Counted from the stretch's first letter, positions 1 to 64,000 are shown. The stretch is DNA of 64,000 nt from Chlorobiota bacterium (GCA_028287785.1 JAQBOZ010000015.1:1-64000), one strand, 5' to 3'. Numbers and translations are program-made. The notes: generated by a model from the sequence alone, not told the origin.

Positions 1-158
1 GGATGCGGGGATGGTACGCTCCGATGGAGCTTGAGCGGGAGATGGGAGCATTGTTGCTACAACCGGTGCGCTCCCACGGAGCTTGAAGAGTGAAGCATGG
101 ATCGTCGCTCGATGATTGTTCAGCAGATGGAAGACTGGATTCAAACTGAGTTACTACC
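1..158 (+). repeat. Dispersed MITE-like element, copy 1 (cut by window edge)
   Basis: This is the right-hand part of a repeat seen twice more, at 35723-36010 (inverted) and 59154-59420. Shared landmarks are the palindromes GCTCC-GAT-GGAGC (18-30) and GCTCC-CAC-GGAGC (70-82), the segment TTGCTACAACCGG before the second palindrome, and the terminal sequence GGATTCAAACTGAGTTACTA (137-156) at the right end. No coding sequence is convincing between 1 and 314; the stretch 159-314 shows nothing recognisable apart from the 3' flank of the next gene. Confidence 0.75.
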
Positions 159-314
159 CTATCGTCCGGTGGATGGCGGCTTCAATTTCGGTGTGGCCTA
201 TACTCCGGTATTCAACCAGGGGGATTATGTGTACTGGTTCGGGGTCACGTTGGGACATGGATTTTAAGGGAGATTATCCGCCGATGATATACAGGGAGAT
301 TATCCTGCAATCAT

Positions 315-1454
315 TCACCGTGCCGTAAACCACCGCCGCACCACATCCTGCGCCGGCATGTTCCTGAAGCTGAATCCCATATCCTCGCCATGCTCCGCCG
401 CGGTTTCGGGATCGGTAAATGTTTTCCAGAAATAGACGCCGCGCCACCAGGGGGCGTCGTGAAAAGCGCGGAAGAGAGCCTCGTAGGCGCGGGCCTGCAT
501 CGCCGGCTCGGGATCGCCCCCCTGATCCACCCACGGGGTGCGGTAGGTGGTGGATGCCGGACGGTATCCCGCCTCCAGGAAGAGGACCGGTTTCTGATAA
601 CGCAAGGCAATCGCCTCGATCCGTTTCCGATGCGGCGCCCATGCGCGCACCAGATCGTCCACGCCCGCGGAATCGGGGACGTTGAGGGGGAAATAGGCGG
701 TGATGCCGATGTAATCGAGCGCGTCCCAGAATGTGATGGAATCAAACTCATGCTCCCAGTGCGCCGCGTAGCCAACCTGCCCGTGATAGACCTTGCGGAT
801 ATCAGCGATCAGCCCGCGCCATTCATCGGGATAACGAGGCGTGATCTGCGCCAGCTCCGTTCCAATGCAGAAAAGATCGGCCTTCGCGCGCTCCGCCAGC
901 CCCGCGTGATAGAGGGCGAACTCCCGGAAACTGCCCCACCATCGCGCGTGTTCCTCCGGTGAATTCTGCCGGATCGTCCCCTGCCACTCCCCCCCGTTCC
1001 AGAAATCGCGCGACCAGATATGCGGCTTCATCGTCACCTTTATCCCAAGACGATGAGCGTTCGCCACCTCCGCGATGATATCGGCCTCGTTCATCGAACG
1101 GTCGCGCCGCCCTGGCTCCTCCGTGCTTTCCCCTTTCCGCGGAAACCCCATGATCGAATCGGCGGTGGCGGCCTGTTGAAAGCCGAACGGGGTGATGGCG
1201 ATCCAGTTGATCCCGAGCCGGTGGAGTGAATCGAGCTCGCGCGCGGATGCTTCCGATCCGTAGCCATGACCCCGGCTGTGAATGTGCGCGTGGTTTACGC
1301 CGCGATGAAAATCCTCGGGGAGCGGCGTCGTGCCATCGCCGGCGATAACCACCGGAGTTGTTGCGACTCCGCCGGTCCTGCCATGACAGGAGAGGACGGC
1401 CATCGGCAGGATGGCGAGGATGGACGCCAGGAGGGAGGCCCGGATGATCGACAT
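315..1454 (-). CDS. GH113-like glycoside hydrolase lipoprotein
   Basis: A 379-residue exported protein. Residues 1-23 form a lipoprotein signal ending in the lipobox VLSC (Cys23), so the mature protein is probably anchored in an outer or inner membrane leaflet. The rest reads as a (beta/alpha)8 barrel of the GH113 (beta-mannanase-like) type. It starts near 'GVNHAHIHSRG', has an 'IAITPFGFQ' strand, and carries two well-placed glutamates: Glu200 in 'CIGTELAQ' (likely acid/base) and Glu294 in 'VLFLEAGYRP' (likely nucleophile). The 'KPHIWSRD' segment also fits this family. The substrate is not readable from sequence; related proteins are often annotated only as hypothetical. It stands alone, with a repeat element downstream and the YtxH gene divergent upstream. 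Confidence 0.8.
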   Translation of the reverse strand: MSIIRASLLASILAILPMAVLSCHGRTGGVATTPVVIAGDGTTPLPEDFHRGVNHAHIHSRGHGYGSEASARELDSLHRLGINWIAITPFGFQQAATADSIMGFPRKGESTEEPGRRDRSMNEADIIAEVANAHRLGIKVTMKPHIWSRDFWNGGEWQGTIRQNSPEEHARWWGSFREFALYHAGLAERAKADLFCIGTELAQITPRYPDEWRGLIADIRKVYHGQVGYAAHWEHEFDSITFWDALDYIGITAYFPLNVPDSAGVDDLVRAWAPHRKRIEAIALRYQKPVLFLEAGYRPASTTYRTPWVDQGGDPEPAMQARAYEALFRAFHDAPWWRGVYFWKTFTDPETAAEHGEDMGFSFRNMPAQDVVRRWFTAR

Positions 1455-1702
1455 GATATGTTCCGAAAAGGGGCGTTGAGAATTTCTGACGGTTTATTAC
1501 GAATAAAGGCCGACCGGCCAGCCGTGCATTTTATCGTCATCGCCGGGGGGGAACTACCCCTTCACGTCGGCGTTATTTTCCCATATGGTTCCGTCCGCCG
1601 AAAAAAAAGCGCAACATTTCTGGCACAGTTCTGTAGCACCATTTCAGGTACGTAGTGAACGCGCTTAAACATCGAACGACAATTTAGCAGGAGATAACTG
1701 TA

Positions 1703-1978
1703 ATGGCACTCGGAATCATCAAAACGCTCGGGCTGGCGGGAGCCGCTCTGACCGCATGGTATTTTCTCGATCCGAAGAACGGTGCTGACCGTCGCGATCG
1801 GTTTTCGAAAAACGCCAAGGATCTGTACGATACGGCCGGAAAGGAGCTGAATCGCGTTGGCAAGGATGTGTCGGAGGTGGTAACCGATACGGTGGATCGC
1901 GTGACGAAGATGGCCGAGGATTTTACCTCGGGACGTGGCAGCGCATCGGGCGCCGCCGACAGCTCGGCGATCAGCTAG
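1703..1978 (+). CDS. YtxH domain-containing small protein
   Basis: A 91-residue protein with a short hydrophobic N-terminus ('IKTLGLAGAALTAWYFLDPKNG', residues 5-26). It is followed by a charged, probably helical segment rich in K, D and V ('RVGKDVSEVVTDTVDRVTKM'), the layout of YtxH-like stress-associated proteins. The FLDPKNG...R motif after the membrane segment is typical of the family. An AGGAGA ribosome-binding site lies at 1690-1695, just upstream of the ATG. A strong hairpin at 2003-2035 follows the gene. The molecular function of the family is poorly known; a role in envelope stress is only inferred from homologues. Confidence 0.8.
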   Translation: MALGIIKTLGLAGAALTAWYFLDPKNGADRRDRFSKNAKDLYDTAGKELNRVGKDVSEVVTDTVDRVTKMAEDFTSGRGSASGAADSSAIS

Positions 1979-2002
1979 AAACAGCGGGTACTATGAATGT
2001 GC

Positions 2003-2035
2003 AACAGGGGGATGCCGGTTCGGTATCCCCCTGTT
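2003..2035. terminator. Hairpin between convergent ytxH-like and pyrG genes
   Basis: An 11-bp perfect stem, AACAGGGGGAT paired with ATCCCCCTGTT, closes an 11-nt loop. It sits 25 bp after the YtxH stop codon and 72 bp beyond the convergent pyrG stop. The T tract is weak, so termination in either direction is inferred from position and stem strength. Confidence 0.6.
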
Positions 2036-2106
2036 CCGTTTCATGCCTCCGGCAACATATCCCGGAACGGCCTGAGCCGGCGGGTCGGTTGTCATTTCAT
2101 GGCGCG

Positions 2107-3984
2107 TTACGCGACCTTCGTCTTGCGGACGCGCCTTGTGTTGACGGCGATCATGGCGATCTCCGGCGTCGGCACGGAATCGGCGGTTTCGTCGTGACCG
2201 TTGCCGTTGATCAGCGGGAGATCATCCTTCACCTTGATGGCCGGCTTCCTGCTCGCAACTTCCTTTGTCGTGCCAGTTTTGCTCGCGCTGACTTTCGGCT
2301 TCGCCGTTCCCTGCTTCGGTTTTCCGCTGTCGCGGTGGTCCATTGCCGCCTTGACGAACGCCTTGAAGAGGGGATGGGGCGCCAGGAGCCGGGATTTCAG
2401 CTCAGGGTGGAACTGGCAGCCGACGAACCAGGGATGATCCGGGATCTCGATGATCTCCACCAGCCTTCCATCCGGCGAAACGCCGCTCAGCACCAGCCCG
2501 TTGGCCGTCAGGACATCGCGAAACGCGTTGTTTACCTCGTAGCGGTGCCGATGCCGCTCGGTGATAAACTGCTCGCGATACGCCGCCAGCGTCCTGGTCT
2601 TCTTCGCGATGATGCAGGGATAGCTTCCCAGCCGCATCGTCCCCCCCTTCTCCTTCACATGCTTCTGATCGGCCATCAGGTCGATCACCGTGTTCGGGGT
2701 TTTGGCGAACTCGGCGGAGTTGGCGTCGCTGAGGCCGCAGACATTGCGGGCATACTCGATGGTGGCGCACTGCATTCCCAGGCAGATCCCGAAGAAGGGG
2801 ATTCCGTTCTGGCGGACGTAGCGGATTGCCATGATCTTCCCCTCCACCCCGCGCGAGCCGAAGCCGGGGGCAACCAGCAGGCCGTCCAGACCGGCAAGCG
2901 ATGATTTTACATCGGCCTCGGAACGAAGCCCCTCGCTGTCGATCCACTGAAGGTCCACATGGACGTTGTTGGCGGCGCCGGCATGGATGAACGATTCGAT
3001 GATCGACTTGTAGGCGTCCTGGTACTGCGTGTACTTCCCGCAGATCCCGATGCGGACCTCGCCGCTGCTCGGCTGCTTGATTCTGCGGACCAGGTTGGAC
3101 CACTGCTTCAGGTCGGGCACGGGCGCCTCAAGGCCGAGCTTCTGAAGGACGATATCATCGAGGCCCTGCTGCGCGTAGATCAGCGGCACCTCGTAGATGG
3201 TGCTGACATCGCGCGCCTCGATCACGGAATTCCGGTCGACATTGCAGAACAGGGCGATTTTCTCGCGGATTTCCCTGGAAAGCCTGTGTTCCGAGCGGCA
3301 GACCAGGATATTCGGCTGGATGCCGATCTCCAGAAGCATCTTCACCGAGTGCTGCGTCGGCTTGGTCTTCAGCTCGCCGGCGGCCTTGATAAAGGGGACG
3401 TAGGTGAGATGGATATGGAGCACATTCTCCCGGCCGAGCTTCTGATCGAGCTGGCGTGTTGCCTCCAGGAACGGGAGCGATTCGATATCGCCGACCGTGC
3501 CGCCGATCTCGATCAGGATGATATCGTAGGCTCCCGAGCTGCCGAGCGCGGTCATCCGCCGTGTGATCTCATCGGTGATATGCGGGATCACCTGCACGGT
3601 TTTCCCCAGGTAGTCCCCGCGGCGCTCCTTGTTAATCACCTCGAAGTAGACCTGTCCGGTGGTCGTGTTGTTCTTCTGGGTCATCGACTGGTTCAGGAAC
3701 CGCTCGTAGTGCCCCAGATCCAGATCGGTCTCCGCGCCATCCTCCGTCACATAGACCTCGCCATGCTGGTACGGGGACATCGTGCCGGGATCGACGTTGA
3801 GATAGGGATCGAACTTCTGGATGGTCACCCGCAACCCGCGCGATTTCAGGATCAGCGCGAGCGATGCCGACGTGATACCCTTGCCGAGCGAGGAGAGGAC
3901 GCCGCCGGTGATGAAAATATATTTTGCCGATGGCGCCTTTGCGGGCGCTGGAATATGGTCGGGAGATGTCGATTGAGGTGTCAC
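2107..3984 (-). CDS. pyrG: CTP synthase with C-terminal extension
   Basis: Makes CTP from UTP, ATP and glutamine in the last step of de novo pyrimidine nucleotide synthesis. The N-terminal synthetase domain begins '[20 protein letters not shown]' (21-40) and contains '[20 protein letters not shown]' (59-78). The class I glutamine amidotransferase domain carries the nucleophile Cys401 in 'FGICLGMQ' and the His526/Glu528 pair in 'QFHPELKS'. The enzyme normally ends near residue 545. Here a 75-residue tail rich in Lys, Ala, Thr and Pro follows, and it is not part of the known fold. A 20-residue Pro/Ala-rich lead precedes the first strand; the true start could be later. The gene is monocistronic and convergent with the YtxH gene. 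Confidence 0.97.
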
Positions 3985-4289
3985 GATGACAATCGGTCCT
4001 GTATAGTAGAAATGGAGAGAACGGACGGAGCCCCCGGGAGAGGCTGCGGCACGTCGAATAAAAGTAGTTCACGGCTCGCCGACGGTGCGAGGAATGTCGC
4101 GAAAGGAAGAGCTGATAGTTACCGAGCCGTTGTAGGGGGCGCAACTTAGCGAAAAGTCACGGAACGGAGAGAATGGAAGCGGGTTCAGGTGTGATGTGAT
4201 GGCCGGCGGTGCGTGGGGCGGAAAGCTATGGGGTGGCCGGTTTCCCACCCCGTCATCCGGAGCGGGCAAACCGGCATCAGTAGATCATT
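3985..4289. other. Intergenic region, no gene seen
   Basis: 305 bp between the 5' end of pyrG and the 3' end of the 2TM gene. The pyrG promoter should lie here, but no clear -33/-7 pair can be picked out by eye. The only structure noted is the hairpin at 4230-4251. Confidence 0.5.
4230..4251 (-). terminator. Candidate terminator hairpin after 2TM gene
   Basis: A 7-bp stem GGGGTGG/CCACCCC with an 8-nt loop lies about 40 bp beyond the stop of the minus-strand 2TM gene. There is no T run, so the call rests on position and stem alone. Confidence 0.3.
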
Positions 4290-4838
4290 TCAGCCGATTT
4301 CGATCCGTTTATCCCCTTTTTCGATCACGATCCGTCCCCCCTTGCCGTCGATCGTGACGCTCTTTCCCCGTCCCTTGATCCTGACATCCTGGCGCTGCTG
4401 GCGGCGTTCCCGCTCGATCATCCTGCGCGCCCCCCGCTCGATATCCCTGTCCTTCGGAAAGAACGTCTCCGACGCATCGAACGCCAGGCCGATTCCCCAG
4501 CCGAACAGAGGCCAGATAAACCAGGTATGCCCGCCGGTGAAAAGATCCAGAAGGATCAGGATGCTGTTGATGATGATGTAGGTGCGGAGGTGCTCGAAAA
4601 ACTTCCGCTTTCGCTGCGCCTTCCACGCCTCCTTGGCGTTCTCGGTGGCCCCCAGCTCCTCCTGTTCGGCCATCGCGGCCTCCACCTGGGCCGGTTCCAG
4701 GCCCAGCTCGCGCGCCGTTTCCAGCAGATCCTCGTGCGTGATCGTGGCCGAGCCGCTTCCCTGGCGGTCCAGCGCGCGACGGAGGATGGCGTTTACTTCA
4801 TCCGGGGAATATTTGCGGGAGAAATTATCGGAAGCCAT
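4290..4838 (-). CDS. 2TM domain-containing membrane protein
   Basis: A 182-residue protein. The N-terminal soluble part (residues 10-65, 'SPDEVNAILRRALDRQG' and 'EDLLETARELGLEPAQV') resembles the small helical domain often found ahead of the 2TM domain. Two hydrophobic segments follow at about 86-101 ('TYIIINSILILLDLF') and 105-121 ('TWFIWPLFGWGIGLAF'), with the H-x-WF-IWP signature of the 2TM family. A Lys/Arg-rich tail (125-182) is probably cytoplasmic. The frame is open far upstream, but the ATG at 4838 is chosen because it clears the xth gene and begins the recognisable domain. Function is unknown; related proteins sometimes act as sensory or regulatory membrane modules. Confidence 0.75.
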   Translation of the reverse strand: MASDNFSRKYSPDEVNAILRRALDRQGSGSATITHEDLLETARELGLEPAQVEAAMAEQEELGATENAKEAWKAQRKRKFFEHLRTYIIINSILILLDLFTGGHTWFIWPLFGWGIGLAFDASETFFPKDRDIERGARRMIERERRQQRQDVRIKGRGKSVTIDGKGGRIVIEKGDKRIEIG

Positions 4839-4900
4839 AGCTGAAGTCCATAGTAAATACGTGCTGAGCCAATGGTAACGAACAAGATGGGGACAATGTT

Positions 4901-5671
4901 TCATCCCCCATAGCCGGCGGGGAGATCGAACGTCGCCATCACCGGCGCGTGATCGCTGCTGCCGAACTCCCGGAACACCATGCATGCGGTTGCCCTGGCC
5001 GCAATCGCGTGGCTGGCCGCAATATAATCGATCCGCCATCCCAGATTCCGTTCCCTGGCCGACCGCCAGTAGGGCCACCAGGTGAAGAGCCGTTTGTTGT
5101 CGGGATCGAGCATGCGGGCAACATCATCAAGCCCCCCGGCAAACATCCGCTCCATCAGCTCCCGCTCATCCGGCCGCGTCCCGATAATCCCCGGTTTGTT
5201 GTGGGTTGGATGGATGTCATCGTCGGTGCGGGCCACGTTCATATCGCCGCTGAGGATCAGCTCTTGGCCGGCATCGTGGATATCGCTGACATATCCCTCC
5301 ATCGCCGCCATGAACTTCAGCTTGGCGTCGTAATCCTTCCCGCCGTTCGGGATATAGACCGAGGCCAGGATCAGGTTTCCCGCCGCCGCCTGCACGATCC
5401 GCGTCTCGTGGTCGAACGGCGGATGGCTGAACACCGGCTTCTCCGGGAAGGTTTCCTTCTTCAGATGCAGGCTGACGCCGGAATAGCCGCCGCTGGCGCC
5501 ATGCCAGCAGCTCCAGTAATCGGGGAGATCGGCGAGCGACGCGGGGAGCTGCTCCGTGGTGGCCTTGATCTCCTGGAGGCAGATCACATCGGGCCGGTGC
5601 GCCTCCATCCACTTGATAAACTGCGTCTCCCGTGCGCGTATTCCGTTGACATTCCAGGTCGCGACCGTCAT
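4901..5671 (-). CDS. xth: Exodeoxyribonuclease III (AP endonuclease)
   Basis: A 256-residue member of the exonuclease-endonuclease-phosphatase family. It cleaves at abasic sites and removes 3' blocking groups in base excision repair. Diagnostic motifs are all present: 'ATWNVNGIRAR' at the N-terminus (Asn7), 'CLQEIKA' (Glu34, metal ligand), 'YIPNGG', 'LSGDMNVA' (Asp/Asn active-site pair), 'WWPYW', 'LGWRIDY' and the C-terminal 'SSDHAPV' with the catalytic His. Length is normal. It lies 62 bp upstream of the 2TM gene and 55 bp after mgtC on the same strand, so the three could be cotranscribed. Confidence 0.95.
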   Translation of the reverse strand: MTVATWNVNGIRARETQFIKWMEAHRPDVICLQEIKATTEQLPASLADLPDYWSCWHGASGGYSGVSLHLKKETFPEKPVFSHPPFDHETRIVQAAAGNLILASVYIPNGGKDYDAKLKFMAAMEGYVSDIHDAGQELILSGDMNVARTDDDIHPTHNKPGIIGTRPDERELMERMFAGGLDDVARMLDPDNKRLFTWWPYWRSARERNLGWRIDYIAASHAIAARATACMVFREFGSSDHAPVMATFDLPAGYGG

Positions 5672-5726
5672 GTTCGGTTCCAGGGTTCGTGATGCGGAGC
5701 CGTGGCGTGCGGGCTCCGGCGTGCGT

Positions 5727-6467
5727 TCATTCCTCGATATCTCCGCTGATCTCGCGGATCACCGGCTCCTTCGATCCACGCGGCGACTTCACCAGCTCGG
5801 AAAGCCCGGTGATCCCCTCGATCTTATAGAGATCGCGGAGCAGCTCGCGATGCTCCTGCTGCCGGCCCGCGAACCGGAATCGGACGACGATCTTTCCCGA
5901 TCCGTCGCTGGCGATCGAGAAGTCGCGGATGTTCGTGTTGAAGTCGCAGACGACCGCCGTCACGCGTTCGCGGAGCTGGATGGTATCGGCGGCATGGAGG
6001 ACAAACTCCCGCGCCTGGCGGAAATGGACATACTCCTCGACGCGGCGGAGGGAGAGGATCATGATCACGCTGGCGGCCGTCAGCGCCATGGCGATAATCG
6101 GAAGGCCGGCGCCGATCATCATGCCGAGCGCCGCCATCAGCCAGATCATCGCCGCGGTGGTCATCCCCCGAACCACGCCGTTCTTCTCCCGGAGGATCAC
6201 CCCGGCTCCCAGAAATCCGATGCCGGTAACGATCTGCGCCGCGATCCTGGTTTCCTCTCCGCCGGTGGCCTTTCCCATCTCGCTGCTCATCACCGTGAAA
6301 AGCATCGAGCCGACGCAGACGACGATACTTGTCCGAAGACCTGCTGGTTTGCCGGTCGTCTCCCGTTCCATTCCAATCGCCCCGCCACAGAGAACCGCCA
6401 CCACAAATTTCAACGCCAGCTCCGGGCCAAGCCGAAGCATATGTTCCATGCTCTCGAATCCATTCAT
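5727..6467 (-). CDS. MgtC/SapB family membrane protein
   Basis: A 246-residue inner-membrane protein. The conserved MgtC core has 'GGAIGMERE' (28-36), 'LRTSIVVCVGSMLFTVMS' (44-61), 'AAQIVTGIGFLGAGVILRE' (76-94) and 'GMTTAAMIWLMAALGMMIGAG' (101-121), giving four to five membrane helices. The hydrophilic C-terminal 100 residues look like the ACT-like regulatory domain of longer family members. MgtC proteins are linked to survival in low magnesium and inside hosts, partly by modulating the F-ATPase; no such role can be read here. No magnesium-responsive leader was recognised. Confidence 0.9.
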   Translation of the reverse strand: MNGFESMEHMLRLGPELALKFVVAVLCGGAIGMERETTGKPAGLRTSIVVCVGSMLFTVMSSEMGKATGGEETRIAAQIVTGIGFLGAGVILREKNGVVRGMTTAAMIWLMAALGMMIGAGLPIIAMALTAASVIMILSLRRVEEYVHFRQAREFVLHAADTIQLRERVTAVVCDFNTNIRDFSIASDGSGKIVVRFRFAGRQQEHRELLRDLYKIEGITGLSELVKSPRGSKEPVIREISGDIEE

Positions 6468-7041
6468 ACGCGTAATCTATGCCCGCGGGGGGAGAACCGG
6501 AAGCCGCCGCGGCCGTTCATGGAAGATTATTTCATTTGCAGTCCCGCGCGGAAACTTTTACCGAACGTCCGGGTTCAGGAAGGACCCTCCCGCTTGCCGC
6601 ATTTTTGCGGATATCACGCGCTGGCGGCGTTTATCGGAATATCGACCCGGCGCGCGCATGATATTATCGCGCACGTGCCCGGCAATGTGCATTTCCATTG
6701 TCTCGCATCATCTTACCTGTAGTCGCACTGCGGTTGGATAAACCGGCTTCGCGAACTGTTATTTCCCCTCCATCACTACGCCGGGATATCCCGCGTGGAA
6801 ACATTTTTCAGGTATCCGCTGATACTGTTCGCCGTTCGGCAGTGTTCCCGTGTGGGCAAGCATCCGTGCGGTGAATTGCGTCCGGCGCAATGGCGGAGCT
6901 CCGCCGGCCACCGACCGTGCATACGCGGGTAATAAAAAATCCAGGGGCGCAAGAAGAGTCACGCCCGGTTGCTCCGCCGTAACCCGTCTGGGAGGATACG
7001 GCGGGCCGACAACATCCCGATCAACCCAACCAGGGAATACT
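6468..7041. other. Long divergent intergenic region
   Basis: 574 bp between mgtC (minus) and the barrel gene (plus). Small open frames on both strands lack recognisable protein features. The last 110 bp carry two consecutive stem-loops (separate entry). Otherwise nothing is recognised. Confidence 0.5.
6935..7006 (+). promoter_or_regulatory. Candidate structured 5' leader
   Basis: Two nested-looking hairpins precede the barrel gene. The first is a GGGCG/CGCCC stem with a loop containing AAGAAGAG. The second has an 8-bp stem CCGCCGTA/TACGGCGG enclosing ACCCGTCTGGGAGGA, which can itself fold as CCC/GGG. I could not match this to a riboswitch class I know, including c-di-GMP-I, cobalamin and TPP. 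It may be a new leader element or chance structure in GC-rich DNA. Confidence 0.3.
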
Positions 7042-8064
7042 ATGAAAACATGGTTCAACATTTCAATCGCGTGTCTTCTGCTGGGGCTTGCCGCCGGTGA
7101 GCTTCACGCCGGCGGCCCATGGGCCGCTAAAAAGGGAAAGGGTCGCCTCACCTTCGGCTACAGCCGCAAGACAGCCGGCCAGAAATGGTATGGCGACGGA
7201 TCATCCTCCACCACCCCGGATGACTCCCTGCTCGACGGCAAGTTCCACGATTTCCGGTACGGCTATCTGTCGGGGGAAGTCGGCCTGTTCGATCACCTCG
7301 AGCTGTCCGGAACCCTCCTCTATCTCTGGGGCTACGAGAAGGTCGGGAGCAACCCGAAGACCGGAAAGCCGATACCGTTCGAGTGGGAGCTGAACTCCGG
7401 CTTTACCGACGCATGGCTCAACCTCAAGTACCAGTTCCTTGAAGGGGAATATCCGATGGCGGCGATGGTCTCCTCGCGCTTCCCCGATCTCTACGATGAG
7501 CCGGGCCCCTACACCCGCTATGTGAGCCGCTTCTATACCACGCCGATCAGCACCAAGACGGTGGACGGTCGCGACTCCACGTTCCTTCACAAGGATACCG
7601 CCGTTGTGGCAAGCAACGAGTGGCGCGGCCTTCTCAAGCGCGATTTCGGCATTCACCTGCTTGCCGGGCATTCGTTCGGTGCCGAGGGATATATCGAGGG
7701 GGAGCTGGGCTACAACTTCCGCCAGGGGGCGTTTGCCGATCAGCTTCTGTTCAGCATCGACGGCGGATATAACATCGCGGTGACGAATAATCTGATGGTG
7801 ACCCCGAAGCTCCTGTTCGATTATACCGGCGGCGTCGGCAACGGAAACCTTCCCGATTCGTCCGACCGCTTCAACTTCCGCGTGGCGAACGTTCCGCAGG
7901 CGAACTTCTACTTCAACAACTCCAAGTACGGTCGCCTTTACGGCAGCGCCATCATCTCCTACGACGATCACTACGGGTTGGAGCTTGGGGTCGGCAAGTG
8001 GATCTTCGGCAGCGGCGCGGCAAAGTACACGGAGCTTTACGGGCAGTTCAGCTACTCGTTCTAA
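7042..8064 (+). CDS. Outer-membrane beta-barrel protein, unknown function
   Basis: A 340-residue exported protein. The start is set at the ATG that begins a clean signal peptide ('MKTWFNISIACLLLGLAAGE', cleavage after ELHA); the frame is open upstream but that part is not signal-like. The mature part is dominated by alternating strands rich in aromatic residues and Gly ('RLTFGYSR', 'FDHLELSGTLLYLWGY', 'AWLNLKYQFLEG', 'EGYIEGELGYNF', 'YGLELGVGKWIFG'). It ends in 'YGQFSYSF', the terminal Phe typical of barrels recognised by the BAM machinery. It resembles proteins annotated only as transporter-like barrels. A strong terminator follows at 8170-8210. Confidence 0.75.
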   Translation: MKTWFNISIACLLLGLAAGELHAGGPWAAKKGKGRLTFGYSRKTAGQKWYGDGSSSTTPDDSLLDGKFHDFRYGYLSGEVGLFDHLELSGTLLYLWGYEKVGSNPKTGKPIPFEWELNSGFTDAWLNLKYQFLEGEYPMAAMVSSRFPDLYDEPGPYTRYVSRFYTTPISTKTVDGRDSTFLHKDTAVVASNEWRGLLKRDFGIHLLAGHSFGAEGYIEGELGYNFRQGAFADQLLFSIDGGYNIAVTNNLMVTPKLLFDYTGGVGNGNLPDSSDRFNFRVANVPQANFYFNNSKYGRLYGSAIISYDDHYGLELGVGKWIFGSGAAKYTELYGQFSYSF

Positions 8065-8169
8065 ACGCTTCTGACCGAATAAGCCGCCGGCCCGCTGAAG
8101 GAGGCCCTGACAGGCTTCCAGCCACAGTGCCGGCGATTTTCCGCCCGGAACATCCCGGAATACCGGCAT

Positions 8170-8210
8170 GGCGCCCTTCATCCTTTTGCGATGGAGGGCG
8201 CCGCTGTTTT
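8170..8210 (+). terminator. Rho-independent terminator
   Basis: A 13-bp GC-rich stem (GGCGCCCTTCATC with GATGGAGGGCGCC, one G-T pair) closes a 7-nt loop and is followed by GCTGTTTT. It lies about 105 bp after the barrel gene. Confidence 0.7.
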
Positions 8211-8318
8211 CCGGTACCGGCTGGTTTCATCGCCACTAATTTATTCCCCAGAAATTGTCGATAACTCGTAGCTTGGAAGCGTTAATTCTGTTCCACACCT
8301 TTTCCAGCTATTCGATCC

Positions 8319-9995
8319 GTGAGATTCATCGATTACATCGGTACTCTTTCTCTCCTTCTCGCGCTCTCCGTGAGCGGATGCGTGCCATCGGTTCGCATGC
8401 CGGAACGCGCGCGGCTGGAATGTCCCGAGCCGCCGCCGCCGCCATGCCTGCCGGGGAAATTCGCCGAGGTGACCATCGATACGTCATCGGGCGCATCCGG
8501 GCGCTCCAGCCACTATCTCACGATATCGCAGGTACAGGGGCTGAACGGGCCGGATGACGAGTACGCCGTGGCCTTCCCGAGCGCGGGAGCCGGCGGGGCA
8601 CTGGCAACGATCCGTCCAAAGGGAGGGCGCACCCACGATCAGCTCCATCCGGTGAGCTTCCGTCGCGTGAACCAGGCGGTAGCGGAGGAGAATATCTCCG
8701 CGCCGGCCATCGCCAGCTCGTACGGCGGCGCGGCGCGGACATCGTCCCGGAGCGACACGCTTCTCTTTGCCGCGCGGCAGAGCGGAACGGTCTCCGGCGA
8801 TTACGATCTCTTCTCCGGCGATTACAGCGGCGGCGCGCTCACGTCGGTTGCCCGCCAGCCGATATCCGGCCTCGTTGCCTGGGAAGCACAGCCTGCCATC
8901 TCCCGCGACGGCCGCACGCTCTACTTTGCCGCGGACCGGGCAGGAGGAATGGGGGGAACCGATATCTACGTCTCTCACCGCGGCGCGGACGGTCGCTGGT
9001 CCACGCCGGCCAATGCGGGGCCGGGGGTCAACTCCGCGTGCGATGAGCTTTCGCCGTTTGTCAGCGGCGACGGGCAGTGGCTCTACTTCTCGTCATCGGG
9101 TCATGAGACGGTGGGTGGCTACGATCTTTTCCGCGCGCCGATTGCCGGCGATCAGATCGGCGGGGGGGAGAATCTCGGCGCCCCGATCAACACCATCGCC
9201 GATGAGATCTTCCCGAGCGCCCCGGCCGACGCCAGCCCTGACACGCTGCTGTACTACAGTTCCAATCAGCGCGGATCGCAGGGGTTCGATATCTACGTGC
9301 TCAATCGCCTGAAGCGCCCCGGCGGCAGCAAGGGAGCGCCGCAGACGCTTACCCTCAACGGCACGGTACGGACATCGGATGGAAAGCCGGTGGACAGCGC
9401 GAAGGTGACGCTTGAGCAGCGCGATCCGCCGGGCGACGTGGACTCCACGATCACCAACTCCGATGGGAAATACAAATTCCAGGTGGAGGAGGGAAAGCGG
9501 TACGATGTGACAGCGGGATCGGACAGCACCCTCTTCGTGCGCGATGAGGTTCGCGTTCCTCTTTCCGACGGTCGGCGTACCGTCACGCACGACATCGTCA
9601 TCTCCGATACCGTTACCTTCCGGGTGAATTTTCCCTTCAACAATGCCACCGATCCGTACGAGTTCACGCTGGATGAACGCGGCATGCCCACCGATCTCCA
9701 GTGGGTCAGGATGATCGATCGCGCGGCGGATTTTCTCAAAGGGTTTTCGCGTGGCTCCGGTGGCCGGTTCCTCCTTGTGGGGCATACCGATCCGGTCGGC
9801 ACCGATCCGTTCAACCTCGATCTCGGTCGCCGGCGCGCGGAGTTCATCCGGAGCGAGCTGGTGAAGCGTGGGGTAAGCCCTTCCATTCTGGAGGTCAGGA
9901 CCGAGGGGGAGGCGCGTCCGCTGCCGGCGCGGGATGGCGAGCTGGAGGATCTGTATCATGCGCGGCTCCGGAGAGTTGAGTTGATACGGCATTGA
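8319..9995 (+). CDS. PorE-like OmpA/PD40 lipoprotein
   Basis: A 558-residue lipoprotein starting at GTG. The signal peptide ends in SVSGC (Cys21). A PD40/WD40-like propeller occupies about 120-330, with repeated 'SRDGRTLYFAADR', 'SGDGQWLYFSSSG' and 'TLLYYSSNQRG' blades each followed by 'DIY' or 'YDLF'. A carboxypeptidase-regulatory-like domain follows at about 342-430 ('LNGTVRTSDGKPVDSAKV'), then an OmpA C-like peptidoglycan-binding domain at 432-558 ('GHTDPVGTDPF', Asp491, and 'LGRRRAEFIRSEL'). This order matches PorE, which ties the T9SS trans-envelope complex to peptidoglycan, except that no TPR domain is seen at the N-terminus. The neighbours are outer-membrane lipoproteins and T9SS cargo, which supports an envelope or secretion role. 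PorE itself versus a generic OmpA paralogue cannot be decided from this window. Confidence 0.75.
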   Translation: MRFIDYIGTLSLLLALSVSGCVPSVRMPERARLECPEPPPPPCLPGKFAEVTIDTSSGASGRSSHYLTISQVQGLNGPDDEYAVAFPSAGAGGALATIRPKGGRTHDQLHPVSFRRVNQAVAEENISAPAIASSYGGAARTSSRSDTLLFAARQSGTVSGDYDLFSGDYSGGALTSVARQPISGLVAWEAQPAISRDGRTLYFAADRAGGMGGTDIYVSHRGADGRWSTPANAGPGVNSACDELSPFVSGDGQWLYFSSSGHETVGGYDLFRAPIAGDQIGGGENLGAPINTIADEIFPSAPADASPDTLLYYSSNQRGSQGFDIYVLNRLKRPGGSKGAPQTLTLNGTVRTSDGKPVDSAKVTLEQRDPPGDVDSTITNSDGKYKFQVEEGKRYDVTAGSDSTLFVRDEVRVPLSDGRRTVTHDIVISDTVTFRVNFPFNNATDPYEFTLDERGMPTDLQWVRMIDRAADFLKGFSRGSGGRFLLVGHTDPVGTDPFNLDLGRRRAEFIRSELVKRGVSPSILEVRTEGEARPLPARDGELEDLYHARLRRVELIRH

Positions 9996-10117
9996 CGCCG
10001 TCCAGGGGAATCTCGATCAACGGGTTGAACGTCCATCCCCCCATTCATGAATTTTCAAACAAGCTGAAGGAGCCGCGGCCGCGGGGCTATGGATACTCCG
10101 AACTTTCATCAGGCATC

Positions 10118-11506
10118 ATGAACCGTCTTTATCTTGCTGCATTCCTCCTCGTCTCTCTGACGGGGCTATCCGGCTGCTTCGGCATGTTCGGCATCACACG
10201 CACGGAGAGCGATCTCTACACCATCACCAAGCGCGACACGACCATCCGGCAGGATGTGCGGAACGCTCCCGGTGACCGGGACAACGGCACCATCTATCCA
10301 TCGCCGCGCACCGTGGAGATAAGCCGCACCTACGTGCAGCTCGATTCCACCGTCAACCGCTACTATCCCGATTTCCTCCGCTTCGGCGTGCTGGAAACCG
10401 CCGGCTTTATCGGCATCGGACAGTCGGACAGCGGCGGCGGCAACGGCATCTTCGGGATCTACAAGTCGCTTGAGCTGAAGAGCCCGGACAGCACCAAGAT
10501 CTTCGGCTCCGCGATGTATCGCGTGCTGCCGTACGAGCGGGTGCTCCACGCCTTCAACGACGCTCCTGACTGGACGGTGGGGACCGCCGCATACGAGACG
10601 TTCGTGATCCAGAAGGACAACAACGCCGCGGTTTCCCCTGACGAGAGGCTGAGCGGCGTGCTCCCTCTCTACGTCCGGAAGCGATTCTTCCTGCGCGACA
10701 AGCCCCCCTACGTGATGGTGGTTCCATTCTTCGGCGTGGGCCTCCTGCCGTCGCAGTATGTCAACCTGGGGGCCACGATCGATGTCGGCTCCTACGGCGG
10801 CTTCAATCTGAGGGCGTATGCGGGGTACGTGGCGGGATCGACCCTTGCCTTCCGCGATCGTAACACGACATCGTACGATGTCAACTTTCCCTATTTCGGC
10901 ATCGGGGTTTCCGCGCTGGACTTCGTCTACAAGAACGAGGAGTTGAACGTCGAGTGGAAGGATCAGAAGCATTCGGCGATCGAGGTTTCGGCGTTCGAGG
11001 CCGATCTGGTCTATGCCACCAGCCCGCTGGCCGATTCCATCCCCGCCCGGCTCACCGATACCAGCAACGGGTTCCCCACCGGGTTTATCGTGAAGCTGGC
11101 AACGGCGACCTATCCGCTGCCGTTCGCCGACGGGCATTTCTTCGTCGGGACATCCTTTCTGAACGTCATGAAGATGTCATCGAGCGAGATCGCCCTTGGC
11201 TTCCTCCCGATCCGCGCCGGATACCGTGTAACGCTCATCAAGCCCGATCTGAACCTGGAGCCGTTCGCCGAGCTGACCTATTATCCCTCCACCATCTATC
11301 ATGTCGGCGTGCGGGCATCGCTGAAGATCTACGACTGGACGCAGCTCAGCGTGATGGCCGGGTATGTGAACGGAACTCCGCATTTCGAACGCGTCATCTC
11401 GGAGCCCACGCTTCAGGGGGTCGGTGATTTCTCCACCTTCTATCTGGGCGTCGGGATCGGCCTTGGTGATGTGTTCCATACGCCGGAGGAGGTGATACGA
11501 CCATGA
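10118..11506 (+). CDS. Outer-membrane lipoprotein with barrel-like C-terminus
   Basis: 462 residues. The frame is open from 9992, but the ATG at 10118 begins a clear lipoprotein signal, 'MNRLYLAAFLLVSLTGLSGC' (Cys20), so it is preferred. The protein is rich in beta-strands with alternating aromatic and Gly residues ('PYVMVVPFFGVGLLPSQYVN', 'GFNLRAYAGYVAG', 'FFVGTSFLNVMKM', 'QLSVMAGYVNG', 'FSTFYLGVGIGLGDVF'), suggesting a barrel of 12 or more strands. I do not recognise the family. Its last codons overlap the next gene by 4 bp (ATGA), so the two are translationally coupled. It follows the PorE-like gene by 122 bp. Confidence 0.6.
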   Translation: MNRLYLAAFLLVSLTGLSGCFGMFGITRTESDLYTITKRDTTIRQDVRNAPGDRDNGTIYPSPRTVEISRTYVQLDSTVNRYYPDFLRFGVLETAGFIGIGQSDSGGGNGIFGIYKSLELKSPDSTKIFGSAMYRVLPYERVLHAFNDAPDWTVGTAAYETFVIQKDNNAAVSPDERLSGVLPLYVRKRFFLRDKPPYVMVVPFFGVGLLPSQYVNLGATIDVGSYGGFNLRAYAGYVAGSTLAFRDRNTTSYDVNFPYFGIGVSALDFVYKNEELNVEWKDQKHSAIEVSAFEADLVYATSPLADSIPARLTDTSNGFPTGFIVKLATATYPLPFADGHFFVGTSFLNVMKMSSSEIALGFLPIRAGYRVTLIKPDLNLEPFAELTYYPSTIYHVGVRASLKIYDWTQLSVMAGYVNGTPHFERVISEPTLQGVGDFSTFYLGVGIGLGDVFHTPEEVIRP

Positions 11507-12078
11507 TCGCCCGCCGAACCTCACTGGCCCTTCTCGCGCTGGCCCTGACGCTGGCGCCGATGCTGGGCGGATGTGTTTATCGCACCGTCGATATCTTCTC
11601 CGGTTCCGACATCTACCAGGGGACCATCCTTTCCGATCGGTCGCTGGTGGAAACCGGGCGTTCCACGATTCTTCTGAAGCCGGGGGCGCGCTTCGCCATC
11701 AGGACGGAGCAGCTTACGCAGTGGCTGGGGCAGTTCGACGTACGGATTCTGGGCGGGGAGGGATTTACCGCCTACCTGCGGACCGTGCCGCACGATTTCG
11801 ATACCACCAGGGGGGTCGCGTTCCGCTACGCCGTGGATGGCTGCACCGTCCGGACGGAGTCGGGGGCGATGGTGCCGGTGAACTACAATGCGGACAACGA
11901 GCCGCAGACGATCTCCTTCTACAACGAGGCCGATCTGCTTTCGGTGGCGGCCGGCTGCAAGCGGATCTACCAGAGGCAGTCCAGCCTGCCTGCCACCGAG
12001 TATATCATCTTCGAAACGCTTCCCGGAAGCACGGTGGAGCTGCGGGGAATCTCCTATTTCGAAACCAACATCGAGTAG
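11503..12078 (+). CDS. Lipoprotein of unknown function
   Basis: 191 residues with the lipobox MLGGC (Cys24). The mature part holds short beta-strands and two internal cysteines ('DGCTVRT' and 'AAGCKRIY') that could form a disulfide in the periplasm. No family is recognised. The start codon overlaps the stop of the preceding barrel lipoprotein, so the two products probably act together at the outer membrane. Confidence 0.6.
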   Translation: MIARRTSLALLALALTLAPMLGGCVYRTVDIFSGSDIYQGTILSDRSLVETGRSTILLKPGARFAIRTEQLTQWLGQFDVRILGGEGFTAYLRTVPHDFDTTRGVAFRYAVDGCTVRTESGAMVPVNYNADNEPQTISFYNEADLLSVAAGCKRIYQRQSSLPATEYIIFETLPGSTVELRGISYFETNIE

Positions 12079-12157
12079 CGCGAAACCTCTTCGGGCGTGA
12101 TCTCGTCCACGTGCATCCGTTGAGACAGGGGCATTCAGGATATCAATCATTCAGCAT

Positions 12158-13135
12158 ATGGTGGACAACAGTTTCCAGCCGATGGATTTCGGCGAAGTCT
12201 TCGCAAATACGTTCACGGTTATCCGGCGGACATTCTCACGGGCGGGGATCATCGTGTTCCTGCTGCTGCTTGGCGGGGGGCTCTTCTTCGCATGGAGCAA
12301 CATGAACTATGTGGAGGGGTCGTACAACGTCCTCTCGAAGTTCGTGGGGGTGGATCTGAAGACCGACCTGAAGGCCGCGCAGGAGATGCAGGGGCAGTTC
12401 TTCGCCGTGCTTGGCCCGTTCCTTCTGGGAGTCATCCTCTTCCTCCTGCTCACCCTTGTGGCGCAGTCGATAGCAACGGTGGCGAGCTGGGAGGGGGTGA
12501 ATAACTATCCGGTGGAGATCGGCCCGCTGATGCGGCGCTCTCTGGGAAAGATGTTCTTCTATAACCTGCTCCAGTCGATAGCGCTCGGCCTGGTTATCGT
12601 GATTATCTATGCGATCGCCGGGATCGTGGCCTTTGCCGCCGGCTCGGCCGGCTCCATATCACCGGCAACCGTGGTCGCGTTCGTGCTGGCGTTCCTGGTG
12701 ATTCTGGTCATTGTTCTCCTGACGATGTTTCGCCTCCAGGAGGTGGACGTGGATGAGCGTGGACCGTTCCGCAGCCTGGGATCATCGATCAGGCTTTTCA
12801 TGACGAACAAGTGGCGGGCTGCCGGACCCATCCTCGCATTCGCGTTCGCCTTCGGCGCCATCTCCATTCTGCTGTCGGTGCTGATGGTGGGGGATACCTC
12901 CGGCATGATGGGGATGTCCTCCTCATCCGGAAAGGATCTCGAGGCTCAGGTCGCGGCGCTGGCGCACGCGAAGTCCATGATGACATGGAAGTATTTCCTG
13001 CCGAAGGCGTTTATCGATGCGTTTGGGTATCTCTTCCTCTTCAACCTGATCACGGTGGTCTATACCGATCTCAGGATACGGCGCGGAGATTATGTCAGGA
13101 GCGAGCAGCTGGAGGCATGGGAACGGGATGTCTGA
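12158..13135 (+). CDS. Polytopic membrane protein (paralogue A)
   Basis: 325 residues with about six hydrophobic helices ('GIIVFLLLLGGGLFFAW', 'VLGPFLLGVILFLLLTLVAQ', 'LGLVIVIIYAIAGIVAFAAG', 'TVVAFVLAFLVILVIVLL', 'AAGPILAFAFAFGAISILLS', 'FIDAFGYLFLFNLITVVY'). It starts 'FQPMDFGEVFANTFTVIRRT' and ends 'VYTDLRIRRGDYV'. This plan recalls the glycerophosphodiester phosphodiesterase-type membrane domain and DUF975-like proteins. The next gene shares the same frame of motifs ('PMSFGEIF...', '...LYIDLRARRGDF') and is a diverged duplicate. The function is unknown; a membrane complex made of the two copies is plausible. Confidence 0.6.
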   Translation: MVDNSFQPMDFGEVFANTFTVIRRTFSRAGIIVFLLLLGGGLFFAWSNMNYVEGSYNVLSKFVGVDLKTDLKAAQEMQGQFFAVLGPFLLGVILFLLLTLVAQSIATVASWEGVNNYPVEIGPLMRRSLGKMFFYNLLQSIALGLVIVIIYAIAGIVAFAAGSAGSISPATVVAFVLAFLVILVIVLLTMFRLQEVDVDERGPFRSLGSSIRLFMTNKWRAAGPILAFAFAFGAISILLSVLMVGDTSGMMGMSSSSGKDLEAQVAALAHAKSMMTWKYFLPKAFIDAFGYLFLFNLITVVYTDLRIRRGDYVRSEQLEAWERDV

Positions 13136-13168
13136 TGCGGGAATCAACTCACAAATCGGGGATCGATC

Positions 13169-14158
13169 ATGATGGATGAACACTTTGTGCCAATGAGCTT
13201 CGGGGAGATCTTCGGGATGGGATGGCGGCTGACCTTCAGGACGCTGCGGACGGCGGGGCTGCTCCTTGTGCTGATCTATCTGCCGGTCATGCTGATGATG
13301 GGCCTCAGCCTGCATAACCTCTTCGCGACCCTTGGAACGCTCGATATCACCAGAAGCCGCTTTGCCGATTCCCCGGATTTCAATGCCCTGGTCATGAACC
13401 TCATGGGGACATTCCTCCTCCTGATCCCCCTTATCATCATTCTTCAACTGGCGATCCCCTATTCGCAGTGCGTCACGGTGATGGCGGGCTGGGAGGAGGC
13501 CAACGGCCGGGATATGGGGCTTGGAGAGATGCTGCGGAGATCGCTCAAACGGCCGTTCTGGCATATACTCCTCCAGGGGCTGATCGTATCGGCGATTGCC
13601 GGCATGGCGATGCCGGTCTGCATGATGATCCTCGCGCTGATCTCCGCGGTGCTGCGGCAGGTGAGCGGCGTATTCGCGGTGCTTGTCATCTTCCTTGGCG
13701 GGCTTGCAATGATGGTGGCCCTGATCTATTTCGCCGTCGCGATCGGGCTTGGCAAGCAGGAGGTGGTGGCGGAGGATCGCGGGCCGTGGAAGGGGCTGAT
13801 CGCCAGCATCGCGCTGGTCCGGCCGTACTGGTTTCGCGCGTTCGGCGTGGGGCTGGTCCTCGGCATCATCCTCATGTTTCTGTATATGATCTTCTCCATC
13901 CCCGCGGCGATCCATTTCGCCGGCTTCGTTGCCGATCTGGGACAGGTCGACCGGAACGATCCCAGGGTTGCCAGGGAGATCTTCTCGCACATGGGCTCCT
14001 TGATCTCCCCCTGGCTTTTTCTTCCGATCGGGCTGATGGGGGTATTTATGACCCTCTTCTCCACCAACGTCTCCACCGCGCTCTATATCGATCTTCGCGC
14101 GCGGCGCGGCGATTTCTCCGATGGCGATGACTTCGATCTCCATATCGGCGTGGAGTGA
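13169..14158 (+). CDS. Polytopic membrane protein (paralogue B)
   Basis: 329 residues, a paralogue of the preceding gene (33 bp upstream). It shares the N-terminal motif 'FVPMSFGEIFGMGWRLTFRT', the mid-protein 'GWEEANGRDMGLGEMLRRSL' (compare 'SWEGVNNYPVEIGPLMRRSL' in paralogue A), 'VEDRGPWKGL' versus 'VDERGPFRSL', and the C-terminal 'ALYIDLRARRGDF'. Six or so membrane helices are evident. The tight spacing argues for one operon. The biochemical function is not recognised. The frame matches A along its whole length, so the pair arose by tandem duplication. Confidence 0.6.
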   Translation: MMDEHFVPMSFGEIFGMGWRLTFRTLRTAGLLLVLIYLPVMLMMGLSLHNLFATLGTLDITRSRFADSPDFNALVMNLMGTFLLLIPLIIILQLAIPYSQCVTVMAGWEEANGRDMGLGEMLRRSLKRPFWHILLQGLIVSAIAGMAMPVCMMILALISAVLRQVSGVFAVLVIFLGGLAMMVALIYFAVAIGLGKQEVVAEDRGPWKGLIASIALVRPYWFRAFGVGLVLGIILMFLYMIFSIPAAIHFAGFVADLGQVDRNDPRVAREIFSHMGSLISPWLFLPIGLMGVFMTLFSTNVSTALYIDLRARRGDFSDGDDFDLHIGVE

Positions 14159-14173
14159 GGCCGGTTCCTCCCC

Positions 14174-14238
14174 ATGTTGCAACATCCCGGCGGGAGCGTC
14201 GTTAGCAGAGGCGCACGGAACCGCCGGCCGGTGGTTCC
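14174..14238. promoter_or_regulatory. Two palindromes between operon end and T9SS cargo gene
   Basis: A perfect 12-bp palindrome, ATGTTGCAACAT (14174-14185), and a 22-bp near-perfect one made of GGAACC, CCGGCCGG and GGTTCC (14217-14238) lie in the 139-bp gap. They could be an operator, a terminator for the upstream operon, or both; there is no T run. Confidence 0.35.
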
Positions 14239-14297
14239 CTCCCCGATAAACGCAACAGCCCGGCTCTCTCATATTTTTCAGTTCGGAGGATGATTCG

Positions 14298-15308
14298 ATG
14301 ATACAACGCTCGACGACACGACACCTTTTCGCCGCGGCGCTCGCGATGGCGGCGATTTCCGTTCCCGCATATGCTCAGACCACCCCCTCCCCCCTTGTCC
14401 AGCAGATGGCGACCGAGGCCGGCACCGTCACGCTGGAATACTGGACTCCGAAGCTGAACGACTACAAGACGCGGATCGATCGCGTCCTCTCCGCCGATGA
14501 TCTTGCGGCGCTGAACCGCCTTCGCGTTCGATGGGCGGTCATGACCGCCGACGGGCTGCGGTCGATAAAGGAGGCCAGGGTCTCCCACGGCGTCCGCGAT
14601 GGAAAGGAAGGCGCGGAGATGAAGATGGATGACAAGGCGATGGCCCGGTTCGGCGAGACGATGGAGATCTTCTCGCAGGCGAAGGAGATCGCCTCCCGCT
14701 ATCGCTCGGAACTCGACGGCCTGGGGAAGAACGTGGTCGGTGATTTCGCCGAATTCGCCGGCCAGCTCTCCGATCGCGCCGATCGTTTTGCCGCGGAGAA
14801 CGCTGATGCCATGCGGAAGGACCCGCAGGTCAAGGATATGCTCGCCGGTCGCGAAAAGCTGCGCGGGATGATGAAGGAGCTCAACTCCGAGAAGAAGCAG
14901 ACGGAGATCCTCTCCGTCTACACGTTCGCGCTGGAGCCGGTGGTCCTTCTCTATAACGGCGCCGATCTTCGCACGCTCTTCGAGAGCGCCGGCCCCATCG
15001 CCAAGCCGATTTCCGGCCTTACGCTCCCGGAAAGCTCCACGCTGAAGCAGAATTTCCCGAATCCGGCATCCACCACCACGCGGATCGTCTACAACCTGGC
15101 CGAGCCAAGCACGGCCACCGTGGTCAGGATCTACGATTCCCGTGGCGAGATCATGGCAACCTACGATCAGGGAGCCCAGGGAGAAGGTGAGCACACGCTG
15201 GATGCCGACGTCTCCAAGCTCGCCAGCGGTTCCTATCTCTATCATCTCACGGTTCGCACCGCGAACGGTGAGCGGGTCTACTCCAGGACGATGCAGGTCG
15301 TTCGCTGA
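14298..15308 (+). CDS. T9SS-sorted secreted protein, tandem family member 1
   Basis: 336 residues: Sec signal peptide (1-26, ending AYAQ), an all-helical central region, and a T9SS type A sorting domain from about residue 250. The central region has 'LEYWTPKLNDYKTRID', 'DDLAALNRLRVRW', 'IASRYRSELDGLGKNVVGDF' and 'LYNGADLRTLF'. The sorting domain reads 'LKQNFPNPASTTTRIVYNL', 'VVRIYDSRGEI', 'SGSYLYHLTV', 'YSRTMQVVR'. The same central motifs recur in the next two genes, which form a tandem family I cannot name. A GGAGGA ribosome-binding site precedes the ATG. The product is presumably delivered to the cell surface by the T9SS. Confidence 0.75.
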   Translation: MIQRSTTRHLFAAALAMAAISVPAYAQTTPSPLVQQMATEAGTVTLEYWTPKLNDYKTRIDRVLSADDLAALNRLRVRWAVMTADGLRSIKEARVSHGVRDGKEGAEMKMDDKAMARFGETMEIFSQAKEIASRYRSELDGLGKNVVGDFAEFAGQLSDRADRFAAENADAMRKDPQVKDMLAGREKLRGMMKELNSEKKQTEILSVYTFALEPVVLLYNGADLRTLFESAGPIAKPISGLTLPESSTLKQNFPNPASTTTRIVYNLAEPSTATVVRIYDSRGEIMATYDQGAQGEGEHTLDADVSKLASGSYLYHLTVRTANGERVYSRTMQVVR

Positions 15309-15341
15309 GGTTTTCCGAACGCCGGAACCAGATAGCCTTGA

Positions 15342-15381
15342 AATCACCCCGACCTCTTCCCGCGAAGGGCTCGGGGTGATT
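15342..15381 (+). terminator. Hairpin after family member 1
   Basis: An 11-bp stem, AATCACCCCGA with TCGGGGTGATT, has an 18-nt loop that can pair internally (CTTC/GAAG). It lies 34 bp beyond the stop codon. There is no long T run. Confidence 0.5.
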
Positions 15382-15484
15382 CGTATCCGAAGCAATATTC
15401 TTGTCCACCCCCCCGCCGCTGGCTATTATTGCGGCCTGTCACGATATCTATATTCTATTCCATCTCCGCCAGGAGGATGTTTAT

Positions 15485-16843
15485 ATGAACAATCAATCAC
15501 TACGTGCGGCCGCGCTGATCTTTTTTTTCGCAGCGGCGGCAACCGTCAACGCGTTTGCCCAGGAGGGGATCAGGGGGGAGGAGGACGCCTGCCAGAAACG
15601 GCAGGAGGCATTTATGAAGGAGCTGATTCAGGCCTCCCTGGATTACTGGTCGCCGAAGATGACCGCCTATCAGATCATGATCGACAAGACCTTGTCGAAG
15701 GAGGATCTCCAGGATCTGAACCAGCTCCGTGGCCGTTTCCTGCTGACGATCAGGACGATGAAGGATGCCCAGGTGAGGCTGGCCCAGCGGTACAAGGCCG
15801 AGCGTGAGGCCAGCATGAGGGGAATGTCAAAGCTGGGATCTGATGGATATGAGCATCCTTACTCTGAAGTGGATGTGGACAATGGGGCGGTGCGGGATTC
15901 GGGCCTGCCGGATTCGGTGATGATGGCACCTCACGACTCTGCGGCCGCCGCTGCCGCGTATGCTGCAATCGATTCAGCGACGCTTGCCGGGGAGGCCCGA
16001 CCGGACACCCCGCCGAAGGTGGTTTCGGTCGAAATGGAGGTAGTCGCCGATACGCTTGGCGCTTCGCCCGATGCTACCGCGCCTTCATATGAGCGTGGAG
16101 AATCGGATAACTCCGATGACGATGAGTACTATGGGGAATCGGCCGATCCCGACGCGCAGGTGATGGCGGAGTCATCGAGAGAAATGAAGAGCATGAATAC
16201 AACGACCATGAAGCTGGCGGAGCGCTACGAGAGCCGGTTGCAGGATCTCGACGGGCGGATGAAGAGCGATATGATGGAGTTCCTGCTCGTTCTCGCCGAG
16301 CGGATGCATAAGTTCGGGGCCAGCAACGATATGAGCATATGCTGGTCCGGCAACATGATGATGAACCAGGCTGTTTCCATGGAAACCGATTCGATTCGCA
16401 GGAATGCCGCCGACGATTTTTTCAAGAAAATTGGACCAACGCAGGCAAATGCGATCGTCATGCTTGTGGGGAATGATCTCGTCAATGTGATTCAGGCAGC
16501 AATGCAGGGGGAGCGGGGCGATTTCTCCGGCCTCCTTCCCCATAAGGAATCGGCGGCCCCGTCATCCAGCGCCACGCTGGAGCAGAACGCGCCAAACCCC
16601 GCATCCATCTCCACGGAGATCGCCTACATGCTCCCCGAGCCCAGCAGCGCCACGGTGATCACCCTCTACGGCACCGACGGCAAGGTGGCTGCCGCGTACG
16701 ATCAGGGAGCCCGCCCGGCGGGACGCCAGGTGGTGAAGATCGATGTCGGCGCCCTGACGCCGGGGACCTATGTCTACCGGCTGAAGATCAGCACATCGGC
16801 TGGGGATCGCGTCTTCTCCAGAACGATGCAGGTGGTCAGGTAG
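15485..16843 (+). CDS. T9SS-sorted secreted protein, tandem family member 2
   Basis: 452 residues. The ATG at 15485 is chosen because it begins the signal peptide ('NNQSLRAAALIFFFAAAATV', cleavage after AFAQ) and has AGGAGG upstream; the open frame begins earlier. 'LDYWSPKMTAYQIMIDKTL' and 'KEDLQDLNQLRGRF' match members 1 and 3. It differs by an insertion at about residues 110-225, rich in Ala, Asp, Ser, Glu and Pro and largely acidic, probably disordered. 'LAERYESRLQDLDGRMKSDM' then picks the shared fold up again. The C-terminal sorting domain starts at 'LEQNAPNPASISTEI' and ends 'FSRTMQVVR'. The 'LYNG.DLR.LF' motif of the siblings is degenerate here. Confidence 0.72.
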   Translation: MNNQSLRAAALIFFFAAAATVNAFAQEGIRGEEDACQKRQEAFMKELIQASLDYWSPKMTAYQIMIDKTLSKEDLQDLNQLRGRFLLTIRTMKDAQVRLAQRYKAEREASMRGMSKLGSDGYEHPYSEVDVDNGAVRDSGLPDSVMMAPHDSAAAAAAYAAIDSATLAGEARPDTPPKVVSVEMEVVADTLGASPDATAPSYERGESDNSDDDEYYGESADPDAQVMAESSREMKSMNTTTMKLAERYESRLQDLDGRMKSDMMEFLLVLAERMHKFGASNDMSICWSGNMMMNQAVSMETDSIRRNAADDFFKKIGPTQANAIVMLVGNDLVNVIQAAMQGERGDFSGLLPHKESAAPSSSATLEQNAPNPASISTEIAYMLPEPSSATVITLYGTDGKVAAAYDQGARPAGRQVVKIDVGALTPGTYVYRLKISTSAGDRVFSRTMQVVR

Positions 16844-17001
16844 AAGAAATGTTCGTGGGAGCTTCCCGGGGCACGCTCCGGGACTCCCGTTGTATCGAAA
16901 GGAGCACATAGCTCTTCAACGCTGTGCGCGTGAAGGATCGGTCGTCACTGTCCGATCCATCCCGCCATCGGCTCTCAAGGAACCAGCAAGGAAATCCGCG
17001 C

Positions 17002-18156
17002 ATGACCCGCCATTCGTTACGTCTGTTCGCCATCATCCTCGCGCTCGCGGCGATCATCACCGTTCCATCATCGGCGCAGCGCCGGGGAAAGGGAAAGCCG
17101 GCGACATCCAGAAAGCATATCGAGCAGATCGACACTTCCTACACCGATGAGAACTACCCGGCGGCGGAGAAGGAAACGCCGCTCGCCAAACAGCTCAAAT
17201 CGGATCTTGCCGTCACCGCGTTCGATTACTGGACGGTGAAGCTGAACAACTACAAGTCCCATATCGACGGGATGCTTGCACCGTGCGATCTCACCGAGGT
17301 CAACCGGCTCCGCGTCTACTGGAGCATCTTTCTGGACCAGAAGAAATGGCAGGGCCTTGCCACCAAGTTCAGGAAGGAGTTTGACGGGGGTGGTGATGAG
17401 GGGGATTCAGGGGGTGACGAGGGGGGCCCCGGCCCGTCGGGTATGAAGAAGAAGAAAGCCGAGGAGATCGGCGCGCTGGTGGACAACGTCAGCGAGATGG
17501 CTGAGACGTTCTTCGTGGCGAAGTGGATTGCCCGCCGCTATCGCCCGCAGTTCACCGCGATGCAGGAGACCGTTTCCGGCGATTTCACCGCGTTTATCGA
17601 TACCGTTATCGCCGCCAAGGATCGGTTCGCCCTCGCGCATCAGGCGGAGATAGCGAGTGATCCCTCCGTGCAGAATATCATGAAGGAGTTGAACCGCGAG
17701 AAGGCGGATGAGGCGATGAAGGAGTTCAGCTCAAAGGGTGATATGGGGATATTCGTCGGGCTTGGGTTCAACGTGCTGGTGGAGCCGCTGATGGTCCTCT
17801 ACAACGGGCAGGATCTCCGCCGGCTCTTCAAGAGCGTTGATGTCCTGCCGAAGGAGCTGAGCGAGCTGGAACTGGGGGATGCGTCTGTGCTTGAGCCGAA
17901 CGTGCCGAATCCCGCCGTTACCACGACCACGATCAACTACACTCTTCCGGAGGCGAGCAGCCGCACAACGCTCCGCCTGTACGACGCGCGCGGTGAACTG
18001 GTGGGGACCTACGATCAGGGGGATCGCCCGGCCGGCCGCTATCAGGTCAATGTCGATGTCTCCACGCTGTCAAGCGGGTTCTATCTCTATTATCTCACCA
18101 CGATGACATCGCAGGGGGAGCGGGTCTATTCCCGCACGCTTCAGGTGGCGCGATAG
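17002..18156 (+). CDS. T9SS-sorted secreted protein, tandem family member 3
   Basis: 384 residues, starting at the ATG that opens a signal peptide ('MTRHSLRLFAIILALAAIIT', cleavage near SSAQ). Shared family motifs: 'FDYWTVKLNNYKSHIDGML', 'CDLTEVNRLRVYW', 'IARRYRPQFTAMQETVSGDF', 'DRFALAHQAEI', 'VEPLMVLYNGQDLRRLF'. A Gly/Asp-rich loop ('GGGDEGDSGGDEGGPG') interrupts the middle. The sorting domain runs from 'LEPNVPNPAVTTTTINY' to 'YSRTLQVAR'. It is the third of three consecutive paralogues; the conserved YW, ID, DL.xLN.LR and RYR positions suggest a real fold with its own function. Terminator at 18182. Confidence 0.72.
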   Translation: MTRHSLRLFAIILALAAIITVPSSAQRRGKGKPATSRKHIEQIDTSYTDENYPAAEKETPLAKQLKSDLAVTAFDYWTVKLNNYKSHIDGMLAPCDLTEVNRLRVYWSIFLDQKKWQGLATKFRKEFDGGGDEGDSGGDEGGPGPSGMKKKKAEEIGALVDNVSEMAETFFVAKWIARRYRPQFTAMQETVSGDFTAFIDTVIAAKDRFALAHQAEIASDPSVQNIMKELNREKADEAMKEFSSKGDMGIFVGLGFNVLVEPLMVLYNGQDLRRLFKSVDVLPKELSELELGDASVLEPNVPNPAVTTTTINYTLPEASSRTTLRLYDARGELVGTYDQGDRPAGRYQVNVDVSTLSSGFYLYYLTTMTSQGERVYSRTLQVAR

Positions 18157-18181
18157 CATCATTTGCCCGGATTGCATCTAT

Positions 18182-18220
18182 GAACCCCGGCCCTGTCTGC
18201 ACGACGGCGCCGGGGTTCTT
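18182..18220 (+). terminator. Hairpin after family member 3
   Basis: A 10-bp stem, GAACCCCGGC with GCCGGGGTTC, has a 17-nt loop and ends in TT. It lies 25 bp after the stop codon. Confidence 0.6.
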
Positions 18221-18291
18221 CGTCTGAAACCGGAGCCCGGCTTCCCATTCTGAAAAGAATGCCGCCCGACGGATGTTTCATGACGATTTCA

Positions 18292-18321
18292 TTGAAGCGG
18301 AAAAAGCTGGTTCGTATTTTG
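18292..18321 (+). promoter_or_regulatory. Possible Bacteroidota-type promoter for ctpA
   Basis: TTG (18292-18294) and TATTTTG (18315-18321) are 20 bp apart, close to the TTG-N19-TAnnTTTG consensus used by Bacteroidota primary sigma factors. They lie about 60 bp ahead of the protease start. The match is imperfect: one T is missing and the spacer is one base long. Confidence 0.3.
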
Positions 18322-18382
18322 TGAATGCTTTTTAATGATTCGAACTGTAATGAATGCATCCTGACCCCATTGCCTGATCGTC

Positions 18383-20065
18383 ATGAATAATCCTCTTCGT
18401 CGCTCTCTCCGCGTGCCGGTCTTCGTCATCATCCCCGTGACCGTGCTTGTCGTGGTCGCCGTTACGGCGTTTCGCTGGAAGGATGAAAACGATTACTATT
18501 TCAAGGTCAACAAGGGGCTGGAGACGTTCGGGCAGGTCTACCGGGAAGTGACGCAGAACTATGTCGATCAGGTCGATCCGGAAACGTTTATCAACGCCGG
18601 CATCGACGGGATGCTGAAAACGCTCGATCCCTATACCTCCTATCTTCGGAGGAAGGATGCCGCCGATATCGACCTGCTGACCAGCGGAACCTACGGCGGC
18701 ATCGGCATCACCGTCGGCATACGGGACAGCGCCGTCACCATCGTCGATGTCGTGGACGGCTATTCCGCGCAGCGCGAGGGGGTCCGTATCGGCGACAAGA
18801 TCAAATCGATCAACGGGGCCCAGCTCCTTCACAGCCCGGTGGATGCCCTGCGCGAGTACACGCGCGGCGAGCCGGGGACCACATTGCAGATGACCGTCCT
18901 GCGCGACGGCGTCGCCGATTCGCTGACATTTACCCTCACGCGGGAGAACATCAAGGTCCGAAGCATCCCCTACAGCGGGCGGATCATCGACGGCGTGGGC
19001 TATATCAAACTGGAGCGTTTCAGCTCCAACGCCGGCGACGAATTGCGGAACGCGCTTCTGGACCTGAAGCAGCAGGGCGCCTTCAAGGGTGTCATCCTCG
19101 ATCTCCGCGATAATCCGGGAGGGCTTCTGGAGTCCGCCGTCGACGTGGGCTCGAAATTCCTCCCCTACGGAAGCGTGATCGTCACCACCCGCGGGCGGGA
19201 TTCATCGGAGGATCATATCTATCGCTCCGATGAGGAGCCGATCGCGGCGGGTGTTCCGCTTGTGGTGCTGATCAACGGCGGCTCCGCATCCGCCTCGGAG
19301 ATCGTCGCCGGCGCCATTCAGGATCTGGATGCTGGCGTGATTCTCGGGTCGCGGAGCTACGGCAAGGGGCTGGTGCAGTCGGTGCGGCGCCTGCCGTATG
19401 ACGCGACGCTCAAGATCACGACCGCCCGGTATTACACGCCATCGGGGAGGAGCATTCAGAAGATCGATTATCTGATGCAGCGGAGCGGGACATCGAGCTT
19501 CGCCGCCGATTCGGCCAACAGGTATCGCACGGCGGCCGGACGGGAGCTTACCTTCCACGGCGGCATCATCCCGGACACGGTTGTGGATCTCTCCGCCGCC
19601 ACCGATTTTGTCGATGAGTTGCGTGATGCCTCGATCTTCTTCAATTTTGCGACGCGGTACGCCGCCGGCCTCCGATCGCTCCCCGAGGATTTCGCGGTCG
19701 ACAATACGCTGATCAAGCAGTTCGAGGATTTCACGCTGGAGAATCTCCAGCGCACCGGCTCGGGCTCCGCATCGCTCGCCAGGGTGAACGACCTGTATGC
19801 CTCGGCGAAGAAGGAGGGCTATAATTCCGACATGCTCAGGAAGATCGACGGCATTCGCACCGATCTCTCGGGCGAGGAGCGGAACCTGCTGCGGGATCAT
19901 CGCGACGAGATACGGCGGGAGCTGTACAACGAGATCGTCAATCGCTTCCGTGGACAGCACGAACGGATGGAGGCGATGCTCAGGAACGACGATCAGATTC
20001 AGGCCGCCGTTGGCCTCCTCCGCTCCGGTCGCCGGGAATACGGCAGGCTGCTCAGCTCCCGATAG
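18383..20065 (+). CDS. C-terminal processing peptidase (S41 family)
   Basis: 560 residues. An N-terminal signal anchor (about 10-30, 'RVPVFVIIPVTVLVVVAVTA') puts the enzyme in the periplasm. A PDZ domain follows at about 100-185 ('GGIGITVGIRD', 'SAQREGVRIGDKIKSINGAQ'), then the tail-specific protease domain with 'GYIKLERFS', 'VILDLRDNPGGLLESAVDV' and the Ser303/Lys328 dyad in 'GGSASASEIVAGA' and 'GSRSYGKGLVQ'; their 25-residue spacing is the canonical one. S41A proteases cut C-terminal tails of envelope proteins. Sitting beside many T9SS cargo genes is suggestive but not proof of a processing role. A C-terminal helical extension (about 420-560) is typical of this group in Bacteroidota. Confidence 0.92.
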   Translation: MNNPLRRSLRVPVFVIIPVTVLVVVAVTAFRWKDENDYYFKVNKGLETFGQVYREVTQNYVDQVDPETFINAGIDGMLKTLDPYTSYLRRKDAADIDLLTSGTYGGIGITVGIRDSAVTIVDVVDGYSAQREGVRIGDKIKSINGAQLLHSPVDALREYTRGEPGTTLQMTVLRDGVADSLTFTLTRENIKVRSIPYSGRIIDGVGYIKLERFSSNAGDELRNALLDLKQQGAFKGVILDLRDNPGGLLESAVDVGSKFLPYGSVIVTTRGRDSSEDHIYRSDEEPIAAGVPLVVLINGGSASASEIVAGAIQDLDAGVILGSRSYGKGLVQSVRRLPYDATLKITTARYYTPSGRSIQKIDYLMQRSGTSSFAADSANRYRTAAGRELTFHGGIIPDTVVDLSAATDFVDELRDASIFFNFATRYAAGLRSLPEDFAVDNTLIKQFEDFTLENLQRTGSGSASLARVNDLYASAKKEGYNSDMLRKIDGIRTDLSGEERNLLRDHRDEIRRELYNEIVNRFRGQHERMEAMLRNDDQIQAAVGLLRSGRREYGRLLSSR

Positions 20066-20219
20066 CCCGGCTGCCATCGGAATCCGTCCGGCGGGTGACT
20101 AAACCATTCCCCGCCCGTTGCGTCAAGGCCCCTGCATCCCGGCACGGCATGGAACGCCCCGATCTCCATGCCGTCATCATCTCGATAATCAGTTTCTCTC
20201 TATCATATCTCCATACATT

Positions 20220-20747
20220 ATGAAGTACGTCCGCGCCAGTGCCTTCGGCCTTCTTCTCCTCCTTGCGTTCTTTGCTGTTCCATCGCTGTACGCCCAGCCG
20301 GGCGATGGCGAGCTTCCGCAGGCCGGAATCGATACGGTCGGCACAGCCCTTCTGAATGAATACCCGAAAGATTACGACGCCATTTTCAAGGCGGTGAAGG
20401 CCGGGCTGCAGAGCATCGGCTACGAGGTCAACTATGCCAGCAAGAAGACCAGCCTGATCGAGACATCGTTCAAGCAGCTTGCCAACGAGGATACGTTCTT
20501 CGATACGATGGCTGTCTACGGCGATATTCCCTACATCCGCTCGCCGGGATGGACCATCGGGCGGGTGCAGGTGAAGGTGACGCTTGAGAGGATGGACAGC
20601 ATGAAGACCGCCGTGAAGGTGCTGGCGCAGTTGAGCGGATATGAGGAGCGATTCGCCAACCGGTGGCTCTACTGGAAGTCGAACGGAAAGCTTGAGGAGC
20701 GGGCGATGGATGCTATCAACAAGAGCGTGGAAGCCATCAAGGAATAG
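20220..20747 (+). CDS. Small exported protein, unknown
   Basis: 175 residues. The start is placed at the ATG that begins a signal peptide ('MKYVRASAFGLLLLLAFFAV', cleavage after LYAQ); the upstream open frame is not protein-like. The mature protein alternates helices and strands ('YDAIFKAVKAGLQSIGYEV', 'WTIGRVQVKVTLERMD', 'TAVKVLAQLSGYEERFANRW'), a pattern that recalls helix-grip lipoproteins of the BamC type, but no lipid-attachment cysteine is present. I do not recognise the family. It follows the protease by 154 bp. Confidence 0.6.
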   Translation: MKYVRASAFGLLLLLAFFAVPSLYAQPGDGELPQAGIDTVGTALLNEYPKDYDAIFKAVKAGLQSIGYEVNYASKKTSLIETSFKQLANEDTFFDTMAVYGDIPYIRSPGWTIGRVQVKVTLERMDSMKTAVKVLAQLSGYEERFANRWLYWKSNGKLEERAMDAINKSVEAIKE

Positions 20748-21089
20748 CCCGCTCGCCCGCATGATGCCGGTGATGATCATTACAGGGAGTGGCCGGGAAT
20801 TGAATCCCGTCCGCTCCCTGTCCGTTTATCCCCCTCCCCGGTGTCATCATTCCACGTGGCGGCATGTTCCGCGCGTTGCGATGCCCGCACAACCCGCTGG
20901 CCTCATTGTTGCGACCATCGATCTCTACACTTTCAGATGCGTCCGGCTTCCTGTATGTTACGGCCGGTGTGGTGTTCCCGTTCTCGAGCGGGGAATCCGG
21001 CACCGATGGCGGCGACCCACGAGGCCGTCCGCCGGACCTCATGCTCCCGGTCCATCGATCTCCGCTGAACTCTTCACGACAGGTTGGAT
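20748..21089. other. Intergenic region before giant surface protein
   Basis: 342 bp. It holds the hairpin at 20782-20821 and nothing else I recognise; no promoter motif stands out. Confidence 0.5.
20782..20821 (+). terminator. Hairpin after small exported protein gene
   Basis: The outer stem ACAGGGAG/CTCCCTGT (8 bp) encloses an inner CGGGA/TCCCG stem. It lies 34 bp after the stop codon. The T tract is short (CCGTTTA). Confidence 0.55.
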
Positions 21090-24000
21090 ATGAAATCAAC
21101 GATTACGTCCCTGCTCGCGCTCCTGCTCCTTGCCACCGTCGCCCGGGCGCAGCCCGGCGTCTTCTATATGGTCCCGGATATCGGCGCGGCGGGGATGAAC
21201 ACCTATGTGGAGATTGTGGCTCCGGTCGGATCGGCGTTTACGTTCGGCAATCCGGACCAGATGTATCTCAACAATGGAAGTGATAACGTCAGCGTTCAGC
21301 CGGTGAATGCGGCGGACAACAACCGCGTGGTGATTGGGCCGGTGGTGGTAAGCTGGAGCGGCCGGCTGATATCGACGCAGATCTTCGTAAAGCCCGGAGC
21401 GGCGAATGGGCCGGTCCCACTGAAGATCACTGTGGGGGCGACCACGACGCTCATCAATGATTTTACGATCGTCACCCCGCAGGTGCTGGGAATTGCGGGA
21501 ACGGTAACGGGCGGCGGCGCGCTCGGCAGCGGTGGCGTGCTTGGCGTCCGCTCGCCGCGTGGCGCGATGATCGTCTCAAGTCTCTTTCTCAAGGGGGGAA
21601 TCTATACGGTCGATACGACCGATAGAGATGCCGCCGTGGCCGGCAACCAGGGCTTCCTTCCCCTGATCCTGATCTCCAAGGGAGTGCTTGCCATCAACTC
21701 CGATGCACGGCTGAGTTCCAACGGCGCAACATCCTACGCGGGCCCCGGCGGCGGCGGCGGCGGCGGGCGGGTCTGCGACGCGACATTCTTCAACCCGAAC
21801 CCCATCGGGGCGGACGGGGGGAGCGGCTTTACCGGCGGTGGCGGTGGCGGCCGGAACAACGGCGGTTCCAGCGTTGAGCGCGATCCCGGCTCCGGCACGG
21901 GAGCGCAGGGGCTGTTCAACGGGAAGAAGATTTCGTACAGCATGAACGGCGTGCGGGGAGGGGCATCCAGCTACGTCTGCGGCAACCCTGAATCCGCCGG
22001 TGGCGGAACCGGACACCCCTTCGGGCTTGGCGGCGACGGCACGTGCGGAACCACCACCCCTCCGGGGGGACAATATGGTGGTGGAAGCGGCAATCTCGAT
22101 AACGGCACGGGCGGCGGCGGTGGCTATGGCACCAACGGGGCCAATGGCAGCGGCGCCTCCAATGGCGGGCATGTCCACGGCAACCGCATGGGAGTGCCCG
22201 TGGCGGGGGGCTCCGGCGGCGGCAGCTCCAACCCGAAATTTGTCGCAGGTGGCTGCGGCTCGGCCGGTGGCGGCGGCGGCGGGGCGATGGCTCTCTTTTC
22301 GATGGATGCGCTGAATGGCAACATCGTGGAGGCGATCGGTGGAAACGCGGAGAGCGTGACGCCGGTGGGTGGTTCGGGCTCGGGAGGATATGTCGAGCTT
22401 GGCGCCAAGGTTCAGAAATCATTCGGCGGGACCGGCAATGTCAGCGGCGGCACCACCGGCTCGGCGGGTGGCCTGGGAAGGGCACGATACGATGGGGGAT
22501 TTACCACGGGTGCGCCGACATTCGGCGCGGCGACCCCGTTCATCGGGCCGACGATCGATACGCTCACCTATATCCAGTCGAAGACTTTCACCGTGAGCGG
22601 TACTTATGGCGGCGTTGTCGGCGAGCCGGTGCAGGTCTACATGCGCGGTGATATCGGCAACTGGACGCTGGTGCCGGGCCTTACCTTCGGTGCCAACCGG
22701 ACGTGGAGCGTAAATGTGACAGTGACCGGCGGAAAGGGGAATTACTATTTCGCGGCGCTTCAGACGGTCGCCGCCCCTTCATCGGCGGCGTATCTCAACG
22801 AGCCGGGCTATGTCCTCTCGCAGGCGGCGGCGAACATCGTCACGGTGGACCTGATCCCGAAGATCAATGTGGACCGGACGACGCTTACCTTCAGGGATAT
22901 CGTCTGCGAGCCGTTCCTGCTGGACTCGGTCAAGATCTGGAACAGCGGCGATGACACGCTCAGGATCACCCCGACGTTTGCCAACGGCGCCACGGCGGAT
23001 TTCAGCCTGGTGCAGCCCATCAGGCCGCTCGCTCCCAACGATACGGTCTGGGCCTATATCAAATTTTCGCCGACGACTCCGGGGACCAGGACTGTCGATT
23101 TCGTTCTGACCAACAACGATCCCCGTCCGGGAAAGAACCCGACGATCATCAAGCTCACCGGGCGGAAGCTGAACTTCCAGCCATCGCTCACGCAGACCAG
23201 CCCCAATCTCGGCGATGTCTGCACCGATTCCACGACATCGCTCTCCTTCAATTTCAATTATACCGGCGATATCCCCGATACGATCGTCTCGATCACCCGG
23301 CTCGGCACCGGCCCCGCGGCGTTTACGATCACCGGGCCGGTCATCCCGGCAACCGGGCTGATCTTCCTCAACCCGACCAGCAGCGGGACGATCGTGGTGC
23401 GATTCCGCCCGCCATCGGTCGGAAACTTCGTCGATTCATTCCGCGTGCTGACCAGGCCGTGCAACCTGCCGCTCACGTTCACCGTGCGGGGTCGCGGCTA
23501 CGCCAACAGCATCGAGGTAACGCCCGACCCGCTCGATTTCGGGCAGGTGCGCGTGGGGCAGACCGCGACCACGCCGGGCTTCACCGTGAAGAACACCGGC
23601 ATACTTGACGGGACCATCACCGACGCCTATATCACCCCGGCCGGCGCTCCATTCGTCGTGGCCCCGTCGTTGAAGGGGACGCTGATTCCCGCGGGCGGCT
23701 CGGTTCCCGGCACCGTGAGCTTCACCCCGCTTTCGTCCGGCCCGTTCAACGCGCAGCTCTGCGTGGTGTTCGGCACCACATGCCGCGATACGGTATGCGT
23801 GGCGCTGAAGGGGGAAGGGGTGACATCGCTGCTGGTGCTTTCGCGGAAGAAGATCACGTTGAGCGCCGATTCCTGCGCCGATGTTCCGCCATCGGTTACC
23901 GACACGTTCAAGCTCTACAACCACGGAACCGCCTCCGTGCAGATCGATGCCGCCACCGCCGTCAACGGCCTGGCGATGCTCTCCCCATCGAAACCGATTC

Positions 24001-26198
24001 CCGGAAGCCTGGCCGCCGGCGACTCCATTCTCTTTACGGTGACATGGTCGCCGGGGGGAGCCGGGACCGAGCAGTTCAAGATCCTGACGCAGGCGGAGGA
24101 CCCGTCGCAGAAGGTGATGCTGGTGGATGCCACGCTGCGGCGCGAGCGCGGGGGAATCGATCTGCTGAAGGGTGATGGGACTCCGCTGCCGGCCGCGATC
24201 GATCTGGGAAATATCTTCGACTGCACGACCGGCGGAAAAAGCTATCAGCTTACCATCAGGAACACCGGCACGCTGGCCGAAAACGTCAACGCCTCCTTTG
24301 TGGCGGGGGGAATATTCAGCATAACCCCGTCACCGCTGTATGCGATTCCCACCGGCGGCCGGCAGGATATCACCCTGGGCTTCAACTCCGGCGCCACCGG
24401 CGATTACACCGATACGCTCGTGATCGGTGAGGGGATCTGCGGCAGGGAAACCCGGATTCCGGTGACGGGACATCGCTACAGCGTGAGCTTCGCGACCACC
24501 GGCATCACGTTCGGCAACTCCAACGTCGGGGTGGCGAAGGTCGGCACGGCATCGGCGCAGAACACAAGCGATCCGAAGACGCCGAACAACGTGAAGGTGA
24601 ATATCGCCGGCGCCTTCATCACGCAGAGCGGCAGCGAGTTCGCGATCGTCCAGCCGACCGGGCTTCCGAAGGGGCTTGCGACGAACGAGGCTGCCACGGT
24701 CGATGTGACGTTTACGCCATCAGGGCAGACATCCTACAATGCCCAGCTCTGTTTCTATACCGACTCCCCATGTCCCGACACAATCTGCCAGCCGCTTACC
24801 GGCACCGGCATCATGTCGAGCATCGTGGTTCGCCAGAGCAGCGTGAACTTCGGGACGCGCTATATCTGCCAGGACTCCATCACCACGATCTCGATCAGAA
24901 ACAGCGGCAACGCCCCGCTGAACGTGCTGGGGCTCGATCTTGGCGGGGCCGATGCCGCGGCATTCCAGGAGTTGACGGGGCTGACCTTCCCCGTCACGAT
25001 TTCGCCGGCCGATTCGATCATGATCAAACTGCGGTTCAACCCGGCTGGCGTTTCCGGCGATGGGCTGAAAAACGCGACGCTGACGATCAGAAGCGATGAT
25101 GCGGCGCAGCCATCGATCGTGGTATCGCTGATCGGCGAGCGGCGCAAGCAGGCGCTCTCCACGCCGAACCAGCTCGATTTCGGCCGGGTGGATGTTGGGA
25201 CCACGGTGCTTGATACGCTGACGCTGGAGAACAGAACATCCGCGCCGATGCGGATCGAATCGTTCACGCTCGGCGCGCCGTTCGTGATCGTCTCCCCCAC
25301 CGGATCGCTGACGATCGCGCCGTTCGACTCGGTGAAGGTGATCGTCCGTTTCGCCCCGGCCGACAGCAACGCCGCCACGGCGACGCTGGTTGGGGTTGCC
25401 AGCTCCCCCTGTGCCGACACGACCAGGGTTCCGGTTACGGGGCGCGGGAGAATCCAGCAGATCGGCGTCGCGGAGATCCTCATCCCGGATTCGCTTCACG
25501 CGAAGGCGGGGGACAGGATATCGATACCGATCGTCCTCTCCAGCGGCAGCAACCTGAAGGAATCGCAGGCCACGACCTTCAGCGCCACGGTCCGGTTCAA
25601 CGCATCGATGCTCCTGCCGCTGGGCGTCAGGGCACGGGGCGAGCCATTGTTGAAGGGATCGGTGATATCGGTGGGCTCAATTACGTCAAGCAAGGTAGTG
25701 GGAAATGAACGCGTCGTGACCTTCCAGATCACGAACTCCCAGCTTCCGACAGCTCCCGATACGCTCGGCTTCCTCGATGCCCGCGCCGCTCTGGGGGACT
25801 CGATCATCACGCCGATCACGATCGACACGCTGTTCTGGACCGACGGCAAGGTGAACACGACGACGCACGGCGGCAGCTTTACGCTCGACGGATACTGCGT
25901 TGCCGGCGGAACACGGCTGTTCCGTCTGACCGGCGGTTTCGGAATCAAGGCGGCGGTGCCGAACCCGTTCAATCCCGCGACGGTGATCACATTCGAGACC
26001 GCCGAGCTGGGGCCGACATCGCTGGTGATCTACGATCTCTACGGCGGGCTGGTCGAAACACTGGTCGATCGCCGCTCGATGCCCATCGGCTCATTTGATG
26101 CTGTCTGGCATGCGGAGACCTGTTCCTCGGGCGTATATTACGCCGTGCTGACATCACCGACGCAGCGGAGCATCCAACAGCTCGTGCTGGTCAAGTAA
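21090..26198 (+). CDS. Giant ASH-repeat surface protein with T9SS sorting domain
   Basis: About 1702 residues. The ATG at 21090 opens the signal peptide ('MKSTITSLLALLLLATVARA'); a TTG two codons earlier is an alternative. Layout: beta-rich N-terminus to about 205; a Gly-rich region to about 480 with runs of G and clustered cysteines; then at least seven choice-of-anchor-D/ASH-type Ig-like repeats to about 1460, each with a 'LDFG.V.VG.T' start and a 'NTG' turn and most with a Cys pair. A cohesin-like domain follows ('AGDRISIPIVLSSG', 'VRFNASMLLPLGV'), and last the sorting domain 'PNPFNPATVITFETAEL...VIYDLYGG...SSGVYYAVL'. Expected at the cell surface, perhaps adhesive or structural. The downstream OmpA gene starts within 133 bp on the same strand. 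Confidence 0.85.
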   Translation: MKSTITSLLALLLLATVARAQPGVFYMVPDIGAAGMNTYVEIVAPVGSAFTFGNPDQMYLNNGSDNVSVQPVNAADNNRVVIGPVVVSWSGRLISTQIFVKPGAANGPVPLKITVGATTTLINDFTIVTPQVLGIAGTVTGGGALGSGGVLGVRSPRGAMIVSSLFLKGGIYTVDTTDRDAAVAGNQGFLPLILISKGVLAINSDARLSSNGATSYAGPGGGGGGGRVCDATFFNPNPIGADGGSGFTGGGGGGRNNGGSSVERDPGSGTGAQGLFNGKKISYSMNGVRGGASSYVCGNPESAGGGTGHPFGLGGDGTCGTTTPPGGQYGGGSGNLDNGTGGGGGYGTNGANGSGASNGGHVHGNRMGVPVAGGSGGGSSNPKFVAGGCGSAGGGGGGAMALFSMDALNGNIVEAIGGNAESVTPVGGSGSGGYVELGAKVQKSFGGTGNVSGGTTGSAGGLGRARYDGGFTTGAPTFGAATPFIGPTIDTLTYIQSKTFTVSGTYGGVVGEPVQVYMRGDIGNWTLVPGLTFGANRTWSVNVTVTGGKGNYYFAALQTVAAPSSAAYLNEPGYVLSQAAANIVTVDLIPKINVDRTTLTFRDIVCEPFLLDSVKIWNSGDDTLRITPTFANGATADFSLVQPIRPLAPNDTVWAYIKFSPTTPGTRTVDFVLTNNDPRPGKNPTIIKLTGRKLNFQPSLTQTSPNLGDVCTDSTTSLSFNFNYTGDIPDTIVSITRLGTGPAAFTITGPVIPATGLIFLNPTSSGTIVVRFRPPSVGNFVDSFRVLTRPCNLPLTFTVRGRGYANSIEVTPDPLDFGQVRVGQTATTPGFTVKNTGILDGTITDAYITPAGAPFVVAPSLKGTLIPAGGSVPGTVSFTPLSSGPFNAQLCVVFGTTCRDTVCVALKGEGVTSLLVLSRKKITLSADSCADVPPSVTDTFKLYNHGTASVQIDAATAVNGLAMLSPSKPIPGSLAAGDSILFTVTWSPGGAGTEQFKILTQAEDPSQKVMLVDATLRRERGGIDLLKGDGTPLPAAIDLGNIFDCTTGGKSYQLTIRNTGTLAENVNASFVAGGIFSITPSPLYAIPTGGRQDITLGFNSGATGDYTDTLVIGEGICGRETRIPVTGHRYSVSFATTGITFGNSNVGVAKVGTASAQNTSDPKTPNNVKVNIAGAFITQSGSEFAIVQPTGLPKGLATNEAATVDVTFTPSGQTSYNAQLCFYTDSPCPDTICQPLTGTGIMSSIVVRQSSVNFGTRYICQDSITTISIRNSGNAPLNVLGLDLGGADAAAFQELTGLTFPVTISPADSIMIKLRFNPAGVSGDGLKNATLTIRSDDAAQPSIVVSLIGERRKQALSTPNQLDFGRVDVGTTVLDTLTLENRTSAPMRIESFTLGAPFVIVSPTGSLTIAPFDSVKVIVRFAPADSNAATATLVGVASSPCADTTRVPVTGRGRIQQIGVAEILIPDSLHAKAGDRISIPIVLSSGSNLKESQATTFSATVRFNASMLLPLGVRARGEPLLKGSVISVGSITSSKVVGNERVVTFQITNSQLPTAPDTLGFLDARAALGDSIITPITIDTLFWTDGKVNTTTHGGSFTLDGYCVAGGTRLFRLTGGFGIKAAVPNPFNPATVITFETAELGPTSLVIYDLYGGLVETLVDRRSMPIGSFDAVWHAETCSSGVYYAVLTSPTQRSIQQLVLVK

Positions 26199-26330
26199 GT
26201 GCGGACGCGCCGGGGCCGTGCCCGGCCGACATCGAGAACCGGAAACGGCCGAACATCGATGATGGTCCTCTGGATCATCATCGACGGGAGCGGCCGTTTC
26301 ATCGATATCTACATCTCTATCAGTCTGCTT

Positions 26331-28409
26331 ATGAGAGATATGGCAAGGTCCCTACGAACCCTGGCATCGATACAACTACTCTTTCTTGCTTGCGCCACTC
26401 TCTCCGCCCAGGATACTACCGCCACGCCGGATCTTCTGACCCAGCAGCGTCTGCGGCCGCGCGTTGGGGCGTTCGGTAATTTCGGCTTCGACTTCAGCAG
26501 CGCGAACTTCGGCGGCTCGCCCCTCGCGCCGAACTGCATGGCGATGGATACGGCGAGCTTCACCGGCGGAACCGGAACCGGGTTCGGCGTGGGGCTTATC
26601 TTCGAGTATCCCTTCAATGCCATGCTCCGGTTGAATGTGCGGGCCGGCTACTACCGCATGGGAACGCTCCAGACATCGGACGCGCAGATCGGGCCGGTGG
26701 TGCTGAAGGATGGCAGCTCGGCGGCGGGCGTCTCCGAATACAGCTTCAAATCGACGCTCGGGCTTGTTGCCGGCGAGATCACCATCGGCTGGCGGCCGGT
26801 GGCGAAGATTCCCCTGACGCTGAAGCTGGGGCCGGAGTTCGGCACCTTCATTCAGGAGGATTTCACGCAGCAGGAGCAGTTGGCATCCCCATCATCCGCC
26901 ACGTTTATCGGGCCGGGGGGGGAGAACACGCGGGTACGCAACGCGACCACCGGAACGCTCGGGAACGTCGGCCTGCGGATCGCGGGGGTGATCGGCGCCG
27001 ATTACGAGCTTCCGTTGAACAGGGCCGAGACATGGCTGCTGGCGCCGGAGGTCGGTTTTTCCTATGGCGTCACCAAAATCGCCAGCGATCTGGACTGGCA
27101 CGAGCATCAGATCCGGGGCGGCGCGGCCGTCAAATATTCGTTCGCGGTGGCTCCTCCTCCCCCGCCGCCCCCTCCTCCTCCTCCCCCACCACCGCCGCCG
27201 CCGCCGCCACCTGATCCGGTGCTGGCCGCAGCGCTCAGCGTCTCCGGTGTCGGCGCGGACAATGTGGAACGTCCCGTGGTCAAGATCAAGGTGGAGGAGT
27301 TTATCAACACGCAGACCCGGTCGCTGTTGAACTATATCTTCTTCGATGATAACTCCCCGGCCATTCCGAACAGGTATGTCACCTATGGAGGAAGTGCGGG
27401 ATCGGAGTTCAGCTTCGACAGGCTCCACGATCTCGGGGCGCTCGATGTCTACCATCAGCTTCTCAACATCGTCGGCAGGCGGATGCAGGATCAGCCGAAG
27501 GTGACGATCGCCCTGACCGGCACCAACTCCAACAGGGGTGCCGAGGCGGGGAACACCGCTCTCTCCCGCGCGCGCGCCGAGGCGGTCAGGAACTATCTGG
27601 TGACCTCGTGGGGGATCGATCCGAAGCGGATATCCGTAAGCGCCAGAAATCTGCCGGACAATCCATCCAATGCCGATGATTCCGACGGCTTGCAGGAGAA
27701 TCGTCGCGTCGAGATTGTTGCCAGCTCGCCGGCGTTCCTGGAGCCCGTGACCACAACCGATACGCTCCGCACGGTCGATCCGCCGACGTTCCGTCTGAAG
27801 CCTGCCTATACGGCGGAGGCGGGAGTGCAGAGCTGGCATGCCTCGATTTCCCAGGGGGGAAAAGTGCTGAAGGAATTTGACGGCACCGGCGATCCTCCGC
27901 AGAACGTGGACTGGAAGGTGACGGAGTCCCCGACGGAGATCCCGCTGGAACGCGCGCCGCTTGTCACCACGTTTACGGTGACCGACAGGCGCGGAAAGAG
28001 CACGGAGGCGCATTCGGAAGTGCAGGTGGATCAGGTGACCATCCAGCAGAAGCGCGAGGAGAAGGTGGGGGATGTGGCGTTCGAGAACTTCAACCTGATC
28101 ACGTTCGGCTTCGACAAGTCCACCCTCTCCGGTGGAAACCAGAAGATCGCGGATGAGATCAAGAAGCGGATCAAGCCAACGTCGGAGGTGGAGATCATCG
28201 GCTATACCGACCGTCTCGGCGAGGAACAGCATAACCTGGAGCTTTCGCAGGCCAGGGCGCTGAACACCGCGCGCGTGCTGGGCGTGGCCGCCGCAAGCGC
28301 GAAGGGAGCGGGCGAAACGACAACCCTGTACGATAACGATCTGCCGGAAGGTCGCTTCTATACCCGCACGGTGAATATCACGATCAAGACCCCGATCAAC
28401 AACGAATAG
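26331..28409 (+). CDS. Barrel-polyPro-double OmpA outer-membrane protein
   Basis: 692 residues from the ATG at 26331 (a second ATG at 26340 is equally possible; the signal peptide runs to LSAQ). The N-terminal ~260 residues look like an outer-membrane barrel ('PRVGAFGNFGFDF', 'MLRLNVRAGYYRMG', 'LAPEVGFSYGVTKI'). Exactly 20 consecutive prolines (27153-27212) form a stiff linker. Two OmpA C-like segments follow: 'YIFFDDNSPAIPNRY' to 'LQENRRVEIVA', and 'ITFGFDKSTLSGGNQKI' to 'YTRTVNITIK' with 'GYTDRLGEEQHNLELSQARA'. An intervening ~120-residue beta domain separates them. The protein probably ties the outer membrane to peptidoglycan. Neighbour of the giant surface protein. Confidence 0.82.
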   Translation: MRDMARSLRTLASIQLLFLACATLSAQDTTATPDLLTQQRLRPRVGAFGNFGFDFSSANFGGSPLAPNCMAMDTASFTGGTGTGFGVGLIFEYPFNAMLRLNVRAGYYRMGTLQTSDAQIGPVVLKDGSSAAGVSEYSFKSTLGLVAGEITIGWRPVAKIPLTLKLGPEFGTFIQEDFTQQEQLASPSSATFIGPGGENTRVRNATTGTLGNVGLRIAGVIGADYELPLNRAETWLLAPEVGFSYGVTKIASDLDWHEHQIRGGAAVKYSFAVAPPPPPPPPPPPPPPPPPPPPDPVLAAALSVSGVGADNVERPVVKIKVEEFINTQTRSLLNYIFFDDNSPAIPNRYVTYGGSAGSEFSFDRLHDLGALDVYHQLLNIVGRRMQDQPKVTIALTGTNSNRGAEAGNTALSRARAEAVRNYLVTSWGIDPKRISVSARNLPDNPSNADDSDGLQENRRVEIVASSPAFLEPVTTTDTLRTVDPPTFRLKPAYTAEAGVQSWHASISQGGKVLKEFDGTGDPPQNVDWKVTESPTEIPLERAPLVTTFTVTDRRGKSTEAHSEVQVDQVTIQQKREEKVGDVAFENFNLITFGFDKSTLSGGNQKIADEIKKRIKPTSEVEIIGYTDRLGEEQHNLELSQARALNTARVLGVAAASAKGAGETTTLYDNDLPEGRFYTRTVNITIKTPINNE

Positions 28410-28452
28410 TCCTGATCGACACATAGTACAGATCTGGAATGCCTGATACGTG

Positions 28453-28486
28453 AACGGGCGATCATCTCGCGGGATGATCGCCCGTT
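28453..28486. terminator. Bidirectional terminator hairpin
   Basis: A perfect 14-bp stem, AACGGGCGATCATC with GATGATCGCCCGTT, closes a 6-nt loop. It lies between the convergent OmpA gene (ends 28409) and barrel gene (ends 28533). Confidence 0.7.
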
Positions 28487-28532
28487 GCGTTGTTCAGCGC
28501 CGGCATCAACCGGGCGGCCATTGTCCGACACG

Positions 28533-29414
28533 CTATCGCGATCGCATCTCTCCGTCGACCGGGTGGAGCGGATCATCCCCCTGGCTTTCGCCATGCGGGA
28601 CGATCGGCAGCATCAGGTCCAGCCCCACCTGCACGGTGTGGGATTTCCATGCGCTCCCTCGCGCGCCGTTGGTAAGCCCCAGATCGAAGTAGACGCCGGG
28701 GCGGATCACATACCGGTTGAACGGCGCGAACTCCATATAGGCGCCCCCCTTCAGGCCCACACGGAGCCTCCTGAGCCCGTCCGGAGCGCCGCTGGCGACC
28801 TTGATCCGGTTGCCGGTCACGATGCCGGGAGCAGCGGCCGGGAGGAACTGAACGTCGGGATCGGTCTCCAGCATGTAGATCGATTCCTCCACCGAGCTGT
28901 GCGTCACATATGCCAGCGATGGGCCGAGCGTAATGCCGAAATCGACGCGCCCCCGTTTGCCGATATGGAGAATCGGCTGCGCGATCAGAAGATCCAGCTT
29001 CACCAGATCGTGGCTGAGCGTTGCCTGGCGTCCGGTATGGACCGTGATGGTATCGCTTCCGTGCGATATCGCGGGAAGGTCCGGCCCGGATGCCGTGAAC
29101 GTCCCCGGAAGCCGGTTGTAGGAGATCGTTGCCAGGACCGTTGTGCGCGTGGAATAGCCGGCGATGTATTTCCCGCTCAACCCCGCGTAAAAACTGGTGC
29201 CGATTGCCGGATCGAACGTGGCTCTCTGAAGATCGGGGGTCTGCGCGGAGAAAAAATCATCCTGATACGCGCTCAGATAGCCGAACGTTCCCCCCAGAAA
29301 CAGACGGGGAGGGCTCATAAGCGGCTGCGATTGTGCCGTGAACAGCATCGCGCGGAACAGCACCGCCGCTATCACTGCCTGGCGAATTATCGGAAGCATA
29401 TCGTTGCACTTCAT
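28533..29414 (-). CDS. Outer-membrane beta-barrel protein
   Basis: 293 residues. Signal peptide 'MLPIIRQAVIAAVLFRAMLF' (from residue 6) with cleavage near TAQSQ. The rest is strand-rich: 'RLFLGGTFGYLSAYQDDFF', 'GTSFYAGLSGKYIAG', 'RVDFGITLGPSLAYVTH', 'RLRVGLKGGAYMEFAPFN', 'VIRPGVYFDLGLTNG', 'HTVQVGLDLMLPIVP'. It resembles the small 8-12-stranded barrels annotated as 'outer membrane protein beta-barrel' in Bacteroidota (PorT-type fold). No substrate or partner can be named. The tail after the last strand ('HGESQGDDPLHPVDGEM') is atypical for a BAM signal. Confidence 0.65.
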   Translation of the reverse strand: MKCNDMLPIIRQAVIAAVLFRAMLFTAQSQPLMSPPRLFLGGTFGYLSAYQDDFFSAQTPDLQRATFDPAIGTSFYAGLSGKYIAGYSTRTTVLATISYNRLPGTFTASGPDLPAISHGSDTITVHTGRQATLSHDLVKLDLLIAQPILHIGKRGRVDFGITLGPSLAYVTHSSVEESIYMLETDPDVQFLPAAAPGIVTGNRIKVASGAPDGLRRLRVGLKGGAYMEFAPFNRYVIRPGVYFDLGLTNGARGSAWKSHTVQVGLDLMLPIVPHGESQGDDPLHPVDGEMRSR

Positions 29415-29679
29415 ATGGTGCGGGAATCGTCGCGCGCGCGGGCATCCACTGCCTGACGCTCAACGAGGAGACGCGTGATCCGTCCGCGTCATGCCCGAAA
29501 CAGGTCGCGTGGTGCGAAGATACAATCGGCAGTTGCCCGAAGCCCATGCACTTTCCAATCCCCATCGACCGGAGGGGAGCGCATGGATGTTCTGATATGA
29601 TAGCCGTGAGGATATGGAGACGGGGGCTGGCTGAACTGATCCGCGAGCATTGCCGGGGACCAGTTCAACAGGAAGCGGT

Positions 29680-30684
29680 TCAGCGGAGTGCCAGCGCCAT
29701 CTCGATGATATCGCGCGGGATGTCGTCGTGGTTGGCGGAGGGATCGAGCGCCTCCGCGAGGGGGAGCCGGTTTGGCGCGTTGCCGATATTGAACGCGCCG
29801 AAGAACGCGCTTCCCTCGTCGTTGAGCATCGATTTCACCATCTGGAAGCCGAGCCAGTTGGCTCTGAGGATATCGTTGATCGCCGCCTGCCCGCCTCGCT
29901 GGAAATATCCCATGTCCACCGTCCTGATCTCGTGCCGGCTGTTCCGGCGCTCCAGCGCGTGATCCAGGATGGCGCGGATCTCCTCCAGCGATTTCGGATA
30001 GGCCTCGCTGACGATGATCCTGGTATCCCGTTCACGGGCCTCGATCATATCGGCCAGCGACTCGTAATTCACCTTTTCGTTCGGACGGATCACATACTCC
30101 GCTCCGCTGGCGGCGCCGGCGTAGAACGGCAGATACGCGGAGCTGCGCCCCATCGATCCGATGATATAGACCCGACGGTGGGCCGATGCCGTATCACGAA
30201 TCCAGTCCATCATCTCCAGGCTGCGCCGTATCGCCGAGTAGAAGCCGAGCGCGGTTCCGTACACATTGGCAACATCGTTATCGATGGAGGCGGCGGTGAA
30301 GAGCACGGGCGCGGCATGTCCCTCGGCGCGGAGCCGCTGGTCCAGATCGCACGATGCGTGGAGGCTGCCATTGCCGCCGCAGACGAAGAGGGCATCGAAT
30401 CCCTCGGCGATAAAGTTGCGGAGTATCTGCTGCCGCAGATTCATATCGGTCCGCAGCTCCGGGACCCTGACGGTTCCCAGAATCGTTCCTCCCACGCTGC
30501 TGATGCCGGCGGTATCCACGGGGTTGATCGGCCGGTAACTCTGCTCCATCAATCCCCGCCATCCGTCCAGAATTCCCCAGACCTCGATTCCCGGCCTCAG
30601 GTTCAGCGCCGAGCGCGTCACCGAGCGGATAAATGCGTTCATGCCGGGGCAATCGCCCCCACCAGTCAGAATGCCGATTTTCAT
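29680..30684 (-). CDS. Divergent 6-phosphofructokinase family protein
   Basis: 334 residues, the usual PfkA length. Family landmarks are clear: 'ILTGGGDCPGMNAFIRSV' (5-22), 'GWRGLME', 'GGTILGTVR', 'DALFVCGGNGSLH', 'ASIDNDV', 'SMGRSSAYLPFYAG' and 'MGYFQRGG'. Several key positions deviate from E. coli PfkA: GGDGS reads GGNGS (Asn105 at the Mg-ATP Asp), TIDND reads SIDND (catalytic Asp135 kept) and EVMGR reads IGSMGR. PPi-dependent enzymes have GGDDT here, so this fits neither textbook class. It may phosphorylate fructose 6-phosphate with altered donor use, or another sugar. It is a single gene, preceded by mscL on the same strand. Confidence 0.85.
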   Translation of the reverse strand: MKIGILTGGGDCPGMNAFIRSVTRSALNLRPGIEVWGILDGWRGLMEQSYRPINPVDTAGISSVGGTILGTVRVPELRTDMNLRQQILRNFIAEGFDALFVCGGNGSLHASCDLDQRLRAEGHAAPVLFTAASIDNDVANVYGTALGFYSAIRRSLEMMDWIRDTASAHRRVYIIGSMGRSSAYLPFYAGAASGAEYVIRPNEKVNYESLADMIEARERDTRIIVSEAYPKSLEEIRAILDHALERRNSRHEIRTVDMGYFQRGGQAAINDILRANWLGFQMVKSMLNDEGSAFFGAFNIGNAPNRLPLAEALDPSANHDDIPRDIIEMALALR

Positions 30685-30825
30685 GTCGCGAATATAGCGC
30701 GCCGGGTTTCACGTCCGCGTTATTTCTTCGCGATCCGATGTAAATCGCGTCACGGTGAAACCGGCGTCGGCCGATTCCCGGTCCGGCGCCGTACATCGGA
30801 TGCTCTCGGATCGTTCACCAGCCTG

Positions 30826-31239
30826 CTATGCCACCACGGCCGTGCAGGCCCTGCATCGCATGGCGGCGGCCGGGATCACCTCCAGGCATTGCGGGCAGAC
30901 CTTCGTGAGGGGCGCCGGTGGAGCGGGAGGGGATTTGAGAAACGCCTTGGTGATCAGGAACACCACCAGCGCGATGAAGACGAAATCGACGATGGTGCCG
31001 AGGAGATGCCCATAGCTGATGGCGCTCTCCGTGGCCTTCCCCTGAGCATCCACCACGGTTCTCAGCACGATCTTCGCCTCCTTCCAGTCGCCCGACGGGA
31101 GGATCAGGCCGATGATCGGCATCAGCAGATCGTCGACCACGGCGGAAACCACTTTCCCGGTCGCCGCGCCGATGATGACGCCGACGGCGAGCGCCAGGGC
31201 GTTGGACCTGGTGAGAAACACCTTGAAATCCTTCAACAT
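30826..31239 (-). CDS. mscL: Large-conductance mechanosensitive channel
   Basis: 137 residues, starting at the ATG at 31239 with AGGAG upstream; the longer open frame adds unrelated residues. 'MLKDFKVFLTRSNALALAVG' and 'VIIGAATGKVVSAVVDDLLM' are the cytoplasmic N-helix and TM1 of MscL, and 'LLGTIVDFVFIALVVFLITK' is TM2. The channel opens on membrane tension to release solutes on osmotic downshock. After TM2 comes a short Pro-rich link and a CPQC...CRAC pair, a small zinc-ribbon-like end also found in many MscL sequences. Confidence 0.95.
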   Translation of the reverse strand: MLKDFKVFLTRSNALALAVGVIIGAATGKVVSAVVDDLLMPIIGLILPSGDWKEAKIVLRTVVDAQGKATESAISYGHLLGTIVDFVFIALVVFLITKAFLKSPPAPPAPLTKVCPQCLEVIPAAAMRCRACTAVVA

Positions 31240-31584
31240 GATATGCTCCTGTGAAGTGATGTGCCGGGGAAACCGCTGTTCCGCCCCGGAGAGGATTGAT
31301 GAGGGAAGGCTGCTCCCGGCATCCGCCGGGCTCATGTGGGGGTTAATAATACAATGGAAAACGACGACGGGGGCGCGGAGAAATATTTTTCAGGCATCCT
31401 TCAACGGCCATTGCTACGTTCTCTTGAGGCACGAACCGACTGTCGGATCGGAGTGAGGAACATCGCGCCGCGTGTGTGATGCGCTTCTGCAAAGCGGATG
31501 CTCGTCATAGACCATCCTCTGGGCATATTGCAACCGATGGCGGACGCCCCCATCGTATCGTTGAATCCAGCCGACCGACGCATC
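31240..31584. other. Divergent intergenic region mscL/hrpB
   Basis: 345 bp. It holds an AT-richer block around 31345-31395 (AATAATACAATGG, AAATATTTTTCAG) that may carry promoters for one or both genes. No motif is firm enough to name. Confidence 0.4.
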
Positions 31585-34095
31585 ATGCACGATCTTCCGA
31601 TCGAACACATTCTTCCCCGCCTGCGGGCAACCCTCGCCGCCGGCAACGGCGCCGTGCTTCAGGCCCCTCCGGGGGCGGGAAAAACCACGCGCGTTCCGCC
31701 TGCCCTTCTCGATGAGCCGTGGCTGCGCGGGGGGAAGATCATCATGCTGGAGCCCAGGCGCCTTGCGGCCCGCGCCGCCGCACGGTATATGGCAACGATG
31801 CTCGGCGAACGCGTGGGCGGTCGCGTCGGATATCGGATGCGGATGGATACGGCGGTTGGCCCCGCCACGCGAATCGAGGTGGTGACCGAGGGGGTGCTCA
31901 CGCGGATGCTCCAGTCCGATCCGGCGCTGGAGGGAACGGGCTGCGTGATCTTCGATGAGTTTCACGAGCGATCGCTCCAGGCCGATCTCGGCCTGGCCCT
32001 GACCCTCCAATGCCGCTCCCTTCTCCGCGACGACCTCCGCATCCTTGTCATGTCCGCCACGCTCGATGGCGCTTCGGTGGCGGGGCTGCTCGGCAACGCG
32101 CCGGTGCTCACAAGCGAGGGACGGAGCTATCCGGTGGAGACGCGCTATCAGGAACGCCGCCCGGATGAGCGACCCGACAGGCTTGTGGGGGCGACGGTGA
32201 GGGAATCGCTGGCCTCCGATACGGGGGATATTCTTGTCTTCCTGCCGGGTGCCGGTGAGATCAGACGAATCGGGGCGCTGCTCGAGGGGATGGACCTGGG
32301 GCCGGGCGTCACGGTTGCCCCGCTGCATGGCAATCTGCCGCAGGAAGCGCAGGATCGCGCAATCGAGCCAGGCCCGGCGGGTCGGCGGAAAGTTGTTCTC
32401 TCCACGTCGATCGCGGAAACCAGCCTGACGATCGAGGGGATACGGGTGGTGATCGATTGCGGGCTGATGCGGGTGCCGCGATTCTCTCCCCGGAGCGGCA
32501 TGACGCGGCTGGAAACCGTCCGCGTTTCCCGCGCCTCGGCCGATCAGCGGCGCGGGCGGGCGGGGCGTCTTGGTCCGGGCATCTGTTATCGGCTCTGGAC
32601 GGCGGGGGACCACGAGGGCCTTCTCCCGTTCGGCAGGCCGGAGATCATGGAGGCCGATCTTGCACCGCTGGCGCTGGACCTTGCCGAGTGGGGCGTCGCC
32701 GATCCTGCGGAGCTTGCGTGGATCGATAGTCCTCCCGCCGCCGCGTTCGCGCAGGCGCGGGAGCTGCTGGCGGAGCTGGGAGCGGTCGGTCGCGATGGGG
32801 CCGTCACGCCGCACGGGAGGATGATGGCGCGGCTGGCATTTCATCCTCGTCTGGCGCATATGGTTATCAAGGGGATGGGCCTTGGCCTTGGCGGGATCGC
32901 CTGCCGCATCGCCGCGCTCCTCAACGAACGGGACATCCTCCGCGCGCCATCCGGCGCCGCCGATCCCGACCTCCGGCTCCGGCTGGAGGCGCTGCGCGAT
33001 ATCGAGCGGCGGAATCCATCGGGCATCGCTCACGGCCATCAGATCGATCCCGGCATCGCCCGCAGGGTGCTGGCTGATGCCCGGCACTGGATGCGGGCGC
33101 TCTCCATCCGCGATGAGGAGGGGGATATCGAATCGGCCGGCCTTCTCCTCGGGTTCGCCTATCCCGATCGAATCGGCATGGCCCGCGCCGGAAACCCCGG
33201 CCGCTTTCTTCTTCGGAACGGAAGCAGCGCCTTGCTCCGCGATTCCGGAGCCCTCTCGGGGGCGGAGTATCTGGTGGTCGCTGATCTGGATGGCGACCGG
33301 CGGGAGAGCAGGATATTTCTGGCCGCGCCGATCGCGGAACCGGATATCGAGGAGCAGTTCGGGGATGATATCGAGACGGTGGATCTGATCGCCTGGGAGA
33401 GAGGTTCCGGCGGCGTCAGGGCGCGGCGGGAGCGGCGTCTGGGGGCGCTGCTGCTGGATGATGCGCCGCTGCGCGATCCCGATCCGGAGATGGTTGCCGG
33501 GGCATTGATCGATGCGATCGCATCCGAGGGGCTTTCCCTTCTCCCCTGGAACACGGCGGCGACGCGGGCGCGCGAACGATTGATCTTCCTCCATCGCCGC
33601 GATCCCTCCTGGCCCGATCTCTCCGACGAGGCTCTGCTGGCGACGCTGAGGGAGTGGCTGCGGCCGCATCTCCACGGCATCCGCCGGCGCGCGGAGCTGG
33701 AGGCGCTGGACCTCGCGGAGATCATCATGGCGATGCTCCCGTGGGATCGCCGCGCCGCGCTCGATGAGCTGGCCCCAACGCATATCACCGTGCCGAGCGG
33801 CTCCCGCATCCCGATCGATTACGCCGACCCCGACGCCCCGGCGCTCGCCGTCCGTCTGCAGGAGGTGTTCGGGATGACCGAGACGCCACGGATTGCCCGC
33901 GATGCCGTTCCGATCACCATGCATCTCCTCTCCCCCGCTCACCGCCCCGTGCAGGTCACGCGCGATCTGGCGAGCTTCTGGAGAAGCACCTATTTCGATG
34001 TGAAGAAGGATCTGAAGGGTCGCTATCCCAAGCACTCCTGGCCCGACAATCCCCTGGTCGCGGTTCCGACCAATCGGGCCAGGCCCAGGAGATAA
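31585..34095 (+). CDS. hrpB: ATP-dependent helicase HrpB
   Basis: 836 residues from the ATG at 31585, chosen because 'HDLPIEHILPRLRATLAAG' aligns with the usual HrpB beginning; in-frame starts at 31498 and 31537 exist. DEAH/DExH superfamily 2 motifs: Walker A 'APPGAGKTTRVP', Ia 'EPRRLAARAAARYMA', Walker B 'IFDEFHERS', III 'VMSATLDG', motif IV region 'DILVFLPGAGEIRR', V 'STSIAETSLTIEGI' and VI 'QRRGRAGR'. The C-terminal half is the HrpB-specific domain, ending near 'GRYPKHSWPDNP', a signature of the family. RNA helicase of unclear physiological substrate. Confidence 0.95.
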   Translation: MHDLPIEHILPRLRATLAAGNGAVLQAPPGAGKTTRVPPALLDEPWLRGGKIIMLEPRRLAARAAARYMATMLGERVGGRVGYRMRMDTAVGPATRIEVVTEGVLTRMLQSDPALEGTGCVIFDEFHERSLQADLGLALTLQCRSLLRDDLRILVMSATLDGASVAGLLGNAPVLTSEGRSYPVETRYQERRPDERPDRLVGATVRESLASDTGDILVFLPGAGEIRRIGALLEGMDLGPGVTVAPLHGNLPQEAQDRAIEPGPAGRRKVVLSTSIAETSLTIEGIRVVIDCGLMRVPRFSPRSGMTRLETVRVSRASADQRRGRAGRLGPGICYRLWTAGDHEGLLPFGRPEIMEADLAPLALDLAEWGVADPAELAWIDSPPAAAFAQARELLAELGAVGRDGAVTPHGRMMARLAFHPRLAHMVIKGMGLGLGGIACRIAALLNERDILRAPSGAADPDLRLRLEALRDIERRNPSGIAHGHQIDPGIARRVLADARHWMRALSIRDEEGDIESAGLLLGFAYPDRIGMARAGNPGRFLLRNGSSALLRDSGALSGAEYLVVADLDGDRRESRIFLAAPIAEPDIEEQFGDDIETVDLIAWERGSGGVRARRERRLGALLLDDAPLRDPDPEMVAGALIDAIASEGLSLLPWNTAATRARERLIFLHRRDPSWPDLSDEALLATLREWLRPHLHGIRRRAELEALDLAEIIMAMLPWDRRAALDELAPTHITVPSGSRIPIDYADPDAPALAVRLQEVFGMTETPRIARDAVPITMHLLSPAHRPVQVTRDLASFWRSTYFDVKKDLKGRYPKHSWPDNPLVAVPTNRARPRR

Positions 34096-34130
34096 CGGGC
34101 CGCCGGACTCCTTCGGATCATCGGCCCGTT
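34094..34130. terminator. Hairpin between convergent hrpB and barrel gene
   Basis: A 9-bp stem, AACGGGCCG with CGGCCCGTT, begins inside the hrpB stop codon and lies 26 bp from the end of the minus-strand barrel gene. The loop can pair internally (CCGGA/TTCGG). Confidence 0.5.
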
Positions 34131-34156
34131 CAACAATCCGAAGCCCGCGGGCGTTC

Positions 34157-35137
34157 TCAGAAGAGAAGCATCCCGCCGGCCATCACCCGATAATCCTCGC
34201 CAAGCTGCCGTCCGTTCAGGCTGTGCGCCACCGGGTATTGAAATGCCGCCTCGAACGAGAGCGATGGAGAAAGATAGACCTGCGCGTTCGGGCCAAGGTA
34301 GACCACGCCCCCGCCGGAGTTCTCCACGATCACCCCTTCCTCCTTTTCCCTTCCGCGATGTTCTCCGGCCGCGGTGATGCCCAGAAAGAACATCCGCGTA
34401 TCGATGATCTCCGGGTAGACCCGGTAGCGGAGCGTGGCGTCGTAGTTCAGGCCGGGGCCGAACCGGTGGCCGTTGGCCCCGCCGGTCGGCACGCCGGCCA
34501 GCAGGTTGACCGCCGCCGAGAAGCGGTCGGCGGCGCCGAAATAGTTGGCGCCGAAGAGGAGATCCGTCGAGCCGGTGCCAAGCTGGATATGAGCGTCCAG
34601 AAGCTCGCCGCGGCTGTCGGTGCCGGTGGTTCGTCCGGTCGGCAGCTTGAGCCCGCCCACCAGCGAGACGATCGTGGTGGTGGTGAACTCGTGCTCGTCG
34701 ATGGCCCGGTAGCGGCCGATGAGCGAGATATCACCCAGGCCGAACTGATCCCCCGTCACGCTGGCTCCCTGCTCGTCGATCGCCTCGGAGTGCCTGCGCG
34801 CCACCGGAATCAGCGCCGAGAGGGTTGCCCCTGGCCCGACGCCGTAGAAGACCGAATACTGCTGGGTCAGATGCCACTCGGTTTCCTGCTCGTCGTTTGC
34901 CTCCCTGGTCCCACCTTCATACACGGTCCCGAGACGGAGATAGCGGATATCGAGCCGCGCGCCGGAGCCGCCCGCCTCAAGCGGGGAGATCCCCTGCGCC
35001 GCCAGACAGAAATCGCATTTGGATACCGGCGTGGCCGGCGGGCTCCCGAAGGAGATCTGCGCGCGCGACATGCTCTGAACGCCGATGAGGATTGGGATGA
35101 TGATCGATGCGAATCGTGCAATGCTATGGTTGTTCAT
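34157..35137 (-). CDS. Outer-membrane barrel with CDFC..QGISPLE motif
   Basis: 326 residues from the ATG at 35137, which begins the signal peptide (cleaved near SMSRA). The mature N-terminus carries 'CDFCLAAQGISPLEAGGSG', a CxxC followed by QGISPLE. This motif recurs in barrel proteins of Bacteroidota/Chlorobiota encoded near metal-resistance or copper genes. The rest is barrel-like ('ARLDIRYLRLGTVYEGG', 'TTIVSLVGGLKLPTGRTTG', 'NYDATLRYRVYPEI'), ending 'RVMAGGMLLF'. The next gene upstream encodes a small Cys-rich membrane protein, so a paired role in metal handling is inferred, not shown. Confidence 0.65.
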   Translation of the reverse strand: MNNHSIARFASIIIPILIGVQSMSRAQISFGSPPATPVSKCDFCLAAQGISPLEAGGSGARLDIRYLRLGTVYEGGTREANDEQETEWHLTQQYSVFYGVGPGATLSALIPVARRHSEAIDEQGASVTGDQFGLGDISLIGRYRAIDEHEFTTTTIVSLVGGLKLPTGRTTGTDSRGELLDAHIQLGTGSTDLLFGANYFGAADRFSAAVNLLAGVPTGGANGHRFGPGLNYDATLRYRVYPEIIDTRMFFLGITAAGEHRGREKEEGVIVENSGGGVVYLGPNAQVYLSPSLSFEAAFQYPVAHSLNGRQLGEDYRVMAGGMLLF

Positions 35138-35265
35138 GCTGCTGTTGTCGGATTGGAATTGAGATGATCGACGGGGGACGGCAGGGGGCGTCATGATGCG
35201 CCTGGAGGAACGTGCCGGGGCGGCGCATCCTCAGTGCATCATCGATCGTTGATGGTGTGAATCCT

Positions 35266-35625
35266 TCAGCAGCGGGAGAGCGGCGGGTGGTCTATTCCGG
35301 GCGGATAGCCGGACAGGTATTGGCTTCGATCACGGGTGCGGTATCGGACGGACGTTACGGCCGCCGGATGGTGGGGGGCGGCATCGAGCGTGAACGGGAG
35401 AAGCTTGTGGAGGGCGATCTCCACGACCGGCGCATCCTTCTTCTCTCCTCCCCTTGTCAGCGCGGACATATGGCACCGGCCGTGGCAGGCGGGCTGATCG
35501 GGATTGATGCAGTAGGCGGCGGCCACGTTATCGGCGAAGAGGCCGTACGCAACCCATTGCACCGGTCCGCTCTGAACGTACAGGATGAAAAGGAGGAGCA
35601 GTATGGTTCTGATTGTCCGGATCAT
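35266..35625 (-). CDS. Small membrane protein with Cys/His motif
   Basis: 119 residues. One N-terminal hydrophobic helix ('IRTILLLLFILYVQSGPVQW') is followed by 'YCINPDQPACHGRCHMSAL', a short Cys/His-rich loop. Similar small proteins with a 'C.N.(D/K)KP..HCNGKCHL' motif are widespread in Bacteroidota and often sit beside copper or metal-related outer-membrane genes. Here it is 128 bp upstream of the CDFC barrel gene on the same strand. The C-terminal third is Pro/Arg-rich and may be poorly conserved. Metal binding by the loop is an inference. Confidence 0.6.
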   Translation of the reverse strand: MIRTIRTILLLLFILYVQSGPVQWVAYGLFADNVAAAYCINPDQPACHGRCHMSALTRGGEKKDAPVVEIALHKLLPFTLDAAPHHPAAVTSVRYRTRDRSQYLSGYPPGIDHPPLSRC

Positions 35626-35722
35626 CGGCCCGCGGGGTGTGCCGGGGGGCGCAGACGCGACCCACCCGAAGCGGGGCGAAAATAGGGAGGATGCGGGAGG
35701 GTTCCAACTGATGGTTCCGCCG

Positions 35723-36010
35723 GGTAGTGACTCGGTTGGAATCCAGCCCGCCGGTTGACAGCGTCATGATCCATTGACGATCCTCTGATCGCTCTTCAAG
35801 GTTCGTCAGGAGCGTGCCGGTTGTAGCAACGATATCTCCGTTTCTCACGCAAGCTCCAGAGGAGCGAACCGTTCTTCATGAATGCGGGGATGGTACGCTC
35901 CCCTGGAGCTTGGAATCATGGCGTGGCATCCCTACAACCGGCACGCCCCGATGGGGCTGGGAAGACAGATGCTCTAACATCATGAACCTCATCCCGAACC
36001 GGCTCACTAC
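35723..36010 (-). repeat. Dispersed MITE-like element, copy 2 (inverted)
   Basis: 288 bp bounded by GGTAGTGACTCGGTTGGAAT (left) and, on the other strand, GTAGTGAGCCGGTTCGGGAT (right), giving imperfect terminal inverted repeats of about 15-20 bp. Inside are GCTCC-AGA-GGAGC (35853-35865), GCTCC-CCT-GGAGC (35897-35909) and GTTGTAGCAAC. Read on the minus strand, it follows the same order as copy 3 along its length. There is no transposase. No clear target-site duplication is visible. Confidence 0.75.
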
Positions 36011-36063
36011 GTGCTGCCGAACGGCTGGCGATCGATTCGGTTATCGGGATGTCCCATAAACTG

Positions 36064-36097
36064 AGGCGGCCTCCGGGATATCCCCCGGAAGCCGCCT
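36064..36097 (-). terminator. Terminator hairpin of pstS
   Basis: AGGCGGC/GCCGCCT plus an inner TCCGG/CCGGA stem form a 12-bp interrupted hairpin 28 bp past the pstS stop. The T tract is weak on the minus strand. Confidence 0.5.
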
Positions 36098-36124
36098 GAA
36101 ACCTGTCATGGATGAACGCCGGGA

Positions 36125-36994
36125 TTATGCCCCCGCGTTCCCCTTCAGAGGGAAGTAGCCAAGCTCCTTCACAAGCGCCTGTCCCTTCGGTCCAAGAACC
36201 CAGTCGATGTAGTTCTTGGTTGCGCCGGTCGGCGTCTGGCGGACATAGAAGTAGAGATAGCGGGAGAGCGGATAGGCGCCGGAGAGGACGTTCTCCTCGG
36301 TCGGCGCGATCGCCATCTTCGTCGTGGCGCTGACGATCTTGATGGTCTTGACCCCCTTGGAATAGCCCGCGCCACCGTAGCCGATGCCGTTCTGATCCTT
36401 GGTCACGGCGCTGACGATGGCGGAGGTGCCGGAAAGCGTCTGCACGATCGACGGGAAATCCTTCTTCTCCAGGACATGCTCCTTGAAGAACTCGTACGTG
36501 CCGGAGCTGTTCTCGCGACCATAGAGGATGATCTTGCCGGGGGTGCCCCCCACGTCCTTCCAGTCGGTGATCTGCCCCAGGAAGATCCCGCGAAGCTGCT
36601 CAAGCGTCAGGGAGTCCGTGGTGTTCGCCTCGTTCGCATAGATGGAGATGCCATCCTTCGCGACCGGGATTTCAATTGCCTCGTTGCCGAACTTGGTCTT
36701 GATCTGCTTCTGCTCATCCGGCTTCATCTGGCGGGATGCGTTGCAGATATCGGTGCTGCCGTTGATCAGCGCGGAGATGCCGGTGCCGCTTCCGCCGCCG
36801 CTCACCTCGATCTTCACCGTGGAGTCCGCCTTGCCATATTCCTCGGCCCAGCGCTGTGCAAGCTGAACCATCGTGTCCGATCCCTTGTCGGTGATCGTCT
36901 CCTGCTTCCTGGAGTTGGAGGATTTGCCGCCGCAGCCGACCGCGAGCAGCGCGCTGAGCACCAGCGATGCGCTTTTGATCATCAGATCTTTCAT
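36125..36994 (-). CDS. pstS: Phosphate ABC transporter substrate-binding lipoprotein
   Basis: 289 residues. Lipobox AVGC (Cys21). The mature protein opens 'ITDKGSDTMVQLAQRWAEEY' and has 'SGGGSGTGISALINGSTDIC', 'ASRQMKPDE', 'LRGIFLGQITDWKDVGG' and 'YGRENSSGTYEFFKEHVL', the phosphate-contacting loops of the PstS/PBP-like family. An AAGGAC ribosome-binding site precedes the ATG. It captures phosphate for the Pst transporter; pstCAB and phoU are not in the window, so it is an orphan here. No Pho box was recognised upstream. Confidence 0.92.
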   Translation of the reverse strand: MKDLMIKSASLVLSALLAVGCGGKSSNSRKQETITDKGSDTMVQLAQRWAEEYGKADSTVKIEVSGGGSGTGISALINGSTDICNASRQMKPDEQKQIKTKFGNEAIEIPVAKDGISIYANEANTTDSLTLEQLRGIFLGQITDWKDVGGTPGKIILYGRENSSGTYEFFKEHVLEKKDFPSIVQTLSGTSAIVSAVTKDQNGIGYGGAGYSKGVKTIKIVSATTKMAIAPTEENVLSGAYPLSRYLYFYVRQTPTGATKNYIDWVLGPKGQALVKELGYFPLKGNAGA

Positions 36995-37238
36995 ACGTCC
37001 TTATGGTTTCTGGAGAATGATTACCAGGTCGATCGAGCCCCGGCCTTACCGCGAACCGGAGTGGCCTTCCCGATGGCTCGCCACAATGTTACTCATAAGA
37101 GCAAAGCGGGCATGTTAAGAGATGGTAATACGACTGCAACGGTTCGTGAACGGCGTTTTCCGGGGCAACCGCTTCCCCCTTTATGATGACTCCCCCTTGG
37201 GATGACAGGTGGATGTTTACGATGTTGCGCCGGATCGT

Positions 37239-37688
37239 TTACGCCTCGATCAACAGCGAGCCATCCTTCCAGAGCGGCAATCCGGTCGCGGGATCGAAAT
37301 CTCGTGTCAATGTCCCGCCGGTAAGCTCGGTGATGACCACCTCGCACGCATAGACCCGCGTGCCGATCGCGATGGTCCCCCCCACCATGCTTCCGTCGCC
37401 GCGGGCGAAGGTGCCGCTCAGGCGCGCCATCGAGCGCCCCTTGAACTGCGAGATCGTTCCGCCGAGCGAGCCGATCTCCATCCCCTCCTCCCAGTCGGAC
37501 TGCGATGGCATCTTCGTCGCCTGATCGAAGCTGGAAAGCGTCAGCCGCGTCAGCGAACCATAGACCGCAACGGTGCCGGCCTTTATCTCCTCATCGTTGG
37601 CGATGCGGGTGATCGACGCCAGCAGATCGGCCCCGAGCGGGAGCCTGCCGATGATGATTTTTCCGGGCGCGTACGGTTTGCGGTTCAT
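37239..37688 (-). CDS. PPC (DUF296) domain protein
   Basis: 149 residues from the ATG at 37688. The frame is open further upstream, but the domain begins here with 'YAPGKIIIGRLPLGADLLAS'. The whole protein is one PPC/DUF296 domain: 'ASITRIANDEEIKAGTVAVY', 'GSLGGTISQFKGRSMARLSG', 'GGTIAIGTRVYACEVVITEL'. In plants this fold occurs with AT-hooks; in bacteria it stands alone, forms trimers, and its role is unknown. The 5' end lies 215 bp from the divergent cytochrome gene. Confidence 0.8.
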   Translation of the reverse strand: MNRKPYAPGKIIIGRLPLGADLLASITRIANDEEIKAGTVAVYGSLTRLTLSSFDQATKMPSQSDWEEGMEIGSLGGTISQFKGRSMARLSGTFARGDGSMVGGTIAIGTRVYACEVVITELTGGTLTRDFDPATGLPLWKDGSLLIEA

Positions 37689-37902
37689 GGAAACAGCTGT
37701 TGAATGATCGTCCGATTCGTGCGCCGCGAATATAGCGCCGGCCCGCTTCAACCGCGAATGTCGGGCGTTTTGCTCGATCATGAATCCGCAGGATCGGTAT
37801 TTTCCGTACTTCCGGGAGGATGGCCTCTCGTTTATGCGTCAAGGCGATCCCCCTCGGCATCATATCGCTCCAATCGATTTCAGAAACAGGGAGCTTCAGG
37901 CG

Positions 37903-38601
37903 ATGAAGAAACTCGAGAAGAAGCATCCGCTGGCGATCCGCTGGTTTCACTGGATAAATTTTCCGGTGCTCGCCATCATGATCTGGAGCGGGACGCTGAT
38001 CTACTGGGCGAACGATGTCTACCGCATCGGGTTTGGCGATACCACGCTGCTGAAATTCTATCCCGACTCCTTCTACGAACTCTTCAGCCTGGGGCATCGG
38101 CTGGCGGAGGGGATGGCGTGGCATTTCGTCTTCATGTGGGTTCTGGTGATCAACGGCGTTCTCTACGTCCTCTACACCATCTTCTCCGGCGAGTGGCGCT
38201 ATCTGGTTCCCAATCGCCGCTCCTTCCGCGAGGCGATCCAGGTGGTGCTGCACGATCTCCATCTCAGCAGGACCCCTCCTCCTTCTCCCCGGCGCTATAA
38301 TGGCGCGCAGCAGATCGCCTACACCGCCGTGGTGCTGATGGGGATGGGATCGGTGCTGACGGGGCTGGCCGTCTACAAGCCGACCCAGCTTGCCTGGCTG
38401 GCGTCGATGCTTGGAGGGTATGGCGCGGCGCGGGCCGAGCATTTCATCCTGACCGTCGGCTATGTGCTGTTTTTTATCGTCCATATCGCGCAGGTGATAC
38501 GGGCCGGCTGGGGGAACTTCAGGGGGATGGTGGCGGGATATGATCTTGTCGACGTTCCGAACGTCGCGGAGCCGGAAAACGCCGGTCGCGTCGAGGGCTG
38601 A
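37903..38601 (+). CDS. Cytochrome b/b6-type membrane subunit
   Basis: 232 residues from the ATG at 37903 (GGGAG upstream; the open frame extends earlier without sense). About four to five membrane helices with paired histidines suited to haem b: 'RWFHWINFPVLAIMIWSG', 'LGHRLAEGMAWHFVFMW', 'GAQQIAYTAVVLMGMGSVLT', 'EHFILTVGYVLFFIVHIAQV'. This is the cytochrome b561/thiosulfate-reductase-b type. It lies 31 bp before the molybdopterin oxidoreductase gene, so it most likely exchanges electrons between that enzyme and the quinone pool. Confidence 0.85.
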   Translation: MKKLEKKHPLAIRWFHWINFPVLAIMIWSGTLIYWANDVYRIGFGDTTLLKFYPDSFYELFSLGHRLAEGMAWHFVFMWVLVINGVLYVLYTIFSGEWRYLVPNRRSFREAIQVVLHDLHLSRTPPPSPRRYNGAQQIAYTAVVLMGMGSVLTGLAVYKPTQLAWLASMLGGYGAARAEHFILTVGYVLFFIVHIAQVIRAGWGNFRGMVAGYDLVDVPNVAEPENAGRVEG

Positions 38602-38632
38602 TCGAGGCCGTGGATGGATATAAACGGAGAGC

Positions 38633-39457
38633 ATGACAATGGCAGGGACCAGGAGCCGAATCATGGAGCCGATGAGCGATCGGGATGCCGAGCTGGAGAT
38701 GCGCCGCCGGTCGCGACGGGCGTTTCTGGTGGGAGGCGGCGCGCTGCTGGCCGGCGCTGCCGGCTGGCGATGGCTTCTCTCGACCGCCAGCGAGGATGGG
38801 CTCCATGCCCCGTTCCGTCGCGTGCTGGGGCTGAACGAGAAGATCGCCGGAGAATATTTCAACAGCTCGCATCTGGCGCCGGTGTTCCCGCCTGATCGGG
38901 CCAGGATGCCCCGCGCCAACGGCGATATCGGCCTCTCCGATGGCTTCGATCCGGCCACATGGCAACTGACGGTTGCCGGCCCGGACAACGGACAGGCTCC
39001 GGCGAGAACGTTCACGCTGGATGATATCAGGCGATTGCCGCGCGTCGATATGGTGACGGAGCTGAAGTGCATCGAGGGATGGAGCGAGGTGGTCCACTGG
39101 GGCGGCGCGCGGATGATCGATTTCATGACCATGTACGCGCTGGGCACCCGCAGCGGTCAGGCGCCCGACCCGCAACATCGCCAGGATGATCTCTTACGTT
39201 ACGTTGCGATGGAAACTCCCGACAAGGCGTACTTTGTGGGACTGGAGATGGCAAGCGCGATCCATCCGCAGACGCTTCTCTGCTACGAGATGAATGGAAA
39301 GCCGCTGGCCCCCGAACATGGCGCCCCGCTCCGGCTGGTGACGCCGGTGAAGTACGGCATCAAGCATATCAAGCGGATCGGGACCATCAGGTTCTCCGAC
39401 CAGCGCCCCGATGACTACTGGGCCAAGGAGGGCTACGACTGGTACGCGGGGCTGTAG
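38633..39457 (+). CDS. Tat-exported molybdopterin-dependent oxidoreductase
   Basis: 274 residues of the sulfite-oxidase/MsrP type. A twin-arginine signal ('RRRSRRAFLVGGGALLAGAA', residues 24-43) sends the folded, cofactor-loaded protein to the periplasm. Cys146 in 'ELKCIEGWSEVVHWGG' is the expected molybdenum ligand. 'HPQTLLCYEMNGKPLAPEHG' and 'PLRLVTPVKYGIKHIKRI' are family signatures. MsrP repairs methionine sulfoxide in envelope proteins, with a membrane haem partner (MsrQ); here the partner is a different cytochrome b. The substrate is therefore open. Upstream and downstream genes support a Moco-dependent redox unit. Confidence 0.88.
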   Translation: MTMAGTRSRIMEPMSDRDAELEMRRRSRRAFLVGGGALLAGAAGWRWLLSTASEDGLHAPFRRVLGLNEKIAGEYFNSSHLAPVFPPDRARMPRANGDIGLSDGFDPATWQLTVAGPDNGQAPARTFTLDDIRRLPRVDMVTELKCIEGWSEVVHWGGARMIDFMTMYALGTRSGQAPDPQHRQDDLLRYVAMETPDKAYFVGLEMASAIHPQTLLCYEMNGKPLAPEHGAPLRLVTPVKYGIKHIKRIGTIRFSDQRPDDYWAKEGYDWYAGL

Positions 39458-39528
39458 GCGCGCTGGAATGGAGAAGTTCGCGGGGCATGATCTCCTCCCC
39501 TGACCGGCAGACATATCGACATGGTTCA

Positions 39529-40527
39529 ATGAACACGCTGATCGACCGCCACGGGCGGAAGCATACCTACCTTCGGATATCGGTCACCGACCGATGCAAT
39601 CTCCGTTGTGCCTACTGCATGCCGGAGGAGGAGATGATCTGGAAGAGGCGGGAGGAGATTCTCAGCTTCGAGGAGATCATTCGCATCGCCGGCGTTGCCG
39701 TGTCGATGGGGGTGGAGAAGATTCGCGTGACCGGCGGCGAGCCTCTGGTCCGTTCCGATATCGAGGATCTGCTTGCCCGCCTCCGCGCCATTCCCGGCCT
39801 TCGCTCGCTTGCCCTTACCACCAACGCCGTCCTTCTGAAGCGAAAGCTCCCCGCGATACGCGCGTCGGTCGATACCATCAACATCTCCCTGGACACCTTC
39901 AGCCCCGAGCGTTTCCGCGAGCTTACCCGTCGCGACGCGCTCGCCGATGTGCTGGAGGGGATCGACGCGGCCATCGATGCCGGCTTCGCATCGATCAAGC
40001 TGAATGCCGTGATCCTCCGCGGCCTCAACGATGACGAGCTGCTGGATTTCGTCAACTATGCCGCCGATCGTCCGATCGCCGTCCGCTTCATCGAGTTCAT
40101 GCCGTTTGCCGGCAACGCCTGGAACGAGCGGCATTGCGTGACGATGGGGGAGATGCTGGGGAGGATCGAGGAGCGATTTCTTCTGGAGCGGATACCGGAC
40201 GGCCCATCCCCCATCAGCCGCGATTACCATGTCACCGACCGGCAGAGCGGCCGTCGCCATGCCGGCACCGTTGGCGTGATCGCGTCGATGTCGCAGCCGT
40301 TCTGCGACAGTTGTTCGCGCCTCCGCCTTACCGCGGAGGGGAAGGTGATGCCCTGCCTCCACTCGCCGCTGGAGTTCGACCTCCGCTCCATTCTCCGCTC
40401 CGGTGGCGATGACGCCGCGGTCGCCGGCCTTTTCCTCCGCGCGCTCGATGCAAAGCCGAAGGAGCATCCATCGGCCGGGGAGCTGCTGGAGCAGAGCGGC
40501 CGGGTGATGATCCAGATCGGCGGTTAG
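39529..40527 (+). CDS. moaA: GTP 3',8-cyclase
   Basis: 332 residues from the ATG at 39529. Radical-SAM enzyme of the first step of molybdenum cofactor synthesis. The N-terminal [4Fe-4S] cluster motif is 'DRCNLRCAYCMPEE', with 'VTGGEPLVR' for SAM binding. The second cluster uses 'CDSCSRLRLTAEGKVMPC'. The conserved Gly-Gly end is present ('MIQIGG'). The gene follows the molybdenum enzyme by 71 bp in the same direction, which links cofactor supply with its user. Other moa genes are not in the window. Confidence 0.95.
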   Translation: MNTLIDRHGRKHTYLRISVTDRCNLRCAYCMPEEEMIWKRREEILSFEEIIRIAGVAVSMGVEKIRVTGGEPLVRSDIEDLLARLRAIPGLRSLALTTNAVLLKRKLPAIRASVDTINISLDTFSPERFRELTRRDALADVLEGIDAAIDAGFASIKLNAVILRGLNDDELLDFVNYAADRPIAVRFIEFMPFAGNAWNERHCVTMGEMLGRIEERFLLERIPDGPSPISRDYHVTDRQSGRRHAGTVGVIASMSQPFCDSCSRLRLTAEGKVMPCLHSPLEFDLRSILRSGGDDAAVAGLFLRALDAKPKEHPSAGELLEQSGRVMIQIGG

Positions 40528-40775
40528 CGGGAGCTGATCTCTTCCGTTCCGCGTTCCATCCTCTGCGCCTTTCCCGTTGCCTTTCCCTCTCCGTCATCGT
40601 ATTATTGACGACCGATCCGCTCCGTGTGAATGCTGCGGGTAAATCGATCGGCCCGTACCACAATCGTTCGTTGGCGCGCACCTCCCCCTCCTCTCCCAGA
40701 CCCGCGCGGCCCATGCTGACCGTTCCTTCCGGATGATGTTCCCGTTATCAATATCATAAAGCTGGAGAAGACGCG

Positions 40776-42809
40776 ATGACCCGTTCAACTACACTATTGC
40801 ACACGCTGCTGGCGGCCGGAGCCCTGCTTCTGCCGGTTGCGGCCGGCGCACAGTCGCCACGGAAGGTGCTGATCGAGGAGGCGACCAATGCAAGCTGCGG
40901 ACCGTGCGCGGCGCAGAACCCGACGTTCGAGGCATATCTGGCGCGGCCGGACAACCGCGATCTGATCTCCATCGTTTTTCATTCGGCGTTTCCAGGGGCC
41001 GATGTGATGAACGCCGCCAACGCAACCATGCATAACGGTCGCGTCAGCTTCTACTCCATCAGCGGCGTTCCATCCGCGCTGGTGAACGGGATTCATCCAA
41101 CGGCCACCTTCAGCGGCGGCTACGATGGCGCTCCGTCCGATACCATCGCCATCGCCCACGATGTCAACGCGGTCCGCGGCACAACCTCGCCGATCACCAT
41201 GACCGTCACCTCGACGCTCGACGGGGGGGCAGTCAACGGGAGCGTGAAGATATCGACCATCGCGGCGCTCAGCGGCAAGCGGGTGTTCGTTGTGGCGGTG
41301 GAGGCGCATCACAACTATGCAAAGGCCGGCACCAACGGCGAGAAGGATTTCTACTACATCGCGCGGAAGATGCTGGCCGGCGATAACGGCGCGGCGGTGA
41401 CGCTGGCGGCCGGTGAAAGCATGAACGTCCCGGTGAGCTACACGCCCGATGCGACCTGGGATGCCAACGGGATGTATATCGTGGCGTTCGTTCAGGACCC
41501 GACCACGAAAGAGGTGCTTCAGGTGGAGACCGACAGGACCATCATCAAGGCCACCACTCCCACCGGAATGTTCTCGGCCATACGGAAGATGCCGGCCGGT
41601 GAAACGTTCGGCGCGGAGCTGACGACATCGCGGGATGGCATGTATACCGTGAAGGTGACCAAGAGCCTTCCCGCGGGATGGACGGCGGATGTGAAGGTCG
41701 GGGACAGCACCATCGGGGCGACCGGCACCGCGATGCTGAAGAGCGGAACGTCCGCCCCGCTCAACGTCTCGTTTGCCACCGCGAACTCCACCAGCAAGTC
41801 CGGCAAGGGATCGGTGACGGTGAGCTACAGCGGCCCCGGCGGCGCGGACTGGTCGCAGAAGTTCACCCTCTACGCCGATAATATCCAGGCGCTGGTGATC
41901 ACCCGCGACGAAGGGCTGGCGACGATCAGCACCTCCTACGATGCCGCCCTTGCAAAGGGTGATGTGATCTATGCCATCGTGGATCATGGCGACGAGGGGC
42001 TTTTCGATCTCCACACGTATCCCGCCGTGGTGTACGAGGTGGGCAAGGGGGCGCTGAGGGCTTCCGATATCGCCGAGCTGAAGGATTTCTTCACCCGTGG
42101 GGGAAGGCTGTTCCTGATCGGCGCGGAGATCGGATACGGCCTTGCCGATCCGGCGAACACCGACGAGGCCACGCCGCACGATGAGGCGTTCATGAACACT
42201 TATCTCCACGCCACCTATGTGCGCGACAGCAACCTGAGCACGCCGGTCAAGGGCGTTGCCGGCGATCCCGTGGGGGATGGCCTCAGCTTCAGGATCAACA
42301 ACGGCGTGCAGAACGAGGATACGCCGGATGAGCTGGCCCCGCGCGATGGCGCCGTGCCGATCCTCTATTACGGTTCCAGCCAGGGCGTGGCCGGCATCCG
42401 CTACTCGGACGCGCAGAACAGGCTGGTCTATCTCGGTTTCGGTGCCGAGGGAATTGGTGATATCAACCAGCGCTCGCTGCTGCTGAAGAAGGGGATTGCG
42501 TGGCTCATGGGGCCGGCCGGCGTCGACGGCGGGGATGCCGCCGCTTCCGGTATGTCGCTGGGCCAGGCGCGTCCGAACCCGGCTTCCGGGATCGCAATGC
42601 TTTCGTACTCGATCAATCGCGCGTCCCACCTGGCGGCCGATCTCTACAATCTCCGCGGCGAACATGTCGCCACGCTGGCTGATCGGGATGCGGAGGCTGG
42701 TGAGGGGATGATCCGTATCGATGGCGCGATGCTTCCGGCCGGCGTCTACACGGCGGTGGTCAACGTGGGCGGCGCGCATATCACGCGGCAGGTGACGATC
42801 GTTCACTGA
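40776..42809 (+). CDS. Omp28-related protein with T9SS sorting domain
   Basis: 677 residues. Signal peptide cleaved after AGAQ. A thioredoxin-like Omp28 domain follows at about 28-255, with 'VLIEEATNASCGPCAAQNPT' (CGPC redox-type motif), 'IVFHSAFPGADVMN', 'SGVPSALVNG' and 'VFVVAVEAHHNY'. Middle: beta-rich and a DJ-1/ThuA-like stretch ('VIYAIVDHGDEGLFDLHTYP', 'ELKDFFTRGGRLFLIGAEI'). End: sorting domain 'ARPNPASGIAMLSYSI...LYNLRGEHV...PAGVYTAVV'. Probably surface-exposed; a disulfide-exchange activity is possible but unproven. A strong terminator follows. Confidence 0.85.
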   Translation: MTRSTTLLHTLLAAGALLLPVAAGAQSPRKVLIEEATNASCGPCAAQNPTFEAYLARPDNRDLISIVFHSAFPGADVMNAANATMHNGRVSFYSISGVPSALVNGIHPTATFSGGYDGAPSDTIAIAHDVNAVRGTTSPITMTVTSTLDGGAVNGSVKISTIAALSGKRVFVVAVEAHHNYAKAGTNGEKDFYYIARKMLAGDNGAAVTLAAGESMNVPVSYTPDATWDANGMYIVAFVQDPTTKEVLQVETDRTIIKATTPTGMFSAIRKMPAGETFGAELTTSRDGMYTVKVTKSLPAGWTADVKVGDSTIGATGTAMLKSGTSAPLNVSFATANSTSKSGKGSVTVSYSGPGGADWSQKFTLYADNIQALVITRDEGLATISTSYDAALAKGDVIYAIVDHGDEGLFDLHTYPAVVYEVGKGALRASDIAELKDFFTRGGRLFLIGAEIGYGLADPANTDEATPHDEAFMNTYLHATYVRDSNLSTPVKGVAGDPVGDGLSFRINNGVQNEDTPDELAPRDGAVPILYYGSSQGVAGIRYSDAQNRLVYLGFGAEGIGDINQRSLLLKKGIAWLMGPAGVDGGDAAASGMSLGQARPNPASGIAMLSYSINRASHLAADLYNLRGEHVATLADRDAEAGEGMIRIDGAMLPAGVYTAVVNVGGAHITRQVTIVH

Positions 42810-42826
42810 CGGACTTGATCTTGCCA

Positions 42827-42883
42827 AGCCCCGGAGGGGCGCAATAACTGGTGCACAGGGCATCCCGCCCTGTGCACTTTTTT
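42827..42883. terminator. Box-plus-hairpin repeat acting as terminator
   Basis: AGCCCCGGAGGGGC (42827-42840) is followed by the perfect 10-bp stem GTGCACAGGG/CCCTGTGCAC (42851-42877) with loop CATCCCG and then TTTTTT. This is an intrinsic terminator between convergent genes. The same box with another hairpin recurs at 50021-50077. Confidence 0.85.
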
Positions 42884-42896
42884 CAAGCACCCGCTG

Positions 42897-44300
42897 CTAT
42901 GCTCTGATGATCTTCCTGGTCCATTCCCTTCCGTCGCTCCTGACATGAAGGATATACATCCCGGAGGCGAGCGACCGCATATCGATCTCCCGCTCCATCC
43001 GTCCGTCATGCGGCATCTCCCGGAACGCCATCAGGCGGTTGCCGAGAATGTCGGTCACCTCCAGCTCCACCGGAACATCCTTCCCGATCCGTGCCATCAC
43101 ATGATAGCTCCCCCCGGTCGGGTTCGGATAGACGTTCAGCGCGATTTCTCCGGTCGCCCCGGATGCCGTGCCCAGCTCCGTCACCAGACGCGCCGCACGC
43201 TCGCGGTAGGCCAGATAATAACGATCGGGCGCCCAATCCGGCATATCAGGGTTGGCCTTGAACACGGCCACCAGGCGGGCCTCGAACTCCGGCGAGAGGA
43301 TTTCACTGCGTCCCACCAGCACCCGTTGCAGCGATGCGGGCGCCGGGTTGATGGCGATCGGGAGCGTGCGATCGGTAAAGCCGCGTGGAACAACCCAGAA
43401 GACGCGGAGCCCCGTGGTGCTGAAGTAGCTCTGCCGCCACGTGGCGAGCATCGCCGCCGATTCCTTCGGGTAGAGCCCGGCTTCCGTGAGCGCCGCGCCG
43501 AACTCCGTGAACTTCGCGGCAAGACTGGCGCTGTCAAGGGGCGCCGCGGCGGGTTCGATCTTCTCCGATGCTCCCGGCGCAAGTGGTCCGGTCCATAGCA
43601 CCCTGGCCCCATTCTTATCCATGTCGTACACGAAGACGTAGGGGATGGCCTCGGCTCCCGTGTTGGCGATCTCCATCATTCCGGGGGCGGTGAAGCGGGC
43701 ATGAAGGGGAACCTCGAAATTCCCCAGGCCGCGGTAGAAGAGAAACTTTTCGGTTTCCCCATTCGCTCCCCTCACCAGATTGGCGTCGGTTGCGCGTGGC
43801 GATGTCCAGGTCGGCGTTTCCTGGTTGACGGGAGCGGTATAGGGCTCCCTGGAATTGCGCGCCAGGAGTGTGACGTGCCAGTTGATCCATCCGTTATACG
43901 GTTTTGTGAAGTCGATCGTTGTCCACCCCGCGTCCCCGGTGCCGGAGGCCCGCTCGGGATACCACTGGCTGATGACGCCGTTCGGGAAATCGACCCTGAC
44001 ATCGGCATCCAGGCCCGTGTCGGAGTAGAAGTAGATCACCGGCGTCTCCATCTTCACCGTCGTGCCGACCGACGGGCGGTAGAGCCCTTTATGCCGCAGG
44101 GTTGCGTCGGGAGAGAATCCATCGTAGCAGTGAACGAATTCAGGCAGCGATTCCTCCTCCAGATAAAGGCCGGGGAGCATGATGCCATCGCTCCCCTGGA
44201 GCGTTGTGAATGTCCCCCACTCGTGCGCCACAAAGGTCTGCGCGCGGGCCATGATCGGAGCCAGAAGGACGATCGCGATAAGATGCAGGGTAGACTTCAT
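42897..44300 (-). CDS. HEWGTF-motif protein with T9SS sorting domain
   Basis: 467 residues. Signal peptide to ARAQ. The mature protein opens with 'FVAHEWGTFTTLQGSDGIML', a motif I know from a family of uncharacterised secreted proteins in several phyla (His-Glu-Trp-Gly-Thr-Phe, Gln-Gly-Ser-Asp-Gly). 'KMETPVIYFYSD' and 'FPNGVISQWYP' also belong to it. A C-terminal sorting domain starts at 'LNVYPNPTGGSYHVMARI' and ends 'MYILHVRSDGREWTRKIIRA'. No enzymatic function can be assigned. It is divergent from the TPR-LuxR regulator gene (138 bp gap). Confidence 0.75.
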   Translation of the reverse strand: MKSTLHLIAIVLLAPIMARAQTFVAHEWGTFTTLQGSDGIMLPGLYLEEESLPEFVHCYDGFSPDATLRHKGLYRPSVGTTVKMETPVIYFYSDTGLDADVRVDFPNGVISQWYPERASGTGDAGWTTIDFTKPYNGWINWHVTLLARNSREPYTAPVNQETPTWTSPRATDANLVRGANGETEKFLFYRGLGNFEVPLHARFTAPGMMEIANTGAEAIPYVFVYDMDKNGARVLWTGPLAPGASEKIEPAAAPLDSASLAAKFTEFGAALTEAGLYPKESAAMLATWRQSYFSTTGLRVFWVVPRGFTDRTLPIAINPAPASLQRVLVGRSEILSPEFEARLVAVFKANPDMPDWAPDRYYLAYRERAARLVTELGTASGATGEIALNVYPNPTGGSYHVMARIGKDVPVELEVTDILGNRLMAFREMPHDGRMEREIDMRSLASGMYILHVRSDGREWTRKIIRA

Positions 44301-44438
44301 GGATTCTCCGTGATAGCTGTTGTGCGAAATCCTCTCCGGAGTGGTTTCTTCAAGATGATCAGCAGGGTCGAAACTTCACAGGCGAACATATCGATTGTTT
44401 CGCTCGGATAAAATCCCCCAATCCCGGAACCTTCCCGC

Positions 44439-46160
44439 ATGTTCCGGGTTACATCATCAACCATGAGTTCAATCATCAATCCATCGATCGAGGATGTCCG
44501 GCGCCAGCTTGATTCCACTGACGATCCCAGGACGCGGGCCACGCTGCTGAACAGGCTCTGCCAGTTCATGTACATGCAGGATGTGGGGCTGGCGGAGGGG
44601 TACGCACATCAGGCGCTCCGTCTCTCGGCCGACCATGATATCGCCGAGGGCATTACCACGGCCCATATCAGGCTGGCGGAGTGTGCCCGGCTTCGCGGCG
44701 AAATCGATTCGGCGCGCGAGCATCTGCGGCTGGCCGAACGGGCGGTGACAAGGCTTCAGGGAGATCACGGTCTCAAGGCGCTCTTATATCAGAGCTTCGC
44801 CTCGCTGGAGCATCTGCGGGGAAATGACGCAGGGGCGATCACCTGTCTCCACAAAGCGCTTCAGGAGTGCGAGGCGGGGGATGATCCGATGTCGATGTCC
44901 ACCACGCTCACCTTCCTTGGGGATGCATACCGGATGCTTGGGGATTTTTCGAAGGCGATGGAACTGCTTCTGAGAAGCCGATCGCTTGCCGAACGGATCG
45001 AGTATCCCGAGGGGATGGCCGGCGCGCTTACCAATCTTGCCTGTCTCTACTGCGATCTCGGAGATTTTGTTCAGGGGCTGCGCGCCTATCAGGATTCATT
45101 TGCGATCTATCGCGCGCTGGGGAACGAATATCGTCGTGGGATATATTGCCAGGCGATTATTCTCGAGAATATCGGCAGCATTTATGTCCGTCAGGGAGAT
45201 TTCGAGACGGCGGCCGGCAATTATCACGAGTCCCTCCATATCCGTGAGGAGCACGGATGGACGAATGAGGCGGCGGGAGCGCACAGCAACCTTGCCAGCG
45301 CGTATATCGCCTGGGGCAAATGGGATAAGGCGCTGCATCACGCCGGAAGCGCCTGCCGCCTTCATGCGGACTGCGGGGCGCTGGCGGGGCAGGCGGAGGC
45401 GCTTCTCAATCTCGGGCGCATATCGGTTGCCCTGGACGATATCGGGGCGGCTCACGAATATCTCACCGAGGCGCTGGAGCATGTAAAGGATCTGGGCCAG
45501 CCATCGCTTACCGTGGAAATTCATGAAGTGCTGGCGCAATTGCACGAGGCGGCTGGCGATCCTGCCGTTGCCCTGACGCATTTCAGGGAGGTGATGAGGC
45601 TCCGTTCCGAGCTTCACAGCCTGGAGAAGAACCGGGCGATTACGGCTATCCAATTGCGTTATGAGCTTGAGGGATTGGAACGGGAGCGGGAAATGCTGAA
45701 CATGCGAGCGGATTATCTCACGCAGGAAATCACTCTTAAATCGAACGAGCTTGTCTCGATGGCCTCCGTGGTTGCGCGATGCCGGAATTCCATCACCAGA
45801 GTGCAGGAGCAGTTGCTTCTTTTGAAGCGACAATACCCGTGCAATGCCGTTCGCGATGTAAGCGCGCAACTGCTTCCATTGCTCAATGCCGGCCTGGATG
45901 ATGCCGACTGGGAATTATTCGAGCGAAAATTCCGTGAGGTGCATCCATCGTTCATACATTCGCTCACCGTGCAGTTTTCGGAATTAACGCGCACGGAGAT
46001 AAAAGTCTGTTCGCTGCTGCGGTTGAGTCTTGCAACCAAGGAAATCGCCGATATTCTCTGCACGTCGGTTCGCACCATCGACGCGCATCGGAGAAGTATT
46101 CGGAAAAAGGTGAAATTATCACCCGATGCCAGCCTGTCGACATTTCTGATGGCGATGTAA
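44439..46160 (+). CDS. TPR-LuxR type transcriptional regulator
   Basis: 573 residues (ATG at 44439; an ATG at 44463 is also possible). Residues about 30-400 are tetratricopeptide repeats ('ALTNLACLYCDLGDFVQGLR', 'ILENIGSIYVRQGDFETAAG', 'AHSNLASAYIAWGKWDKALH', 'EALLNLGRISVALDDIGAAH'). A coiled-coil stretch follows ('ELEGLEREREMLNMRADYL', about 405-435). The C-terminus is a LuxR-type helix-turn-helix: 'LTRTEIKVCSLLRLSLATKE' and 'IADILCTSVRTIDAHRRSIR'. There is no transmembrane segment or receiver domain. The protein is probably cytosolic, sensing a partner through its repeats and binding DNA. The TAGGTAG repeats just after the gene are candidate targets. Confidence 0.9.
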   Translation: MFRVTSSTMSSIINPSIEDVRRQLDSTDDPRTRATLLNRLCQFMYMQDVGLAEGYAHQALRLSADHDIAEGITTAHIRLAECARLRGEIDSAREHLRLAERAVTRLQGDHGLKALLYQSFASLEHLRGNDAGAITCLHKALQECEAGDDPMSMSTTLTFLGDAYRMLGDFSKAMELLLRSRSLAERIEYPEGMAGALTNLACLYCDLGDFVQGLRAYQDSFAIYRALGNEYRRGIYCQAIILENIGSIYVRQGDFETAAGNYHESLHIREEHGWTNEAAGAHSNLASAYIAWGKWDKALHHAGSACRLHADCGALAGQAEALLNLGRISVALDDIGAAHEYLTEALEHVKDLGQPSLTVEIHEVLAQLHEAAGDPAVALTHFREVMRLRSELHSLEKNRAITAIQLRYELEGLEREREMLNMRADYLTQEITLKSNELVSMASVVARCRNSITRVQEQLLLLKRQYPCNAVRDVSAQLLPLLNAGLDDADWELFERKFREVHPSFIHSLTVQFSELTRTEIKVCSLLRLSLATKEIADILCTSVRTIDAHRRSIRKKVKLSPDASLSTFLMAM

Positions 46161-46791
46161 ATCGGGATGGTTTGGGTTTTCCACCATATCTAGGTAGTAA
46201 TTAGGTAGCGATGCGGCGGATGCTCTCCTGTATATTGCATGTGGCTCCGGAAAGCAGTTCGAACGGTTGTTTTCAATTGTCGGAAATTCTTGAAGTCAGC
46301 GATTCCGCTGAAAAACATCGCCGATCGATTATGGCCGGGAGTTGAATATTCCATAAGTAAATGCCCTGGAATGGGCCTGTTGACAGGATCGACAGCGCGT
46401 TCCATTAAAAGATTTCCGCGTATGTCGCGATATCGAACGCGACTTTTATCGGACATCGCCCCGGTGTTTGTGGCCGCGGAATATCAGCGGCGCAACGGCT
46501 TTCGATGTAATAAACTTCTCCACGGGTTCCCCCATTTCTCCCGTGTTGTTGAATAACTGCAACCACAATTCTCAGTGTTGACATGGCAACGCGCGATAAC
46601 GCGCTGATTTCACCGTGGACGATATCGATAATCGGCACGGGGGAATTGCTGTAAAAGATGATGGGCCGCCTCGAATATTCGGGGCGCGGAATGCTGTTCT
46701 CTCATCTGGTGAACGGCCCGGACATTCGAACGGGGTTCGGGTTCGGACAGCCATGCCATGGATCACGTATCACATCCTCAGGAGATCAATC
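46161..46791. other. Long AT-richer intergenic region
   Basis: 631 bp with visibly lower GC than its flanks. It contains the TAGGTAG direct repeats (46191-46208), the inverted repeat GCGCG-ATAA-CGCGC (46591-46604), and a TTGACA (46578-46583) without a matching -10. Two open frames of 77 and 105 codons look unlike proteins. The region may be regulatory for the propeller gene downstream. Confidence 0.45.
46191..46208. promoter_or_regulatory. TAGGTAG direct repeats, one helical turn apart
   Basis: TAGGTAG occurs at 46191-46197 and 46202-46208, an 11-bp period that places both copies on one DNA face. It starts 31 bp after the LuxR-type regulator gene and well upstream of the secreted propeller gene. 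A protein-binding site is suggested but not proven. Confidence 0.35.
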
Positions 46792-48633
46792 ATGACACAG
46801 CAAAACGGCTTTATGATGCGTATCATCGTCGGGCTGGCGGTTCTGGCGACGATCGGAATTCTCGGCGGCGGCAGCGCGCATGCACAGCGGGAGTGGACAT
46901 TTGGTCCCGTGGACGGGAATGAATTCTGCAACGGCGGTATCCCGACCGGATCGTGCGGGGTAACGGGACATATCATTGTGGGCACAACCCTGAGCCCGAC
47001 CGGAACGAACATCGACGCTTATGTGGTACGTACCAACAGCGCCGGCACTCCGATCTGGCAGTGGACCTACGATATCGATGGAAAACTTGGGAATGACGTC
47101 CCGTATGGCATCACCGAGGCTCCCGCGACATCGCTCTATCCGGCCGGGTATATCGTGGTCGGCAAGACCACTCTGGGCAACTCCGATAACACCACCGATA
47201 TCTTCGTGCTTCGGCTGAATTGTTCCGGGAGTGTCGTCTGGTCGCACACATACGGCAAGCCGGGGGAGAACGACGTGGCGCGCAGCGTCATCGCTCACAG
47301 CAACGGCGATTTCGTGATCGCCGGCTGGACCTTTGGAGGACCGAGCGGAACGCAGGATGGCTATCTCCTCCGCATCAGCCCGGCCGGAGCAATCACATGG
47401 GGAAAGGTCTACGATGGGGGAGCCGCCGATTATTTCTACGGTCTTACCGAGGCGAAATTCGCGGGAGCGGGGGGAAATCCGGGTGATATCGTCGTTGCCG
47501 GCGGCACCACCAGCTACGGCAACGGCACGCAGGGATGGGCGCTGCGCGTGGGAAGCGGGGGCGGCCTGATGCTGGTTGCTCCACAGGGAGCTGCCAATTT
47601 CGGCGGCACCAAGGTGGAGAACTTCGATGAGGTGGTGGAGCTTCAGACCGGCAACGAGGCGGGGAATCTCGTCTTCGCGGGACATACCACATCGTTCCCG
47701 AACAGCATCGATGATGCGTACCTGATCAAGACCGGCCCATCTCCCTGCACGCTCCTCAAATCGAGGATTATCGGCGACCTTGGCGGTCCCAGCATGGACA
47801 TCGCGGTCCGTGTGCGGGAGGTGACGGTGCTGGAGGGTTCGGGCTTCCCGGCTCCGCTGGCGCTCCCCGGCAGTCTGATTATCACCGGCGTCACCAACAA
47901 CGGCAACTCGGAGGTTGATATGATGCTTCTGCCGCTCAGCGCGGCCACGCTCATCCCGCCGGTCACCGGCGGTTTCGCATACGGAGATCATGGTCTGAAG
48001 GGGGATGGCGGCTTCTACGTGGCCGATGATATCGCGGGAAGCGGCTTCGCCATTGCCGGTTACACCAGTAGCAACCGCGATGTGGCCGTCCATCCGGGCG
48101 ATCCGGGGGATATGTATCTGGTGACGACCGACCCGCAGGGGCATACCAACTGCCAGACAGAGTGGGTTCCAAACTCGCAGGCACCATTGTGGGCGGCGAA
48201 CTGCCAGGGGGCGACCATCACCGATCTGAAAAAGGACTCAGCCGTCGTTACGACCGGCACCATACGTCACTGGGATGTGATCACCTGCGGCACGGCGGGG
48301 AAGGCACGTTCCAACGATGAATCGGGCGATGGCGCGGGCCTGGCGGACGCCGATGCTGTCGATGCCAATGCACCTGCTCTCCATTCAACGCCGAACCCGG
48401 TGATGCGTGGCGATCAGCTTGTGATGGACTATACGTTCCCACGTTCGATCACGGTCGATCTTACGCTGACCGATATGACGGGGGCGATTGTGATGACGAG
48501 GAAGGTGGAGTGCGGCGCGGGACATGGCACACTCTCGATTTCCACCGATGCGCTGCCGAGCGGAACCTATATCGTGAAGATGAACGGGGCCGGCACGACT
48601 CTGACAACGAAGGTGATTGTGGCTCAACGCTGA
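46792..48633 (+). CDS. Secreted propeller-like protein with C-terminal sorting domain
   Basis: 613 residues, starting at the ATG with AGGAGATCAATC before it; the frame is open upstream without sense. Signal peptide to AHAQ. Repeats of the type 'GYIVVGKTTLGN', 'DFVIAGWTFGGPSGTQDGYL', 'DIVVAGGTTSYGNG', 'NLVFAGHTTSF', 'GFAIAGYTSSNRD', each followed by a 'D.Y/F.L' strand, form a beta-propeller-like body of about seven blades. The end is a sorting domain of lesser similarity ('LHSTPNPVMRGDQLVMDYT', 'LTLTDMTGAIV', 'LPSGTYIVKMNG'). Likely T9SS cargo with unknown ligand. Confidence 0.75.
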   Translation: MTQQNGFMMRIIVGLAVLATIGILGGGSAHAQREWTFGPVDGNEFCNGGIPTGSCGVTGHIIVGTTLSPTGTNIDAYVVRTNSAGTPIWQWTYDIDGKLGNDVPYGITEAPATSLYPAGYIVVGKTTLGNSDNTTDIFVLRLNCSGSVVWSHTYGKPGENDVARSVIAHSNGDFVIAGWTFGGPSGTQDGYLLRISPAGAITWGKVYDGGAADYFYGLTEAKFAGAGGNPGDIVVAGGTTSYGNGTQGWALRVGSGGGLMLVAPQGAANFGGTKVENFDEVVELQTGNEAGNLVFAGHTTSFPNSIDDAYLIKTGPSPCTLLKSRIIGDLGGPSMDIAVRVREVTVLEGSGFPAPLALPGSLIITGVTNNGNSEVDMMLLPLSAATLIPPVTGGFAYGDHGLKGDGGFYVADDIAGSGFAIAGYTSSNRDVAVHPGDPGDMYLVTTDPQGHTNCQTEWVPNSQAPLWAANCQGATITDLKKDSAVVTTGTIRHWDVITCGTAGKARSNDESGDGAGLADADAVDANAPALHSTPNPVMRGDQLVMDYTFPRSITVDLTLTDMTGAIVMTRKVECGAGHGTLSISTDALPSGTYIVKMNGAGTTLTTKVIVAQR

Positions 48634-48670
48634 GATTCCATCGCTGATTGAAACCGGCGCTCGACGCCTT

Positions 48671-48710
48671 GCACCCTCGGGAGATCCTCTTCCGGGGGTG
48701 CTCCGTTTTA
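48671..48710. terminator. Intrinsic terminator
   Basis: A 10-bp stem GCACCCTCGG/CCGGGGGTGC with a 11-nt loop is followed by TCCGTTTTATTT. It lies 38 bp after the propeller gene and ahead of the convergent aminotransferase gene. Confidence 0.7.
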
Positions 48711-48754
48711 TTTCGCCGCTCCGTTCGATGCAGTCGCCGCTGAACCGCGATCGC

Positions 48755-49927
48755 CTAGCCCCGCAGCTTCCGAAGCCGCTCCGCTCCCGCCTCCAGCGTC
48801 TCCCAGCTCTTGCAGAAACAGAACCGGACAAGCCGTTTTCCCTCCGCCGGATCAAGGTAGAACGTATCGAGCGGGATGGCCGCCACGCCGATCTCCCGTA
48901 TCAGATGGCGGATGAAATCGGCGCCGTTGGTAAAGGGAAAATCGCCGATATCCCCCACGATGAAATAGCTGCCGTCCGGCCTGCGGGGGCGCAGACCGGC
49001 ATCGCGAAGCACCTCCATCAGAAAATCGCGTCGCGCCAGATAATCGGCGGCAAGCGTCCTGAAGTAGTCATCGGGAAGGCGGAGCGCCTCGGCGATGGCA
49101 TGCTGCATCGGCGTGCAGGTGGCGAAGACGCTGAACTGGTGAACGCGCCTGAGCGCCGCCTGCAACGGCTCCGGGCCTATCGCCCAGCCGATCTTCCAGC
49201 CGGTGAAGGAGAATGTCTTGCCGCCACTCGATATCGTCAGCGTCCGCTCCCACATGCCGGGAAGCGTCGCCAGCCGCCGGTGCGATGCCTCGGGGTAGAC
49301 GATATGTTCGTACACCTCGTCGGCGATCGCCAGAAGATCGTGCTCGCGGCAGATCGCGGCTATCGTCTCCAGCTCCGCGTCCGTGAAGATTGTTCCGCTC
49401 GGGTTGTGCGGCGTGTTGACGTAGATGGCGCGGGTGCGGCCGGTGACGGCGGCGCGCAGCTCGGCCGGATCGAAACGGAAATCGGGGGCGTGGAGGGCCA
49501 CCGGCACGGGGATGCCGCCGGCCATGCGGATTGTGGGGACGTAGGAATCGTAGCAGGGCTCGAAGATGATGACCTCATCCCCCGGCTCGATAAACGCCAG
49601 CCCGGTGCAGAAGATCGCCTCGGTCGCGCCGCTGGTGACGGTGATTTCCGCGAGCGGATCGATCCGCATTCCGTAGAAACGGAGGGAGTGTTCGGCTATC
49701 GCCTCCCGCAGCGGCGCCTCCCCGTTGGAAAGCGCATACTGATTATGCCCCGCGGCGATCGCGCGCGCCACGGCGTTCCGTATCTCCTCCGGCCCGTCAA
49801 AATCGGGAAATCCCTGCCCCAGATTGACGGCGTTGAACTCCCGCGCCAGCGCGCTGATCTCTGCGAAAATCGATGTGCCGAAGCCGCGAACGCGCCCGGC
49901 CATCCATGTGCGGGCCGTCAGATCCAT
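48755..49927 (-). CDS. PLP-dependent aminotransferase (class I/II)
   Basis: About 390 residues from the ATG at 49927; an in-frame ATG 11 codons upstream (49960) is possible but lies close to a repeat. The fold-type I motifs are clear: 'AVNLGQGFPDFDGP', 'NQYALSNGEAPLREAIA', 'VTSGATEAIF', 'VNTPHNPSGTIF', 'AIADEVYEHIVYP', 'SSGGKTFSFTGWKIGWAIGP' (PLP-binding Lys) and 'FCFCKSWETLEAGAERLR'. This set is closest to kynurenine/methionine-type aminotransferases. The amino donor cannot be fixed from sequence. Confidence 0.9.
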   Translation of the reverse strand: MDLTARTWMAGRVRGFGTSIFAEISALAREFNAVNLGQGFPDFDGPEEIRNAVARAIAAGHNQYALSNGEAPLREAIAEHSLRFYGMRIDPLAEITVTSGATEAIFCTGLAFIEPGDEVIIFEPCYDSYVPTIRMAGGIPVPVALHAPDFRFDPAELRAAVTGRTRAIYVNTPHNPSGTIFTDAELETIAAICREHDLLAIADEVYEHIVYPEASHRRLATLPGMWERTLTISSGGKTFSFTGWKIGWAIGPEPLQAALRRVHQFSVFATCTPMQHAIAEALRLPDDYFRTLAADYLARRDFLMEVLRDAGLRPRRPDGSYFIVGDIGDFPFTNGADFIRHLIREIGVAAIPLDTFYLDPAEGKRLVRFCFCKSWETLEAGAERLRKLRG

Positions 49928-50020
49928 ATGGGATATGGGATAATGATAAAAATGCTGCATGGGGCTGTAATCCCCCAGGAGCTATGGCGCCCCGCCGGGG
50001 AGACGGGGAAGTCTTCCTCA

Positions 50021-50075
50021 AGCCCCGGAGGGGCGTAATCCCTTCTGCGCGGGGCATCGCCCCGCGCAGAAGGGA

Positions 50076-50077
<2 letters not shown>
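50021..50077. repeat. Box-plus-hairpin repeat overlapping pgi stop
   Basis: AGCCCCGGAGGGGCG (50021-50035) is followed by a perfect 18-bp inverted repeat (50037-50054 with 50060-50077, loop CATCG). The hairpin reaches into the pgi stop codon (50076-50078). The same layout is at 42827-42883. A degenerate third unit may lie at 49961-50005 (GGGGCTGTAATCCCCC, GCGCCCCGCCGGGG). Confidence 0.75.
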
Positions 50078-51746
<1,669 letters not shown>

Positions 51747-51854
51747 TTAATGATGTTCGATTCCGTGCATTCTTTTATTGCGCGGGCCGGGATGCGCGAT
51801 ATCGCGCATTATTCGGAAATGCCGGGCGTAATTATTGCGAACTATTCCGCGCGA

Positions 51855-53330
51855 TTATTTCAGTCGCTCGAAATCGATGAAGCCGCGCTCCGGGTCGGTG
51901 GCCGTCAGCCGCACGTCGATCCTGTCGCCAACGTCCAGCCCCTCCTCACCCGCCACGATTCTCCCCTCCGCCGGTGGCGCCACCAGCCTGGCAAACGTTC
52001 CCTTTGGCGAAACGCCGGTGACGATCGCCTGATAATGCTCGCCGATATGCCCGCTCAGGAACATCGCCGCCACCGCCTTCCGCATAAACCGCTCCACCTG
52101 CCGCGCCTCGCTTGCCCGCCTGCCTGCATGCTCCGCTATCCCCCGCATCTCATCGATGCCGTACGGGCTTGGCCGCCCCTCGGTAACGCTCTTCAGCAGC
52201 CGCTGGATGATAAGATCGATATAGCGACGGTTGGGAGCGGTGGAGTGGGTGTAATCCTGGAGCGCCAGGCTGAAGTGGTCGGGGTTGGTGTCATCAGGCC
52301 CCTCGACGGTGTAGATGCCGGCGCCAAGGAGCTTGACCACCGCGAGCGAGAGATCGGGAAAATGAACCGGATCGATCCCCTTCCGTTTGTCGAGAAAGGC
52401 GGCAAGGGCGCGGGCATCCGGCTCCGGCGGCAGCGAATCGCCAAGCCGGGCGGCGATCTCCGCGATCCTGTCCCACCTGTACGGCGGCTCCAGCACGCGA
52501 CGGATCGACGGGATGCCGGCGGAATCGAGGAAGGAGGCGATGGTGCTGTTGGCCGCGACCATGAAGCTCTCGATGATATCGCGCGCCCGGTTCGATTCGG
52601 TCACCGCCAGATCCACCACGCGACCATCGACCGACACGGGTCGCGCCTCGATCGTCTCGAAGTTGAGCGCTCCGGCGCGCCGGCGAACGGCGCGAAGCCG
52701 GCCGGCGGCCTCCTCCTGAAGCCGGAGCTGCTCCTCCAGCCCGTTGGTCGCGGTGACACGTTCGGGGATTGGCCCGGTGCCCTCCAGCCACGGCCCAAGG
52801 CTCTCGTAGGCAAGCTGCACGCGGTTGCGGACAAGCCCGCGATAGGCATCGCTCCTGAGAATTGTGCCATCCCCGTCCACCATCATCTCGATCACCATCG
52901 CCAGACGATCGGCATCCGCCCGGAGCGAGGTAAGGCCGGTGGAAAGCTCCTCCGGGAGCATGGGAAACGTGGCGACGCCGGTATAGACCGATGTGCCGTT
53001 GCGGGCGGCGAACAGGTCGATCGGCGAGCCCTTCGGCACATATGCGTCCACATCGGCGATGGCGACAAGGAGGCGGATGGCTCCATCGGGGAGCCGCTCG
53101 GCGAACTCGATCTGATCCAGATCGCGCGTGTCGTCGTTATCGATCGATGACCAGAGGAGATCGCGGAGATCGCGCATGCGGGGATCGGCGGCCTCGCGCG
53201 CCATCACAGCGCCAAGGCCGGCAATCTGATCCTTCGCCTGCGCGGGGATTTCGGGGGAGAAACCGGCATCGATCATCGCGCGCATCGCCATTGTCCGAAG
53301 ATCCGGCGGCTGGTTCTGGTGCATCGTCAT
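51855..53330 (-). CDS. Compact RNB-domain exoribonuclease (RNase II family)
   Basis: 491 residues, shorter than E. coli RNase II (644) or RNase R (813). The catalytic motif 'SSIDNDDTRDLDQIEFAE' provides the cluster of metal-binding aspartates. 'VAIADVDAYVPKGSPIDLFA', 'VYTGVATFPMLPEELS', 'SLALQDYTHSTAPNRRYIDL' and 'ERFMRKAVAAMFLS' are RNB-domain landmarks, and the C-terminal 70 residues look like an S1 domain ('QAIVTGVSPKGTFARLVAPP'). No N-terminal cold-shock domains are visible; only about 60 residues precede the catalytic motif. It degrades RNA 3' to 5'. Close relatives of this trimmed form occur in Deinococcus and cyanobacteria. Confidence 0.9.
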   Translation of the reverse strand: MTMHQNQPPDLRTMAMRAMIDAGFSPEIPAQAKDQIAGLGAVMAREAADPRMRDLRDLLWSSIDNDDTRDLDQIEFAERLPDGAIRLLVAIADVDAYVPKGSPIDLFAARNGTSVYTGVATFPMLPEELSTGLTSLRADADRLAMVIEMMVDGDGTILRSDAYRGLVRNRVQLAYESLGPWLEGTGPIPERVTATNGLEEQLRLQEEAAGRLRAVRRRAGALNFETIEARPVSVDGRVVDLAVTESNRARDIIESFMVAANSTIASFLDSAGIPSIRRVLEPPYRWDRIAEIAARLGDSLPPEPDARALAAFLDKRKGIDPVHFPDLSLAVVKLLGAGIYTVEGPDDTNPDHFSLALQDYTHSTAPNRRYIDLIIQRLLKSVTEGRPSPYGIDEMRGIAEHAGRRASEARQVERFMRKAVAAMFLSGHIGEHYQAIVTGVSPKGTFARLVAPPAEGRIVAGEEGLDVGDRIDVRLTATDPERGFIDFERLK

Positions 53331-53492
53331 AAAAGGATCTCGCTGAATGAAACCGGCGCCATTCCCCGTAACCGGCGCTCTCCGCGGGCGGTTGTCCGTC
53401 CGGTCATCGGCTTGAATGGAGAAGGCCGGTGCAAGTATACCGCGGCGCTCGCTATTAATTATCCCGCTTTCGGAATGTGCGGGGCCGCCATG

Positions 53493-53538
53493 AAAAAAAT
53501 CCTCTCCGGCCGGTGGGAGACCCGGATCGGAGAGGATT
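53493..53538 (-). terminator. Intrinsic terminator of DUF4142 gene
   Basis: On the minus strand, a perfect 11-bp stem AATCCTCTCCG/CGGAGAGGATT with a 19-nt loop is followed by a T run (AAAAAAA on the plus strand at 53493-53499). It lies 22 bp beyond the stop codon. Confidence 0.85.
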
Positions 53539-53559
53539 GCATGACAGCGTCAGCCTGGA

Positions 53560-54255
53560 TCACTTGCCCGCCATCGAGCCCAGCTTCCCCTGGATTTCCT
53601 TGGCGCGGTCCAGATGTTTCTGCACGATCGGAATCGCCTTGCCGATGGCATCCTTCAGCTCGGGCGCCTGGGCCTTGGCCTGCATGGCGTTCAGCATCGT
53701 GAGATCCTTCTGGTGGTCGCCGACGGCCTCCGCGATATACTTGGCGTCGAAATCGGCGCCGTCCGCGGCGGAGGTGAGCTCCTGCACCATCATCTCCGTC
53801 TCCCCCTTCATGTTGTCATCGGCGGCGGGAGTCGGGGTGATCTTGAGCCTGGCTGCGAGCGCCTTGCCGTCGCTCATCATCTTGCCGTGGTCGGTGATCA
53901 TCATCTGCGCGAACTTCTTGACATCGGCGTTCTTCCCCTTCTTCAGCGCCAGCTTCCCCTCGGTGATCTCCGCGGAGTCGGCCATGGAAAGCGCCGCGAG
54001 GATATTCGCGTCGTTCATCGGCATGGCGGTGGCCGCCTTCGAGGTATCCATGCCGGCGCCGGAAGCCATCGCGGTATCATGATGCGCCATCGCGCTGTCG
54101 GCCGTCGGTGTTCCGGTCGCGGTTCCCGGCGTGGTTACGGCGGAGTCCGTGGTGATGGTGGCCTGCGTATCCGGGCTCTTCTTGCAGGCGCCGAACGTGG
54201 CGCACGCGCAAAGGACGATACCGACCTTCAGCATTCGTGAAAACGTCAAACCCAT
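53560..54255 (-). CDS. DUF4142 lipoprotein
   Basis: 231 residues from the ATG at 54255, which has AAGGAGG upstream. The lipobox FGAC (Cys24) marks a lipoprotein. After a Thr/Ala-rich stretch, the helical DUF4142 domain starts at 'ANILAALSMADSAEITEGKL' and contains 'DVKKFAQMMITDHGKMM', 'KYIAEAVGDHQKDLTML' and 'PELKDAIGKAIPIVQKHLDRA'. The HxxD/DH positions are typical; the domain resembles ferritin-like helical bundles. The biological role is unknown. It is transcribed alone, with its own terminator. Confidence 0.88.
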   Translation of the reverse strand: MGLTFSRMLKVGIVLCACATFGACKKSPDTQATITTDSAVTTPGTATGTPTADSAMAHHDTAMASGAGMDTSKAATAMPMNDANILAALSMADSAEITEGKLALKKGKNADVKKFAQMMITDHGKMMSDGKALAARLKITPTPAADDNMKGETEMMVQELTSAADGADFDAKYIAEAVGDHQKDLTMLNAMQAKAQAPELKDAIGKAIPIVQKHLDRAKEIQGKLGSMAGK

Positions 54256-54385
54256 TGTACCCTCCTTGAATGATAGAATGATCATCGAACCAAATCAACC
54301 ATTCAGGCATAGCAAATCATATGCCGCCCGTCCCGCGAACAGGGGCATTTGTGTGATATGATCGTGATCCGCCGGGCCCATCGGG

Positions 54386-55243
54386 TCAGAATGTATAGCA
54401 CATCGCGAACCCGCTGGTCGTCGGCACGATAAGGAGGCCGGTGGCGCCGCCCGGCCCGTCGTGGAGATGGGAGACGCCGTAGCCGCAGATGGTGCCGATG
54501 GCCGCGCCGAGGAATACATCGCTGGCCCAGTGGCGATCCACATAGATCCGGCTAAGCCCGGTGACGGCGGCGATCGAGTAGAGGCCGACGGTTGCCCAGG
54601 GACGGTCGATATCGGCGGCGAGCGATGAGCAGAGCGCGAACGCGACGGTGGTGTGTCCGGACGGCAGGGAGTTGAGATCGTCGTTCAGGCTTGGCCCGTG
54701 GAACACATACGGTCCACCATTCAGGAACGGGCGTTGCCGTCCGACAAGGGCCTTTACGGTGGTGGTGATGGCGGCCGCGAACGTGACCGACTCCACGATA
54801 TGGCGTCCCGCGAGCCGGAGCGAGGGGCTGTCGAAGAGCAGGCCGCTCAGATAGAGCCCGCCGGAGATGACCCCGGCGGGGAGAATCGTTCCGTTCAGGT
54901 TGCCGATATCGGCGATCCGGTCCTTTGTGGCGTTATGCGCGCCGGAGAAGCCACGGCGCACCGGGTCATCCGCCAGCATCATCAGCCCGGTGCCTCCCAT
55001 GATTCCCCCCGCAATTCCCCAGCTTCGAGCGCCGAATCGTGCGGGCGCGGCGAAGAAGAGCGCGGCATCGCTTCCGGACTCCGCGATATCGCTCACGATG
55101 GTATCGCCGATGCTGGGCGACGGCGGGGGGGGGGATGGCGGGTCCGTGGCGGCGCGAAGATGGCTGGCACAGAGCAACAGAAGCAGGAGTATGGATGCGA
55201 TCGCTCTGAGGCCGATCCGGTCGGGCTGGGTTGCAGCAGGCAC
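54386..55243 (-). CDS. PAP2-family phosphatase
   Basis: 285 residues. Signal peptide 'LRAIASILLLLLLCASHLRA', then a Pro/Ser-rich stretch. The acid-phosphatase/haloperoxidase motifs are in order: 'KALVGRQRP' (KxxxxxxRP), 'NSLPSGHTTVAF' (PSGH) and 'SRIYVDRHWASDVFLGAAIG' (SRxxxxxHxxxD). Six or so hydrophobic segments occur. Substrates are usually lipid phosphates such as undecaprenyl pyrophosphate or phosphatidic acid. A cleavable signal and exported catalytic site suggest action on the periplasmic side. The end 'GFAMCYTF' resembles a barrel end, but the fold is helical. Confidence 0.88.
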   Translation of the reverse strand: MPAATQPDRIGLRAIASILLLLLLCASHLRAATDPPSPPPPSPSIGDTIVSDIAESGSDAALFFAAPARFGARSWGIAGGIMGGTGLMMLADDPVRRGFSGAHNATKDRIADIGNLNGTILPAGVISGGLYLSGLLFDSPSLRLAGRHIVESVTFAAAITTTVKALVGRQRPFLNGGPYVFHGPSLNDDLNSLPSGHTTVAFALCSSLAADIDRPWATVGLYSIAAVTGLSRIYVDRHWASDVFLGAAIGTICGYGVSHLHDGPGGATGLLIVPTTSGFAMCYTF

Positions 55244-55292
55244 GTGAAAATCCTGATGGAAGGTTCGCGATTATGGGAGGGCTTGAACGGCG

Positions 55293-55760
55293 CTAGTTCT
55301 TCCGATGCTGCCAGCAGTAACCGCTCGGGTCGGTCGTGGTACGCAGGCATCGTCTGCCGGCCTGGGTAATGCCGCGGCATTGTACCGCGCCCCGCTCGCC
55401 GCCGGCACTGTTGGTGGCGGCATGATCCGTGCCCGAAGCGGCGGCGGTGCCGGAGGTTGTCGGCAGCGGAGGAAGATCCGCCGTGCTGGATGCGCGGACA
55501 TATCCGGCGCACGTCGCTGTTTCGATATGAAGAAATCGGCCGATGATGCCGAGGGCGCGGACGGTATCCCCCATCTTCAGATCCTGAACCACCGGCGACT
55601 GATAGCTGGCCGAATCGTAGAGAGGTGTGTGGTCGAAGGCCACATAGACGATCCGCGGGAACTTCGCGGCGCCCTGGGCATGCGATATTGCCGGGAGGAG
55701 GATAAGGGTTGCGATGACGAACATCGCCATCACCATCGCGCGGAGTCGTGTGATATGCAT
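55293..55760 (-). CDS. SH3-like protein with C-terminal Cys/His mini-domain
   Basis: 155 residues from the ATG at 55760. Signal peptide to SHAQG. An SH3b-like segment follows ('RIVYVAFDHTPLYDSASYQS', 'LKMGDTVRALGIIGRFLHI', 'AGYVRASS'), then a Thr/Ala/Ser-rich linker. The last 30 residues read 'CRGITQAGRRCLRTTTDPSG' and 'YCWQH', a CxxxTxxGxxC...CxxH knuckle found at the ends of unrelated proteins, including phage and environmental ones. It may bind zinc. The cysteine-rich end after a Sec signal is unusual. No function is assigned. Confidence 0.65.
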   Translation of the reverse strand: MHITRLRAMVMAMFVIATLILLPAISHAQGAAKFPRIVYVAFDHTPLYDSASYQSPVVQDLKMGDTVRALGIIGRFLHIETATCAGYVRASSTADLPPLPTTSGTAAASGTDHAATNSAGGERGAVQCRGITQAGRRCLRTTTDPSGYCWQHRKN

Positions 55761-55819
55761 CGGGAAAAATACCCCCGCGCGGGAGGCGAAGCAAGCAGGG
55801 ATGATATGAGCGCCGATGA

Positions 55820-56698
55820 TCACGATTCGGCCGGCCGGCCATCCCGTCGCTCGCGCATCGCCTTGTGCACCCCGCGCGCCGTTACCGCCGCGATGACGAT
55901 AAGCCCGCCGATCACCGCGTTGATGGTGGGTCGTTCACCGTAGAAGAGCACAACCCAGATCGGGTTGAGAATCGGTTCAAGCACGGGAATCAGCGTTCCC
56001 TCGATGGCGCTGACATGTCTGACCCCGCGAACGAAGCAGATATAGCCAAGCCCGAGCTGAAGTGCGCCGAGCGGGAGGAGCAGGAGGAGGTCCGTTCCGG
56101 ACGGCGCGTTGCCGATCATGAACGGAAGGCCGATCGCGACGGTGATGATATTCCCGAGCAGCACGATCCCGAGCGGCGACCCGTGGCGTTCCTTCCGGAG
56201 AAGGACCACGCAGAGGGCGAAGAAGATGCCGCTGATCACCGCGATGATATCGCCGGTCATCCCGCCGCCTCCCAGATCCTTCAGGAAAAAGAGGGTCATG
56301 CCGGCGAAGACGAAGAGGATCGAGAGCCAGTCGAACCGGGTGATCGGCTCGCGGAGCATTCTGTAGCTGAGGAGCGCCGCATACATCGGCGCGGTGTACT
56401 GGAGGAGGATGGCGTTGGCGGCGGTGGTCAGCCTGGTGGCGATCACGAAGAAGATGACCGTCCCGGCATAGGTAAGGGCGCCAAGGAACTGCCCGCGGGT
56501 GAAGCGGAAGGAGATGGGGCGAGCGAACGCCCAGATGACCAGCGCGGCGATCACGCTCCGTCCCCCAGCGATCGCCAGGCCGCGCGCGATGGGGCTGGCG
56601 GCCGGGTTGAGCGTGATCAGCTTGATCAGCAGACCGCCGGAACTCCAGAGGACCGCCGCCGCAAGCACGAAAAGAACACCTCTGGTACGGTCGGACAT
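55820..56698 (-). CDS. EamA/DMT-family transporter
   Basis: 292 residues from the ATG at 56698. Ten hydrophobic helices arranged as two EamA repeats: 'GVLFVLAAAVLWSSGGLLIK' opens the first and 'GDIIAVISGIFFALCVVLLR' the second, with the family's 'LEPILNPIWVVLFYGERPT' near the end of repeat 2 and 'LQYTAPMYAALLSYRMLREP' in repeat 1. Such exporters move amino acids, nucleotide sugars or drugs. The substrate is not inferable. The coding end lies 60 bp from the SH3-like gene start. Confidence 0.9.
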   Translation of the reverse strand: MSDRTRGVLFVLAAAVLWSSGGLLIKLITLNPAASPIARGLAIAGGRSVIAALVIWAFARPISFRFTRGQFLGALTYAGTVIFFVIATRLTTAANAILLQYTAPMYAALLSYRMLREPITRFDWLSILFVFAGMTLFFLKDLGGGGMTGDIIAVISGIFFALCVVLLRKERHGSPLGIVLLGNIITVAIGLPFMIGNAPSGTDLLLLLPLGALQLGLGYICFVRGVRHVSAIEGTLIPVLEPILNPIWVVLFYGERPTINAVIGGLIVIAAVTARGVHKAMRERRDGRPAES

Positions 56699-56786
56699 CG
56701 AGAATGGAGTTGGAGAATATTGCGGGGAGCATCGTGGCCGCTGTCGGGCTGTTAACAACGATCAGGTGACGTTGTTCAACAGCCTG

Positions 56787-57467
56787 CTACGCCTCATCAT
56801 CGATGATCGGCGCGATGCAGTCCGGCGCGTCGTGCGCCGCCGAGTTCATGGCCGTGCCGACCGGATAGGCGCGAAGAAGATCGGAGGGATAGGGTTCCAC
56901 GGCCGCGTAGAGATCGCGCTCGCGGGCTTTCGGGTCCAGCCAGACGGAGAGGTCGGCAGGGGTCAGGATGGCGGGCATCCTGTTGTGGATATCGGCCATC
57001 AGCTCGTTGGGCTCCACGGTGATGATGGCGCAGGTGGCGCGCTCGGAGCCATCGCCGGTGTTGACATGGCTCCAGAGCCCGGCAAACGCGAAGACGCCGC
57101 CATCCTTCAGCGTGATCCTGTAGGGCTGCTTTCCGCCGCGAATTTTCTTCCACTCGTAGAATCCATCGGCCAGGATGGCGCAGCGGGCGCTGTGGAACGC
57201 GCCACGGAAATACGGCTTCTTCTCGGCGATCGACTCGATGCGGGCGTTGATCACCGTGTGCATCCCGGCGCCCGGCTTTGCCCACGCCGGAAGATATCCC
57301 CACTCCATGACCTCCAGCCTCAGGTGAGGATCGGCCACCAGGCCAACCACCGGCTGGCTGGGGGAGAGATTATAGCGTCGCGGCTTTTTGAGCGGATCGG
57401 GGACCTCGATATCGTACTGTCTGAGGAATTCATCGATATCGGAAGCGAGAGTAAAACGGCCACACAT
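56787..57467 (-). CDS. SRAP (YedK/HMCES) abasic-site protein
   Basis: 226 residues. The start is fixed by biology at the ATG at 57467: Cys2 ('MCGRFTLASD') must be the mature N-terminus to form the thiazolidine link with abasic sites in single-stranded DNA. The open frame runs 38 codons further upstream, but that part translates a palindromic repeat. Other active-site residues are Asn33 in 'YNLSPSQ', Glu105 in 'DGFYEWKK' and His161 in 'DIHNRMPAIL'. It shields abasic sites in ssDNA at replication forks. Lies 89 bp from the EamA gene on the same strand. Confidence 0.95.
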   Translation of the reverse strand: MCGRFTLASDIDEFLRQYDIEVPDPLKKPRRYNLSPSQPVVGLVADPHLRLEVMEWGYLPAWAKPGAGMHTVINARIESIAEKKPYFRGAFHSARCAILADGFYEWKKIRGGKQPYRITLKDGGVFAFAGLWSHVNTGDGSERATCAIITVEPNELMADIHNRMPAILTPADLSVWLDPKARERDLYAAVEPYPSDLLRAYPVGTAMNSAAHDAPDCIAPIIDDEA

Positions 57468-57491
57468 GATTGAGAGTCTTGTTGAAGTGAT

Positions 57492-57544
57492 TGTGTCGGT
57501 TGTGTCAGTCGTCTCAGTCGGGGCAGGTTTTAAACCTGCCCCGA
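57492..57544. repeat. 9-bp tandem repeats plus 29-bp palindrome
   Basis: GTGTCGGTT, GTGTCAGTC and GTCTCAGTC follow in tandem (57492-57518). They run into a palindrome with 14-bp perfect arms (57516-57529 and 57531-57544; GTCGGGGCAGGTTT arm) around one base. This lies between the SRAP start and the icd stop. Translated, it yields the 'VGAGLKPAPT' and 'TTDTTDT' strings that pollute many protein predictions, so it is a short mobile-type repeat. It could also act as the icd terminator, although no T run follows. Confidence 0.6.
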
Positions 57545-57592
57545 CGCTCCAACGTGTCCAAGCGATTAATACGCGATCCACAGCTACGCAAT

Positions 57593-58921
57593 CTACATAT
57601 GCGCGATCATCGCGTCACCGAACTCCGACGTCTTGATCTCAGTAGCGCCCTCCATCAGGCGTGCGAAATCGTACGTGACGGTCCTGGCGGAGATAGCGCC
57701 GTTCATCCCCTTGATGATCAGATCGGCCGCCTCGGTCCATCCCATGTAGCGGAGCATCAGCTCGCCGGAAAGGATCACCGATCCTGGGTTGACCTTGTCC
57801 AGCCCCGCGTATTTCGGCGCCGTGCCGTGCGTGGCCTCGAAGATAGCCGCGCCGGTGACATAGTTGATATTCGCTCCCGGAGCGATCCCGATGCCGCCGA
57901 CCTGCGCCGCGAGCGCGTCCGAGAGATAATCGCCGTTCAGGTTGAGCGTGGCGATCACATCGAACTCGTCGGGGCGTGTCAGCACCTGCTGGAGGGTGAT
58001 ATCGGCGATGGCATCCTTGATCACGATCCCCGCGCCCGGCTTCCCCTCGGGGATGCGGCACCACGGCCCGCCGTCGATCTCCACAGCACCGAACGTCTCC
58101 TTGGCAAGCTCGTAGCCCCAGTCGCGGAAGGAGCCCTCGGTGAACTTCATGATGTTCCCCTTGTGCACCAGCGTCACGCTCTTGCGGCCGTTGATGATGG
58201 CGTACTCGATCGCCGCGTAGATCAGGCGCTGGCTTCCGAGCTTGCTCACCGCCTTGATCCCAAGGCCGACCTCCACCATTGCCTCCTCCTCCTCGCCGCC
58301 GGGCATCGCCGCGGTCGCGAACGAGCGGGAGCGCTCGGCGGTGCCGAAGCGGATCTTGTCGAACATCTTCGGGAATGCTTCCTGGAGGAACTCCATGACC
58401 TTTGCGGCCTCCGGCGTTCCGGGCGCCCACTCGATGCCGGCGTAGATATCCTCGGTGTTCTCGCGGAAGATCACCATGTCCACCTTCTCCGGGTGGCGGA
58501 CCGGCGAGGGAACGCCGGTGAACCAGCGAACCGGGCGGAGGCAGACGTAGAGGTCCAGGATCTGCCGGAGCGCCACGTTCAGGCTACGGATGCCGCCGCC
58601 GACCGGCGTGGTGAGCGGGCCCTTGATCCCCACGAGATACTTCTGCATGGCGTCCAGCGTATCCTGCGGAAGCCAGATCGTCTCGCCGTACACTTCGTTC
58701 GCCTTCTCGCCGGCGTAGACCTCATACCAGGAGATTTTCCGCTCACCGCCGTAGGCCTTCTCCACGGCCGCGTCAAGCACGCGGACGGAGGCGCGCCAGA
58801 TATCGGCTCCGGTTCCGTCCCCCTCGATAAATGGGATGATCGGCTGATTCGGGACGTTGATCTTCCCGTCATGCATGGTAATCGGTTCGCCCGCGGAGGG
58901 CGGCTGGAGTGCGAAGGGCAT
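57593..58921 (-). CDS. icd: Isocitrate dehydrogenase (NADP-type)
   Basis: 442 residues from the ATG at 58921. Citric-acid-cycle enzyme converting isocitrate to 2-oxoglutarate and CO2. Motifs: '[20 protein letters not shown]', '[20 protein letters not shown]' (substrate Ser/Asn/Arg), '[19 protein letters not shown]', '[14 protein letters not shown]', '[20 protein letters not shown]' and '[14 protein letters not shown]', then '[20 protein letters not shown]', '[20 protein letters not shown]' (cofactor loop). It aligns with the E. coli-type enzyme; an N-terminal lead of about 14 residues is slightly variable. Alone in its neighbourhood. Confidence 0.96.
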
Positions 58922-59402
58922 AGTTCTGATTGTGAATGATGAGCGCCGGCAACGATGAGAAGCCCGGACCACCCGCGTGATCCATCGGCCATCCCGTTCC
59001 CGTCCGCGCTCGTGAATGTATGATGAGTTGATATCTGACTGCTAACGACGATGGCGCCATCAACGGCGACCGGCAAAAATACACGTTCCCAAGGGATGTT
59101 ACCGCGATGAAGATACGAACTGGATGCGAAGCTCTCGAAACGATACTCTCCCCGGTAGTGACCCGGTTTGGGATGAGGGGCATGATGCCTTGAAGTATCC
59201 CCGGCATTCTGCATCCGCCGTGCTCAGCCCCATCGGGGCGCACCGGTTGCAGGGATACCGCTTCCTTCATGGATGCGAAGAATGGTTCGCTCCGACGGAG
59301 CTTGGGAAGAAAGAACCCATCGTTGCTACAGCCGGCGCGCTCCTCTGGAGCTTGAAGATTGATGAAGGAATCGATGATCGTTCCGGGGGCCGGGGGATGG
59401 AT
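58922..59402. other. Intergenic region holding repeat copy 3
   Basis: 481 bp upstream of icd and downstream of the MFS gene. The icd promoter must lie in 58922-59153; no motif was recognised. The rest is the repeat at 59154-59420. Confidence 0.5.
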
Positions 59403-59420
59403 TCAACCTGAGTCACTGCC
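59154..59420 (+). repeat. Dispersed MITE-like element, copy 3
   Basis: 267 bp from GGTAGTGACCCGGTTTGGGA (left end) to GGATTCAACCTGAGTCACTG plus CC (right end). The ends are imperfect inverted repeats (AGTGACCCGGTTTGGGAT against AGTGACTCAGGTTGAAT). Palindromes GCTCC-GAC-GGAGC (59289-59301) and GCTCC-TCT-GGAGC (59339-59351) and the string TTGCTACAGCCGG match copies 1 and 2. The right 18 bp overlap the end of the MFS gene and provide its stop codon. Confidence 0.78.
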
Positions 59421-60641
59421 ATCTCCGCCCGGTCGCCGGAAGGTTTGTTCGCCCGTCGCGCCGGTCATCCCCGCCGGGGTGATTCTCTCCCTGTACATCA
59501 TCAGCCCGATTCCCACGGCCATCCCGGTCCCGGCGGCGATCAGCAGCGGGATGCGTGGTCCGGTCGCGCTCCAGAGTATGCCGGTCCAGGAGCTGGCGAC
59601 CAGCGCGCCCAGGCTTGCCAGCGTCGTCTGCAGGCCGATCGCCAGGCCGCGACGGGCGTTGGGGACAAGATCGCTGATCCATGCCCTGGATACCCCCTCG
59701 GTCAGCGCGGCGTAGATCCCGTAGAGGGCGAAGCCGGTGATGATCGACCCGATTCCGCCGGCCAGCGCGAAGCAGGCGTAGGCGGCGGCGTAGACGGTGA
59801 ATCCGGTCGCCATCACCCACCTCCTGCCGATCGCATCGGAAAGGCGGCCGGCGGGGAACGCGGCGGCGGCGTAGATCAGGTTGTAGCCGATATAGCCGCC
59901 GATGGCCCACGCATCGCTGAAGCCGAGCGATTTGGCGCGAAGGATCAGAAACGCGTCGCTGGAGTTGGTGATGGCAAACAGAGTAAGCCAGACCACCAGC
60001 GAGCGATATGATCCCGATGATTCCCGCCAGAACCTGAGCGATTCCCCGATGCCGGGCTTCCGTTCAGACGGAACAAACGTGGTTTCGCGTACCAGAAACG
60101 TGGTGGCGACGGCGAGCGCGGAGGGGATGAAGGCGATCAGGAAAAGCGCGGCGTAATCGCCGGGATGCCAGGCCAGATAGAGAAGCGCCAGCAGCGGCCC
60201 GATGGCCGCGCCAACCGTGTCCATGGCTCTGTGGAGGCCGAAGACCGCGCCGCGATTATCCGCCGTGGCGTAACCCGCCAGCAGCGCGTCGCGCGGGGCC
60301 GTCCGCACTCCCTTCCCTATCCTGTCCAGCACGCGCGAGCCCAGCACGCCCCCCACCGATGCCAGCAGCGCCGGCAGCGGCTTGCTGAGGGCGGAGAGCC
60401 CGTAGCCGAGCGAGACGAACGGTCTCCGTCGCCCGGTCGCGTCGGAGAGAGCCCCGAAGTATCCCTTGGAAAGGCCCGCCACCGCCTCCGCGATCCCCTC
60501 GATCACCCCGACCCATGCCATCGATGCGCCCAGGGTGACGGTGAGATAGATCGGGCCGACGGGATACAGCATCTCGCTCGCCATATCCATCAGCAGAGAG
60601 ACAAGGCCAAGCAGCAGCACCGCGCGCGCGATCTTTTTCAT
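59403..60641 (-). CDS. MFS transporter
   Basis: 412 residues with 12 hydrophobic helices. Major-facilitator signatures: 'GYFGALSDATGRRRPFVSLG' between helices 2 and 3 (GxLSDxxGRR type) and 'AGRLSDAIGRRWVM' after helix 8. 'DRIGKGVRTAPRDALLAGYA' is a motif of the UhpC/YbfB-like and macrolide-efflux-like subgroup. The substrate is unknown. The last six codons (GSDSG plus stop) fall in the terminal repeat of the dispersed element, so the natural C-terminus may have been replaced. Confidence 0.9.
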   Translation of the reverse strand: MKKIARAVLLLGLVSLLMDMASEMLYPVGPIYLTVTLGASMAWVGVIEGIAEAVAGLSKGYFGALSDATGRRRPFVSLGYGLSALSKPLPALLASVGGVLGSRVLDRIGKGVRTAPRDALLAGYATADNRGAVFGLHRAMDTVGAAIGPLLALLYLAWHPGDYAALFLIAFIPSALAVATTFLVRETTFVPSERKPGIGESLRFWRESSGSYRSLVVWLTLFAITNSSDAFLILRAKSLGFSDAWAIGGYIGYNLIYAAAAFPAGRLSDAIGRRWVMATGFTVYAAAYACFALAGGIGSIITGFALYGIYAALTEGVSRAWISDLVPNARRGLAIGLQTTLASLGALVASSWTGILWSATGPRIPLLIAAGTGMAVGIGLMMYRERITPAGMTGATGEQTFRRPGGDGSDSG

Positions 60642-60720
60642 CGACGATATTCCGTGACGATATTCCGTTGGATCGATTCGCGGGGAGGGGAATTCATCTC
60701 CCCGCGAGTCGGCGTCGCGA

Positions 60721-63700
60721 TTATCGTACCAGCAGCATCCGCCGGCTGATCTTCTCCCCGTTGACCGAGAGGGAATAGTAATAGACCCCCTGAGCCAGAT
60801 CCGCGCCGTCCAGCGTTACCGAGTGTGCCCCGGCGGACATCCTTTCCTGGGCCAGCACTCGTACCTGGGCGCCAAGCGCGTCATACAGCGACAGCTCGAT
60901 ATCGGCCGCCGAGCGGAGCTCGAAGGGGATCGTGGTCGACGCGTTGAACGGGTTCGGGATATTCTGATAGAGCGTGGCCCCGGCGCCCGCGGCCGGAGCC
61001 GAGGTGAGATCGGGAGCGGAGAGCGGCGGCGGCCCCTTCGATGCCTCGGTGTAGAGGATGATCTCGTTGAGGGCGTTCGTGGCATATGCGGCGATGTTCC
61101 CGAGCGGGTCCATCACGGTGGTAAAGGCAAACCCCTGATTGGTGACGATCGGCATCGGCATCGGCTTCCACGTGGCGCCGAAATCGCTGGTCGTGTAGAT
61201 GCCGTTCTGCGTGCCGACGATGGCCCTGCTGCTGTGGGGGATGAACGCCACCCCCTGCGGCACGGCGCCGGTAAACGGAAGCTTTGTCGCCGTCCACGTC
61301 TGCCCGCCGTTGCGGGACATCGCCACCATGTCGCTTCCGGTTCCCGACTGGTTCTGGTTGAAGGTGGCCAGCCCATCCTGTCCGTTGGCGAATGCCACGC
61401 CGAACGAGTGGATGCTGGGGGTGCTGGCGAATGCCCAGCTCTGCCCGCGATTGGTGGAGCGATAGATGCGGCTGTTGTTGGTGCCGAACCAGATCGTGTC
61501 GCCCACGGCGGCGAAGGAATTGTTCCATCCGCTTTCGGTTGCGTTGCCGAGGGCAAGCGGGGACGGCAGCGATTTCCAGGTAACTCCCGCATCGGTCGTC
61601 ACGCCGATTCCCCAGACGGAGTTGAGCGCATCGCCGACGAAGATGCCGTTCATGTCATCGAAGAAATGGATGGCGTTGACGAACGGCGTGATCGTGGCGA
61701 CGCTCGTCTTCTGCCAGGCATAGCCGGCGTTGGTGCTGCGGTAGATATTCGCGGATTTCGACGTGGGTCCGGTTCCAACCCACACATGCTTTCCGTCGAT
61801 CGCGGTGATGCAGTAGGCGGGATCGTTCGATGAGGTGATCTGCTGAAGCTGCGACCAGACCTGACCATCGAGCGTACGGGTGATCTTCGGGATCGAGGTG
61901 TTGCCGGAGGTTACGTTGGCGATCGCGAATGCCACATCGTGGAGTGGAGCAACGATGCCGCTCCCCACGAAGTTGGTGGCCGATGCCACGGGATCGGACG
62001 GGCGATGCCAGCCGGGGAGGTAGACGGGGATCTTCACCGGGATGATATCCTCATAGATCCCGCCGCTGAATTTCAGAAGAAGCTGGAGATCTCCCTCCGA
62101 GTAGATCGTGGCGGCCGCCGGGTTCAGCTTCACCCTGATATTCTGCGCGATCGTCTCCAGCGTGCCGATGGTCGGGATCACCGCATCGGAATCCAGCGTG
62201 AGCGGGCCTCCGGGAAGCGCCGTGATCCTGATATTGCCGGCCGGCGCCAGGTAGTTCTTCAGCGTGAGCTGCACGGTTACCGGGGCATCGGCGGATCGTA
62301 TCGTATCCTGGGTCTTCCCCTCCACCGAGTACGATACCACGGCGATGCCGGGGAATGTGCTGGCCGATCCTGCGTTGAAATCCTTGTTGAACCCGACGGC
62401 GCGCAACGCGTTGACGCGGCGATAGTAGAGCGGCGCCAGATCCGGCGTGCGGACCTTTACGCGGTCGCCCGTGACGCGAAGCTGCATCATCACCTGATCC
62501 GGCGTCCAGGTGGGATGAACCGAGAGGACCAGCGCCGCCACCCCCGCCACGATCGGCGATGAGAAGGATGTGCCGCTCACCCCGCCGCCATTGTACTGAT
62601 TGCCCGGCATGGTGGTGAGCGTGTTGACCCCCGGCGCCCAGACGTTGACCGAAATGCCGTACTCCGAGAAGCCGGCCACGGAATCCTGGGAGTCCGTGGC
62701 GCCTACGGAGAGGACGTGATTGAGGTTGGCCGGATAGCCCGGCGTTACATCGTTGTTCGTCCCCATGTTGCCGCTTGCCGCCACCACGAGCGCCCCCTTG
62801 CCGTAGGCGTAATCGACGATATCCTGGATCGCCTGGACGCTGCTGCCGTCGCCGGGGCCGCCGAAGCTGCAGTTGATCACCCTGGCCCCGCGATCGGCGG
62901 CGTAGGCGATGCCGTCGTAGCCGGCGAGGATCTGGTTGGTGATCACCGAATCGGCGGCGCATTTCACCGGAAGGATCTTCGTGCGGAACCCGATGCCGGC
63001 GATTCCCTTCGCGTTATCGGCCCTGCCGGACGCGCACCCGGAAACCGCGGTGCCGTGATATCCCTCGTAGCCGGAGCTGGTGTTCGGCTTGGGAGCCGCG
63101 TCGTTATCGGGAAAGAACTGGGCCTGCTGAAGATCGTCGATCTTCGGGTTGCCGACCAGGTCCCAGCCGTGCCAGTCATCCACGAACCCGTTCTTGTCAT
63201 CATCCACCCCGTTCGTCCGCTTGTCCTTCCCCTGCGCGTCCAGCCCGGTTTCCCCGGAGTTGACGGCGATGTTGCCGTTCAGATCCTCATGCGCCCAGTC
63301 CACGCCGGAATCGATGATGGCGATGGAGATGGTGCTGTCGCCCCTGGTGATATCCCATGCCTCCTTGGCGTGAATCGCATCCAGCCAGTACTGCTGCGCC
63401 AGGAGAGGATCGTTCGGGGTGTAGGAGAGCTGGAAGGTGTAGTAGGGCTCGGCGTAATCGGCCAGGCCGGTCTTCCTGATCTCCGCCGCCACCCATGCCG
63501 CGTCGTACGGGCCGGAGAAGCGAACCTTGTAGATGCGGTCGAACCCATGATCCTTCTCACGCTGCGGTCCCAGCGCCTCCGCCTGATCGAACGGCGCCAT
63601 CGGGAGAAGGGGCGTGCGCTGGACCACGCTGATCTCTCGCAGCACCTGATCGAGCTCCGGAACGCCGAACAGGACGTTCCCGCGACGGTTGGCCGTGGTC

Positions 63701-63873
63701 GATTTCAGCTTGATGATCACAACCCCGGTCAGATAGGTTGGGGCGGGACCCTTGGCGACCGGCGTGGCGGTTTTCGATGAGGGGGTCCTGGCGGCATCGC
63801 CGTCGGCCGCGTGGGCCAGGGATGCCGTAAGAAGGGCGAGCGTCAGAACGAACGCGCGTAAGGATGACTTCAT
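60721..63873 (-). CDS. T9SS-exported S8 subtilisin with BNR-like repeats
   Basis: 1050 residues. Signal peptide to AHAAD; propeptide-like region to about 160. Peptidase S8 domain: Asp188 ('AIIDSGVDWAHED'), His273 ('GYHGTAVSGCA'), Asn369 oxyanion ('VVAASGNMG') and Ser436 ('GVSGTSFSSPIVAG'). An Asp-rich 'NGVDDDKNGFVDDWHGWDLV' insert probably binds calcium. After a beta-rich segment come sortilin/BNR-like blades at about 690-950 ('DAGVTWKSLPS', 'NRGQSWAFAST', 'NGGQTWTATK', 'DFGATWKPMP'). The sorting domain is 'NIPNPFNASTTIPFEL...LYDALGAQV...QGVYYYSL...RRMLLVR'. Secreted or surface protease. Confidence 0.93.
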   Translation of the reverse strand: MKSSLRAFVLTLALLTASLAHAADGDAARTPSSKTATPVAKGPAPTYLTGVVIIKLKSTTANRRGNVLFGVPELDQVLREISVVQRTPLLPMAPFDQAEALGPQREKDHGFDRIYKVRFSGPYDAAWVAAEIRKTGLADYAEPYYTFQLSYTPNDPLLAQQYWLDAIHAKEAWDITRGDSTISIAIIDSGVDWAHEDLNGNIAVNSGETGLDAQGKDKRTNGVDDDKNGFVDDWHGWDLVGNPKIDDLQQAQFFPDNDAAPKPNTSSGYEGYHGTAVSGCASGRADNAKGIAGIGFRTKILPVKCAADSVITNQILAGYDGIAYAADRGARVINCSFGGPGDGSSVQAIQDIVDYAYGKGALVVAASGNMGTNNDVTPGYPANLNHVLSVGATDSQDSVAGFSEYGISVNVWAPGVNTLTTMPGNQYNGGGVSGTSFSSPIVAGVAALVLSVHPTWTPDQVMMQLRVTGDRVKVRTPDLAPLYYRRVNALRAVGFNKDFNAGSASTFPGIAVVSYSVEGKTQDTIRSADAPVTVQLTLKNYLAPAGNIRITALPGGPLTLDSDAVIPTIGTLETIAQNIRVKLNPAAATIYSEGDLQLLLKFSGGIYEDIIPVKIPVYLPGWHRPSDPVASATNFVGSGIVAPLHDVAFAIANVTSGNTSIPKITRTLDGQVWSQLQQITSSNDPAYCITAIDGKHVWVGTGPTSKSANIYRSTNAGYAWQKTSVATITPFVNAIHFFDDMNGIFVGDALNSVWGIGVTTDAGVTWKSLPSPLALGNATESGWNNSFAAVGDTIWFGTNNSRIYRSTNRGQSWAFASTPSIHSFGVAFANGQDGLATFNQNQSGTGSDMVAMSRNGGQTWTATKLPFTGAVPQGVAFIPHSSRAIVGTQNGIYTTSDFGATWKPMPMPIVTNQGFAFTTVMDPLGNIAAYATNALNEIILYTEASKGPPPLSAPDLTSAPAAGAGATLYQNIPNPFNASTTIPFELRSAADIELSLYDALGAQVRVLAQERMSAGAHSVTLDGADLAQGVYYYSLSVNGEKISRRMLLVR

Positions 63874-64000
63874 GGAGCGTGCGGATTGAAGAAAATATGT
63901 CCGGCACCGGCGCTGGTGGGAATGAGCCCGAAAGCGCCGGGAAAGGCTGAACGAAATTATCGGTGTATGAGCGTACGGGTCTATGGAGCCGATGACGGAA

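Follow-up and report, generated by a model that had tools for sequence, protein, structure and literature searches.

Three tandem genes for predicted T9SS cargo proteins with an uncatalogued helical core, probably a sensing or binding domain at the cell surface

What might three neighbouring genes do when their products share a core that resembles no known domain? The question is raised by P1, P2 and P3, which are co-oriented neighbouring open reading frames on the plus strand of the window, the 64,000-nt stretch of DNA analysed here (Table 1). The host is a little-studied Bacteroidota bacterium. An initial annotation had described a tandem triplet of an unrecognised T9SS cargo family between positions 14298 and 18156, and this observation mostly holds: three consecutive co-oriented ORFs were found there. 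The start of P2 was set at the ATG at position 15485 on account of a clear AGGAGG upstream, and the better start of P3 is the ATG at position 17002.

Table 1. Features of the P1–P3 locus and of the adjoining protease gene (positions in the window)
Feature	Coordinates	Strand	Description
P1	14298..15308	+	336 aa; signal peptide, helical core, T9SS type A sorting domain
P1 helices 1-2	14385..14585	+	residues 30-96; signature YW...K...Y...ID..LS..DL..LN.LR
P1 helix 2-3 loop	14586..14630	+	residues 97-111, lower model confidence; variable site of the family
P1 core end and linker start	14928..15020	+	motif EPVVLLYNGADLRTLF, from alignments
P1 Ig-like T9SS sorting domain, C-terminal	15045..15305	+	PF18962 1.2e-7, TIGR04183 4.3e-7
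P2	15485..16843	+	452 aa; architecture as P1; most diverged of the trio
P2 acidic low-complexity insertion	15776..16171	+	helix 2-3 connection; about 132 aa with a net charge of -18
P3	17002..18156	+	384 aa; architecture as P1
P3 Gly/Asp-rich loop DGGGDEGDSGGDEGG	17356..17481	+	42 aa, helix 2-3 connection
S41 C-terminal processing protease	18383..20065	+	PF03572 2.4e-50

The homology of the three products was confirmed, far above chance, by BLASTP, with E-values of 1e-69 for P1 against P3 (38% over 326 aa), 1.8e-30 for P1 against P2 and 7.9e-28 for P2 against P3. The N-terminal core segment alone gave 1.9e-10 between P1 and P2. The common core was thus recovered. The motifs quoted for all three members are present in P1 and P3, whereas P2 retains one of the three, the first: it shows RYESRLQDLDGRMKSDM where P1 and P3 have RYR..GDF, and MLVGNDLVNVI in place of LYNG.DLR.LF. 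In alignments, EPVVLLYNGADLRTLF of P1 is the counterpart of RFMLWDG in the wider family. The cores are approximately 27–37% identical. The sorting domains had been called near-identical, a description that could not be kept, their identity being only 52–56% at the amino acid level and 63–65% at the DNA level; the duplications are therefore old.

All three proteins start with a typical Sec signal with an A-x-A end, as seen by eye in the translations. The sorting tails of P1 and P3 match PF18962 above the cut-off (1.1e-7 for P3) and also pass the NCBIfam cut-offs. That of P2 is sub-threshold (PF18962 0.0026), but the region is still homologous to the tails of P1 and P3. In a Foldseek search with the model of P1, the sorting domain matched PorU (6za2) and FlgD (3osv). 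The same genome encodes the T9SS machinery, including PorU (E-value 4.9e-247, 821 bits) and SprA (9.6e-242, 804 bits). As predicted T9SS cargo, P1–P3 are unexceptional and belong to a known kind, type A cargo (TIGR04183/PF18962), with which they share the signal peptide and the C-terminal Ig-like sorting domain. They differ from it in the core, a helical domain absent from every library searched, and some members of the core family have no sorting domain.

The AlphaFold2 model of P1, based on 43 sequences, had a mean pLDDT of 84.6 and a pTM of 0.79. Its core helices span residues 32–63, 66–96, 112–133, 136–167, 176–195, 198–218 and 224–230 and are followed by the sorting domain. The model of a paralogue in the same genome, L025 (pLDDT 80.6, pTM 0.75), shows four long helices as in P1. 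From these models we are confident that the core is predicted to be all-helical, with four long helices and additional C-terminal helices. In the model, the LS..DL..LN.LR signature lies at the turn between helices 1 and 2, and D61, D68, L72, L75, R76, L218 and G221 (P1 numbering) are near-invariant in the family. The most variable site of the family is the connection between helices 2 and 3, mostly acidic and modelled with lower confidence. The acidic or Gly/Asp insertions of the paralogues are all placed there, including those already described as a divergent middle in P2 and P3. This loop, of approximately 15 to 130 aa, is different in each paralogue: 25 residues in P1, 42 in P3, 132 in P2, 88 in L024, and 56–59 in the membrane proteins L018 and L019 presented below.

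The core gave no convincing family match against Pfam, NCBIfam, PHROGs and PDB sequences, the sorting domain alone being recognised. In Foldseek searches of the PDB, the core of the P1 model yielded just long-helix noise beside the sorting-domain matches, and the core-only paralogue retrieved 14-3-3 and coiled-coil look-alikes (best E-value 0.68). With VIA-align the best Z-score of the core was 8.6 over 56 residues, a range common for helical bundles. Neither structure search gave a confident fold. The initial annotation had named, as counter-evidence, a confident assignment of the core to an established domain; such an assignment was looked for and not found. The core is indeed unassignable to a known domain in Pfam, NCBIfam and the PDB sequences, and none of the libraries searched catalogues this helical domain.

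The first profile search of the genome contigs, with alignment A1, detected no relative. Later profile searches detected the core in all five genomes of the window's family, in 40 of 294 genomes of the class and in a few elsewhere in the phylum. Labels on the named records that carry it include Candidatus Kapaibacterium, Ignavibacteria(les) and Chlorobiota. This survey of copy number, proposed at the outset, revealed 1 to 4 copies per genome and mostly a single one; most class members are single copies whose loop is short (DEDY in several). A fourth core in the same genome is that of L025 (G000 C18:56293-56967, 243 aa), in which the sorting domain is absent. The designation "T9SS cargo family" suits the three proteins of the window; it does not suit the whole family, since members occur with or without the sorting domain, as L025 illustrates, and the core is also present in the membrane proteins L018 and L019. 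The tree displayed two branches with full support, "LYNG" and "LWDG". The former is confined to the window's family, and the latter is class-wide, its members measuring approximately 210–240 aa without a sorting domain and 280–370 aa with one. The profiles of the two branches align along the whole core (hhalign E-value 1e-58 with flanks, for A2 against A6, and 7e-39 for the core only), the underlying alignments A2 and A3 having some LWDG rows in common. Across the class, no conservation was found in the neighbourhood of the stand-alone core genes.

The syntenic locus of a genome of the same genus (G001) holds one P gene, in the order exonuclease III, PD40/OmpA protein, membrane-protein gene, P, S41 protease and giant T9SS protein. 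In two other genomes of the window's family (G003 and G004), a single P gene is likewise followed by the same S41 protease. P1 is the member of the trio with these single-copy counterparts adjoining the protease gene in three other genomes. The triplet of the window is therefore a local expansion, in agreement with the tandem amplification initially put forward; parallel losses elsewhere are less likely. The adjacency of P and S41 is kept in four genomes (G000, G001, G003 and G004) belonging to two genera, and G002 possesses P without an adjoining S41 gene. Hairpin-like palindromes were seen by eye in the P1–P2, P2–P3 and P3–S41 gaps; the automatic terminator scan gave no flag at these sites. 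The palindromes suggest that the P genes are separate transcription units, and the S41 gene is probably a unit separate from P3. An operon comprising P and S41 was judged unlikely because of them.

A different context of the core was observed in two closely related genomes of one genus. In G003:C90 (L019) and G004:C38 (L018), it lies inside a protein of 480–499 aa without N-terminal signal peptide. The N-terminus is a short region, LDDLFAQAK.VPLLPSEERV, ahead of a single transmembrane segment (residues 56–76) preceded by positive charges. After it come a P/S/T-containing linker, the core (E-value about 1e-67) and the C-terminal sorting domain (PF18962 4.5e-9). Immediately upstream is an ECF sigma gene (PF04542, Sigma70_r2, 2e-11; PF08281, r4_2, 1e-12). 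The core thereby takes the C-terminal, sensor-domain position of an anti-sigma-like protein. In the window, no ECF gene is adjacent to P1–P3.

Relatives of this sigma factor were detected in 32 of the 41 genomes searched (E <= 1e-12). The gene next to them was inspected at 30 loci and 31 proteins were scanned, including the two that bear the core. Twenty-three carry a T9SS sorting domain; judged by sequence, six of the others look beta-barrel-ended and one PD40/PorE-like, and the last is unassigned. The proteins beside this sigma group are alike in their N-terminal layout and differ in their C-terminal domains. The host of the window possesses two such loci, C27 (L145) and C13 (L225), where the sensor domain is a different one. 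Homology of that non-core sensor domain to the core was considered and was undetectable, just a 13-column motif being aligned. One member of alignment A9 matches an NCBIfam anti-sigma model (E-value 0.0081). From gene order and layout, we infer that the N-terminal regions of these proteins may bind and inhibit the sigma factor.

The arrangement recalls the Dma anti-sigma factors of Bacteroides, which consist of an N-terminal anti-sigma domain, a transmembrane segment, a disordered tether and a beta-barrel (PMC13088901). L018 and L019 similarly show an adjoining ECF sigma gene, a short N-terminal region, one transmembrane segment, a linker and an outer C-terminal domain, but they end in the core and a T9SS sorting domain where Dma ends in a beta-barrel. 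No report of T9SS-tailed anti-sigma factors was found in the open-access literature searched; the occurrence of the core in an anti-sigma-like protein with a T9SS tail represents a new variant. A link between a CTD protein and ECF signalling is also known from PorA of Porphyromonas gingivalis, which is reported to pass a signal from the surface on to the ECF sigma factor SigP (PMC7712824). PorA acts through PorXY and its N-terminal domain is FimH-like (PMC7712824), a fold unrelated to the helical core.

The core is found both in free proteins, periplasmic or outside, and in the outer position on a membrane switch, and on this ground we propose, as the simplest reading, that it senses a signal or binds a ligand or client. 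It probably does so at the cell surface, and P1–P3 would be its free, exported forms. The complete proposal, that P1–P3 are exported T9SS proteins whose uncatalogued core is an extracytoplasmic sensing or ligand-binding module, is put forward tentatively. In this model, P1–P3 would first be exported by Sec and then cross the outer membrane by the T9SS, the sorting domain being cleaved off or attached to the cell surface. The helical core would bind a ligand, an ion or a misfolded or surface protein, with a specificity tuned by the helix 2–3 loop. The free forms might scavenge or report signals of the class that, through the form fused to the anti-sigma part, would lead to sigma release. The amplification to three would have provided paralogues that differ in their loops and probably also in their partners. 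Against the proposal, the fused form is limited to two closely related genomes and differs from P1–P3, which start with a signal peptide and have neither an anti-sigma part nor a transmembrane segment; moreover, the core shows no evident catalytic or metal site, and the class-wide absence of a conserved neighbourhood around the stand-alone genes also speaks against it.

The main rival to a sensing module is remote membership of the core in the LTXXQ (Spy/CpxP) superfamily of ATP-independent envelope chaperones. P1–P3 would then be versions exported to the outer membrane or the surface, protecting other T9SS cargo or envelope proteins there. The relationship is suggestive at the level of sequence. 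The LS..DL..LN.LR signature is in register with LT..Q...L..LR, followed in both by a helix, a loop and a helix. When the wider family (A6) was compared by hhalign with LTXXQ proteins of the same lineage, 91% was obtained with the signal peptides included and 38–40% without them, compared to 1% for a Skp control. The core is also helical, predicted to be secreted and tied to an ECF switch in two genomes, and sigma/anti-sigma pairs share transcripts with spy genes in Bacteroidales (PMC13114119), which we count in favour of a chaperone. However, the window-like alignment A3 gave just 0.3–0.5%, and the hhalign score of 27 lay within the range of a 7-residue block shuffle (mean 16.5, sd 3.8, maximum 30.5), so that the profile match is not significant after controls. 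A shuffle test with hmmsearch was discarded as unspecific, the unrelated Skp family scoring equally. No Pfam LTXXQ match appeared among the matches listed for the 32 family members scanned, and true LTXXQ proteins are encoded separately in the same genome. The core family, despite its likeness to PF07813 (exported, helical, motif register), has an extra C-terminal (Y/W)(N/D)G element. We consider membership in this superfamily unlikely.

It is similarly doubtful that P1–P3 are structural or adhesive proteins of the surface layer, diversified against phage, grazers or partners and devoid of a signalling role. Predicted T9SS export, the tandem copies, a loop distinct in each paralogue and a copy number that depends on the genome would all fit. 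The "surface system under diversification" suggested initially is only partly supported: divergence is concentrated in one loop, but the copies are old and show no recent amplification. The mostly single-copy, short-loop members of the class, and the presence of the same core in an anti-sigma-like protein, also argue against a purely structural role. Less probable again is that P1–P3 neither sense nor act as chaperones but have some unrelated function, for instance the binding of metal or small molecules: the acidic, Gly/Asp-rich loops and the conserved acidic residues could bind cations, but the loop residues are not conserved between members. Finally, a role of the P proteins as substrates, inhibitors or adaptors of the S41 protease would explain the conserved adjacency and is very improbable, this adjacency being limited to two genera and lacking in G002, the genes being separated by gaps with hairpin-like palindromes, and no S41 neighbour recurring in the wider family.

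The preferred reading, the core as a sensing or binding module, can be carried further. The core would then serve as an interchangeable sensor at the surface for a new dual-membrane variant of anti-sigma factor, anchored in the inner membrane and passing the outer one by the T9SS, with P1–P3 as free decoys, co-sensors or ligand carriers, and the T9SS would take part in signalling from the outside to RNA polymerase. We regard this extended form as improbable as it stands. The locus has nevertheless led to a helical domain, uncatalogued and with clear near-invariant positions, that occurs across a Bacteroidota class, and to ECF-linked transmembrane proteins with a T9SS sorting domain at the C-terminal end, in place of the beta-barrel of the known Dma factors. 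If these tails truly reach the surface, the T9SS belongs to a signal path, which would bear on how Bacteroidota sense the environment outside their outer membrane.

Two members of the family defined by the uncatalogued helical core stand side by side in a genome from another family of the same class (L127:3082-4905, on G127:C152), one of them with a sorting domain and the other without. This pair is a tandem duplication independent of that in the window. The giant protein encoded downstream in the window has a syntenic counterpart, with 50% identity, in the same-genus genome G001.

Giant protein encoded downstream in the window
Feature	Window position	Size	Composition
Giant protein	21084-26198	1704 aa	HYDIN/ASH-type Ig domains, glycine-rich stretch, weak T9SS tail

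OmpH/Skp (PF03938) was found in 20 of the 20 relatives searched and gave no match in the whole window genome, G000; as this assembly is 95% complete, the missing match may reflect an assembly gap.

By whole-genome counts of Sigma70_r4_2 matches (about 44-58 per genome, except 15 in G002), G000 and the same-family genomes G001-G004 are rich in ECF sigma factors. One group of these factors, spread across the class, was observed in regions of G000-G040 (L207-L236, and the loci of the core-bearing anti-sigma-like proteins L018 and L019). The gene following the sigma gene often overlaps its stop codon and encodes a one-TM protein. G000 itself holds two sigma/T9SS-tailed pairs, L145:337-2588 (C27) and L225 (C13), in which the sensor domain shows no detectable homology to the core, and the sorting domain is preceded by a motif resembling ILWYYPTPEFVAALP. 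A C-terminal T9SS sorting domain was present in 23 of the 31 ECF-linked one-TM proteins scanned; the others appear to have a PD40/PorE-like domain or a barrel of the outer-membrane type at that end. The T9SS-tailed proteins linked to ECF sigma genes appear to be counterparts of the Dma anti-sigma factors of Bacteroides, which end in a beta-barrel.
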